Shown here piece after piece: positions 1 to 42,675 of a DNA stretch of 42,675 nucleotides. The DNA is from Methanobacteriota archaeon (lineage in GTDB: Archaea; Thermoplasmatota; Poseidoniia; Poseidoniales; Thalassarchaeaceae), in assembly GCA_002698225.1 (NCBI GenBank), contig NZWD01000034.1:11369-54043 (forward strand), in the 5' to 3' direction. Made by a program: the position numbers and the translations under genes. Numbering within the stretch: position 1 is the first letter of the stretch; each line of letters opens with the position of its first letter. The notes under the pieces are model-generated. The model was not told the DNA's origin, ran no database searches, and saw only the letters and a program-made list of their open reading frames with translations.

Positions 1-27
1 GGGGATTCTGAATACTGTATTCTCGGT

Positions 28-894
28 ATGAGTTTTCTCGAGCACATTGACTGGAGACATCAGAATGGAATGTTAATTCTGAACCCGGATGGGGAGTCAG
101 ATGGAACCAAGGTATACGGCGGGGGTTCCGATCACTGGCTTCTGGAGGACCCTGGTTATGCTGTAGCAGCAATTGTGCTCGCTCTCACCCTCATTGCAAC
201 CGCATTCATGGCAGTGGCTGCTGGGGGAACGAAGGATCAATGGGTGGAAATCGAAGCTGAAGTCCTTGAAAAATATCCAGGATACGACTGGGTGGAGCAT
301 CAAGACTGCTATACGGATGACTGGGGGGATGAATACTGTGACTACTGGTACGAGTTAGATTGCTGGGCCGACTTAGACGTCTCATACTCCGTTGACAATA
401 CTACCTACTCCTCCGAGGTTGATCATTTCCCAATTACAAGTTACCAAGACTACGAAGGTGCGGAAGACGACTGCTTGAATTACGCAGAGAATGGCACTAT
501 GCCAATAGGAAGTTTCGTTACACTGTACTACAATACTGAGGATCCTAGCGAAGTCCGAGTTGATCCACCGTGGGATGAGATTTTCGGCCTCTTTTTATGT
601 GGAATTATACAGCTAATCCTCTTGATTGTGGTCCTTGTAATGGCCTATCTCGATGTAGGAGGTAATAGCGTGAGTTTCTCGTCGGGAGGTGGTAGATACT
701 ACGACGACCCAGGTTACTACGATCGGCCTTGGCATAGGAGACCATGGTTCCACCGCAGACGCCGTTACTACCGTCATAGAAGCAGTGGCCATCGCCACAG
801 AAGTAGTAGAGTCACTAGGAGCTCGGGAGGACGCAGGGGCGGTGGCAGGTCCGGTGGCGGTGGCAGGTCCGGTGGCGGCGGTCGTGGAAGATGA
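28..894 (+). CDS. Two-helix membrane protein with DUF3592-like ectodomain and Gly/Arg-rich tail
   Basis: This is a 288-residue membrane protein of unknown function. Hydrophobic segments lie at about residues 43-65 and 184-208. The loop between them (66-183) is rich in Tyr, Asp and Cys and ends in YYNTEDPSEVRV, which resembles the YNPxNPxEA ending of DUF3592-type domains. After the second helix comes a strongly basic, His/Arg/Tyr-rich stretch and then a GGGRSG-type tail encoded by an exact 18-bp tandem duplication. With the usual positive-inside rule, the loop would be outside and the basic tail in the cytoplasm. The ATG at 28 is the first in frame, and the next gene starts 46 nt after the stop. 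Membrane topology is visible; the DUF3592 link is recognition by eye and weaker. Confidence 0.75.
   Translation: MSFLEHIDWRHQNGMLILNPDGESDGTKVYGGGSDHWLLEDPGYAVAAIVLALTLIATAFMAVAAGGTKDQWVEIEAEVLEKYPGYDWVEHQDCYTDDWGDEYCDYWYELDCWADLDVSYSVDNTTYSSEVDHFPITSYQDYEGAEDDCLNYAENGTMPIGSFVTLYYNTEDPSEVRVDPPWDEIFGLFLCGIIQLILLIVVLVMAYLDVGGNSVSFSSGGGRYYDDPGYYDRPWHRRPWFHRRRRYYRHRSSGHRHRSSRVTRSSGGRRGGGRSGGGGRSGGGGRGR
841..876 (+). repeat. 18-bp perfect tandem duplication
   Basis: Bases 841-858 and 859-876 are identical 18-mers (GGTGGCAGGTCCGGTGGC). They encode two copies of a GGGRSG-like unit in the C-terminal tail of the first membrane protein. A multiple of three keeps the frame, so this looks like a recent slippage duplication in a low-complexity coding tail. 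Confidence 0.9.
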
Positions 895-940
895 TTGCTG
901 ACCCAAGGATGAAATCCATCCATCCCTCTAGGCTAATTTG

Positions 941-1801
941 ATGGAAGAAATGTGGAGCGGTGCTCCCGAACTCGATGGGGCCAATGCTGAGGAGCTTTTT
1001 GTTGAAGTCGCACCGAATATTTCAGTAAGGGTTCTGCGGTGGGTTCCTACCGATTCATCTGCAGCCTCATTGGGTTCTGTTGTGGTTGTTCCTGGCTGGG
1101 GTTCTGTCTTCGAGGGTTGGCGTCCGCTTCTGGCTGAATGGGTTTCTCGCCGTCCGATAATATACATTGAAACGCGTGAGAAGAAGAGTGCTCGAATCAC
1201 AAGAAAGGTGAGGAGGGGAGATTTTGAGATGAGTCACCATGGTCGCGATATCGCTGCTGTTCTAGACAAACTTGGTATTGATTCAGCGGGGATTGACTGG
1301 TTCTCGTCATCTTTGGGCGCTACTCTACTCATAGATTCATACCAGAACGGTGTCCTAACGGGGCGTTCCTCAATCCTTCTCGCGCCGAACCCTGACTTTG
1401 AGTTCCCCCTGTGGGCTAAGATACTGCTCAATATGCCCTTGCCGAAGTTCATTCACCCAGCGCTTTTGCGGTTTGCGGTTTGGATTGTTGAACGGAGAAC
1501 CAAGGAGGAAGGGCAGCGGATACGCTATCGGAGGTCCCTGTTGTCTCAAGACCTCGAGAGACTGCTACTGAGTTCAAGGGCGAACATTCGCTACAGGTTG
1601 CCGCAGGACCTTTCCAGTGTCTCAGTTCCCTGCGCAGTGATGACTGCCTCATCCGACACCCTGCATGGCATGGATAAGGTCCTAGGCATCGTAGATAGGT
1701 TGCCTAATGCCGTTCTGATTGAGGTTCCGAGCAACCAGTATGCGCACGAGGCTGATGTCCTAGTGGAGATAGAGGAATTCCAGTCTTCTATTGGGAATTA
1801 G
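941..1801 (+). CDS. Alpha/beta-hydrolase fold protein
   Basis: This is a predicted cytoplasmic serine hydrolase of 286 residues with unknown substrate. The order of elements fits the alpha/beta fold: strand SVVVVPGWGS at about 46-55 with the oxyanion-type Gly, strand RPIIYIETRE at about 71-80, and a nucleophile elbow FSSSLGA with Ser124 as the likely nucleophile. Asp239 and His269 are candidates for the rest of the triad. The elbow has Ser where most families have the first Gly of GxSxG. A TTG lies directly before ATG 941 and could be used, but ATG is preferred. The gene sits between the first membrane protein and rqcH on the same strand. The fold is fairly sure; esterase, lipase or peptidase activity cannot be told apart. 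Confidence 0.8.
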   Translation: MEEMWSGAPELDGANAEELFVEVAPNISVRVLRWVPTDSSAASLGSVVVVPGWGSVFEGWRPLLAEWVSRRPIIYIETREKKSARITRKVRRGDFEMSHHGRDIAAVLDKLGIDSAGIDWFSSSLGATLLIDSYQNGVLTGRSSILLAPNPDFEFPLWAKILLNMPLPKFIHPALLRFAVWIVERRTKEEGQRIRYRRSLLSQDLERLLLSSRANIRYRLPQDLSSVSVPCAVMTASSDTLHGMDKVLGIVDRLPNAVLIEVPSNQYAHEADVLVEIEEFQSSIGN

Positions 1802-1860
1802 GCCGATTTGACCAAGCGATTGCCTGATGAAGGGCAGTTGAGCCGGGCGGATTGAGCAGC

Positions 1861-4002
1861 ATGCGCGAGCAGACCTCATCGTTCGATGTCGCCCGTATCG
1901 TGCGTGAGCTTTCTGAAATGGTCGGCGCACGCGCACGCAAGGCGTACCAGCCGCACTATGAGCAGGTGGTATTGCGACTGAACAGGAAGGGCGTTCCTTC
2001 TACGGACTTGGTGATTGTCAGGGGACGGCGTATCTACACCTCGCAGCGCGATCGGCCCATGCCCTCGAAGCCGTCCCAGTTCGCCATGGTCCTGCGCAAG
2101 CACCTCAACAACTCACGACTGATCGGTGTCGAGCAACTGGGCTTCGACCGTGTCATTCGACTCAGTTTCGAGCACGGAAGGGGGCGTCTGGCTCTGGTAA
2201 TCGAGCTTTTTCGCGATGGCAATATCCTGCTACTCGATGATAAGGGCGTCATTATCCAGCCTCTGACTCATGCCAAGTATGCAAGTCGCTCTCTCCGCAA
2301 AGGTGTGGCTTACTCGCCACCTCCTGAGACCCTCGACCCACGTGAGATGGGCCGAGAAGCTCTCGATAGTCTGCTTGACGGTAGCGAGCATGACCTAATT
2401 CGCACCCTGGCAGCTAGGGCCAACCTCGGCAGAATCTACGGCAGCACGGCGTGCTCGATCGCTGGGATCGAGGAGGATGTGGCTGCCAACTCGCTGGACT
2501 CTGCTCAGCGCGACTCACTTGAGTCGGCAATCAGCTCGATGCTGGAGCAGTTGTCCGAAGGAACCGATGCAAAGATGTGGATGGTAGGCTCAGAGGAGAT
2601 GGATGCTTGGAAGGCCGCCGATAACGAGGCTACACGGGATGCGGCCTCATCGGGAATCACGGAGATTGCTCCTATCGACCTCGTTTACACCGACTCCAGC
2701 AATATGGTCGAGGTCGAATCGCTGTCTCTGGCGTACGATGCTGTTTTCGGCTCGCACGATGCTGCCGCGTTCATCCGCCGAGAGGAAGAGCTGCTAATCG
2801 ATTCGGGCGAGGACGAGGGGGTAATCCAAGCCAAATTGGGGCGGAGAGCGGCGCAGCAGAGGGCTGCAATTGAGAGGTTTCACGAGCGTGCAGCGATAAC
2901 TCAGGAGTTGGGCAAGGAGATTCAGGAAAACTGGGAGCATGTAGACTCGCTGCTCTCTCAGTTCAATGAAGCAATCGTCTCGGATGGTTGGGAAGGAGTG
3001 GCGGACAAGATCTACGATGTGCTCTGGATAGACAGTGCCGATCCTGCAAAGCAGACAATCGTAGCTTACCTACCCGATGAGGATGGTGAGCCGGGGGCGA
3101 GCATTACTCTAGAGGTGTCCAGTACAGTACACCAGAATGCCCAGCGCTACTTCGAGGAGGCTCGCTCGCAGAAGAACAAGGCCAAGGGGGCTCAGGCAGC
3201 ACTTTCGAGTACCGAGAAAGATCAGCAGCGGGCCGAGAAGCGAGCAGCCAAGGATGCTGCTGCAGGTAGACTCAGAGCAAAGAATCGAAGCAAGAGATTC
3301 TGGTTTGAGAGACATCGCTGGGCTCTGCTATCGGGTGGTCATCTGCTGATTGGCGGCAAGGATGCTAAGGGCAACGACACGGTCGTACGCAAGCACCTCA
3401 CTGCTAACGACCTCTACTTTCACGCCGACCTGCATGGAGCACCATCATGCTCCCTCAAGCTCAAAGACGGGCTTGCTCCTAATCAGAATCCATCCGAGGC
3501 CATCCCAGAGGGTGTGGCCTCGCTCCAAATTGTTCAGAATCTTGCTGATGGCTTGGAGGACGCTCGTCAACTGCCTGAATCACTGCACTCCGAGGCTGCC
3601 CAAGTCGCAGTCTGCTGGTCTAGAGCCTGGGGTAGTGGAGGGGCAGCAGCAATTGCCTTCCACGCCAGACCAAGTCAAGTCTCGAAGACCGCCGAGTCCG
3701 GCGAATCACTTGCCCGTGGCTCCTTCGTGGTCAGGGGGCAGCGCAACTGGCACCGCGACCTGTCACTCGAACTGGCTGTCGGAATGGCTGTGGTCAATGG
3801 CATTCCCATGCCGGTCTCGGGCACACCGTCCACAATCTCGGAGTACTGTCAGAGATGGGCCAGAATCACCCCTGGTAGTGAGAAGAAGGAGAACGCCGCC
3901 AACCGAATCGCCAAGGCTACAGGTCTAGCACAGGACGATCTGCTCTCATGCTTGCCGCCCGGAAACTGCTCAATCGAGGATCACGGTCTGATTCAGCCTT
4001 GA
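1861..4002 (+). CDS. rqcH: RqcH/NEMF-family ribosome quality-control factor
   Basis: This is the archaeal NFACT protein. The family binds 60S/50S subunits that carry stalled nascent chains with peptidyl-tRNA and can add C-terminal tails. The NFACT-N domain fills the first part of the 713 residues and carries the Asp96-Arg97 pair (in GFDRVIRL) that matches the tRNA-contacting DR motif of bacterial RqcH. A charged coiled-coil region follows around 310-470. An NFACT-R domain then begins at KRFWFERHRWALLSGG, with ANDLYFHADLHGAPS and, further on, GSFVVRGQRNW. A TTG nine bases upstream (1852) would add three residues, but ATG 1861 is the more usual start. The 3' end overlaps the convergent acetyltransferase by 10 nt. 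No alanine-tailing partner genes are nearby. Confidence 0.93.
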   Translation: MREQTSSFDVARIVRELSEMVGARARKAYQPHYEQVVLRLNRKGVPSTDLVIVRGRRIYTSQRDRPMPSKPSQFAMVLRKHLNNSRLIGVEQLGFDRVIRLSFEHGRGRLALVIELFRDGNILLLDDKGVIIQPLTHAKYASRSLRKGVAYSPPPETLDPREMGREALDSLLDGSEHDLIRTLAARANLGRIYGSTACSIAGIEEDVAANSLDSAQRDSLESAISSMLEQLSEGTDAKMWMVGSEEMDAWKAADNEATRDAASSGITEIAPIDLVYTDSSNMVEVESLSLAYDAVFGSHDAAAFIRREEELLIDSGEDEGVIQAKLGRRAAQQRAAIERFHERAAITQELGKEIQENWEHVDSLLSQFNEAIVSDGWEGVADKIYDVLWIDSADPAKQTIVAYLPDEDGEPGASITLEVSSTVHQNAQRYFEEARSQKNKAKGAQAALSSTEKDQQRAEKRAAKDAAAGRLRAKNRSKRFWFERHRWALLSGGHLLIGGKDAKGNDTVVRKHLTANDLYFHADLHGAPSCSLKLKDGLAPNQNPSEAIPEGVASLQIVQNLADGLEDARQLPESLHSEAAQVAVCWSRAWGSGGAAAIAFHARPSQVSKTAESGESLARGSFVVRGQRNWHRDLSLELAVGMAVVNGIPMPVSGTPSTISEYCQRWARITPGSEKKENAANRIAKATGLAQDDLLSCLPPGNCSIEDHGLIQP

Positions 4003-4520
4003 TTGTGAGCACGCCACTCGGGAGCGGTGATTGCGTAGAGCGCTGCGTCCACATAGTGGTCATACAGCCACTCTCTGTCCTTCGTGATACCTTCCAAACG
4101 CATACCCAGCCTCTCGGCGATAGCACGGCTAGGGAAGTTCTCGGTAGCCGCCTCGAGCACTAATCGGTGTATTCCAAGGTCATCGAAGCAGTGCTCCATC
4201 AGACGAATGCAGCAACGAGTGGCGATTCCTTGGCCCGCATGCTCATCCGATACCCAATATCCGATTCCACAGCCCTTGTTTGCCCAATCTATCCAGTTCA
4301 GGCTGATTGTCCCAACCAGATTGCCCTCCAGCCTGATTGCATAGAGGACTCCGTCTCCCCTTCCGTACTCCTCCAAAGTAGTCGTGATGAAGGAGACTTC
4401 GTCCTCAACGCTATTTGTGCCGTCCAACCAAGGTAACCACTCCCTGAGATACCCTCTGTTGGCATCGACTGCAGCGAACAGCTCCTCTGCATCATCCAAC
4501 CCTATTTGCCGTAATTCCAA
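3993..4520 (-). CDS. GNAT-family N-acetyltransferase (RimJ/RimL type)
   Basis: This is a predicted acetyl-CoA-dependent N-acetyltransferase, resembling the RimJ/RimL group that modifies protein N-termini or small amines. It contains LRQIGLDDAEELF at the N-terminus, the central strand LVGTISLNWIDWANKGCGIGY, and the acetyl-CoA loop EHAGQGIATRC (a Q/RxxGxG/A motif), followed by HRLVLEAATENFPSRAI. The start is uncertain. The frame is open to a GTG at 4598 (201 residues), but a TTG at 4520 is preceded by GGAGG five bases upstream and gives a 175-residue protein that begins where the family normally begins, so that start is listed. It is convergent with rqcH and divergent from the tryptophan dioxygenase. 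The substrate cannot be inferred. Confidence 0.82.
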   Translation of the reverse strand: MELRQIGLDDAEELFAAVDANRGYLREWLPWLDGTNSVEDEVSFITTTLEEYGRGDGVLYAIRLEGNLVGTISLNWIDWANKGCGIGYWVSDEHAGQGIATRCCIRLMEHCFDDLGIHRLVLEAATENFPSRAIAERLGMRLEGITKDREWLYDHYVDAALYAITAPEWRAHNQG

Positions 4521-4521
4521 T

Positions 4522-4530
4522 CCTTCCTCC
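4522..4530 (-). promoter_or_regulatory. Shine-Dalgarno-like GGAGGAAGG before the acetyltransferase TTG
   Basis: On the minus strand GGAGGAAGG lies just before TTG 4520, with the GGAGG core five bases from the codon. This match supports the internal TTG over the GTG at 4598 as the start of the acetyltransferase. The same bases would be coding if the longer form were made, so it is suggestive only. Confidence 0.5.
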
Positions 4531-4678
4531 ACAAGTAGCGCGGGGCTTGGGAAGTGCGAATTTTCGAAAGGTACCGGTCCACCGCATCTACCAGACACAG
4601 GATTTTCTCCTTGTTTCGGGCGTATAGAGGATTCGGGCTCTGCGACAATGCTTCAAATGAGGGCCACTAGGATGAGTC

Positions 4679-5755
4679 ATGGCGGAGTCGGGGGAAGGCA
4701 ACTGGACCTACGCAGACTACCTAAACCTGCACCGGTTGTTGGACCTACAAGGAGAAGAGAGGAAAATCAACTCTGACGAGATGCACTTCATCATAGTTCA
4801 CCAGACCTTCGAGCTGTGGTTCAAGCAGGTGATTCGTGAGCTCTCAGAGGTTCGGGATATTCTCTCGCAGGTCCCAGTTCCTGAAGACCAGATTCCCAGA
4901 GCCGTTGATCACTTAGGCAGAACTACAGAGATATTCAGACTAATGGCCAACCAATGGACAGTGCTGGAGACTCTGACTCCACAGGGATTCCTAGCATTCA
5001 GAGACGGTCTTGGGTCAGCATCGGGCTTCGAGTCATTCCAGATGCGCGAGTTCGAATTCTTGCTTGGCCTTGAGAATGAAGATCGTATTGGCGGCGTAGA
5101 TCCGCTAGACAGTTTCCGAAGGATATCGGACAACGAAATCAACAATGCGATTCTGGAGCGTTTGGAGATGGTTGCTGGCATGCCCTCATTGTACGACTCT
5201 GTGATGAGTTGGATTGAGCGGACCCCGATAATGGGCTCAACCTATGGTGGCGAGGATGATGTTGGAATTGTGAATCAGTATGTATCTGACCACCTTGCTG
5301 CTCATAGGAAACTGTGTGAAGAAGCCGCTGAGAGGTCTTCTGGATGGGGCGCTGGGGATTCCAACAAGGCTGCAGAGAGAATGATGGCCTCGCATGAAGG
5401 TGCCGTCTCATTTCTGATGCCCGAGGGGACAGTTGACAGGGCTCGTGCTGGTCTGCTGTTCATAGAGTCATATCGCGAGTTGCCGTTGCTGACTTGGCCT
5501 CGCAAATTGATAGATGCATTAGTGGAACTCGAGGAGTCGATGGTGAAGTGGAGGCATGCCCATGCCCGCATGGTGGAGAGAATCATGGGCAGGAGAATCG
5601 GTACCGGGGGTTCCAGCGGCGTGGATTATCTAGATTCAACCTCTCAATACCGGATTTTCAAGGACCTTTGGGGAATCAGAACGGTGCTGGTCAAACCGCA
5701 GCGGAGACCTTCGCTACAGAACGCGGAGTTCTACGGCTATTCCTCCAATTCCTGA
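4679..5755 (+). CDS. kynA: Tryptophan 2,3-dioxygenase
   Basis: This heme enzyme opens the indole ring of L-tryptophan with O2 to give N-formylkynurenine, the first step of the kynurenine pathway. Diagnostic blocks are present in order: NWTYADYLNLHRLLDLQ near the N-terminus; HQTFELWFKQ at 41-50, carrying the distal-pocket His and substrate-binding residues; FESFQMREFEFLLG in the middle; and WRHAHARMVERIMG (291-304) followed by GTGGSSGVDYL, which holds the proximal heme His region and the substrate loop. At 358 residues it is longer than many bacterial forms and close to eukaryotic ones. It stands alone: no kynurenine formamidase or kynureninase is in the window. The following thiolase begins 57 nt after the stop. 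The start at ATG 4679 fits the family N-terminus. Confidence 0.95.
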   Translation: MAESGEGNWTYADYLNLHRLLDLQGEERKINSDEMHFIIVHQTFELWFKQVIRELSEVRDILSQVPVPEDQIPRAVDHLGRTTEIFRLMANQWTVLETLTPQGFLAFRDGLGSASGFESFQMREFEFLLGLENEDRIGGVDPLDSFRRISDNEINNAILERLEMVAGMPSLYDSVMSWIERTPIMGSTYGGEDDVGIVNQYVSDHLAAHRKLCEEAAERSSGWGAGDSNKAAERMMASHEGAVSFLMPEGTVDRARAGLLFIESYRELPLLTWPRKLIDALVELEESMVKWRHAHARMVERIMGRRIGTGGSSGVDYLDSTSQYRIFKDLWGIRTVLVKPQRRPSLQNAEFYGYSSNS

Positions 5756-5812
5756 GGCTGGTCCTGCTGTGCGGATAGGACCATTGAAGGCTTGTTGGCC
5801 TTTCGTGGGTGC

Positions 5813-6973
5813 GTGCCAGAGCCGGTGATTTGCGCATACGCTCGTACTCCTATCGGGAAGTACAGAGGCTCGCTGTCTAGATACAGCGCCACAGAACTCG
5901 GTGCGATGGCTGTTAAGGAGCTCCTCAAAAGATCTGGTATAGATCCCGCCAGCGGAATAGTGGACCAAGTATACATGGGTCAAGTTCTGCAAGCCGGAGC
6001 CGGCCAAGCACCGGCTAGGCAGGTCGCTATGAGTGTTGGAATGCCAGTCAGCACGGCTTGTACTACCATCAACAAGGTCTGCGGATCCAGTCTGAAAGCA
6101 GCCATGATTGCTGCAACTGAAATCAAGGCTGGAGTATCTAGAGTTGTTATCGCTGGAGGGATGGAATCGATGAGTAATGCTCCGCGCCTTGCTAGGAGTG
6201 TAAAGAAGGGAGAAGATGTGCCCTACTCCTCTCTCGAGTCGGTGTTGATTCACGACGGCTTGCAGGACGCCTTCACAGGGGAATCGATGGGCAATACTGG
6301 TGAGACGGTTGCGAGTGAGTACGGAATTAGTCGCGAGCAGTCGGATGCATTTGCCATTCGCTCACACGCTCTTTCCAACAAGGCCTGGGAGGAAGGTTGG
6401 CTAGACGATGAGGTGTTTCCTGTCGGAGAGTTCAGTCGCGATGAGGGAATACGCCCAGGCTCGGACATGGAGACCTTGGGTTCACTCAGGTCTGTGTTCA
6501 AGGATGAGGGGCAGGTTACTGCAGGAAACTCCAGTCAGGTATCAGACGGAGGTTCGGCCGTCCTAATCGCATCCGAGGAGGCCGCAACCGAGCTCGGATT
6601 ACCTGTGCTGGCAAGAATCGTAGGCTATGCTACCTCTGGTGTGGAGTCGCACCGAGTCATGTCCGCTCCTATTCCCACGGTTCGTAAGCTTCTGGAGAAG
6701 ACTGGTAGGACAATGGATGATGTCGACATTCTAGAGCACAATGAGGCCTTCGCAGCTGCCTCTTGCGCAATTCAGACCTCATTGGGAGTCTCTGAGGACC
6801 GTTTCAACCCTCACGGTGGCGCAGTAGCAGTAGGCCATCCGCTCGGTGCAACTGGGACGCGTTGCTTGATGACACTAGTCAATGCACTAGGACGCACTGG
6901 CGGCAAATGCGGTATCGTAACCATATGCCTCGGTGGGGGCAATGCTGTCGCAATGATGGTCGATAGGGAGTAG
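5813..6973 (+). CDS. Acetyl-CoA acetyltransferase (thiolase)
   Basis: This is a thiolase that condenses two acetyl-CoA to acetoacetyl-CoA or cleaves 3-ketoacyl-CoA. From the GTG start at 5813 it has 386 residues. The nucleophile Cys90 lies in [20 protein letters not shown], the catalytic His342 in [10 protein letters not shown], and the second catalytic Cys372 in [11 protein letters not shown] are all in place, so it looks fully active. The frame continues up to a TTG at 5792, but the GTG gives the classic start [17 protein letters not shown]. Unlike many archaeal thiolases of the mevalonate pathway, no HMG-CoA synthase or DUF35 partner is next to it, so fatty-acid or amino-acid degradation is as likely as isoprenoid synthesis. 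It follows the tryptophan dioxygenase on the same strand. Confidence 0.92.
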
Positions 6974-7010
6974 TCAGCGGCCCTGATTTAGATTGAATAA
7001 CGGTCATAGG

Positions 7011-7018
7011 GCTTATTT
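7011..7018 (+). promoter_or_regulatory. Possible weak TATA element for rpoK
   Basis: An AT-rich run (GCTTATTT) in otherwise GC-rich sequence lies 24-31 bases before ATG 7042. This is the spacing expected for a TBP site if the rpoK mRNA is leaderless. It is a weak match and no BRE can be assigned with confidence. Confidence 0.3.
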
Positions 7019-7041
7019 GGGGGTCTCCGGTCGCCGGGCCC

Positions 7042-7296
7042 ATGGTAAAGCCCGCAAGACCCCATACCCGCTTCGAGAAGGCTCGGATAATCGGTGCTAG
7101 GGCACTTCAAATCAGCATGGGGGCGCCGCTCTTCGTCTCGGAGGACGAACTGCGCGATCACTTCAGCGACGAACTGATTCAACTCTACGGTGTTGAGGAG
7201 GCCCAGTGGAGAGTTGTTCTGGACCCCAATAAGATAGCGATGCTTGAGTACGAGCAGCATCGTATACCCATCGATGTGGACCCTCACGACGAGTGA
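7042..7296 (+). CDS. rpoK: DNA-directed RNA polymerase subunit K (Rpo6)
   Basis: This is the archaeal counterpart of eukaryotic Rpb6 and bacterial omega, which helps assemble and stabilise the largest polymerase subunit. The 84-residue protein contains [20 protein letters not shown], the strongly conserved core of the family, and ends in an acidic stretch after [16 protein letters not shown], where archaeal homologues have a similar EFEQGxIPI segment. The acidic sequence in the middle is longer than I expect for the smallest archaeal forms. The gene is on its own between the thiolase and ctaA, 68 nt after the thiolase stop. It starts at ATG 7042 with an AT-rich element about 25-30 bases upstream, as expected for a leaderless archaeal transcript. 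Confidence 0.92.
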
Positions 7297-7346
7297 TGGC
7301 CTAGACTGGTCAAGTCTATTTGTCTCGACCCGGAGGGTAATTCGAG

Positions 7347-8387
7347 ATGAGTGGTTTGTCTGCAATTGACTGTAGGCGGCTGACGGCCGGCCTGATGGTC
7401 ATCACATTCGTGGTGATAGCACTGGGAGGGGTCATCAGAATCTATGACGCCGGCGAGTCTTGCCCTGATTGGCCGACTTGCTTCGGCACTCTAGGATTCG
7501 ATGTATCCGAGGCAGAACAAGAGGCTTGGTACGAAGCCAATCCCGATGAGATTGACTCGCGTGGGGCTGGGCACCGATACACGACTTTTCAGATCTTCAC
7601 CGAGTGGGGACATCGGGCACTCGCGGGTGTAGTACTTGGGCCGTTGGTGCTCATCGGTTGGCTGCTAGTTAGGCGTGAAGAAGCGTTTGGTTCGGAGGTC
7701 AGGCTCGCTTCGTCGATATCTGCTGCTCTGATTGTCTGGCAGGGTGCAGTGGGATGGTTGACAGTAAGAATGGACAATGAGCACTGGAGTGTTGCACTAC
7801 ATCTGGGCTCAGCACTAGCGTTCATGCTCAGTCTGATTTGGCTCTGGATGGCACAGTCAAAGGACATCGATTCTCTGCCAGAATGGGTTGACTTCGAATC
7901 TGACACTTCTCCGGTGTGGGGAGTTAGGTTGCTGTGGCTGTCAGTCTTCGCTCTGATCAGTCTTTTCTCGGGGGCCTTCGTATCCACCACCGGTGGAGCG
8001 AATACAGGTTGTGGAGTTAACGGGCTTTACGACTCTTGGCCATTATGCCAAGGCGAGATAATTGTTGGAATTGATGATTGGACCCTGCAGTCTCAGGTGA
8101 TTCACAGATTCTTAGTCGGTGCAGTCGAAGTAACTCTGCTAGTCGCATCTTGGGCAGCATGGAAGGAATTAGGTTCGAGCAGTACCTTGTGTCGGTGGAT
8201 CCATGCCTCTGCAGCCGTGTATGGAGTGAACATACTGATAGGTGCCATGTACATTCTTTCGTGGGATATGAGTGATGGATTTGAGGAGTGGCTCTCACTA
8301 GTCCATCTACTCCTTGCATCTATGTCATTCTTGATCCTCTCAACAGCATATGTCGGCTCGATAACTGGTAGGGAGGAGTTAGTTTGA
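7347..8387 (+). CDS. ctaA: Heme A synthase (COX15/CtaA family)
   Basis: This integral membrane enzyme oxidises heme O to heme A for cytochrome oxidases. At 346 residues with about eight hydrophobic segments it is full length, not the half-size form found in some archaea. The four expected histidines are visible, two in each half: His89 in TEWGHRALAG, His152 in VALHLGSALAF, His253 in QVIHRFLVG and His320 in SLVHLLLAS. Glu86 lies in the first half. Each half has a cysteine pair, Cys39/Cys45 in SCPDWPTCFG and Cys222/Cys234. A GGAGGG lies nine bases before ATG 7347. The stop overlaps the start of ctaB, so the two are probably one operon. The pair implies a heme-copper oxidase elsewhere in the genome. 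Confidence 0.94.
   Translation: MSGLSAIDCRRLTAGLMVITFVVIALGGVIRIYDAGESCPDWPTCFGTLGFDVSEAEQEAWYEANPDEIDSRGAGHRYTTFQIFTEWGHRALAGVVLGPLVLIGWLLVRREEAFGSEVRLASSISAALIVWQGAVGWLTVRMDNEHWSVALHLGSALAFMLSLIWLWMAQSKDIDSLPEWVDFESDTSPVWGVRLLWLSVFALISLFSGAFVSTTGGANTGCGVNGLYDSWPLCQGEIIVGIDDWTLQSQVIHRFLVGAVEVTLLVASWAAWKELGSSSTLCRWIHASAAVYGVNILIGAMYILSWDMSDGFEEWLSLVHLLLASMSFLILSTAYVGSITGREELV
8371..8378 (+). promoter_or_regulatory. ctaB: Shine-Dalgarno GGGAGGAG deciding the TTG start of ctaB
   Basis: GGGAGGAG lies inside the last codons of ctaA and five bases before TTG 8384. It supports the rare TTG start and a TTGA stop-start overlap between the two genes. Confidence 0.65.
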
Positions 8388-9412
8388 GTTGGCGAAGCTA
8401 TCTGTCTTTGACTAAGCCAAGAGTGGTCGTCCTCCTCCAAATTACTGCGCTGTGTGCAGTATTAGTTCATGACAGAATGGAGGGGCAGGTCGGTATGGAT
8501 ACCGCGTATACAATGCTCATCGTCTTCGTTGGTGGCTATCTGAGTGCGGGTGGAGCTAATGCGATCAACATGTGGTACGACAGAGACATAGACCCGATGA
8601 TGACTCGCACAGAGGGCAGACCAATCCCCTCGGGCGAGGTGTCTTCGGAGTCGGCTCTCGCCCTAGGCGTGCTGCTCTCGATATCTGGAGTATCGTGGTT
8701 CTGGATACTGTCAAATGAGATTGCTGCGTTCTGGTCAGCCTTCAGCATCTTGTTCTATGTTTTTATCTACAGTATCTGGCTCAAGCGTTCGACTCCTCAG
8801 AATATAGTCATCGGCGGAATAGCCGGGTCGACACCTCCAGTTATCGCTTGGTCGGCTGCCGAGGATGGTCTGGCTGTGTCGACTAAATCTGCTAATCTGA
8901 TGTTGGATTCTCTGGTGGACATCGGCAGCCCCCTACCCTGGCTGATGTTCCTGCTAATCTTCCTATGGACTCCCCCGCACTTCTGGGCCCTCGCACTGTA
9001 TCGGTCCGAGGAATACGGCCGAGTAGGGGTCCCAATGATGCCAAACGTGAAGGGACCGGAAAGGACTCTAATTGAGATGAAGGTGTACGCAGTCATCCTC
9101 ATACTGATGTCACTGGTGATTCCATCGAGTTACGGTGGGCTGGAAGAAAATGATACTCTCTACTACATTCTAGGATGTAATGTGGTCGGACTCAGTATTT
9201 GGTACGCTAGCTCGGTATGGAGAATTGACCTAGGAGAGGAATGCGACGAAACGGGCAGGATGCCAACCGCTGCTCGCTCGTTCTTCATCTCCATGCTTTA
9301 CTTGGCCCTCATGTTCGTGGTACTGGTCACAGCCAGCTTTGGCACTACTGGTTCTGTTTTCGGGGCATGCATAAGCCTGTTCGCGGTAGTTCGCAGTGAA
9401 ACCCGGCGGTAG
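8384..9412 (+). CDS. ctaB: Protoheme IX farnesyltransferase (heme O synthase)
   Basis: This UbiA-superfamily membrane prenyltransferase adds a farnesyl group to protoheme IX to make heme O, the substrate of the CtaA encoded just upstream. The 342-residue protein has TKPRVVVLLQITAL at the N-terminus, the first Asp-rich motif NMWYDRDIDPMMTRT (Asn62, Asp66, Asp70), and the second conserved region LWTPPHFWALALY followed by GVPMMPNVKG, with multiple membrane helices. It starts at TTG 8384, whose last two bases begin the TGA stop of ctaA. GGGAGGAG at 8371-8378 sits five bases before it. This arrangement points to translational coupling that keeps the two heme enzymes in step. Confidence 0.95.
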   Translation: MSWRSYLSLTKPRVVVLLQITALCAVLVHDRMEGQVGMDTAYTMLIVFVGGYLSAGGANAINMWYDRDIDPMMTRTEGRPIPSGEVSSESALALGVLLSISGVSWFWILSNEIAAFWSAFSILFYVFIYSIWLKRSTPQNIVIGGIAGSTPPVIAWSAAEDGLAVSTKSANLMLDSLVDIGSPLPWLMFLLIFLWTPPHFWALALYRSEEYGRVGVPMMPNVKGPERTLIEMKVYAVILILMSLVIPSSYGGLEENDTLYYILGCNVVGLSIWYASSVWRIDLGEECDETGRMPTAARSFFISMLYLALMFVVLVTASFGTTGSVFGACISLFAVVRSETRR

Positions 9413-9439
9413 TCTAGCATCCCGATGGTTTCAAACACC

Positions 9440-9477
9440 TACCGCACCATGGCGGGGCGGTTAATCGGGGTGCGGTA
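9440..9477. promoter_or_regulatory. 9-bp inverted repeat ending at the start codon of the COG0119 gene
   Basis: TACCGCACC at 9440-9448 is a perfect inverted copy of GGTGCGGTA at 9469-9477, with a 20-base spacer. The right arm ends exactly one base before ATG 9478. Within the spacer and right arm there is also an imperfect direct repeat, GGGGCGGTTAATC then GGGGTGCGGTAATG. If the mRNA is leaderless this is promoter DNA and could be an operator. If there is a leader, it could form a stem that hides the start. No matching regulator was recognised. Confidence 0.4.
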
Positions 9478-10734
9478 ATGGACGAGCAGGGGCTGATATA
9501 CGACTGGAACGCAGTCGACTACGAGATTGTACGTGACTCTCAGAGCCACCCTCATGAGTTATGGTTCGATGACGAGACCCTGCGTGACGGCCTGCAAAGT
9601 CCCAGCGCACGGAACCCTAAGATTGAGCAGAAGTTGGAGCTTATCGACTACATGGAAGCACTGGGAATACAGAAGGTGGATCTCGGTCTACCTGGAGCGG
9701 GACCATTTCATATCGGACACATCGATGCTATGCTATCCCACATGGGAGAGAATAATTACGAATTACGACCGGGTTGCGCTGTTCGGACAGTAGTCAGCGA
9801 CATTGAGCCGCTGGTCGACTTGCAGGCCAAACACGAGAGGCAGATTCAGGCCAGCGCCTTTCTCGGGACTAGTCCGATTCGGCAGTACGCTGAAGGTTGG
9901 ACGATGGAGAAAATCCTGTCAACAGCTGAGAAGGCAGTCACTTTCGCTGTCGATAACGACATTCCTGTGATGTTCGTGACAGAGGATACCACACGAAGCA
10001 AGCCGGATGAGATTAAGGCAGTATACACACGCGCGATGGAGTTGGGTGCGGATCGAATTTGTGTCTGTGATACCTGCGGTCATGTGACTCCCAACGGGGT
10101 CCGCAAGTTGCTCTCGTTCATCCAAGACGAGGTTATTGTGGACTCCGGATTCAAGCGTAGGGATATCGAGGTCAACTGGCACGGACACCAAGACCGTGGT
10201 CTCGGCGTGGCCAATAACCTAGCAGCCTACGAGGCTGGTGCAGATGTGATTCATGGCACGGCTCTAGGAGTGGGTGAGCGCGCCGGCAACGCCCCTCTGG
10301 ACCAGACTTTGGTCAATTTGAGCCTGATGGGAGTCATTAGCAACGACCTGACCCTGTTGAATCAGTACACGAAGAAGGCGCACGAATATGTCGAAGTCGC
10401 GTTACCGAGGAACTATCCGGTCTTCGGAGAGGATGCTTTCGAGACCGGAACTGGTGTTCATGCCAGTGCAGTCATCAAGGCGATGAAGAAAGGCGACCAT
10501 TGGCTCGCTGACCGGGTTTACTCAGGTGTCCCTGCGGCTGATTACGGACTTGAGCAAGTCATTCGGATTGGGCACATGAGTGGTAGATCAAACATCATCT
10601 GGTGGCTGCAGAACAACGGCTACGATGCTTCGGATGAGTTGGTTTCTCATATGTTCGAGGTAGCCAAGTCTCAACGTCGAATGATGAGTGATGAAGAGGT
10701 ACATGCAACCATCTCCAAGTTCGAGAAATCATGA
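9478..10734 (+). CDS. 2-isopropylmalate/homocitrate synthase-family enzyme (COG0119)
   Basis: This is a DRE-TIM metallolyase that condenses acetyl-CoA with a 2-oxoacid. DDETLRDGLQSP at 31-42 is the DxTLRDGxQ signature; His235, His237 and Asp239 in NWHGHQDRGLG supply metal ligands; and GVGERAGNAPLDQ at 264-276 completes the family core. After the barrel there is a short helical region with GHMSGRSN, where LeuA has HSGR, but at 418 residues the LeuA allosteric domain is missing. The exact substrate is therefore open: isopropylmalate, homocitrate, citramalate or Re-citrate synthase are all possible. The HGHQDRG box differs from the usual HCHNDLG. The gene stands alone, starting at ATG 9478 just behind an inverted repeat, with no leucine or lysine pathway neighbours. 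Confidence 0.85.
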   Translation: MDEQGLIYDWNAVDYEIVRDSQSHPHELWFDDETLRDGLQSPSARNPKIEQKLELIDYMEALGIQKVDLGLPGAGPFHIGHIDAMLSHMGENNYELRPGCAVRTVVSDIEPLVDLQAKHERQIQASAFLGTSPIRQYAEGWTMEKILSTAEKAVTFAVDNDIPVMFVTEDTTRSKPDEIKAVYTRAMELGADRICVCDTCGHVTPNGVRKLLSFIQDEVIVDSGFKRRDIEVNWHGHQDRGLGVANNLAAYEAGADVIHGTALGVGERAGNAPLDQTLVNLSLMGVISNDLTLLNQYTKKAHEYVEVALPRNYPVFGEDAFETGTGVHASAVIKAMKKGDHWLADRVYSGVPAADYGLEQVIRIGHMSGRSNIIWWLQNNGYDASDELVSHMFEVAKSQRRMMSDEEVHATISKFEKS

Positions 10735-10741
10735 GTCATGA

Positions 10742-10757
10742 GTCTAACGACTTAGAC
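10742..10757. promoter_or_regulatory. Short perfect inverted repeat upstream of the kexin-like protease
   Basis: GTCTAA CGAC TTAGAC is a 6-bp perfect inverted repeat with a 4-base loop, 7 bases after the stop of the COG0119 gene and 35 bases before ATG 10793. It could be a small hairpin or an operator half-site pair. The stem is weak and there is no T run after it, so an intrinsic terminator is unlikely. Confidence 0.3.
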
Positions 10758-10792
10758 GAACGGCTAAATGCTCTGTGCTTTCGACTTCGGTC

Positions 10793-13700
10793 ATGAGAAG
10801 CGTCGTCATCGCACTAGTCATGCTTGTTTTGTCTCCTTTCGGAGGGGTGGTTTCAGGTTCCTCAGAGCCGCCAGAGGAATTGCGAATCGATGGCGAAGAG
10901 ATAATGCCTAGCTACTCCAGAGCTGTACAATTGGCCTTCAATCGGGTGTCTGACCTAGATTCCTATTCAGATGAGGTGCTTGCACAGACTGATGATTGGT
11001 TGATTGTGACTAGAGTCTCGATTGACATGCACATGCTGACTAAAGCAAGACCTTCTTCTAGTGAGGCTGCACCGATTCTCTCGGGCGCTTACATATGGAC
11101 ATTTGAAGATTCATCAGAGGCAGTAAAAAGACTCGAAAGCTCCCTTAAAGCGGGCGAGATAGAATCATTCTCTCCGATGGTCGAGAAGCAGCAGCAGCCT
11201 AGACTGACTCCTAACGATACGGACTTCAGTTCACAATGGCATCTGAGTAACACTGGCCAGACCAGTGGAGGAGTTGCGGGTGAGGATGCTAATGTTACTA
11301 CGGCTTGGGATACATACACTGGATCCGGGGTCATCATCAGTGTCATTGATGATGGTCTAGATCACAACCACAGCGACATCAGCCCGCACTATTCTCCAGT
11401 CTACTCCTACGATTGGTGTGATGATGACAACGATCCTTCGCCCTCCAGTTGGAATGGTCATGGAACTGCTGTTGCAGGTGTGGCTGCGGCAGTCGGGGAT
11501 AACTCGCTGGATGTTACAGGGGTCGCGTTCGATGCAACGATAGCAGGATCTACCCTAATCGCCTGCTGGGCCGGGGATGCGACCGAGGCCGATGCGCTCA
11601 GCTACGAGAGTGACGACATAGATATCTACACCAACTCATGGGGCCCAGCTGACGATGGTCAGACCCTAGAGGCTCCCGGTCCACTTACTCTGGCTGCATT
11701 CGAGAATGATGCCTACAGCGGCCGTGATGGCCTAGGAAACCTGATTACATGGGCTGCTGGGAATGGGTTAGGCTCAGACGACAACTCAAACTATGACGGC
11801 TATGCAAATAGCCGCTTCACCATAGCTGTGACCGCAATCAGTCACAATGGTGAGCAGTCATACTATGCCGAACCTGGGGCCAACATACTCGTCGCAGCGC
11901 ACTCAAATGGTGATGGTGAGGGCATTACCACCACCGATATTACAGGCTCTGGTGGATACAACAGCGGCAATGTCACTCACTCCTTTGGAGGAACTTCGAG
12001 TGCGACCCCACTGGCCGCAGGAGTAATCGCTCTGATGCTCGAAGCCAATGAGAATCTGACTTGGAGAGATGTTCAACATGTCTTAGTGAATAGCGCTCGG
12101 ATGAACGATCCCAACGACACATCGTGGACGGTCAACGGGGGCGGCCACGATATATCCCACAAGTATGGATTCGGTGTCGTTGATGCCGGTGCCGCTGTCA
12201 CGGTAGCAGAGAACTGGTTCAATGTAGGAGAGGAGTTGAATGCGACATACGGCCCGTACTCGCCAGCCACCACCATAGAAGATGACTCTCCGGAGTGGAC
12301 AGAGTTCACCACTATGGTAACTGATGAGTTCTTGTTGGAGAGTGTTGATGTCGTCGTAGATATCAGCCATGATGCGAGAGGAGACTTGGATATTGTTCTA
12401 GTATCGCCCTCAGGAACTGAGTCTTGGCTAGCTGATACTCGCAACGACAATGGAAATGACTACTCCAACTGGATGTTCAATACTGTGCGGCACTGGGATG
12501 AGTCATCTCTGGGCACATGGACCCTGAAGGTCAGAGACACCGAAGTAGGAAACACTGGAACTCTGAACTCATGGGAGCTGATACTGCATGGGGTCGATAT
12601 CGACTACGATCACGATGATGATGGGCTGAGTGATGAAAACGAGACTCTAGTCTACGGCACGGACCCGTATGACTCGGATACCGACGATGATGGTTTGAGC
12701 GACTATGACGAAGTCATGGTCTACGGCACGGACCCACTACTAATCGACTCAGATTTAGATGGTCTGAGTGACTCCGCTGAGGTGACTACTACTGGAACCG
12801 ATCCGTTGGACTCGGATACCGACGACGACGGGCTCACCGATGGGGCGGAGATCAATTACTGGTCTAGTGACCCGTTAGTGTACGACCCGGATAACGATTC
12901 AGACCTGTTCTATCACTTCAACGACTGCAATGATAACGATCCGCTGGTCAATCCAGGACGGCCCGAACTACTGAATGGGATTGATGATAACTGTGACGAT
13001 TTCGTTGACGAAGGGTACAACTTCACAGATAGAGACAATGACGGCCTCAAGGACTGGAGCGAGTATCACATTCACGGAACAGATCATATGGACTCAGACA
13101 CCGATGATGATGGATTAGATGACGGAGAGGAAGTCAACATCTACTCGGCTATGGGTTCGAATCCACTGGTCTTCGACCCGGATAGTGACACAGACACTTG
13201 GTACTGGTTTGAGGACTGTGATGATGATGACCCAGATCGCTCACCGGGCCATATCGAGTTGTTGGACGATTTCGATAATGACTGCGACTTCCTTGTGGAT
13301 GAGGACTATTGGGATTTGGATTCGGACAATGATGGGCTCACAGACTACGATGAGTTTCACAACATCACCACTGATCACTTAGATGGCGATACTGACGACG
13401 ATGGACTCCCCGATGGTCTCGAGTACAACGAATATGCTGCCCTGGGGGCCGACCCATTAGTGCATGATGAAGACTCGGATAGCGATGGATGGTACTGGTT
13501 CCAGGATTGTGATGATGAGGACTTCGATCGGGCTCCGTTCAAGCCCGAGACATTGGATGGTAAGGACAATGACTGTGACGATGTGATTGACGAGGACTTC
13601 TTCTCGCTAGATAGCGACGGGGACGGTTTGACTGATTTCGACGAGTACCACAACCACACTACAAACCCAGAACTAGCAGATTCTGATAGCGATGGGATGT

Positions 13701-14548
13701 CTGATGGAGAGGAGGTCACAGTAACTGGATCAGATCCTAAGGCATTCAACTTCGATAGTGATGAGGACGGATTCTACGACTTCGAGGACTGCGATGATTC
13801 TGTAGCGACAATCAATCCAGACGGAACCGAGGCTTGGAACGGTAGGGATGACGACTGCAATGAACAGGTCGACGAGGGGCTGTCTCGCAAGAATCTAGTC
13901 TCCACCACTCCTGACTTCCGTGAGGTTCAGGATTGGGATGCTGTCAATGAATCACTGATTCTGAACATTGCCAATATTCCAGACTCCGTAGGTGCCACCT
14001 TGAGTTGGAACTTTGGCGACTACACGCTCACAGCGAATGTAAGCGAAGACGGTAAGAGCGTTGTAATACTCCCGATAGACTGCGAATCTGGCGATACCTC
14101 TCTGGAGGTTTATCTCTGCGGCCAAGGCGATAGCCCGCAACAAGCATCCCTCACCATCTCAGAATCCAGCGAGACAACACAGATTGTATGGGATATCGAT
14201 ATGGAGGTATGGATACCTCCGCCCAGTTTATCCGAGAGATTGCTCGACATCATCTTCTCTCCAACCGGCCTAGCAGCTACTCTGCTAGTAGTCGTGTCTC
14301 TCCTCGGCTTGGTTGTGCTTTCCATTCGCAGAGTCTCGCACAATCGGAGGCTAGAGGACGCATACAAGGCGTACGACATCAAGTCCGGCGAGTTTTCCAT
14401 GTCGCCAGAATTCCAGGACTATGAGTTGCCTTCGGCACCAGATCTCAGTTCTATGGTGGGACAGCAGGCAGCCCCAGTGCAACTACCTTCGATTCCGGCT
14501 AGTCCTGTCGATAGTGAGGCCATCCCTGAGGCTCCAGATCTCGATTAG
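10793..14548 (+). CDS. Kexin-type S8 serine protease with P domain and calcium-repeat stalk, membrane-anchored
   Basis: This is an exported subtilisin-fold protease of 1251 residues. From ATG 10793 it opens with a clear signal peptide (MRSVVIALVMLVLSPFGG), then a prodomain-like stretch. Numbered from a GTG six codons upstream (10775), the triad is Asp192 in VIDDGLDHNHSD, His229 in WNGHGTAVAG and Ser408 in FGGTSSATPLAAG, with oxyanion Asn330 in WAAGNG. NYDGYANSRFTIAV is the same block as in yeast Kex2 and furin, so it belongs to subfamily S8B. A proprotein-convertase P domain follows at about 505-608. Residues 610-1035 alternate thrombospondin-3-like DxDxDGLxD repeats with four Cys-containing MopE-like modules. 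One transmembrane helix at about 1163-1184 and a cytoplasmic tail end the protein. Secretion and calcium dependence are inferred from these parts. Confidence 0.93.
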   Translation: MRSVVIALVMLVLSPFGGVVSGSSEPPEELRIDGEEIMPSYSRAVQLAFNRVSDLDSYSDEVLAQTDDWLIVTRVSIDMHMLTKARPSSSEAAPILSGAYIWTFEDSSEAVKRLESSLKAGEIESFSPMVEKQQQPRLTPNDTDFSSQWHLSNTGQTSGGVAGEDANVTTAWDTYTGSGVIISVIDDGLDHNHSDISPHYSPVYSYDWCDDDNDPSPSSWNGHGTAVAGVAAAVGDNSLDVTGVAFDATIAGSTLIACWAGDATEADALSYESDDIDIYTNSWGPADDGQTLEAPGPLTLAAFENDAYSGRDGLGNLITWAAGNGLGSDDNSNYDGYANSRFTIAVTAISHNGEQSYYAEPGANILVAAHSNGDGEGITTTDITGSGGYNSGNVTHSFGGTSSATPLAAGVIALMLEANENLTWRDVQHVLVNSARMNDPNDTSWTVNGGGHDISHKYGFGVVDAGAAVTVAENWFNVGEELNATYGPYSPATTIEDDSPEWTEFTTMVTDEFLLESVDVVVDISHDARGDLDIVLVSPSGTESWLADTRNDNGNDYSNWMFNTVRHWDESSLGTWTLKVRDTEVGNTGTLNSWELILHGVDIDYDHDDDGLSDENETLVYGTDPYDSDTDDDGLSDYDEVMVYGTDPLLIDSDLDGLSDSAEVTTTGTDPLDSDTDDDGLTDGAEINYWSSDPLVYDPDNDSDLFYHFNDCNDNDPLVNPGRPELLNGIDDNCDDFVDEGYNFTDRDNDGLKDWSEYHIHGTDHMDSDTDDDGLDDGEEVNIYSAMGSNPLVFDPDSDTDTWYWFEDCDDDDPDRSPGHIELLDDFDNDCDFLVDEDYWDLDSDNDGLTDYDEFHNITTDHLDGDTDDDGLPDGLEYNEYAALGADPLVHDEDSDSDGWYWFQDCDDEDFDRAPFKPETLDGKDNDCDDVIDEDFFSLDSDGDGLTDFDEYHNHTTNPELADSDSDGMSDGEEVTVTGSDPKAFNFDSDEDGFYDFEDCDDSVATINPDGTEAWNGRDDDCNEQVDEGLSRKNLVSTTPDFREVQDWDAVNESLILNIANIPDSVGATLSWNFGDYTLTANVSEDGKSVVILPIDCESGDTSLEVYLCGQGDSPQQASLTISESSETTQIVWDIDMEVWIPPPSLSERLLDIIFSPTGLAATLLVVVSLLGLVVLSIRRVSHNRRLEDAYKAYDIKSGEFSMSPEFQDYELPSAPDLSSMVGQQAAPVQLPSIPASPVDSEAIPEAPDLD
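12605..13882 (+). repeat. Coding super-repeat: TSP3-like plus MopE-like modules
   Basis: Within the protease gene, four modules of the type DCxDxD...GxDxDCxxxVDE begin at about 12920, 13211, 13502 and 13784. They are spaced 291, 291 and 282 bases apart, that is 97, 97 and 94 codons. The gaps hold two to three DxDxDGLxD calcium-type loops each, and three more loops precede the first module. Phrases such as GACTCGGATACCGACGA recur at the DNA level, showing growth by duplication. This is protein architecture, not a CRISPR or satellite. Confidence 0.85.
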
Positions 14549-15978
14549 AGCCATTGCGGGTCAGCCTCATCGGCCTCTTCTTCTGTCGAGTTTTCCTCTC
14601 CGTGACTCCATTCCGCGTCAGGCGACCCTCCTGACCACACACCTTCAACAGGAATGTCCTCAATATCGTCATCTTCTCTCCAAGAAGGTTCTCCGTCCGA
14701 TCCGCTGGTAATCAGGCAACCCTCTTCATCGAGTCTTGTCTTGAGTGTCTTTGTCCCGCCGGTGACCGGAAGCAGGTGACCAATTGGAGTCCCTGCGGTC
14801 ACGAATGGGTGAGTGGCGGTAGAAATCAACAGACCTCTTGCAGGAGAGAGGATATCGAAATTCTCCCCTGGGCGCTCAGGGTCAGTGACCGTAGCTACGG
14901 TCTCCCCTTCCTGAACGAAACTTCCAGCAGGTGTCAAGACATCCAGAAGACCGCCTTGATCAGACCTGACCCAAATAGAACCAGAGGCTAGGATTCGGAA
15001 TCGTGGACGGCTTGGGTATCCCGGAATCACTCTCAGACTGCGCAGTACATTCAGAATCCCATAGATGGCGACTTGAACAGATTCTGGGTCTGCCTCGTTA
15101 GAGCCCCCTCCTTCGTAGGTGATTGCGGCGACACCAGAATCATTTGCTACTCTTCTCATTGATCCCTTAGGGCCCTCGTTGTCGAGAATCGTCTCAATTC
15201 CGAATGCTCGGGCTATTCGATTGCTCGATGGATGTGCTAAGTTAGCTCGAATCTGAGGCATGTTCGTCCTGCCTACTGCTGCAGTATGCAGATCAATGAC
15301 ATGGTCACTACTGGATATTATCTCATTCCACAATCTATGAGCGACTCTAGATGTCGTGTTGCTGTCAGGCTTTCCAGGGAACCCTCGATTCAAGTCCCTC
15401 CCGTCGGGCAGGTACCTGCTCTGTCGGCGATATCCAGGCAGATTGACTACAGGTATGATGCGAATGGTTCCAGCCATTGCTGATGGGTCAATTGCCTTGT
15501 CCTCGCCGATGAAGTTGGGTCCACTGAGGTAGGTTAGTGCAAGTGGCCCGACCAACTCGTTTCCATGTAGGGCGCCGAGGAGTGTGACTACCGGGCCTGG
15601 CCTAGCTCCATGAATTACGGTTATTGGGACGGGCCAAGATTCACCTATCTCTACATCAATTAAGTCAAACTCTAGTTGCCTTATCGTCCCTGGGCTGATT
15701 CTCTTTCTCAGAAATCTGTGGAACTTTGGGCCGTCCTTGCGTGACCACCTGGAGGGAGTTCCATGATTGCCCTCAAGGGCTTTCTCAATCTCCTCTCTAC
15801 GGCTTGCAGGAATTTGATTTGATACCTTTAGCGGCTTTGAACGCCTGCGGCGTGGGCGGGTGACTGGACCTCTGGATTTACCTGAGTCCTCGTCATCGTC
15901 CGAACTAGAAGAGGCACTGGGCACCTTGGGGCCGAAAGGGTCCACCGATAAAGCGCATGCGTCTAGTGCGCCTAGCAA
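14545..15978 (-). CDS. Succinylglutamate desuccinylase/aspartoacylase-family zinc hydrolase
   Basis: This is a predicted zinc-dependent deacylase or carboxypeptidase-like enzyme (AstE/ASPA, M14-like fold) of 477 residues. His138 and Glu141 in LLGALHGNELVGP and His231 in HVIDLHTA form the zinc site. DGRDLNRGFPG supplies substrate-binding Arg and Asn, and the Glu in AITYEGGGSNEAD fits the catalytic base. A barrel-sandwich segment (WVRSDQGGLLDVLTPAG) follows, as in other family members. Both ends are extended: an N-terminal basic/acidic low-complexity stretch of about 85 residues and a Glu/Asp-rich C-terminal tail. The start is uncertain (TTG 15978, or GTG 15945). It faces the protease gene, the two stops sharing TTAG. 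The substrate is unknown; an acylated amino acid is the family norm. Confidence 0.85.
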   Translation of the reverse strand: MLGALDACALSVDPFGPKVPSASSSSDDDEDSGKSRGPVTRPRRRRSKPLKVSNQIPASRREEIEKALEGNHGTPSRWSRKDGPKFHRFLRKRISPGTIRQLEFDLIDVEIGESWPVPITVIHGARPGPVVTLLGALHGNELVGPLALTYLSGPNFIGEDKAIDPSAMAGTIRIIPVVNLPGYRRQSRYLPDGRDLNRGFPGKPDSNTTSRVAHRLWNEIISSSDHVIDLHTAAVGRTNMPQIRANLAHPSSNRIARAFGIETILDNEGPKGSMRRVANDSGVAAITYEGGGSNEADPESVQVAIYGILNVLRSLRVIPGYPSRPRFRILASGSIWVRSDQGGLLDVLTPAGSFVQEGETVATVTDPERPGENFDILSPARGLLISTATHPFVTAGTPIGHLLPVTGGTKTLKTRLDEEGCLITSGSDGEPSWREDDDIEDIPVEGVWSGGSPDAEWSHGEENSTEEEADEADPQWL

Positions 15979-16010
15979 TTTTCAATTCCTAGTGATTCCT
16001 CACGGCACCC

Positions 16011-16484
16011 ATGCGAGGCAGGGGGCCATCAGTTCAGGAGGAGCATGCACCTAGCAGCATCTGCTTCGGTTGCGGCCCCGCGAACGATAGTGGGCTCCAA
16101 ATCAGGTCTTTCCGTTCGGAAGGCGGATTGGAGATGGAATTCATGCCCGGCGATGAGCATCAGGCATTCCCCGGGATGATTAATGGCGGCATAATTGGTA
16201 CTCTGCTGGACTGTCATGGGAACTGGACTGCGGCTATTGCTCTGATGGATCAAGAGGAGTTGAATGAGCCTCCGTGCACAGTAACTGCGTCCTATTCGAT
16301 CAAACTGAGAAGGCCCACTCCTCATGGGGTCGCTCTTCAAGTCACATCCGAGATAGAAGAGATTGGAGAAGATCGTGCCAAAGTCAGAATGACTCTCAGT
16401 GCTGGAGGAGATGTTTGTGCAACAGGAGAAGGGTTGTTCGTTGCAGTAAAGGAAGGGCATCCGGCTTTCCACCGGTGGAATTAG
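16011..16484 (+). CDS. PaaI/hotdog-fold thioesterase
   Basis: This 157-residue protein has the hotdog thioesterase pattern: CFGCGPANDSGLQIRSF near the N-terminus, FPGMINGGIIGTLLDCHGNWTA (the helix with the catalytic acidic residue region), and strands VTASYSIKLRRPTP and VRMTLSAGGDVCATGEGLFV. Such proteins hydrolyse acyl-CoA thioesters or remove stalled CoA intermediates. The CFxCGPxNxxGL opening is typical of a widespread bacterial and archaeal subgroup whose substrates are poorly known. It starts at ATG 16011, divergent from the zinc hydrolase, and is followed 47 nt later by hel308 on the same strand. A functional tie to the helicase is not evident. Confidence 0.85.
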   Translation: MRGRGPSVQEEHAPSSICFGCGPANDSGLQIRSFRSEGGLEMEFMPGDEHQAFPGMINGGIIGTLLDCHGNWTAAIALMDQEELNEPPCTVTASYSIKLRRPTPHGVALQVTSEIEEIGEDRAKVRMTLSAGGDVCATGEGLFVAVKEGHPAFHRWN

Positions 16485-16531
16485 GACTGTTTTCGCGGCA
16501 TGCTTTAGAACGGCCGAGGTGAAGGGTTAGC

Positions 16532-19075
16532 GTGACTCAGACCGGGGGCCGTGATTCGCACGAACTCGATGATCTTGGACTTGATGCAGACATAGTTTCC
16601 ATGCTGCGTGATGAATGGGGTGTAGAGCATTTATTTCCTCCACAGGCAGAGGCTCTTCCTCATGCTCTTTCTGGCCGTAATCTGATGCTAACAATCCCTA
16701 CTGCGAGTGGTAAGTCTCTAGTGGCGTATCTGGCTCTAGTCCATAGACTGAAAACCGATTTAGAAGGAGGTCGCGGAATCTATGTGGTTCCTCTCAAGGC
16801 TCTTGCTAGCGAGAAGACTGGTGAACTCCGGGAATTGGCCTCCAAAGTCGGACTCAAAGTAGGCATGGCAATTGGGGACAGAGATGGTGAGACCGGGTCG
16901 GTGGAGGATTCTGACATTCTGGTGTGTACCAGCGAGAAGTTGGACTCCCTCCTTCGTACACGCTCTGAATTGATGGAGGGGGTCGGAATCGTAGTCAGCG
17001 ACGAATTCCACCTGTTGCACGATGTCGGTCGTGGGCCGACTCTAGAGGTATTGTTATCTCGGATTAGGCATGCAAGGCCCGATGCTCAGATAATTGCACT
17101 ATCGGCAACCGTCGGCAATGCTCCTGAGATGGCAAGGTGGTTGGAAGCGGAACTAGTGGTGTCAGATTGGCGCCCTGTGACTCTACGATACGGCACATTC
17201 AATGGTTTGGAGGGTAAGATACACCGAGTCGAAGGTTCATCTGATGATCTGATTCCCGAGATACGCCATCTCGAAGGCAAATCCACGCGCCAGCTGCAGG
17301 CCATTCTATCTGATACAATAGTCAGAGGTGGACAATTGCTAGTCTTTGTCTCTTCACGCTCATCAGCGCAGAAGGAGGCGAGAGAGTTATCCAAGCACTG
17401 CAGAGGGCTACTTGTTGACGGTATCGAAAGCATAGGCCCTGAAACCGCTGAAGAATGGGAGGGTATTGCTGACAGCATCTCTCGAGCCGAGGGTTCGAAC
17501 CTAGGAAATACTCTGTCAGAATCTCTACGGGGTGGTGTCGCCTTCCATCACGCCGGGCTGACAGGGAGGCAGCGGGGAATCGTCGAGGATGCTTTCAGGG
17601 CTGGTGACCTAGCTTGCATAGTTGCGACACCGACGCTAGCTCAGGGTGTCAATCTTCCAGCGAGAACGGTAGTCGTCAGAGACTACAGGAGATGGAGTGC
17701 GGCGGCTGGAATGTCAATGCCCCTCCCTGTGATGGAAGTGATGCAGATGATGGGTAGAGCAGGGAGGCCGAAGTACGATGATGTGGGTGAGTCCTGGCTA
17801 CTGGCGAAAGGAAGGGAAGAGGAAGACAGGTTGACCTCGCTCTACCTTCATGGTGAACCCGAGGAAGTCACTTCAAAACTAGCCAATCCGAATGCAATGA
17901 GGGCCGAAGAGGATCCGGCTCTACTTACTCATGTGCTATCTATGCTGGCTACGGGAGGAATATCCGACAGGGATGCACTGGGCCGATTCTTCTCCAAGAC
18001 ATTTCTAGCAACTCAACTAGACCCTGAAGATCTTGCGGCTCGTCTCGACGATGTAATCAGTTGGCTAGCGGCTAATGGGATGATTGACCGAACCGGAGAA
18101 TCTGAGGAAGTCAGGCAAAGGATGCTTGAGGAGATTCCAGTCGAGCAGGCCGAGGAGTGGGAGGATGAAATGCCGTCGTGGGTGGACTCTGCATCCGATG
18201 TATTAGGAATAAACATGCGCGGGGATACAGAAGGGGTACACGAAAAGCCAAGACGTGGTCCCCCAATCTTCGGGTTTCGCAAAGCCAGCATACATGATTC
18301 GTATGAGCAGGACCCTCCCGAATCGGCATCTATGACCTATAGCGCTACACCATTGGGTGAGAGGGTTTCACAACTGTATCTGAATCCAATAACGGGGCGT
18401 ATGCTAAGAGATGGTCTAGGACATGCAATGGCAACTCTGACTGGAGAAGATCAGTACCGTCAGGTCTCTCCTCTCAGTCTGCTGCATCTAGTTTCATGCA
18501 CACCTGATTTCCTACCTCTGTGGCCAAGGAAGGGAGATTATGACGCTATTCAAGCAGCAATTCACGGTCACGAGAGAGAGTTTCTGACACGCGCTGTTGA
18601 CCTCGATGAGGAGAGGAGAATGAAGGGAGTATTGGTACTGCAGTCGTGGTCCGAGGAGTATAGGATAGATCAAATTGAGGAGGAATGGGGGGTGCAACCA
18701 GGAGACCTCAGAGGGAGAGTGGAAATAGCAGAGTGGCTGCTATACGCAACTAGGAGAATCCTCGCTGAGGACGAGGATCTGACAACTATGGACAGAGCCT
18801 CACATCGGACTCTTGTCGAGGCCGTGGATGAGATACATCGGAGGGTGAGATATGGATGCAAGACGGATTTGCTTGGCCTAGTGGCTCTGAGAGGAGTCGG
18901 TAGGACTAGGGCTAGGCAGATGGTTGACCTTCTCGGGGTGTCGAACGCAGCTGACATAGCTGAGTTGACGGAGCGGGACATGCAAAGGCTGTCTGACTTG
19001 CGTGGATGGAGTCCGCGCTTGGTAGAGGGAATCATGAACACGGCATCTCATGCTGTAAAGCGACATTCGCGATAG
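16532..19075 (+). CDS. hel308: Hel308-family ATP-dependent DNA helicase
   Basis: This is a superfamily 2 (Ski2-like) 3'-5' DNA helicase linked in archaea to repair of stalled replication forks. All motifs are visible in the 847 residues: a Q-motif-like FPPQAEALPHAL, Walker A PTASGKS at 56-62, motif Ib VCTSEKLDSLLR, motif II DEFH at 157-160, motif III SAT at 191-193, FHHAGLTGRQR, ATPTLAQGVNLPART, and motif VI QMMGRAGRP at 405-413. The C-terminus carries a helix-hairpin-helix (LVALRGVGRTRARQMVDLLG) as in domain 5 of Hel308. DEFH replaces the usual DEIH or DEVH. It begins at GTG 16532 with GAGGTGA nine bases upstream. A Cgi121-like gene follows 33 nt later. Confidence 0.93.
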   Translation: MTQTGGRDSHELDDLGLDADIVSMLRDEWGVEHLFPPQAEALPHALSGRNLMLTIPTASGKSLVAYLALVHRLKTDLEGGRGIYVVPLKALASEKTGELRELASKVGLKVGMAIGDRDGETGSVEDSDILVCTSEKLDSLLRTRSELMEGVGIVVSDEFHLLHDVGRGPTLEVLLSRIRHARPDAQIIALSATVGNAPEMARWLEAELVVSDWRPVTLRYGTFNGLEGKIHRVEGSSDDLIPEIRHLEGKSTRQLQAILSDTIVRGGQLLVFVSSRSSAQKEARELSKHCRGLLVDGIESIGPETAEEWEGIADSISRAEGSNLGNTLSESLRGGVAFHHAGLTGRQRGIVEDAFRAGDLACIVATPTLAQGVNLPARTVVVRDYRRWSAAAGMSMPLPVMEVMQMMGRAGRPKYDDVGESWLLAKGREEEDRLTSLYLHGEPEEVTSKLANPNAMRAEEDPALLTHVLSMLATGGISDRDALGRFFSKTFLATQLDPEDLAARLDDVISWLAANGMIDRTGESEEVRQRMLEEIPVEQAEEWEDEMPSWVDSASDVLGINMRGDTEGVHEKPRRGPPIFGFRKASIHDSYEQDPPESASMTYSATPLGERVSQLYLNPITGRMLRDGLGHAMATLTGEDQYRQVSPLSLLHLVSCTPDFLPLWPRKGDYDAIQAAIHGHEREFLTRAVDLDEERRMKGVLVLQSWSEEYRIDQIEEEWGVQPGDLRGRVEIAEWLLYATRRILAEDEDLTTMDRASHRTLVEAVDEIHRRVRYGCKTDLLGLVALRGVGRTRARQMVDLLGVSNAADIAELTERDMQRLSDLRGWSPRLVEGIMNTASHAVKRHSR

Positions 19076-19108
19076 ATACAATTCTTCTAGTCGGGGCCAT
19101 CGGCATCC

Positions 19109-19678
19109 GTGGACGAGTCAGGTTCGATGCCATGGTTCCCCGCATGGGGAATCAATTTTTCAGAGCCCATAGAGGATACGGGATTAATCGTTTCAGTGTT
19201 CAATAAATGGAGGCCAAATGATAGATGGTTGCTTCTTTCTTATCATGCAGCCTGCAGTGAGATTCGACTCTGGACCGCATGGGCCGCTCTGAGGAGAAGG
19301 GAGGTGGCGGACAGAATGATTGCAAGGACTCCTGATGCCGAGTTCCTACGGCTCATATCGGGAACAAGGCAACTAAGCACCGCATTCGAACGAGCAGGTG
19401 TGAGTAAGGGTGACAAAAAGGCGTGGATAGTTCACCTCCCGGACTACGATCTCGGAGAGAATTTTGGCGAAACAGAGATTCAAAGATCTGCCTATTCTGA
19501 TAACGACCTATTGGCGACAAGGCTGATTGAGCATCTTGGAGTCATTCTGCTTGCTAAGCGTCCCATTCCTTCGAATGAGGGGCTAATCAGACTAGGGGCC
19601 TTGAAACCCAAGGAGAGTATCGACGACTCGTTTAGAGAGGATGCTTTCCTGACACACACCGCACTCGTCGACATGTGA
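19109..19678 (+). CDS. Cgi121-like KEOPS subunit
   Basis: This 189-residue protein resembles archaeal Cgi121, the KEOPS subunit that docks the 3' end of tRNA so that Kae1 can add the threonylcarbamoyl group at A37. The diagnostic stretch is EFLRLISGTRQLSTAFERAG at 78-97 followed by WIVHLPD, where family members have ELLLRLSGxRQIxxALxxxG. The N-terminal third is less typical. The frame opens at GTG 19109; ATG 19127, six codons on, gives MPWFPAWGI and may be the true start. The gene follows hel308 by 33 nt and precedes a zinc-ribbon gene, so co-transcription is likely. The identification rests on one strong block, hence moderate confidence. None of the other KEOPS genes is in the window. Confidence 0.72.
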   Translation: MDESGSMPWFPAWGINFSEPIEDTGLIVSVFNKWRPNDRWLLLSYHAACSEIRLWTAWAALRRREVADRMIARTPDAEFLRLISGTRQLSTAFERAGVSKGDKKAWIVHLPDYDLGENFGETEIQRSAYSDNDLLATRLIEHLGVILLAKRPIPSNEGLIRLGALKPKESIDDSFREDAFLTHTALVDM

Positions 19679-19730
19679 GTATGAGGGAGTCAACCTCATA
19701 GGCGGGTTGCTCGAGCGGGTACCGAGGATT

Positions 19731-19982
19731 ATGGCGAAGTTTCACGGCTTCAGGCACTGTGTCACCTGTAACGTGAGTTGTACTCCTGGCAACTTCGTGG
19801 ACTTTGAGAGAAAGAGATACTGCACGGCTTGTTGGATTGAGAATAACAACCCAGAACATCCAGAACTAGATGAAACTAGACGAAAGGTGACTGAGGCCGC
19901 AGAGGAATGGAAGTGCGCTAAGTGGACTCGTGAAGAGGGGCCTCTGCCTAACGGACCGAAGTCTTCCCGTCAGAGGTCATAG
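19731..19982 (+). CDS. Small zinc-ribbon-like protein
   Basis: This 83-residue protein of unknown function has two CxxC knuckles, Cys10/Cys13 and Cys31/Cys34, plus Cys17, in HCVTCNVSC and RYCTACW. Such spacing usually binds one zinc ion. The C-terminal half is charged and helical-looking, with a further Cys in EEWKCAKW and a basic end. ATG 19731 is chosen over the in-frame TTG at 19707. The gene sits between the Cgi121-like gene and oligoendopeptidase F; its stop is one base before the proposed TTG of the latter, so the genes are probably co-translated. It could be a nucleic-acid or protein adaptor; nothing in the sequence decides this. Confidence 0.7.
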   Translation: MAKFHGFRHCVTCNVSCTPGNFVDFERKRYCTACWIENNNPEHPELDETRRKVTEAAEEWKCAKWTREEGPLPNGPKSSRQRS

Positions 19983-19983
19983 A

Positions 19984-21687
19984 TTGGGTTCCTTCATCCG
20001 TGGTGATTTCGATGCCACTCAATGGGAGAAAATCGAGCCATACACAATGGATCTTTTGAATCGGGAATTGACTTGTTCCGGATGTCTTGAGGGATTAATT
20101 GCAGATGCATCTGAGCTAGCAGAGCATGTCTCTGAGGCCGGTGCGCTGTTGTACATCAGCATGACATGCGACACTGAGAGCGAAGATAAGCGTGGTTTAT
20201 TCCTAGACTTCGCGAGCAGTGTAAGGCCGAAACTCTCTGAGTTCTCAGACGCACTCAATAGGAGGATTGTGGAGCATTCTGCAGTGGATGATCTTTCAGA
20301 AAGATACAATCTGATGCTGAGAGGAATGAGAACAGATATCGAGATCTTTCGGAAGGAGAACATTCCCTTGGGGGTCAGGCAGACAGAACTTGTCACGGAG
20401 GCCCAGGGAATTACTGGTGGAATGACAGTGGAATTCGACGGTGAGGAGAGGACCTTTCCTCAGATGAGCAGTTACTTGGAATCGAACAACAGGTCGAAGC
20501 GTCAGGCGGCATGGTCTGCGATGTCCGAAAGGAGGATGCAGGACCACGAGAGGATGTCAGAGATATTCGACGAATTGGTAACATTGAGGCATCAGATTGC
20601 ACTTAACGCTGGATTCGACAGTTACACCCATTACATGTTCAAGGCTATGCATCGCTTTGACTACTCAATCGATGACTGCCTAGAGTTTCACAACTCTGTA
20701 GAATCGGTCTGTATGCCTATCCTAAAGGAGATTAACAAGGAGAGAGGCGAGACATTAGGATTGGGAGATTTGAGCCCTTGGGATGTTAACGAAAAGACCG
20801 GGGCAGGCCCCGACATTCATGGAAGAGAACCACTGAAGCCATTCGAAACGGTAGAGGAAATGGTGGAGAAGCTCTCAGAGATGTTTCACGAGATTTCGGA
20901 TGACCTAGGAGGGAAATTCGACAAACTAGTGGAAATGGATACTCTCGACCTAGACACTAGGAAGGGTAAGGCACCGGGTGGCTACCAGTACTATCTTGAG
21001 AAGAGTAGGGTCCCTTTCATCTTCATGAATGCTGCAGGACTTCAGGGAGATCTCGAGACAATGATTCATGAAGCTGGGCACGCATTCCACTCCCTGTATT
21101 GCGGGCATCTAGACCTGATTGATGAGAGAGATTACCCAATCGAATTCGCAGAGGTTGCTTCAATGTCAATGGAGCTGCTGACACAACCATGGTGGAACAA
21201 GTTCTACGACAAAGAAGAGGCAGATAGAGCGAGGAGGACTCATCTGGAGGGAGTTGTTTTCCTATTGCCATGGATAGCGACGATAGACTCATTCCAGCAC
21301 TGGATATACGACAACCCAGACCACACAAGAGAAGAGCGGGCAGAGGTCTGGCTATCCATTAGAGACAGGTTCGGATCAGAAATGGACTGGACGGGTCACA
21401 TGGACTTCAAGGAAGTGTCATGGCAGCAACAAGGGCACTTGTACGGAGTTCCATTCTACTACATCGAGTACGGAATCGCACAGTTGGGATCTCTGCAATT
21501 GTGGAAGACCCAGACGAGCGATCCGCAGAAGGCCCTGGACGATTATGCCAACGCGATGAAGTTGGGAAACACCCGGACCTTGCCGGAACTATTCTCCGCA
21601 GCAGACCTGAAGCTAGGATTTGACGAAGGGCACTTCCTTTCACTAATGGGCTCTGTAGAGGCGACCCTAGCAGAGCTACCGTCCTAA
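19984..21687 (+). CDS. pepF: Oligoendopeptidase F (M3 metallopeptidase)
   Basis: This is a cytoplasmic zinc peptidase that cuts short peptides. The HExxH site is HEAGH (His362, Glu363, His366), with the third ligand Glu390 in FAEVASMSME. The surrounding PGGYQYYLEKSRVPFIFMNA and the C-terminal HLYGVPFYYIEYGIAQLGSL fit the family, and 567 residues is a normal length. The frame stays open upstream to 19930, inside the previous gene, but TTG 19984 is preferred: it lies one base after that gene's stop, has GAGGT six bases upstream, and yields MGSFIRGDFDATQWEKIEPY, a usual family N-terminus. No signal peptide is present. It is convergent with radA across 27 bases. The role is probably the last stage of imported peptide breakdown. 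Confidence 0.93.
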   Translation: MGSFIRGDFDATQWEKIEPYTMDLLNRELTCSGCLEGLIADASELAEHVSEAGALLYISMTCDTESEDKRGLFLDFASSVRPKLSEFSDALNRRIVEHSAVDDLSERYNLMLRGMRTDIEIFRKENIPLGVRQTELVTEAQGITGGMTVEFDGEERTFPQMSSYLESNNRSKRQAAWSAMSERRMQDHERMSEIFDELVTLRHQIALNAGFDSYTHYMFKAMHRFDYSIDDCLEFHNSVESVCMPILKEINKERGETLGLGDLSPWDVNEKTGAGPDIHGREPLKPFETVEEMVEKLSEMFHEISDDLGGKFDKLVEMDTLDLDTRKGKAPGGYQYYLEKSRVPFIFMNAAGLQGDLETMIHEAGHAFHSLYCGHLDLIDERDYPIEFAEVASMSMELLTQPWWNKFYDKEEADRARRTHLEGVVFLLPWIATIDSFQHWIYDNPDHTREERAEVWLSIRDRFGSEMDWTGHMDFKEVSWQQQGHLYGVPFYYIEYGIAQLGSLQLWKTQTSDPQKALDDYANAMKLGNTRTLPELFSAADLKLGFDEGHFLSLMGSVEATLAELPS

Positions 21688-21714
21688 CCTTCGGACCCGA
21701 GGAGTCTACGAGAA

Positions 21715-22716
21715 TTAGTCTCGCAGACCCTCGGTTGTCACGGTAAAGACCGCTTCGCCATCAGGCAGATTGGGGCTGTCGATTAGGCGAGCTATGCGAC
21801 GGCCCCCCTTCGACTTCCTCAGATACAAGCGGAATGTACTGGCGTGAGCCACTATGTGGCCACCGATTGCCTTGGTAGGATCTCCCCACATCGCATCTGG
21901 CTTCGACATGACCTGATTCGTCACCAGTACCAATGCATTGTTGACATCCGAGAGTTGCTTGAGTTCCTTCATGTGCTTATTCAACTTCTGCTGGCGCGGT
22001 GCAAGCATGCCACGGCCGATGTACTCAGCTCTGAAATGACTGGTAAGGGAGTCGACGATGATGAGTTTGACATCGAGATTCTTTGACATCCTCTTAATCT
22101 CATCAACCAGAAGGATCTGATGGGCCGAGTTGTAGGCTCTCGCGACATGAATCCTGTCTAGAGCATCCTGAGGGTCCATGCCTACAGCTTCAGCCATTTG
22201 GGCTATCCTCTCCGGCCTGAATGTATCCTCAGTATCGATGTAGAAGACCTCGCCATCGAAGCCGCCCTTGTCCAAGGGCAGGATGGAATTGACTGCGAGC
22301 TGATGTCCGATTTGCGTCTTGCCGCTCCCGAACTCGCCGAACACCTCTACTATGGCTTGGGTCTCAAAACCGCCTCCGAGAAGCTCATCGAAGTTGGGTG
22401 ATCCTGATGTCAGCTTCTGCACCGTTTTGCGGCGATCCAGTAGCGCTGTCCCGCTTACGAAGCCACCGATGTCTGCCATCTTCTTGGCTCCTGCGATTAT
22501 CTTGGCAGAGACTGCTTCTCCCAGTTCGGCTTGTTCAGCAAGCTCGGAAGGACTCATCACGGCTATGGCAAGCAATTCCTCGAATCCTGCTTCGCGCAGT
22601 TTCTCGGCGGTCGCTGGACCTACCCCGGGTAGATCCTCTACGGTTAGCTCGGGCTCATCCACATCAATCACAATCTCCTCTTCTTCGATTTTCTCACTCG
22701 CTGTCTTCTCGGTCAT
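21715..22716 (-). CDS. radA: DNA repair and recombination protein RadA
   Basis: This is the archaeal RecA/Rad51 recombinase, which coats single-stranded DNA and drives strand exchange. The N-terminal acidic stretch is followed by a helix-hairpin-helix domain ([21 protein letters not shown]), then the polymerisation linker region [12 protein letters not shown], Walker A GEFGSGKT at 127-134, Walker B LIIVDSL at about 218-224, the [11 protein letters not shown] loop, and TNQVMSKPD. All expected parts of a single-copy RadA are intact, with no intein. ATG 22716 is preferred to the GTG at 22725 because AGGTGA lies five bases before it. A TATATG element about 40 bases upstream fits a short leader. 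The gene lies 124 bases downstream of the initiator tRNA on the same strand. Confidence 0.96.
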
Positions 22717-22721
22717 CTCAT

Positions 22722-22727
22722 TCACCT
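22722..22727 (-). promoter_or_regulatory. radA: Shine-Dalgarno AGGTGA for radA
   Basis: On the minus strand AGGTGA lies five bases before ATG 22716. It favours this ATG over GTG 22725, whose GTG is part of the same element. Confidence 0.55.
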
Positions 22728-22752
22728 ATTGGGCCTATCTATACTTCGAAGG

Positions 22753-22758
22753 TATATG
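22753..22758 (-). promoter_or_regulatory. radA: TATA-like box for radA
   Basis: On the minus strand CATATA lies in TTCATATACC, the same flank as the tRNA promoter (TTCATATATT). A start site 22-27 bases downstream, near 22730, would leave a leader of about 14 bases that contains the Shine-Dalgarno sequence. It also separates radA transcription from the tRNA upstream. Confidence 0.5.
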
Positions 22759-22840
22759 AACAAACGATTGGCCCTACTGGAATGTTGAAAGTGCTTGAGA
22801 TGTCATGTTTCCCGCAGTACAACGGTTTTCACTTTCAGTT

Positions 22841-22918
22841 TGGTAGCGGGTGGTGGATTTGAACCACCGGTCTCCGGGTTATGAGCCCGACGAGATAACC
22901 TGGCTACTCCAACCCGCT
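22841..22918 (-). tRNA. Initiator tRNA-Met (CAT)
   Basis: On the minus strand the gene runs from AGCGGGT to ACCCGCT, giving a 7-bp acceptor stem, then discriminator A and an encoded CCA. The anticodon loop is CTCATAA, closed by the G-C pairs GGG/CCC that mark initiator tRNAs, and the first pair is A1:U72 as in archaeal initiators. The T arm is GGTGG TTCAAAT CCACC. Length is 78 bases with CCA and there is no intron. It is divergent from dihydroorotase and upstream of radA. A TATA element lies about 25 bases before its 5' end. Confidence 0.95.
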
Positions 22919-22938
22919 GTGCGTCGGCGTCTACGGTG

Positions 22939-22948
22939 GAATATATGA
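22939..22948. promoter_or_regulatory. TATA box of the initiator tRNA, possibly shared with pyrC
   Basis: The sequence GAATATATGA contains ATATAT at 22941-22946. Read on the minus strand it is TTCATATATT, centred about 25 bases before the tRNA 5' end at 22918. Read on the plus strand, the same hexamer is 27-32 bases before ATG 22973 of pyrC. Both distances suit an archaeal TATA box, and the hexamer is its own reverse complement. The tRNA assignment is fairly sure; the double use is inference. Confidence 0.6.
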
Positions 22949-22972
22949 ACAGAACCTTAGACGCCTAGCAAG

Positions 22973-24382
22973 ATGCCAAGCAAGAACAGTCATGGGACTT
23001 CTCGTGCCGTAGGTCACTTGGGTGAACGCGTGGCCGGCAATCTGTTGATTCGTAACTCGGCGATGGTCACCGCTGGCAGAATTGTAGAGGGAGACCTGCG
23101 AGTGGCTGGAGGAAAGATAGTTGCAGTAGCGCCCGGAGGTGGTCTCGAGCCACGCAACGATGAGCTAGTCATTGATGGCGATGGTCTGCATCTGCTTCCA
23201 GGTGCTATCGACCCACATGTCCACTTCCGAGAACCCGGACAGCCGGAAAAAGAAGACCTCGAGAGTGGAAGTCGGGCCGCTGCTGCTGGTGGAGTTACTG
23301 CATTTCTAGACATGCCTAACAACATACCCAATGCTACTAATCGTACTACACTGGAAACAAAAATTGCCCTGGCTGGGAAGAAGGCTGTGACTCATCATGG
23401 TTTTTTCATTGGTGCAACTAAAGATAACATCAGAGATCTACAAAGTGTTGAGGGCATGGATGGTGTATGTGGAATCAAGGTATTCATGGGAAGCAGTACG
23501 GGAGATTTGCTTGTACATGAACAAAAGCATCTAGAGAATATATTCGCTAACACTGGAGGAATAATTGCTACTCATGCGGAGGACGAGGAGCGTCTTCAGG
23601 CACGCATAGCAGAGTTTGGACACCGTACTGATATCTCCTCTCATGCTGAATGTCGCGATGTAGAATGTGCGTTCCTAGCAACAAAGCGGGCTGCGGCTCT
23701 TGCAAAGGATTACGATCATCGGCTACACATTGTACATTTGACAAGCGGGACCGAAGCAGATTGGTTGACAAATAACAAAGGAGACCTCGTCACGACTGAG
23801 GTATGTACTCAGCATCTGACTTTCGACCAAGATGATGTCGAAGAACTAGGTGAACGAGTTCTGATGAATCCGCCCATTCGTTATACAGAAGACAAAGAAA
23901 CACTGTGGAAACGCCTCAAGGATGGTACTATTGATTGTGTAGTAACCGACCATGCGCCCCACACCTTGGAAGCTAAGTCAGTAGGATTTCCCAAAGCACC
24001 CGCTGGAATGCCAGGGGTTGAAACTTCGTTGCCTCTAATGCTAACCCATGCGATGAATGGAAAATGCAGTATCACGGATGTCGTACGCTGGATGTGCGAA
24101 GGGCCGGCCAAGGTCTATGGGATGAGGGGCAAGGGAAGCTTGTCCGAAGGAATGGGCGGAGATCTTGTGCTCGTAGACATGGAGAATCACAGGACTTTCA
24201 CCGATGCAGACACTTGGACAAGAGTAGGATGGACTCCTTTCAACGGGATGTCGCTCACCGGCTGGCCGATGTTAACCGTAGTAGATGGCCAGGTGGTACA
24301 CTCTAGGGACCAAGGCGGTTCGCTGCGTGGGAACGAGGTGGCAATGCCTGGGTCGGCGGGCAGGGTATTGGAATTCGACTAA
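22973..24382 (+). CDS. pyrC: Dihydroorotase
   Basis: This amidohydrolase closes carbamoyl-aspartate to dihydroorotate, step three of pyrimidine synthesis. The binuclear metal site is complete: His82 and His84 in DPHVHFREPG, carboxylated Lys169 in GIKVFMGSS, His201 in ATHAEDE, His255 in HIVHLTS and Asp326 in VTDHAPH. Arg86 and the MPNN block after FLD bind substrate. At 469 residues it matches the class I type, with an extra N-terminal stretch of about 20 residues before GNLLIRNSAMV; the ATG may therefore lie upstream of the natural start. It could in principle be an allantoinase or hydantoinase relative, but the FREPG and MPNN blocks favour dihydroorotase. No other pyr gene adjoins it. The stop abuts that of the convergent propeller gene. 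Confidence 0.93.
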   Translation: MPSKNSHGTSRAVGHLGERVAGNLLIRNSAMVTAGRIVEGDLRVAGGKIVAVAPGGGLEPRNDELVIDGDGLHLLPGAIDPHVHFREPGQPEKEDLESGSRAAAAGGVTAFLDMPNNIPNATNRTTLETKIALAGKKAVTHHGFFIGATKDNIRDLQSVEGMDGVCGIKVFMGSSTGDLLVHEQKHLENIFANTGGIIATHAEDEERLQARIAEFGHRTDISSHAECRDVECAFLATKRAAALAKDYDHRLHIVHLTSGTEADWLTNNKGDLVTTEVCTQHLTFDQDDVEELGERVLMNPPIRYTEDKETLWKRLKDGTIDCVVTDHAPHTLEAKSVGFPKAPAGMPGVETSLPLMLTHAMNGKCSITDVVRWMCEGPAKVYGMRGKGSLSEGMGGDLVLVDMENHRTFTDADTWTRVGWTPFNGMSLTGWPMLTVVDGQVVHSRDQGGSLRGNEVAMPGSAGRVLEFD

Positions 24383-26875
24383 TCAGCCCTCTACTGTTGC
24401 TGACTCTTCCTCTTTTTCTTCCGAGGGGTCAACAGAGTCGCCGGACTCAACTTCGCCCTCGGTATCGTAGTAGTAGACCTCTGGCTCGTCGTAACCAGGA
24501 ATCTCCAACTCGACCATAGAAGTCAGGTCATCAGTCTTGTGAACAGAAGCCCCCGCTGCAGAGAAGGCATAGATGTAGTCGCCCATGAAAATAGATCTGC
24601 GGATGCTAGTCGAACCACTCCACCATCCTGATAGGCCGTCCTCATTGTAGAATTCTGAGTGGTTGACCATACCGTGAGTGGACAATGTGCCGTTCTCTGC
24701 ATCCACATCGATTAGTTCGAGAGTCGAAACGAACTCGTAGCCGGAGTAGGTGTAGGTCCTACCGTCAATCTCAACCTCATCGTATGTGTATCTGTAAGTC
24801 GAAAGTGGGATTGCCAGTAGTTGCTCGGGAGCCCAGTAGGTGAATGCCTTGTGCTCGTATGTCGCCTCAGAGTACGACCAAGACCAACCGCATCCCCACT
24901 CGTCACAACCCTCATCCTCGTAGGCTGGAGATAATTGTAATGAGTCGGCTAGGGTTGGGTTAGTCGGGTCACTCACATCGAAAAGGGAGACTTGAGTCAC
25001 CGACCAGTCCAGACCCAATCCATCTGGCCCGGGTCCGATTCCAATAGTAAGTAGCGTCTCAGAGTCTATTGGGTGAATGTAAGTGGAGACGCCTGGCACC
25101 TCCAACTCTCCAAGGATTATTGGGTCGGTAGGATCTGTGAGGTCGATTACCCAAAGGGGATCTATGTTCTGGAAGGTAACAAGGTATGCTCTGTCGCCGA
25201 CGAAGCGGGCGCTCCATATGCGCTCATCAGGGGCAATGTCGCCGACATGGCCGAGCTGAATTAATTCTGATGAGTCAACAGTGCATTCACTGACCGAGCA
25301 CATGGTTTCACCGGCATAGGTAAAGTAAGAAGTGCAGGTACAACTCTCCGAGACTCCTAGTGTGAACACATTGTTGGTCGGTCCAGTCCATTCATCGGTC
25401 CCTTCTAGCCACCAGCGTCCCCAGGCGTCCTCAGTAGTGGCTACACGGATCACTCCGTTGTACTCTGAGATGGAAAACTGGTCCTGAACTGTCCCCTCAA
25501 CTCGTCCTGATGCGACATAGGTGGTCTCGGAGGGGTCACTGATGTCGAAGACATGGATGTTGGTTGCATCGTCCCAGCCGAAGTTTCTCCAGAACCACCA
25601 CCAGTCGTTGGCTGGCTCTGCAAGTATCATCATATTCTGTGAAGCGTACACATGCGCCCATGAGGAAGTGATGTGGTCGAGTTGCATCTCGGACTCCTCA
25701 CCAAGCAACTCGATTGTCATTATCGTGCTGAATCCACGCCCTGCGCTGTCGGCGCTAGCAGAGAACTCACTGCAGTCTTCGGAGGTGGCAGGGTGCTGGA
25801 ACAGGCCGTCTTCTCCGACTTCGTACAAGTGCGGTGCGAAATCGTCCAGAGTCAGGTCGTCGATAATCGCCTGGTTTGCAGCGATGGTTTCCTCCATGCT
25901 CTGGTTCCAAATGGTCATCCTCTCCTCATCTGTATCTGCCTCCCAGTAGGTCTCTGGAAGGTAGACCCAGGTCCTGAGTCCATCGATGTGAGTCCACAGG
26001 TGGGTGACCGAGCGCATTGTGCCATCGACTAGTCGTGCAGTGTGATAGTTGCCCTCGATGTATAGTTCGCGTTCGACCTCAGGAGCAGTCCTGTCAGTTA
26101 TGTCCACGACGGTGTACTTCACCAAGTTCTGAACACGGGTGTAGGTGTAGGAGTACTCATCTTCGCCAGGGTAGCTGACCGTGACCTCTTCGGACATGAG
26201 TTCCCTGAGAGGATCGTCATGAGGTAGGCTCCAGTAGTAGATAGATGATGCTACGACCAGCCTGTCGCCCTCCAGCATCATCTGCATCGGATACCCCTGA
26301 ATGCTGATGTTGGACTCAAGTGTGAGATTACCAAATTCGGGAACTCCCATGATTACCAGAAGGTTGCCATTCAGCATGTAGATGTGATATCCATCTGTCT
26401 TCAGGAAGTCGGCCTCGTCGACGCCTTCCTCCTGGTTGTTAGTACCGGAGAACTCGCCCTCACGACCAGAGTCGCTGTTGGCTGTTCCACCGGTATTACT
26501 CCCAGATTCATCTGCAGCGCCTTCCGGAGCTCCATCCATCATCGCCACATCGTCTTCAATGAAGGCACCACCACCGCGCCAGACCGGTCCGGCCCAGTGC
26601 CAGTACGACTGCTGGTCGAGCGAAACTAGCATCTCGTTGTAGATTGAGTCTTGCATATCTGCCAGCAGGATGCCACACTCATCATATGTCTCCAGTACAG
26701 GAGAAGTTCTCTCGCGGTCAGGGAGATCAAGATGAGGGTATTCGCTGTCGAGCCAATCAAGAACTGAGTCAACAATCTCATCGTCAATGTCAACTATGTC
26801 ATCTACTGCTCCCAGACATCCTGAGGTCAGTAGCATCATCAGTGCCAGTATTGCAGCCTTGGGGCTTGCGTCCAT
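24383..26875 (-). CDS. Secreted beta-propeller lipoprotein (COG4880-like)
   Basis: This 830-residue exported protein belongs, by recognition, to the family of secreted proteins with a C-terminal beta-propeller distantly related to WD40. From ATG 26875 the N-terminus AAILALMMLLTSGCLG is a signal peptide with a lipobox, so Cys20 would be lipid-modified and hold the protein on the membrane. The family signature FSGTNNQEEGVDEADFLKTDG begins the propeller, followed by repeats such as VVDITDRTAPEVERELYIEG, HVFDISDPSETTYVASGRVE, WVIDLTDPTDPIILGELEV and SLFDVSDPTNPTLADSL, each a blade with a DxxDP turn. Two Cys clusters (SCTCTSYF and EGCDEWGCGW) suggest disulfides or metal binding. The frame is open to a TTG at 26905. 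The function of the family is not known. Confidence 0.88.
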   Translation of the reverse strand: MDASPKAAILALMMLLTSGCLGAVDDIVDIDDEIVDSVLDWLDSEYPHLDLPDRERTSPVLETYDECGILLADMQDSIYNEMLVSLDQQSYWHWAGPVWRGGGAFIEDDVAMMDGAPEGAADESGSNTGGTANSDSGREGEFSGTNNQEEGVDEADFLKTDGYHIYMLNGNLLVIMGVPEFGNLTLESNISIQGYPMQMMLEGDRLVVASSIYYWSLPHDDPLRELMSEEVTVSYPGEDEYSYTYTRVQNLVKYTVVDITDRTAPEVERELYIEGNYHTARLVDGTMRSVTHLWTHIDGLRTWVYLPETYWEADTDEERMTIWNQSMEETIAANQAIIDDLTLDDFAPHLYEVGEDGLFQHPATSEDCSEFSASADSAGRGFSTIMTIELLGEESEMQLDHITSSWAHVYASQNMMILAEPANDWWWFWRNFGWDDATNIHVFDISDPSETTYVASGRVEGTVQDQFSISEYNGVIRVATTEDAWGRWWLEGTDEWTGPTNNVFTLGVSESCTCTSYFTYAGETMCSVSECTVDSSELIQLGHVGDIAPDERIWSARFVGDRAYLVTFQNIDPLWVIDLTDPTDPIILGELEVPGVSTYIHPIDSETLLTIGIGPGPDGLGLDWSVTQVSLFDVSDPTNPTLADSLQLSPAYEDEGCDEWGCGWSWSYSEATYEHKAFTYWAPEQLLAIPLSTYRYTYDEVEIDGRTYTYSGYEFVSTLELIDVDAENGTLSTHGMVNHSEFYNEDGLSGWWSGSTSIRRSIFMGDYIYAFSAAGASVHKTDDLTSMVELEIPGYDEPEVYYYDTEGEVESGDSVDPSEEKEEESATVEG

Positions 26876-26933
26876 GGTAATGGGGAATGGCCTGATGGAT
26901 ATCAAGCGGTTGGTTCATTGATTTGACACAATA

Positions 26934-27137
26934 CTACTCAATGAGCATGGGCAGTGGTGAAGGTAGGGGCCGATTGAGAACCCTCGGGGCTGGAATCGAA
27001 TCTTCTGGATCCTCCTCCTCTAGGGTCAGGGCGCTCGTCGTTGCAACGTCTCCTCCTTCGTCGAAACCGGAGACGAGGGCTTGCGTGCCGCTCATGAAAA
27101 TCAGGGCGGCGATGTGTAGGTCCAGGTTTCGGTCCAT
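26934..27137 (-). CDS. Small hypothetical protein
   Basis: This is a 67-residue ORF in the 322-base gap between the propeller gene and the beta-helix gene, on the same strand as both. It begins at ATG 27137, with AGGGG four bases upstream and a TTATCA element about 26-31 bases upstream. The first third (HIAALIFMSGTQALVSGF) is mildly hydrophobic; the rest is acidic and then proline-rich. No family was recognised. An overlapping ORF on the other strand is equally open, so coding status is doubtful. If it is not a gene, this gap holds only the promoter of the propeller gene. Confidence 0.35.
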   Translation of the reverse strand: MDRNLDLHIAALIFMSGTQALVSGFDEGGDVATTSALTLEEEDPEDSIPAPRVLNRPLPSPLPMLIE

Positions 27138-27197
27138 GGAACCCCTATCATCGACATCTGGATGATAAGTGACATGTGTTCTTGAGTCGCCCTTGCA

Positions 27198-30100
27198 TCA
27201 TGGCAGATTTTGGTCGTCGAACTCCTCATCCAACTCCCTCGGATCGAAGCCTGACCACGACTCAATCATGTCGAGGTCTTTCGTAATCTGCCTCCTGCGA
27301 GTTCCGACATATGCGATTCCAGCCATTATCAAGATAGTTAGTACTACAATGAGGAATGGTAATCCGCTTCCCAGTAGCCAATCCAGCATGTTCGTATCGT
27401 CAGGCGACTCTACCTGAACTATCTCAACGAGTCCAGGACTGACTACATCTCCATCCAGCGCCCAGACCTCTACTCTAGCATTCGAGCCAGAAAGTGTCCA
27501 GATAGACAGGTAGGTCCAGATGCCATCTCCCGCGAACTGATCTCCCTCAGAACCATCATCGCGGAACTCAAGGGCCTGAGAAATACCTGACGAGCGTAAC
27601 TCGCCGCTCACAGATGAAGTGGTTCCGTCTGGATCGACAAGTCTGACGGTAATCAGTACCGGCGTAGGGTCGTCTACCTCGAATAACAGTGGGTTGACCT
27701 CAAGCTCGTACAACTGAGGTGAGCTGGAGCCAATTGTGAGATTAATCGATGCAGAGGATGTCGCCCCCCTGGAGTCCTTCACTAGCAGGTCAACACGGAC
27801 AGGGCCTGGTGGGAATGTGGCGGTGTAGACTTGCTTGTCGCTCAGTAGGGTACCATCTCCGAGGCTCCACTGGTAAAGCACTATGTCGCCATCGTAGTCA
27901 TAGGAAGACGATGCGTCAAGCACTACGGGCTCCCCAGGAGGGACATACTGTCCCTCGGAGAGTCCGGCAATGCCGGCAACGGGTCCAGTCTCGAGAACAG
28001 TCAAAGTCTGCGAATGGACACGTTGCATTCCAGTTGAGTCGGTGAGCTCGAAACGCAGAGTGTGCTCGCCTGCGGGAAGATAGTCATTGTACCAGTAGGC
28101 GGTGTCTCTGTCCTCAAGAATTGGTTCTAACATGATGTCAGAGAAGACGCTGACTGTGAAGTTGTCACCGTCCGGGTCGAACGAGCGTCGGAAGTCGAAC
28201 AGTACTGGGAGGTTAGAGTAGACTTCGATGTCCGGCATCGGTGAGTCGAGGATTAGGACAGGCGCGGCTTCATCCACTCTGACCATTATCTCATACATGT
28301 CGGATAAACCGGAGCCGTCTTCGACGGTCAGCGTTACCCGATGGACGCCCTCAGGCAGCCTTGTCTCCAGAGTCCAACCACTTCCCATCGGCTCGCTTAA
28401 CTTGTCGCTTTCCCACAGAACACTGACTAGGTCTGTGCTCTGATCTGTGTATGGGTTGCATACTAATCCACTGCCGTTGTCAGGTAAATCGACACAGGCT
28501 GTGTCCCAGTCACCCGAGCCCGTAGCATCGAACATCAGCAGTTCGCCGGAATCGGTCAGAATCCCATCTGAAGGATTTGCGATGATTGCTACTGGGGGCG
28601 AGTTGGTCACCGTCAATTCCTCACTGACCGTGCTCCACATATTCGCATGGTTTGCCAAATCATCACTAGCGTGCATTGTAATCAGGTGGTTGCCCTTCGA
28701 CAGAGTTCCCTCCCAGATTAATTCGGAGTTAGGCGTCACTCCGGAAGCCAACAGGCCGTCCCTGTCACTCCAGAACTCGAAACGTACCTCATCTCCCTCA
28801 GGATCGAAGGTCTCAGCCCCGTCCAATCGAATGATATCAGAGGACATCTGGCCACTCCGAATGACCTGCATGCTAGCCTCAGGAATTTCGTTGAACAGTT
28901 CGACATTGAAAGTCCATGAGACGGGTACATTGACGCCATCAGAGGCATAGACGGTGACAGAGAACTGATTGGGTGCACCGGGGAATGAGGTGATTATCGT
29001 ATCAGGGCACTCTGGGTCGCCGGCAGGAGGCTGTCCGGCGCCTCCTCCATACGAGGTCTCTACCCAACAAGCCAGCTCATCTCCCTCGGGGTCGTAGGTG
29101 TTGGCCAGATGTATCGTGACATTGGCCGTGATTCCCAAGTAAAGCGTGCCCCATGAGGAGATTCCCGGAGTGGTACCGACCGAAAGCACTGGAGGGAGAT
29201 TGACCAATTCCACCTCTCTTGTCTCCTGCACGCAGTGATTCTGAGTGTCGCATATCTCGAGGGTGATCTGATGAACTCCATCAGATAGGCAGGTCGTGGG
29301 GCCAGAGTTCGCTTCAAAGATTGAGCCATTTCCGCTGAGCGGTCCACAGGCGACTAAGAGATCTCCGTCCACATTGCTGGTCCACGAGTAAGTCAATCCA
29401 TCCATATCGAGGTCCCAGGACCGAGAGGCGTCGAAGGAGACGATGCTTCCACTCGCGAAGGTGTCCTCATTGGAAGGTGAGTCCCAGAGGATGAACGGGG
29501 GCTGGTTCTGCAGCTCTAGACGACAATAGACTGTGAGGTCTGAGCTGAGCTCGGCGGAAGCGGTGTCGTTGTGCACTCCATCGTAATCACAACCAGTGTA
29601 CACGAGGTTGGTTTCGGACCAACCCTGCATCGGGGTCCAACGCTCTCCGATGAAAGAGCCGTATGATGCCATTCCAGAGTAAGGTAGGGTGGCGGTATGT
29701 TCTGACTCATACAGGTCGAATGTCATGTTGATCTCGGCGTGTGGGATGTGGAGAAGGTGCTGGTTGACCGCATGCACCTCGACCATCCACATCACATCGA
29801 CGATATTGTCGGATCCGGTGAAAATCGGTGTCCCGAAATCGGAGGATGAGACCCATCTGAGATGGCTATTTCCTAGCATCTCAAATGTGTCGGATGAGCC
29901 AAATGAGAACCATGAGTCGGTGAAGTTGGCGAAACTGTCCGACATCGAGGCAGGTGCACTAGGGTCGCAGTCGAGAGCGATATTGTATGACAGCAACTCG
30001 GTTTGGTCTACTAGATTCAGACATGATGCCGAGTTGCCCACAATGAAGCTGTTCTCTAGATACGAGGTAACCTGTCCGTCGGCATCCCAGAGCATGCCTC

Positions 30101-31850
30101 CATTATCGCCGCTCAGATCTACTCCTCTGACGAATCCGTCTACTTCATCCAGTTCGATGGCATGGGTGCTGGAGTTGGTCACCACCCTCAGGTCATCGAT
30201 GATCACTGTTCCATGGTGATCCATCCCGGTGTTGTCGATATCCAATGCAGGGCCGCTAACCGGATCTCTAATCTCGGTTGAAAGTAACTGCAGGTCTATG
30301 CTGTCACGGGCCACTATGCCATGCTGGTCTTGAATCGAGGTGCATTCGAAGCAGGTGACATTCTTGCCACCGCTCATCACATCATTGGACTCGTCGAAGT
30401 AGATACCCGCACCGAGTTCGGGCAGGGGGGAGCCGAGTCCGTTCTGATAGGTTGAGACATACGAGAGGTCGACATTACTGGAGTCCCTGACAGATACTCC
30501 ATGTCCAGCATTTCCGATGCTCAGTACTCCTGAGAGATCAGGGTGGAACTCACGTAAATCGACTCCAGTTGCCCCATTGTCAGTAATCACCCAGTCGGCT
30601 CCCTGCGCCCCACCCTTCCACAATAGAACACCGGGGCCAGTCGAATTGCTGACCACTAGGTCGTTAATCGTCGGAGCCCAATTTGCACTGCGCATGAACA
30701 ACCCTGCTCTGTCATTAATAGGAGCTGCCGGACTTGTTCTGCCGTTGCGGTGGAGTTCAATTCCATTGAGGATGGTAGAGGGGCCAATCATGTATGCCTT
30801 GAATCCTACAGCGGCGTTGTCCTCAATCAGCGCATCGGTTACTCTAACTCCGCTGGTGTTGATTTCAAAAGCAGCGTACGCAAGCCCTGGAGTCTTAGCG
30901 CCCGGGCCCCCTGTCCCCCTCAATTCTAAGTTAATGAAGATAGCATTGTGAGGGACATTTGAGAACTGGCTATGATTGTACTGTTCAACCATAACACCGC
31001 GGTACTGGCTATCTTCGACTGTGAGGTCAACGAAGTTGGGTCGCGTAGTCCAGCCAGATGTGATATGGCGTACGAAGATACCGTTGTCGCAACGAGTCAC
31101 GGTCGAGTCTGAAATCAAAGGAATGGAGTCTTCGACCCAGATTCCTGCAGCGATGGCAAGCGTCGCGCCTGAGACATTGGAGATTTGCAGGTTCGAGACT
31201 AGTCCGCCCGAGTTGCCCCAATAGTTCACTGCCCTGGTAATAAGTCCGTCAGCAATCATGCCATTGACTATTGGGGCTGAATAGGCACCGACTGAGAGGC
31301 CTATGCCGTATCTCCAAGAAGTTGAGATTCCATGCAGATCCTGACCGCCTCCATCGATTACCAAGTCGTTGATTCTAGGCGAGGCCCCGTCAAAGAGATC
31401 GACTGCTACCCTATCTGCATTGACTACTCTGAGATCGTTGAGAGTGGGGTCGCTATCGTAAATCGTCACACCCCATTCAGCATCAGTGATTGTGAGGTTT
31501 TCGATTTTCGAACCTAAGCCGCTGCTGCTTGAGTTGAAAACTATGCCATCATGGTTCCCGATAATGGATTCCAGTAGGACCGGGTCGGACGATGTACCTT
31601 GGACTGTAAGTCTACCCGCAACTAGGATTGTCTCGTCATCACCCAGCAGGATTGTGGTACCTGACTGGACTATGAGGACCTCTCCGCTCTCTACGGTGTA
31701 GCCCTCCTGCAGGGTCACGGTTCCCGACCATATGGTCGTCGAGCGCACGCCTGTACTCGCTGCTCCTATGGCCAGCGGAGCATAGGAAGTGAGCAATAGA
31801 GCGACTATGGCAATGGTAGCCCTTCTACGGGTGTCCAGCCTTCCATGCAT
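27198..31850 (-). CDS. Giant surface protein: right-handed beta-helix plus PKD/Ig-like domains
   Basis: This exported protein has 1550 residues. The signal peptide is RRRATIAIVALLLTSYAPLAIG. Residues of about 40-700 are a parallel beta-helix of short turns (LTVQGTSSDPVLLESI, HGIVARDSIDLQLLSTEI and many like them), the fold used by polysaccharide lyases and adhesins. Four to five PKD or Ig-like domains follow at about 790-1400, with repeated FDASRSWDLDMDGLTYSW, LDGAETFDPEGDEVRFEFW and LDASSSYDYDGDIVLYQWS motifs. A last strand-rich domain precedes the transmembrane helix at about 1497-1517, then the basic TRRRQITK and an acidic tail. No catalytic residues could be picked out, so carbohydrate binding or cleavage and adhesion are both possible. 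It is divergent from the RAM-domain pair. Confidence 0.9.
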   Translation of the reverse strand: MHGRLDTRRRATIAIVALLLTSYAPLAIGAASTGVRSTTIWSGTVTLQEGYTVESGEVLIVQSGTTILLGDDETILVAGRLTVQGTSSDPVLLESIIGNHDGIVFNSSSSGLGSKIENLTITDAEWGVTIYDSDPTLNDLRVVNADRVAVDLFDGASPRINDLVIDGGGQDLHGISTSWRYGIGLSVGAYSAPIVNGMIADGLITRAVNYWGNSGGLVSNLQISNVSGATLAIAAGIWVEDSIPLISDSTVTRCDNGIFVRHITSGWTTRPNFVDLTVEDSQYRGVMVEQYNHSQFSNVPHNAIFINLELRGTGGPGAKTPGLAYAAFEINTSGVRVTDALIEDNAAVGFKAYMIGPSTILNGIELHRNGRTSPAAPINDRAGLFMRSANWAPTINDLVVSNSTGPGVLLWKGGAQGADWVITDNGATGVDLREFHPDLSGVLSIGNAGHGVSVRDSSNVDLSYVSTYQNGLGSPLPELGAGIYFDESNDVMSGGKNVTCFECTSIQDQHGIVARDSIDLQLLSTEIRDPVSGPALDIDNTGMDHHGTVIIDDLRVVTNSSTHAIELDEVDGFVRGVDLSGDNGGMLWDADGQVTSYLENSFIVGNSASCLNLVDQTELLSYNIALDCDPSAPASMSDSFANFTDSWFSFGSSDTFEMLGNSHLRWVSSSDFGTPIFTGSDNIVDVMWMVEVHAVNQHLLHIPHAEINMTFDLYESEHTATLPYSGMASYGSFIGERWTPMQGWSETNLVYTGCDYDGVHNDTASAELSSDLTVYCRLELQNQPPFILWDSPSNEDTFASGSIVSFDASRSWDLDMDGLTYSWTSNVDGDLLVACGPLSGNGSIFEANSGPTTCLSDGVHQITLEICDTQNHCVQETREVELVNLPPVLSVGTTPGISSWGTLYLGITANVTIHLANTYDPEGDELACWVETSYGGGAGQPPAGDPECPDTIITSFPGAPNQFSVTVYASDGVNVPVSWTFNVELFNEIPEASMQVIRSGQMSSDIIRLDGAETFDPEGDEVRFEFWSDRDGLLASGVTPNSELIWEGTLSKGNHLITMHASDDLANHANMWSTVSEELTVTNSPPVAIIANPSDGILTDSGELLMFDATGSGDWDTACVDLPDNGSGLVCNPYTDQSTDLVSVLWESDKLSEPMGSGWTLETRLPEGVHRVTLTVEDGSGLSDMYEIMVRVDEAAPVLILDSPMPDIEVYSNLPVLFDFRRSFDPDGDNFTVSVFSDIMLEPILEDRDTAYWYNDYLPAGEHTLRFELTDSTGMQRVHSQTLTVLETGPVAGIAGLSEGQYVPPGEPVVLDASSSYDYDGDIVLYQWSLGDGTLLSDKQVYTATFPPGPVRVDLLVKDSRGATSSASINLTIGSSSPQLYELEVNPLLFEVDDPTPVLITVRLVDPDGTTSSVSGELRSSGISQALEFRDDGSEGDQFAGDGIWTYLSIWTLSGSNARVEVWALDGDVVSPGLVEIVQVESPDDTNMLDWLLGSGLPFLIVVLTILIMAGIAYVGTRRRQITKDLDMIESWSGFDPRELDEEFDDQNLP

Positions 31851-31961
31851 GGCTTCGGGCTCGCTCTCTGACTGTTATCCCTTGCGGGCCGATGAGCGGT
31901 TAGGGAATATCGTACAGCAGAGGTCATAAACACCAACCGAGCGGGTCGCTCCGGGGATTAG

Positions 31962-32195
31962 TTGAGCACAGCATTCGTACTCATCAAAGCGGAACCTGGG
32001 TGTGAGCGAGACGTCTATCTCTCACTATTGGACATCGATAGTATCTCTGAGACTCATGTTGCATACGGCGAGTACGATATCATAGCCAGAATCGACTTTG
32101 AAGATGAGCATGAGATGGCAAGAACCCTGATTGGTAATATGAGATCCTTGCCCGGGATAATCAAGACAGAGACTCTGATTGCGGTGGAGGTCTGA
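31962..32195 (+). CDS. Stand-alone RAM-domain protein 1 (Lrp/AsnC ligand-binding type)
   Basis: This 77-residue protein is only the effector-binding RAM domain of Lrp/AsnC regulators, without the DNA-binding helix-turn-helix. STAFVLIKAEPGCERDVYL is the first strand and helix, AYGEYDIIARIDFED carries the GxxD turn that shapes the ligand pocket, and LPGIIKTETLIAVEV is the C-terminal strand. Such proteins form dimers or larger rings and bind amino acids. It starts at TTG 31962; no better start exists in frame. TCATAAAC at 31924-31931 could be its TATA element. A second gene of the same kind follows two bases after the stop. Confidence 0.85.
   Translation: MSTAFVLIKAEPGCERDVYLSLLDIDSISETHVAYGEYDIIARIDFEDEHEMARTLIGNMRSLPGIIKTETLIAVEV
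32183..32190 (+). promoter_or_regulatory. Shine-Dalgarno GGTGGAGG for RAM-domain protein 2
   Basis: GGTGGAGG lies in the last codons of the first RAM gene and seven bases before ATG 32198. It supports coupled translation of the pair. Confidence 0.6.
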
Positions 32196-32197
32196 GA

Positions 32198-32431
32198 ATG
32201 GCTGTAGGATTCGTCCTGATTACCACCGAGACCGGTTGCGAGGTCGAAGTCAGGGAGTCTGTAAGTCAAATCGAGGGGGTTGTGGGACAGTGGATTGTCT
32301 TCGGCCCACATGACTTGTTCGTGAAGGTCGAGGCCGATGATGAGTCAGAGTTGACACGCTGCATCGTGAAGGGCATTAGAGAAGTGTCCGGGATTATTGA
32401 GACTAGAACCCTCATTGGGGCCGAGATTTAG
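32198..32431 (+). CDS. Stand-alone RAM-domain protein 2 (Lrp/AsnC ligand-binding type)
   Basis: This is the second 77-residue RAM-domain protein, again without a DNA-binding domain. It shows AVGFVLITTETGCEVEV, the GPHDLFVKVEADD turn and SGIIETRTLIGAEI. Aligned without gaps to its neighbour I count 27 identical residues of 77, so the two arose by tandem duplication and have diverged, most around the pocket turn (GEYD versus GPHD). Two genes with equal length and coupled translation suggest a hetero-oligomer, perhaps one that pairs with full-length Lrp proteins elsewhere. The stop codon TAG shares three bases with the TAA stop of the convergent ATPase gene. Confidence 0.85.
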   Translation: MAVGFVLITTETGCEVEVRESVSQIEGVVGQWIVFGPHDLFVKVEADDESELTRCIVKGIREVSGIIETRTLIGAEI

Positions 32432-34617
32432 ATTTCACGAGCAATTATCGAAATCAGTTGATTAGCAGCCGAACTGCACTCAGCCATTCTGAACCTGCTC
32501 ACAGCCTCATTCCAATGTGACAGTCTGCTGTTGGGCTCTAGGACTCCTCTCCAGTACCATCTCTGCGCGCAAAGTCTGCGATGCATTGGCAAGTCTTCGC
32601 GAAGTCGGTGTCCGACGATGGATAAGTGTGACTTTACCAACCATTCTGGATGTTTGTCTGTAGACTCGAGAGTAGCGTGGATGAGTCTCATCTTGTCAAT
32701 CCCATCGCACGAGTTTATCGCTTGATGTGCAGCCTCGATTGCTTCTGGAGGAGTTCTTCCTACGGTTATCGGTGCAAGTCTTGACCTCAGATCTAGGAGG
32801 GCTATGCTATGGTGGTCCGCACCAATGCTGGACTCTATCGAGGTGCGTGCCCTAGCGGCTTCGGCTAGGTCTCCTGTGTCCAGAGCTATGCTGTGCCTAA
32901 CGAGTTCAATCGACAGGTTTCCGGCCGATTTATCCGAATCGTGAAGTCCAGATAAGTCAATCGAGTCTGCTAGGCGAACAAGTTCTCCTGCCAGAGATTC
33001 AGTCAATCGACCAGGGAGTCGGTCGTCGTGGAGTCTTACTAGGGCAGAGATTGACATCCTCGCGCGCTGCTCAGGAGTCATCTCTGACATAGCGCTGGAT
33101 TCCAACGCCAAAGCGGACTCTGTGTCTCCTCTCATCCGAGCTACTCTAGCAAGGCGTAGTTTTCTGGGCGCTCCCGGACGAAGTTCGGAGATATGATTCT
33201 CAGCAATCGAAACCTCCCCCCTATCTAGGGCTAAATCAACTGCTGATTCCCTGAGTGGTTCGGAATCACTCATCGAAACAGCCTGCTCGAGAACTACAGC
33301 GGCTGCCGCACTATCTTCATCGGCTATCTCACCGATATTCTCATTCATCCAATCGGCATCTATCTCTCCTGCGTTAATCATATGGTGGCTCTGGATTCTG
33401 CGAGCTCTCGCTCCATCTCTAGCAGCCCACAGAACTGCAGCCTTGGAGTGCATTGACTTGGCCTCGTCTTGTGACCACGAACCTCTCCTTACATTGCGGA
33501 TGAGGTGGTGAGGTTCAGCTATAGTGTCCATCCACCTCAAAATGGCAGCTTCATCGAGCTCCAAGGTGCCCGATTCGTCGAACAGCTCTTCGATAGCCAG
33601 CGGTGAGGGTGATAGGCAAAGTTCGTCGAGGGTTGACATACCGTCCTCGCTCAGGCGGCGCATCACAGTCGACTCCACGAATTCCTGTACCGCCTCGACT
33701 CTCTCAGGAAGTGCCTCACCGGGAGACCACAGGTGTAGGGCAAGAGGATGGCCTGCCAAAGTCTCGGCCACGCTGATAGCCTCCTCCTCATCCATATCAC
33801 TAGGTAGAATCGAGATTGCGTGCTGGGGTTCTAAGCCATCCAGTTTGTACTCTGACAACCCTTCAGGAACTCCGAAGGGGCTGGGTGATCTGACCACCAC
33901 TAGAATGGTGGAGTCGCCGGATGAAACTTGTCCAATTAATTCGCCCACGCCTTGCGAGTGGCGCGGATGCAATTCCTGTGCCTCATCGAGAACCAACAGA
34001 GTCCTCTGACTGGCTACAGAGGCTGCGATTGCGGAGGAATCAGTAAGAGACTCGCCCAACCACATCTCACCAATTGCAGAGGAGTCCGAATCGAGTGAAC
34101 AAGATGCCCAGCGAACAGTCCAACCGCTATTGATTACACATTCCGCTACTTCTCTCGCCAAGCTAGACTTGCCGACTCCTGGAAGTCCGCTGAGCAGTAA
34201 GCTTGTTCCATTAGTCAGGATTGTTGAGAGTTCTTGCGACTCATCATCCCTACCATGTAGGATTGATTTATCTGGAATAGGGCCATAACACCTGCCTCGT
34301 CTTGTCGCAGATTCTGGTTCATTCTGCAATATCGCATCCCTGCCTGCCTCGGTGATGTGGACCACCGTGCGGCGGCGAGATCCTCCTCCGATGACATGTG
34401 CTGTGCGCGTGATAATCAGCCCTTCCTCCTGCATGACAGACAGAGGCATATGCAGGGCTGATCTGACCACTCCGAGGGATTCGGCAAGACCGGGTAGAGA
34501 GAGGTCGCGAGGAACATCCCAAGCCTCTTGCATCTCATCTCCGAACTGAGCGAGTCGGGCGAGGATACGGCGCTGGGCCTCTGGAATCACGATGTGTGAG
34601 CGGAGGCACGGGTTCAT
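32428..34617 (-). CDS. Winged-helix STAND-type ATPase
   Basis: This 729-residue protein joins a DNA-binding-type winged helix to a signalling NTPase. Residues 12-98 form the winged helix (AQRRILARLAQFG, LPGLAESLGVVRSALHMPLS, EEGLIITRTAHVIG and a basic wing GGGSRRRTVVHIT). The linker ILHGRDDESQELSTIL resembles the segment before many STAND and AAA-16 domains. Walker A is GLPGVGKS at 144-151 and Walker B LLVLDEAQE at 207-215. VVVRSPSPFG fits a sensor strand, and GHPLALHLW matches the GxPLAL motif of STAND/NB-ARC proteins. Residues 380-729 are helical and may hold degenerate TPR-like repeats. The 5' end meets that of uvrC. Target and trigger are unknown; transcription control, stress signalling or defence are possible. 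Confidence 0.85.
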   Translation of the reverse strand: MNPCLRSHIVIPEAQRRILARLAQFGDEMQEAWDVPRDLSLPGLAESLGVVRSALHMPLSVMQEEGLIITRTAHVIGGGSRRRTVVHITEAGRDAILQNEPESATRRGRCYGPIPDKSILHGRDDESQELSTILTNGTSLLLSGLPGVGKSSLAREVAECVINSGWTVRWASCSLDSDSSAIGEMWLGESLTDSSAIAASVASQRTLLVLDEAQELHPRHSQGVGELIGQVSSGDSTILVVVRSPSPFGVPEGLSEYKLDGLEPQHAISILPSDMDEEEAISVAETLAGHPLALHLWSPGEALPERVEAVQEFVESTVMRRLSEDGMSTLDELCLSPSPLAIEELFDESGTLELDEAAILRWMDTIAEPHHLIRNVRRGSWSQDEAKSMHSKAAVLWAARDGARARRIQSHHMINAGEIDADWMNENIGEIADEDSAAAAVVLEQAVSMSDSEPLRESAVDLALDRGEVSIAENHISELRPGAPRKLRLARVARMRGDTESALALESSAMSEMTPEQRARMSISALVRLHDDRLPGRLTESLAGELVRLADSIDLSGLHDSDKSAGNLSIELVRHSIALDTGDLAEAARARTSIESSIGADHHSIALLDLRSRLAPITVGRTPPEAIEAAHQAINSCDGIDKMRLIHATLESTDKHPEWLVKSHLSIVGHRLREDLPMHRRLCAQRWYWRGVLEPNSRLSHWNEAVSRFRMAECSSAANQLISIIAREI

Positions 34618-34645
34618 GGGCGTTCACCTGCGGCGCATCAACCAG

Positions 34646-36373
34646 ATGGCACTCAAACAGGATAGTCTTGAGATGCCTCGTAAGCCCGGAGTCTATCTTT
34701 TCCGTCGATCTGATGATAGAGTCATGTATGTGGGCAAGGCGACGGATTTGCGGTCGCGAGTCAGGTCCTACTTCGTCGCCACTCCCGACCGAGAGATGAT
34801 CCCCCTGCTAGTCAGAGACTCCGACCGCATTGACTTCATCGTGACAAAGAGTCCCAGCGATGCTCTGATTCTCGAGAGGCAGTTAATCCGGGAGCATAAG
34901 CCACGCTACAACTCGATGTTGAAGGACGATAAATCGTATCCATTCATTGCTTTGACCGAGCACGATTATCCTAGGATTGTATACACTCGTCACCCGCCTG
35001 AAGGGTCTCGCAGTTGGGGTCCGTTCTCAGATGCGAGAGCAGCAAAGAAAGTGATACAACTTCTTCGCAGACATTTTGGAATCAGAGATTGCCCTGAACT
35101 GCTACCGCAGGGGTGCTTAGCCATGCACATTGGGTTATGTCACGCTCCTTGCATCGAGCCAGCAGGATATGACAAACAGGTGTCTGCCGCTATGAGTGTC
35201 CTAGACGGCGATGCGACTAGGCTGATTGAATCGCTTCAGGATGAAATGGATGAGGCTTCAAGGAGGCTCGATTACGAGAGCGCGGCCAAAACAAGGGATC
35301 TGATTGGTTCGGTTCAGAGCACTATCTCCCAGCAGGTTGTGCACAGCAGGTTCTACCAAGACTGTGATGCCGTAGGTTTCGCATCTAGTGGAGATATTGG
35401 GGTGGTGGTGATACTGAACGCCAAGGAGGGAATTGTTCAGGGACAGTTGGAGTATCCTCTGCTGCATCGTGGAGATATCTCGGACTCAGTCTCATGCGTA
35501 CTTGCAGAGCACTATGCCAGTACAAAGCCTCCTCGTAGAGTACTGGTACCTTCACCAGTTGGAGATTCGCTGCGCTCATGGCTGTCTGAGCGTCGAGGCG
35601 GGGCTGTGGAAGTGCGGATTCCGAAGCGCGGGGAGTTAGCCCGCCTCCGGAGGATGGCTGACCAGAACGCCGAGGCACAGGTCATTAGACACCACAAGAA
35701 TCGTTTCGGCAGCCTCGAGCAGGCCGCAGCAAACGATGCGGCGAAGCTGCTTGGCTTCGATTCGCTGGACCATGTGGTATGCTTCGACATGGCACAATTA
35801 CAAGGGAACGAGAGGGTGGGTGCATCTGTGGTTCTGCGCAACGGCAGGCCATCGAAAGAGGAGTATCGGACCTATCGTATCAGGAGTGAGGCTACTGATG
35901 ATCTTCGGATGATGAGTGAGGTGATCGAGCGTTGGCTTAAGCATCAGGATGGGTGGCCTGATCTGCTTCTTCTCGATGGTGGTAGCACTCATCTGTCTAC
36001 GATTCATAACATGCTCGACTCACATGGGCTACGGGGCCGGTTCCCAGTTGCCGCCCTGGCCAAGAGAGAGGAGACTCTGCACATCGAAGGAAAGTCACCT
36101 CTGGTCTTGGAAAGGAAGGGGAGAGTCCTGATTCATGCGCGTGACGAGGCTCATCGATTCGTAAACAGGTTCCATCGAAATAGGAGAGGCAGGGGGGCGT
36201 TGAGTGATCCTCTAGAGGAGATTGAAGGGATTGGAGCGAAGAAGATCCAAGCGCTGCTGAGACACTTTGGAGGCAGACGCGGAATCGAACATGCTAGCAT
36301 TAGGGAATTACGAGAAGTCCCGGGCATAGGCAAGTCGATGGCTGAGCGAATCCAACAACACCTGAACGGTTAG
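34646..36373 (+). CDS. uvrC: Excinuclease ABC subunit C
   Basis: UvrC makes both cuts in bacterial-type nucleotide excision repair. The GIY-YIG nuclease is at the start (KPGVYLFRR, then VMYVGKATDLRSRVRSYF). The cysteine cluster DCPELLPQGCLAMHIGLCHAPC fits the family's conserved metal or Fe-S site. A UVR motif (EMDEASRRLDYESAAKTRD) for UvrB contact follows, then an RNase H-like domain with CFDMAQLQGNERVGAS and LLLDGG, and two helix-hairpin-helix motifs end the protein. ATG 34646 gives 575 residues and a usual N-terminus; the frame also holds ATGs at 34616 and 34592, which would overlap the divergent ATPase gene. UvrA and UvrB are not in the window. The stop shares TTAG with the convergent gene. 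Confidence 0.95.
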   Translation: MALKQDSLEMPRKPGVYLFRRSDDRVMYVGKATDLRSRVRSYFVATPDREMIPLLVRDSDRIDFIVTKSPSDALILERQLIREHKPRYNSMLKDDKSYPFIALTEHDYPRIVYTRHPPEGSRSWGPFSDARAAKKVIQLLRRHFGIRDCPELLPQGCLAMHIGLCHAPCIEPAGYDKQVSAAMSVLDGDATRLIESLQDEMDEASRRLDYESAAKTRDLIGSVQSTISQQVVHSRFYQDCDAVGFASSGDIGVVVILNAKEGIVQGQLEYPLLHRGDISDSVSCVLAEHYASTKPPRRVLVPSPVGDSLRSWLSERRGGAVEVRIPKRGELARLRRMADQNAEAQVIRHHKNRFGSLEQAAANDAAKLLGFDSLDHVVCFDMAQLQGNERVGASVVLRNGRPSKEEYRTYRIRSEATDDLRMMSEVIERWLKHQDGWPDLLLLDGGSTHLSTIHNMLDSHGLRGRFPVAALAKREETLHIEGKSPLVLERKGRVLIHARDEAHRFVNRFHRNRRGRGALSDPLEEIEGIGAKKIQALLRHFGGRRGIEHASIRELREVPGIGKSMAERIQQHLNG

Positions 36374-39294
36374 TCTTCGAAGAATGACTCATCGACTACG
36401 GTGGTTCCGTCCTCGAGTTTACCGAACTCAGACTCCATCGCTAACTCTGTCAGTTTCTGCTCTTCGGCCGAAGACTCCTCCTGCTTCTTCTCTTCATGCT
36501 CCCTCTTCCGCCTCCTCCTTCTGCTAATCAGTAGCCCTAAGCCGAATAAGAGGATGAAGATGTAAGGGGCCAACTCACCGATAATGAATATCCAACTCAC
36601 CTCTAAAGAATACGATAAGATGTCATAATTCTCTCTACACTGCGTCCAAGTCGTGGCATCCGGGCATACCGGGGTTCTGTATACCACAACCTGTCTACCG
36701 TCCTGCTCCAGCAGCTCCCCTAATCCTTCTCTGCTCTCAAAACTGAGCAGCCTGACCGAAGAGGGGAGGTGAATCTCCATCCTTGCTGAAGAACGGATGG
36801 TTCCGAATACAGTGTGCTCCATCAGCGGAGTCACCTCAAGGAAGAACTCGAGCCCATCAACATGAACTCCTGAAGAGTTCATCACCGGATATCCAAAAGC
36901 AGCCAGCATCTGTCTTGAAATGCTGAGTCCTATCGAAGCTGGCTGGGCAGCTATGGAAATCTCTTCTCCACGCAGTTTGGCGCTCACCACGGTGCTCTCG
37001 ACCTCAAAGCCGAGTCGCATCGGAACCGTATCGCCAGCCTCGGAATTCGTAGGCATGGTGACTGTGTCGAATACGGCTATCAGCGGAGTATCATCGAAGG
37101 CTGCCACTATGCTATAGGGACCCATGCCGAAGTCTTGGACAGTCTCTATACCTCCGAATGATTCGATAATCTCCCCTGACCGTATTGTCAGTTCATCTCC
37201 TATGTCCTGTAGTCCTTGATTGGAAATCTCAAGCATAATCGGTTCTCCTACGCCGAGGTCAATAGGAGCCTCAAGGTCTGAGCCGGCAAGTAGGCCTCCG
37301 TCTATCCTGTCGCCGATTACAATCCCCCTCCTGAGTAAATCAGAGGGTACTGGACTCAATTCTACGCCTTCCTCGTCCAATTCTATACCCAGTCGGTAGA
37401 TTTCCAACACGACTTCGGCTGAGAATTCGACTTCGGCTGAGAATGAAGTCTCCCTGATTGCAAATTTTTCTATGTCTACTACAATGTCGAAGGAGATACA
37501 GGTCAACTGATTGGATCCACAGATGAGGTCCGGGCTGTCATCTTCACAGGGGTCGGAATCTATGCAAATGGGGTGCCTCCAGTCGAATGATCGAGTTCCC
37601 TTGAATGCGAAGTCCTGCTCTCCACCTGAAGATGATGCAGTAATCTCAACCTTTGTCGAATCTCCTAGAGTTGACTCTATCCATTCAGGCAGATGCAGAG
37701 TCAGTGTCAACTCAGTCCTCGGCATGCCCTCAGGTAGAAGGTCATGTAGCCACGAGGTGTCTGCCTGCATCTCCACCTCAATTACACTCATCAGTGAAGC
37801 TAAATCTTCATCAGTAACTTTCGATAGATCTATGCTAGCGATTTCGCCACCTGTGTTCTCAAGGATGCGCTCTACTACTGATGCGACCCTCATCGAAGTG
37901 GATTGGGAACTCGTCGTGAGTATTACCGGCCAATCTCCACTCATTGCGTTCTCACCTTCTATGCAGTAGCGCACCTGGAATGATTCGTCGCAGGTCTCGC
38001 CGGGAGAGTGTTGGAAGTCGAGTCCTCCCTCCTCATCGGCATCTGAGAATTGTGGTGTATCGAACCAGATTTCGGCCCCTAGAGCCTCAGAGAAAGCTGA
38101 GGACATGTCTTCAATCGGGATTCCTTGAAGTAATGCAGAAAGGTCCTCATTGACTTCTTGATTGAGCAGTCTGATACCGTCGGATGATATCCAGGGAATC
38201 TCGATTGTTCCGTCGTGCAGGTTGGCATCCCAGTCGCTCAGAGTGTCTGAGTCGAGGTGGTGGATGGCAATCTGCAACTCAAACTGAGAATTCTGTGGGT
38301 CAGAGGCATCAACCTCGAGGTTGATTCTGAGTGAAGGATCTTGCTGATCGAAAGAGTAGGTTGGGGTTGTTGTAGGTCTGTGAGCCAGTTTGGATTGCAA
38401 CTCTACAGATTCGATAGCTGCCTCGGTTACTACCTGCGTGTTGTCCACTGTTACTATCGAGTAAGTCTGAGGGTGTCCGTCGAGCGTTCTGCTCATAATC
38501 GATCCAGGTTCCTCAACGCTCTCCGTATTCGCATAACCGGGTGGCATTACCGAGAGTTCCAGCCAGTGCCCCATAGGTGACGTGGCATTGAACTGCGAGT
38601 TCAGCGAGGCCCCCATCGTGAGCATTCCCTGCATCATTCGATTGATATCGGAGGTTTGCGGCTTGAGACCGAAGGAAGAGGTATCGACTTGCATCTGAAG
38701 CACGGCCTGGAAGCAGATTGGAGGATGGAACGGATTGTTCTCGTATCCGTTGACCTCGTCTATTGAGTCGTAATCGGAATCGTACACGCACTGAGCGTCC
38801 GGCTGAGACTTGAAATCTACCTCCGAGACCGTGGTTATGGCCGTAGTGTTAACATTCGGGAAGTTGATGTCAATGAACTCCTCCATAATCTGCTCGACTC
38901 GCTCAAGCATCAGGTCGGAAACCAATTTTCCCCCTCCCCTAGACAGTGACTCGTAATTCCTGATGTAATCTGCTGGAATCCCGTCCCATGGAGCGCTGTC
39001 GCCTTCTAGGTCAAGATCACCGAGTTCTAGGTCCTCCCTTGACATCTCATGCACCGCTAGACCAACGCGCATCTCCACCATCTCGGCGTCGGCCACATCT
39101 ATCTCTACTGAGCTTGCAATCCACTCCGAACCGGGTGATTGGTCGAGTGTCGAATCGTAGTCATCACAGATGCCATCAGCACTATTCCATGTAGAGCAGA
39201 TATCGTTGGTGACATCGGGCTGTCCGGGAGGAGGATCTGCGACTGCGAGAGGAGTGAAGAGCAGTAAAACCAGCAGCACGGCAACTCGCTGCAT
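36370..39294 (-). CDS. Large type I membrane protein of unknown function
   Basis: This 974-residue exported protein is not one I recognise. The signal peptide is RVAVLLVLLLFTPLAVA. A Cys-containing segment (DICSTWNSADGICDDYD) comes next, then a long strand-rich ectodomain with several further Cys pairs, for example ICIDSDPCEDDSPDLICGS, that could form disulfides. One transmembrane helix lies at about 901-924, followed by RRRRRKREH and an acidic 40-residue tail. An internal EFSAEV duplication comes from an 18-bp tandem repeat. The plan matches that of the beta-helix protein, without recognisable domains. It is divergent from taw2 by 60 bases. Cell-surface location is inferred; a structural or binding role is only a guess. 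Confidence 0.85.
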   Translation of the reverse strand: MQRVAVLLVLLLFTPLAVADPPPGQPDVTNDICSTWNSADGICDDYDSTLDQSPGSEWIASSVEIDVADAEMVEMRVGLAVHEMSREDLELGDLDLEGDSAPWDGIPADYIRNYESLSRGGGKLVSDLMLERVEQIMEEFIDINFPNVNTTAITTVSEVDFKSQPDAQCVYDSDYDSIDEVNGYENNPFHPPICFQAVLQMQVDTSSFGLKPQTSDINRMMQGMLTMGASLNSQFNATSPMGHWLELSVMPPGYANTESVEEPGSIMSRTLDGHPQTYSIVTVDNTQVVTEAAIESVELQSKLAHRPTTTPTYSFDQQDPSLRINLEVDASDPQNSQFELQIAIHHLDSDTLSDWDANLHDGTIEIPWISSDGIRLLNQEVNEDLSALLQGIPIEDMSSAFSEALGAEIWFDTPQFSDADEEGGLDFQHSPGETCDESFQVRYCIEGENAMSGDWPVILTTSSQSTSMRVASVVERILENTGGEIASIDLSKVTDEDLASLMSVIEVEMQADTSWLHDLLPEGMPRTELTLTLHLPEWIESTLGDSTKVEITASSSGGEQDFAFKGTRSFDWRHPICIDSDPCEDDSPDLICGSNQLTCISFDIVVDIEKFAIRETSFSAEVEFSAEVVLEIYRLGIELDEEGVELSPVPSDLLRRGIVIGDRIDGGLLAGSDLEAPIDLGVGEPIMLEISNQGLQDIGDELTIRSGEIIESFGGIETVQDFGMGPYSIVAAFDDTPLIAVFDTVTMPTNSEAGDTVPMRLGFEVESTVVSAKLRGEEISIAAQPASIGLSISRQMLAAFGYPVMNSSGVHVDGLEFFLEVTPLMEHTVFGTIRSSARMEIHLPSSVRLLSFESREGLGELLEQDGRQVVVYRTPVCPDATTWTQCRENYDILSYSLEVSWIFIIGELAPYIFILLFGLGLLISRRRRRKREHEEKKQEESSAEEQKLTELAMESEFGKLEDGTTVVDESFFED
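37411..37444 (-). repeat. 18-bp tandem duplication in the 974-residue surface protein
   Basis: GACTTCGGCTGAGAAT occurs at 37411-37426 and again at 37429-37444, an 18-base period with 16 identical bases per copy. On the coding strand it yields FSAEVEFSAEV. The near-identity suggests a recent in-frame slippage event. Confidence 0.85.
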
Positions 39295-39354
39295 GTTGTA
39301 GCCGCCTCATACTGAGCAATAAGTCTGAATCCGAATTGCTCTACCCGGAGACGA

Positions 39355-40239
39355 ATGCGGGACGACGACCCACACACCCGACTCGTCAGTCAAATCAAAG
39401 GATTGCTAAGAGCTAGAGGATTGAGTGAGGAGGAGGTTGTCGCATTGGCCTCGGGTATTCCTAGGAAATGGGAGCGATTTTCGGATGTAGCTCTGCTGCC
39501 AGCATCCTCATTCAGAAATGGTTGGGATTCTCATTGCGATGAGGAGTTGTGGACTTCGGTGGCAACCGCTCTGGGAGCAAAGCGGCTGGGCAGAGCGGGG
39601 GAGATTGAGGGACAAATGCGAGAGAGTACTGTTGAGATGCTTCTAGGTGAGGAAGACTGGGTTGTGAGGCGGGAGAGTGGAGTCGATTACGGCTACAACC
39701 TCACCAAGTGCATGTTCTCGGCTGGGAACATAAACGAGCGACGCAGGATGGGAGAGATGGTCGCTGAAGGTGAGGTTGTGCTCGATCTCTATGCTGGTAT
39801 TGGGTACTACTCCCTGCCCATCCTCGTTCACTCACGAGTCGGGCATGTCCACTGCTGTGAATGGAATCCAAACGCCATCAAGGCACTTGAATCGAACCTA
39901 GAGGCCAATGGAGTCTCAAGTCGGTGTACAGTCCACTTCGGAGACAATTTAGTCACCACTGCTGTACTGGAAGGAGTCGCTGACAGGGTGTTACTTGGTC
40001 TCCTTCCAACCTCACAAGGTAGTTATGCAGTCGCTATGAGATCACTCTCTCGTGATGGAGGTGTCCTGCACATACATGGCATTGCACCATCTAAGGACCA
40101 TTTCTCATGGGCGGAGGAAGTCATTGATTTCTTAGGGACAATCGATACTGGACGGCGTATCGAAGCCGGCTCCCCTATCCGAGTGAAGAGCTATGCTCCA
40201 CACTGGGACCATGTAGTGCTGGATGTCTCAGTTCGATAG
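39355..40239 (+). CDS. taw2: tRNA(Phe) wyosine aminocarboxypropyltransferase (TYW2/Taw2)
   Basis: Taw2 transfers the 3-amino-3-carboxypropyl group of S-adenosylmethionine to the wyosine base at position 37 of tRNA-Phe, in the archaeal and eukaryotic wyosine pathway. The 294 residues contain IPRKWERFSDVALLP near the N-terminus, KCMFSAGN at 118-125, the SAM-binding DLYAGIGYYSLPILV from 144, CEWNPNAIKALESNLEANGV from 168, and GDN at 196-198, all hallmarks that separate TYW2 from the related Trm5 methyltransferase. It starts at ATG 39355, with GGAG four bases upstream. The JAMM protease gene begins inside its last codons. Taw1 and Taw3 are not in the window. Confidence 0.93.
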   Translation: MRDDDPHTRLVSQIKGLLRARGLSEEEVVALASGIPRKWERFSDVALLPASSFRNGWDSHCDEELWTSVATALGAKRLGRAGEIEGQMRESTVEMLLGEEDWVVRRESGVDYGYNLTKCMFSAGNINERRRMGEMVAEGEVVLDLYAGIGYYSLPILVHSRVGHVHCCEWNPNAIKALESNLEANGVSSRCTVHFGDNLVTTAVLEGVADRVLLGLLPTSQGSYAVAMRSLSRDGGVLHIHGIAPSKDHFSWAEEVIDFLGTIDTGRRIEAGSPIRVKSYAPHWDHVVLDVSVR

Positions 40240-40966
40240 TCGCCGTCGAACTCAAGTCAAGCGGCCTCGACCCATGCACATGGCAGGGAACTGGTTAACT
40301 GAGGCCGCTGCTGCTTACAACTCGGAATCCATCGAATCGAAGGATGTCTATCCAGCACATGTTCTGATGCCGCTGAATGTCCTATCGACGATTCTGGAAT
40401 GGACATTCCAATCCCTTCCTGACGAGATACTGGTCGGAATGGACGCAGATACATCTCTACCTCATCCTGATGGTGTCGAGGAGGCATTACAAGGTGCTGA
40501 CTTCGAAGATGGGCTGTTCTCTGGACAGGGATTCATACTAGGTACTCCACATTTGGTCAACCGTGGAGACTCCTACTCAGTACATCATGTGCCTGAGGAG
40601 TGGATGGATGGCCTGTTCGATGAATCTCGCGGGGTCCGAGGAGGTCGTTTCTCGTTCTGGTTGCACACCCATCCAAACGCGCCTGCGATTCCGAGCGGTG
40701 CAGACGCCGAATCAGCTCAGTGGAGCGAGGGTTGTGACATGATTCTAGGTGTTCGATATTCTCCAGAGGGAGTTTTGCCATGGCTGGATGGTGTTGAGGG
40801 TGAACGTCGTGCTCTTGTACCTGCGGAAGAGGGGCGCCCGGTCCTGGGAAGAGCGGTTACAGGTCATCTGATACACGGACTGGAGTTGATTGCTTTCCAC
40901 CGAAGAGGATTTGGGATCAATGTAATTCTAACTGATTCCAGTGGAGTTCCTATCGGATGGAATTGA
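40223..40966 (+). CDS. JAMM/MPN-family metalloprotease
   Basis: This 247-residue protein carries a complete JAMM zinc motif: HTHPNAPAIPSGAD, with His148, His150, Ser158 and Asp161 in the H-x-H-P-x6-S-x-x-D pattern. Glu68 in LPDEILVG is a candidate catalytic Glu. JAMM proteins in archaea remove ubiquitin-like SAMP proteins from targets; others act in sulfur transfer. The match is to the motif and fold only, so the substrate is unknown. The start at ATG 40223 overlaps the end of taw2 by 17 bases; ATGs at 40274 and 40280 would avoid the overlap and drop a basic N-terminus (SRRRTQVKRPRP). It is convergent with oligoribonuclease across 22 bases. No ubiquitin-like gene was seen nearby. Confidence 0.85.
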   Translation: MSQFDSRRRTQVKRPRPMHMAGNWLTEAAAAYNSESIESKDVYPAHVLMPLNVLSTILEWTFQSLPDEILVGMDADTSLPHPDGVEEALQGADFEDGLFSGQGFILGTPHLVNRGDSYSVHHVPEEWMDGLFDESRGVRGGRFSFWLHTHPNAPAIPSGADAESAQWSEGCDMILGVRYSPEGVLPWLDGVEGERRALVPAEEGRPVLGRAVTGHLIHGLELIAFHRRGFGINVILTDSSGVPIGWN

Positions 40967-40988
40967 AGTCTTCAACTGAGACTAATAG

Positions 40989-41531
40989 TCACTCTTCTGG
41001 AACGAAGATGTGCTGGCGGTAGTACTCGAGTTCGGCTATGCTACCTCTGATGTCATCGAGCGCTCTGTGGCCTGCTGGCTTGGTGGCTCTCGGTAGATTC
41101 GGATACCACCTATCTGCAAGTTGCTTTATGGAGGTCACATCAACACTACGATAGTGGAAGAATTCGTGCAAATCGGGCATATATCGTCGCAGGAATCGTC
41201 TGTCCTGACCGATGGTGTTACCGCACAGAGGAGGTTGTCCATGCTGGCAATGCATACTGACGAAATCAAGTGTCAATTGCTCGGCCTCTGCCATGGATAT
41301 TCCCTCACTCCTTACTCTCTCAAGTAGACCATTATCGGTGTGGTGAGTAAGATTCCAGTCATCCATCTTGGCCAGCTCTGACTCTGGTTGAGCGATGGCC
41401 AATGCCGGACCCTGCGCGACGATTTCCAGATCACCCTCAGTTACAATTGTAGCAATCTCGATGATTGTGTTCTCGTCCGGGTCTAGACCCGTCATCTCGA
41501 GATCTATCCAGACCAATCGCTCATCGACCAC
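40989..41531 (-). CDS. orn: Oligoribonuclease
   Basis: Orn is a DEDDh 3'-5' exonuclease that turns RNA fragments of two to five bases into mononucleotides and clears linear dinucleotides. The active-site residues are Asp10 and Glu12 in WIDLEMTGLD, Asp110 in CGNTIGQDRRFL, and His155 with Asp159/160 in GHRALDDIRGSI. YRSVDVTSIKQLADRWYP is also typical. At 180 residues it is the normal bacterial and mitochondrial size. The start is GTG 41531, with CAATAAG about 25-30 bases upstream as a possible TATA element. It is an enzyme typical of proteobacteria and eukaryotes, so its presence beside archaeal genes suggests transfer. It is divergent from the MFS gene by 50 bases. Confidence 0.94.
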   Translation of the reverse strand: MVDERLVWIDLEMTGLDPDENTIIEIATIVTEGDLEIVAQGPALAIAQPESELAKMDDWNLTHHTDNGLLERVRSEGISMAEAEQLTLDFVSMHCQHGQPPLCGNTIGQDRRFLRRYMPDLHEFFHYRSVDVTSIKQLADRWYPNLPRATKPAGHRALDDIRGSIAELEYYRQHIFVPEE

Positions 41532-41581
41532 ATAGTCGGCTCCGGCCGGACGGTCTTATTGCTTCCCTTCCTTGGGCGACA

Positions 41582-42675
41582 ATGATAGCGTACGTGTGTC
41601 GGCTTCGTCCTATGGCGAAGATTGGGTACATCCAACTGCTGCGTAGCAATCGTCCCTTCAGACGGCTGTTCGTAGCCAACGAGATTTCCTTCATCGGTGA
41701 CTGGTTCACCGTCATCGCCTTGTTCATCCTCGCAGGAGAGGCTACTGACAACTCTCCTCTGGCCATTGCTGGAGTACTAGCCGCGAGGAGTTTCTCCCTA
41801 GCTGCCGCGACACCTTTCTCGGGAATGCTGGCCGACAGATACTCTCGCCGAGGACTGATGATTGGAGCGAATCTAGCTTCGCTATTCATTCTAGTGACTG
41901 TCCTGTCACTGGACCTGCTGGATAGTCTGACCTCGGTCTATGTGCTAGCCGTGGTGATGGTCGCGGCTAGGGCTGTCTTTGATCCAGCTGAGTACGCCTA
42001 TCTGCCCAATATCTGTGATGAGCAGGAGTTGCTTACCGCCAATGCCCTAGCTTCGGGAGGCTGGTCGGTCGCTCTGGGACTTGGTTCTGCCATCGGTGGT
42101 CTGACAATCTCCGTCTACGGAATCGAGACCGCGCTGTGGATTGACTGTGTGACCTTCGCACTCGCTGCTCTAGGTGTCATGACGCTGCCACCTGGTGGAC
42201 CTGACAGTTCAGAGCACCGTAGAATATCTCCTTCGGTGGTGCTCAGAGAGATTGTCGATGGTTGGAGATACATCCACTCCAATCCTTCGATTCGCAGGAT
42301 AGTATTCGCCAAGGGGTTGTGGGCATCCGGAGGAGGGGCTCAGGTTTTCCTTCTGATTCTGATTGGTATGGAAGCTGGTTTTGGAGAGGTTGCTGCTGGA
42401 GTTGGGGTACTATTCATGGCTCGTGGATTCGGAAGCGGGTTCGGACCTTTGGCTGGGCGCCCTCTAATGGAGAATGATTCTCTCAGGCCGTATCTGATAG
42501 GACTGGCGGTTGGGGTCTGTGGTGCTTTCTACATCGCCGTATCTGCAGTTGAATGGACTAAGTTCGTACTATTGCTGGTGTTTCTCTCCCATGCCGCAAG
42601 CGGGCTAAATTGGGTACTCTCGACTACATTCCTACAAGAGAGATCTGATGATGAGTGGAGGGGCAGGGTTGCGGG
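41582..42675 (+). CDS. Major facilitator superfamily transporter (partial, runs off the window)
   Basis: This is the N-terminal part of a multi-helix exporter-like permease; the reading frame is open to the last base and lacks a stop. RSNRPFRRLFVANEISFIGDW is the family's start, GMLADRYSRRGLMIGANL is the MFS motif A loop between helices 2 and 3, and at least eight hydrophobic segments follow. The central loop is rich in charge (GGPDSSEHRRISPSVVLREI). It resembles the EntS-like or macrolide-efflux branch of bacterial MFS proteins; the substrate is unknown. Start choices are ATG 41582 and ATG 41612, the latter giving MAKIGYIQLL and probably the true N-terminus. Confidence 0.88.
   Translation, partial: MIAYVCRLRPMAKIGYIQLLRSNRPFRRLFVANEISFIGDWFTVIALFILAGEATDNSPLAIAGVLAARSFSLAAATPFSGMLADRYSRRGLMIGANLASLFILVTVLSLDLLDSLTSVYVLAVVMVAARAVFDPAEYAYLPNICDEQELLTANALASGGWSVALGLGSAIGGLTISVYGIETALWIDCVTFALAALGVMTLPPGGPDSSEHRRISPSVVLREIVDGWRYIHSNPSIRRIVFAKGLWASGGGAQVFLLILIGMEAGFGEVAAGVGVLFMARGFGSGFGPLAGRPLMENDSLRPYLIGLAVGVCGAFYIAVSAVEWTKFVLLLVFLSHAASGLNWVLSTTFLQERSDDEWRGRVA

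Follow-up and report, generated by a model that had tools for sequence, protein, structure and literature searches.

The window, that is, the whole stretch of 42,675 nucleotides analysed here, belongs to Marine Group II (Poseidoniales, Thalassarchaeaceae), a group of marine archaea that is very common, so its host had rightly been taken for an archaeon in an earlier note on this DNA. An uninterrupted open reading frame (ORF) lies at 10793-14548 on the plus strand, with a start at GTG 10775 or ATG 10793 and a stop at 14548; residues are counted from ATG 10793. The product of 1251 amino acids consists of a signal peptide, a prodomain, an S8 domain, a P domain, a stalk, an Ig-like domain, a transmembrane helix and a cytosolic tail (Table 1). 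Four Pfam families exceeded their gathering scores, the curated Pfam cut-offs: Peptidase_S8 (PF00082, residues 177-461, 5e-46), P_proprotein (PF01483, residues 515-597, 1.6e-26) directly after the catalytic domain, Cu-binding_MopE (PF11617, four stretches, 2e-22) and TSP3_bac (PF18884, six stretches, 2e-16). The flanking genes, an HMGL-like synthase upstream and an AstE/AspA-type hydrolase downstream, have been conserved across Thalassarchaeaceae, and this neighbourhood was discarded as a functional clue because it points to no link in function. Elsewhere in the window, three large proteins with an N-terminal hydrophobic segment are encoded on the minus strand, namely a beta-propeller protein (24383-26905), a 1550-residue beta-helix/PKD protein with a terminal helix (27198-31850) and a 974-residue protein without a Pfam match (36370-39294).

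Table 1. Features of the protease gene, in window coordinates
Feature	Coordinates	Strand	Basis
Signal peptide / N-terminal hydrophobic segment, residues ~1-22	10793..10858	+	Hydrophobicity near residue 4; cleavage point approximate
Prodomain, residues ~23-137, ending at R137 (proposed self-cleavage P1)	10859..11203	+	Predicted fold; R/K at end in relatives
S8B catalytic domain: D186, H223, N324, S402; S1 D287 and D335; S2 D187; S4 E265 and E293	11204..12226	+	PF00082, furin sequence match, residue mapping, Foldseek
P domain, residues 515-601	12335..12595	+	PF01483
Stalk, residues 602-1035: ten TSP3-like loops and four MopE-type Cys motifs	12596..13897	+	PF18884, PF11617, shuffles, model
MopE motif 1, C712/C734	12923..12994	+	Pfam and Cys spacing
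MopE motif 2, C809/C831	13214..13285	+	Pfam and Cys spacing
MopE motif 3, C906/C928	13505..13576	+	Pfam and Cys spacing
MopE motif 4, C1000/C1022	13787..13858	+	Pfam and Cys spacing
Ig-like beta domain adjoining the membrane, C1097 and C1109	13898..14206	+	Model strands; Foldseek Ig matches ~1e-5
Transmembrane helix, hydrophobic core ~1158-1178, positive residues C-terminal	14246..14320	+	Hydropathy 2.79 at residue 1160
Cytosolic tail, P[SA]AP[DE][LF]: PSAPDLS, plus PEAPDLD at the end	14321..14545	+	Motif scan of relatives' tails

The triad D186, H223 and S402 and the oxyanion residue N324 aligned with D153, H194, S368 and N295 of furin, and the block NYDGYANSRFTIAV was present in the ORF product. 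When the sequence was searched against the PDB, furin (4e-91, over residues 140-601) and kexin (1e-82) were the best matches, the next chain was mirolase at 1.5e-24, and other subtilases did not surpass it. Foldseek aligned the predicted head with furin at an E-value of 3e-44 and a TM of 0.81-0.84 of the target; TM was 0.81-0.82 for kexin and 0.60 for Aeromonas ASP. The model of the catalytic domain contains patches of low confidence, and the mean pLDDT of the whole model was 74. Sequence and model comparison thus support the assignment of the catalytic head to S8B (kexin/furin), closer to furin and kexin than to other subtilases.

We determined the conservation of the substrate pocket by aligning 67 archaeal relatives onto human furin numbering. 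The catalytic and pocket residues D153, H194, N295, S368, D258, D306 and D154 were kept in 66-67 of the 67 relatives, and the same was true of D115, D162, N208, D301, E331, D174 and D179, which include the main calcium ligands. The exceptions were single gaps or oddities, fitting one broken copy (L063). This copy (L063/L087 in genome G006) is broken up over three ORFs that lie in different frames, which could reflect a misassembly or decay of the gene. Both S1 acids (D258 and D306) are therefore retained, and at S4 E236 was kept in 59/67 (88%) and D264 was replaced by Glu in most. At S2, D154 is kept and D191 is not, its place being taken by Asn, Trp, Tyr or Phe, and the furin disulfide cysteines are absent. 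The loss of D191 and the absence of these cysteines make strict dibasic specificity unlikely; by analogy with known furin structures, a basic P1 residue would be expected and a strictly required second basic residue would not. Covariation of the residue at furin D191 with the residue before the cut site was also considered, and Tyr occurred with Lys in 8 of 8 cases; these copies are apparently close relatives, and no general rule was derived.

Earlier surveys of Marine Group II name mainly S08A or plain S8 among the extracellular peptidases (PMC6864105, PMC4660358), as would suit an ordinary S8A subtilase that carries a P domain by chance; with furin and kexin E-values better than those of any other PDB subtilase by tens of orders of magnitude, a match to the furin fold and conservation of the S8B pocket and calcium residues, such an origin of the head is highly improbable. 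The proposal made from the letters alone, an S8B triad followed by a P domain, is thus borne out, and profile searches did not place the catalytic domain outside S8B.

Residues ~23-137 were predicted, with a pLDDT of about 90, to form a beta-alpha-beta-beta-alpha-beta fold with extra N-terminal helices. This is the order of strands and helices in S8 prodomains, and the resemblance lies in that predicted order only, as the prodomain sequence gave no Pfam or PDB match. At the end of the prodomain, five residues before the Asp aligned with furin D115, every one of the 67 archaeal relatives has a basic residue (Arg in 48 and Lys in 19), and the preceding residue is Pro in 40 of them and basic in only 19%. 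This Arg or Lys is the position at which self-cleavage would be expected, and a single basic residue there agrees with a retained S1 and a weakened S2 pocket lacking D191. The folded prodomain with its invariant basic end goes beyond what the earlier note had observed.

Between the P domain and the membrane, the note had described four Cys-containing MopE-like modules alternating with calcium-type loops, and both Pfam and our counts agree with it: the Cys pairs recur with a period of 97, 97 and 94 residues and an exact spacing of 22 within the pair. Ten DxDxDx[L]xDxxE loops were found in residues 601-1036, whereas 2000 shuffles gave 0.03 on average and never more than 1. The modules fold as repeats in the stalk model (mean pLDDT 90), whose pTM of 0.48 means that their relative placing, and so the rod shape, is not well fixed. 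The calcium-stiffened spacer put forward in the note, and its disulfide or metal site at the two Cys of each module, are accordingly putative roles. A PDB sequence search with the stalk returned short or low-complexity matches only, and Foldseek returned mainly Ig domains (~1e-5), fitting the C-terminal part of the model. The Ig-like domain between stalk and membrane, in which two Cys are kept in most Poseidoniales copies, was not part of the earlier description. Within the source genome, MopE motifs were found in no other protein; we read the motif name as putative metal-binding, and the protein is not classed as a copper protein.

The paucity of Lys and Arg in the stalk was considered as a shield against self-cleavage and rejected. 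A comparison set of 19 "other" Marine Group II TSP3 stalks, three of which may be fragments of the same protease family, was just as poor (mean 1.4% against 1.7%, Mann-Whitney p = 0.83), and a depletion common to such stalks carries no information on self-protection. In a Thalassarchaeaceae subclade (L017, L018, L021, L022, L025, L026), two to six extra one-Cys repeats of 20 residues follow the P domain, ahead of the TSP3 loops. Other Marine Group II proteins (L133, L134, L136, L159) have very long TSP3 stalks with 21-22 loops, 34% Asp and 12 Cys, and no sign of a furin-type head.

A single hydrophobic helix near residues 1160-1178, in accordance with the one transmembrane helix proposed before, leads into RR and then ~75 residues of tail. 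The motif P[SA]AP[DE][LF] was found in 44 of the 59 readable tails of relatives versus 2 of 351 neighbouring ORFs, the scan being made with the slightly looser pattern AP[DENS][LFI]. None of 46 other Marine Group II ORFs with a C-terminal helix and tail had it, the four matches listed being fragments of the same protease family. The motif occurs twice in the window protein and is kept in both Poseidoniales families. The conserved PSAPDL motif in the cytosolic tail is a new observation, being outside the earlier note and not found in the literature consulted.

We surveyed 194 genomes of the order Poseidoniales, scored by a strong P-domain match, with four unmatched genomes absent from the table. 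Such a match was found in about 85 of 98-102 Thalassarchaeaceae and 64 of about 92-96 Poseidoniaceae genomes, and because the genomes are ~80% complete, presence in Thalassarchaeaceae is close to universal. Genus g13 mostly had no strong match and none of the listed genomes of g16, g19 and g21 had one. The gene is thus widespread in the order with clade-specific losses, and its absence or near absence in several Poseidoniaceae genera indicates that it is not essential for the order. The arrangement of parts is common to nearly all complete relatives, which have three to five MopE motifs and the terminal helix. In the sampled rest of the phylum, strong matches were confined to genomes of family f3 of the same class, which from their kinship would be Marine Group III. 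A P-domain match was also seen in the control archaeon Methanosarcina acetivorans. In bacteria the core is sporadic: around Roseibacillus it was present in 3 of 115 genomes, and around a gammaproteobacterium in 7 of 143, the starting genome included in each.

The combination of parts had been put forward in the note as one not described for an archaeal enzyme. A 2008 survey of prokaryotes lists the subtilisin and P-domain combination for bacteria and not for archaea (PMC2605481), and a description of the Marine Group II S08B protein itself was found neither in PMC5069720 nor elsewhere in the open literature consulted. The combination is not a single case, the gene being widespread in the order, and S08B has already been counted in Marine Group II metatranscriptomes, with a share of 10.7-14.8% of the reads in a survey of Red Sea peptidases (PMC5069720).

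From the domain order, family, conserved pocket, basic prodomain end, tail motif and distribution, as established by computation, we infer that the protein is probably a type I membrane, cell-surface, self-activating, calcium-dependent S8B endoprotease that cuts after Arg or Lys and is held off the cell by its stalk. The signal peptide would export the protein, and the prodomain would help folding until the enzyme itself cuts it off after R137, with the P domain completing the catalytic unit. The calcium loops, Cys motifs and Ig-like domain would hold the head away from the membrane, in which the single helix would anchor the protein, and the PSAPDL motif of the tail would probably bind a cytosolic partner. 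The head would then perform limited proteolysis at the cell surface. There is close to an even chance that its substrates are the cell's own surface or secreted proteins; captured external protein is a tentative prediction that deserves serious weight.

On the latter side stands a nutritional role, in which the tethered protease would act as a trypsin-like first cutter of external protein and feed peptide transporters with no specific substrate. Marine Group II is described as proteolytic and its S8 enzymes as extracellular protein degraders (PMC6864105, PMC6461757), and the abundance of the S08B transcripts and the patchy loss of the gene, suiting a dispensable nutritional gene, point the same way. 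However, the source genome has six other S8 genes, of which furin matches one alone and weakly (L005, 2.5e-12), so that general degraders are already present and there is room for a specialised role; the retained S1 acids, Asp154 and, mostly, Glu236 point to restricted cutting, and the presence of a conserved cytosolic motif would be difficult to account for in a purely digestive protease. We regard the nutritional role as plausible, if somewhat doubtful.

TSP3 stalks are common in Marine Group II surface proteins, and a part in adhesion has been ascribed to thrombospondin genes of Poseidoniales (PMC6461757), so the protein could also be adhesin-like or structural, with a protease head that only trims or releases neighbouring stalk proteins as a sheddase. 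This is improbable, as essentially all relatives have an intact set of catalytic residues, MopE motifs were found in this protein only within the source genome, and Arg and Lys are nearly lacking from TSP3 stalks, which would be the closest candidates for targets. The most far-reaching form of the tethered-endoprotease reading is a true surface proprotein convertase of planktonic Poseidoniia, self-activating, wired to the cytosol by PSAPDL, maturing defined surface or secreted proteins at Arg/Lys and built in the Kex2/furin order, and perhaps also closer by descent to the eukaryotic enzymes than the bacterial ones are (AU p = 0.145 in the test described below); we consider it unlikely in this complete form.

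That this one widespread Poseidoniales enzyme is a tethered protease of the furin type, its basic S1 pocket intact, alters the expectation of which bonds are cleaved and of where the products would go. In addition, genes annotated as "thrombospondin" in these genomes may in some cases encode the stalks of enzymes of this kind and not adhesins.

Furin and Kex2 have the order signal, prodomain, protease, P domain, spacer, one helix and cytosolic tail, and the archaeal protein shares it, providing an archaeal case that bears on convertase evolution. The likeness extends to the S8 and P domains, the triad and oxyanion Asn, S1 D258/D306, S2 D154, S4 E236 in most copies, the calcium ligands and the fold. 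In contrast, the archaeal protein is without the S2 Asp191 and the furin disulfides, has a TSP3/MopE/Ig spacer instead of Ser/Thr-rich or Cys-rich regions, ends its prodomain with a single basic residue and not a multibasic site, and is predicted at the cell surface, whereas furin and Kex2 reside in the Golgi.

Among bacterial enzymes, Aeromonas sobria ASP (PDB 3hjr) also combines S8 and P domains, but it is secreted and its sequence match is only 1e-23. Verrucomicrobia (Roseibacillus, Luteolibacter) have the same two domains with up to 49% identity to the archaeal core, and the copies L066 and L068 have Lys at the prodomain end. In six bacterial relatives checked, neither a TSP3/MopE stalk nor a terminal helix of strong hydrophobicity was present, and two of these proteins stop at the P domain or shortly beyond it. 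A tree placing furin beside the archaea had weak support and a long branch, and a grouping of archaea with Verrucomicrobia was not rejected (AU p = 0.145); we make no claim from it. The Marine Group III copies L162 and L163 resemble the Marine Group II protein in the S8B and P domains, TSP3 loops, C-terminal helix and Arg at the prodomain end, but have no MopE motif, a tail of only a few residues and, in our reading of the sequence, a LamG-like domain inside the stalk. Since Marine Group III has a TSP3 stalk without MopE, tethering by a stalk looks older than the split of the two groups, and MopE motifs and tail look like Marine Group II additions.
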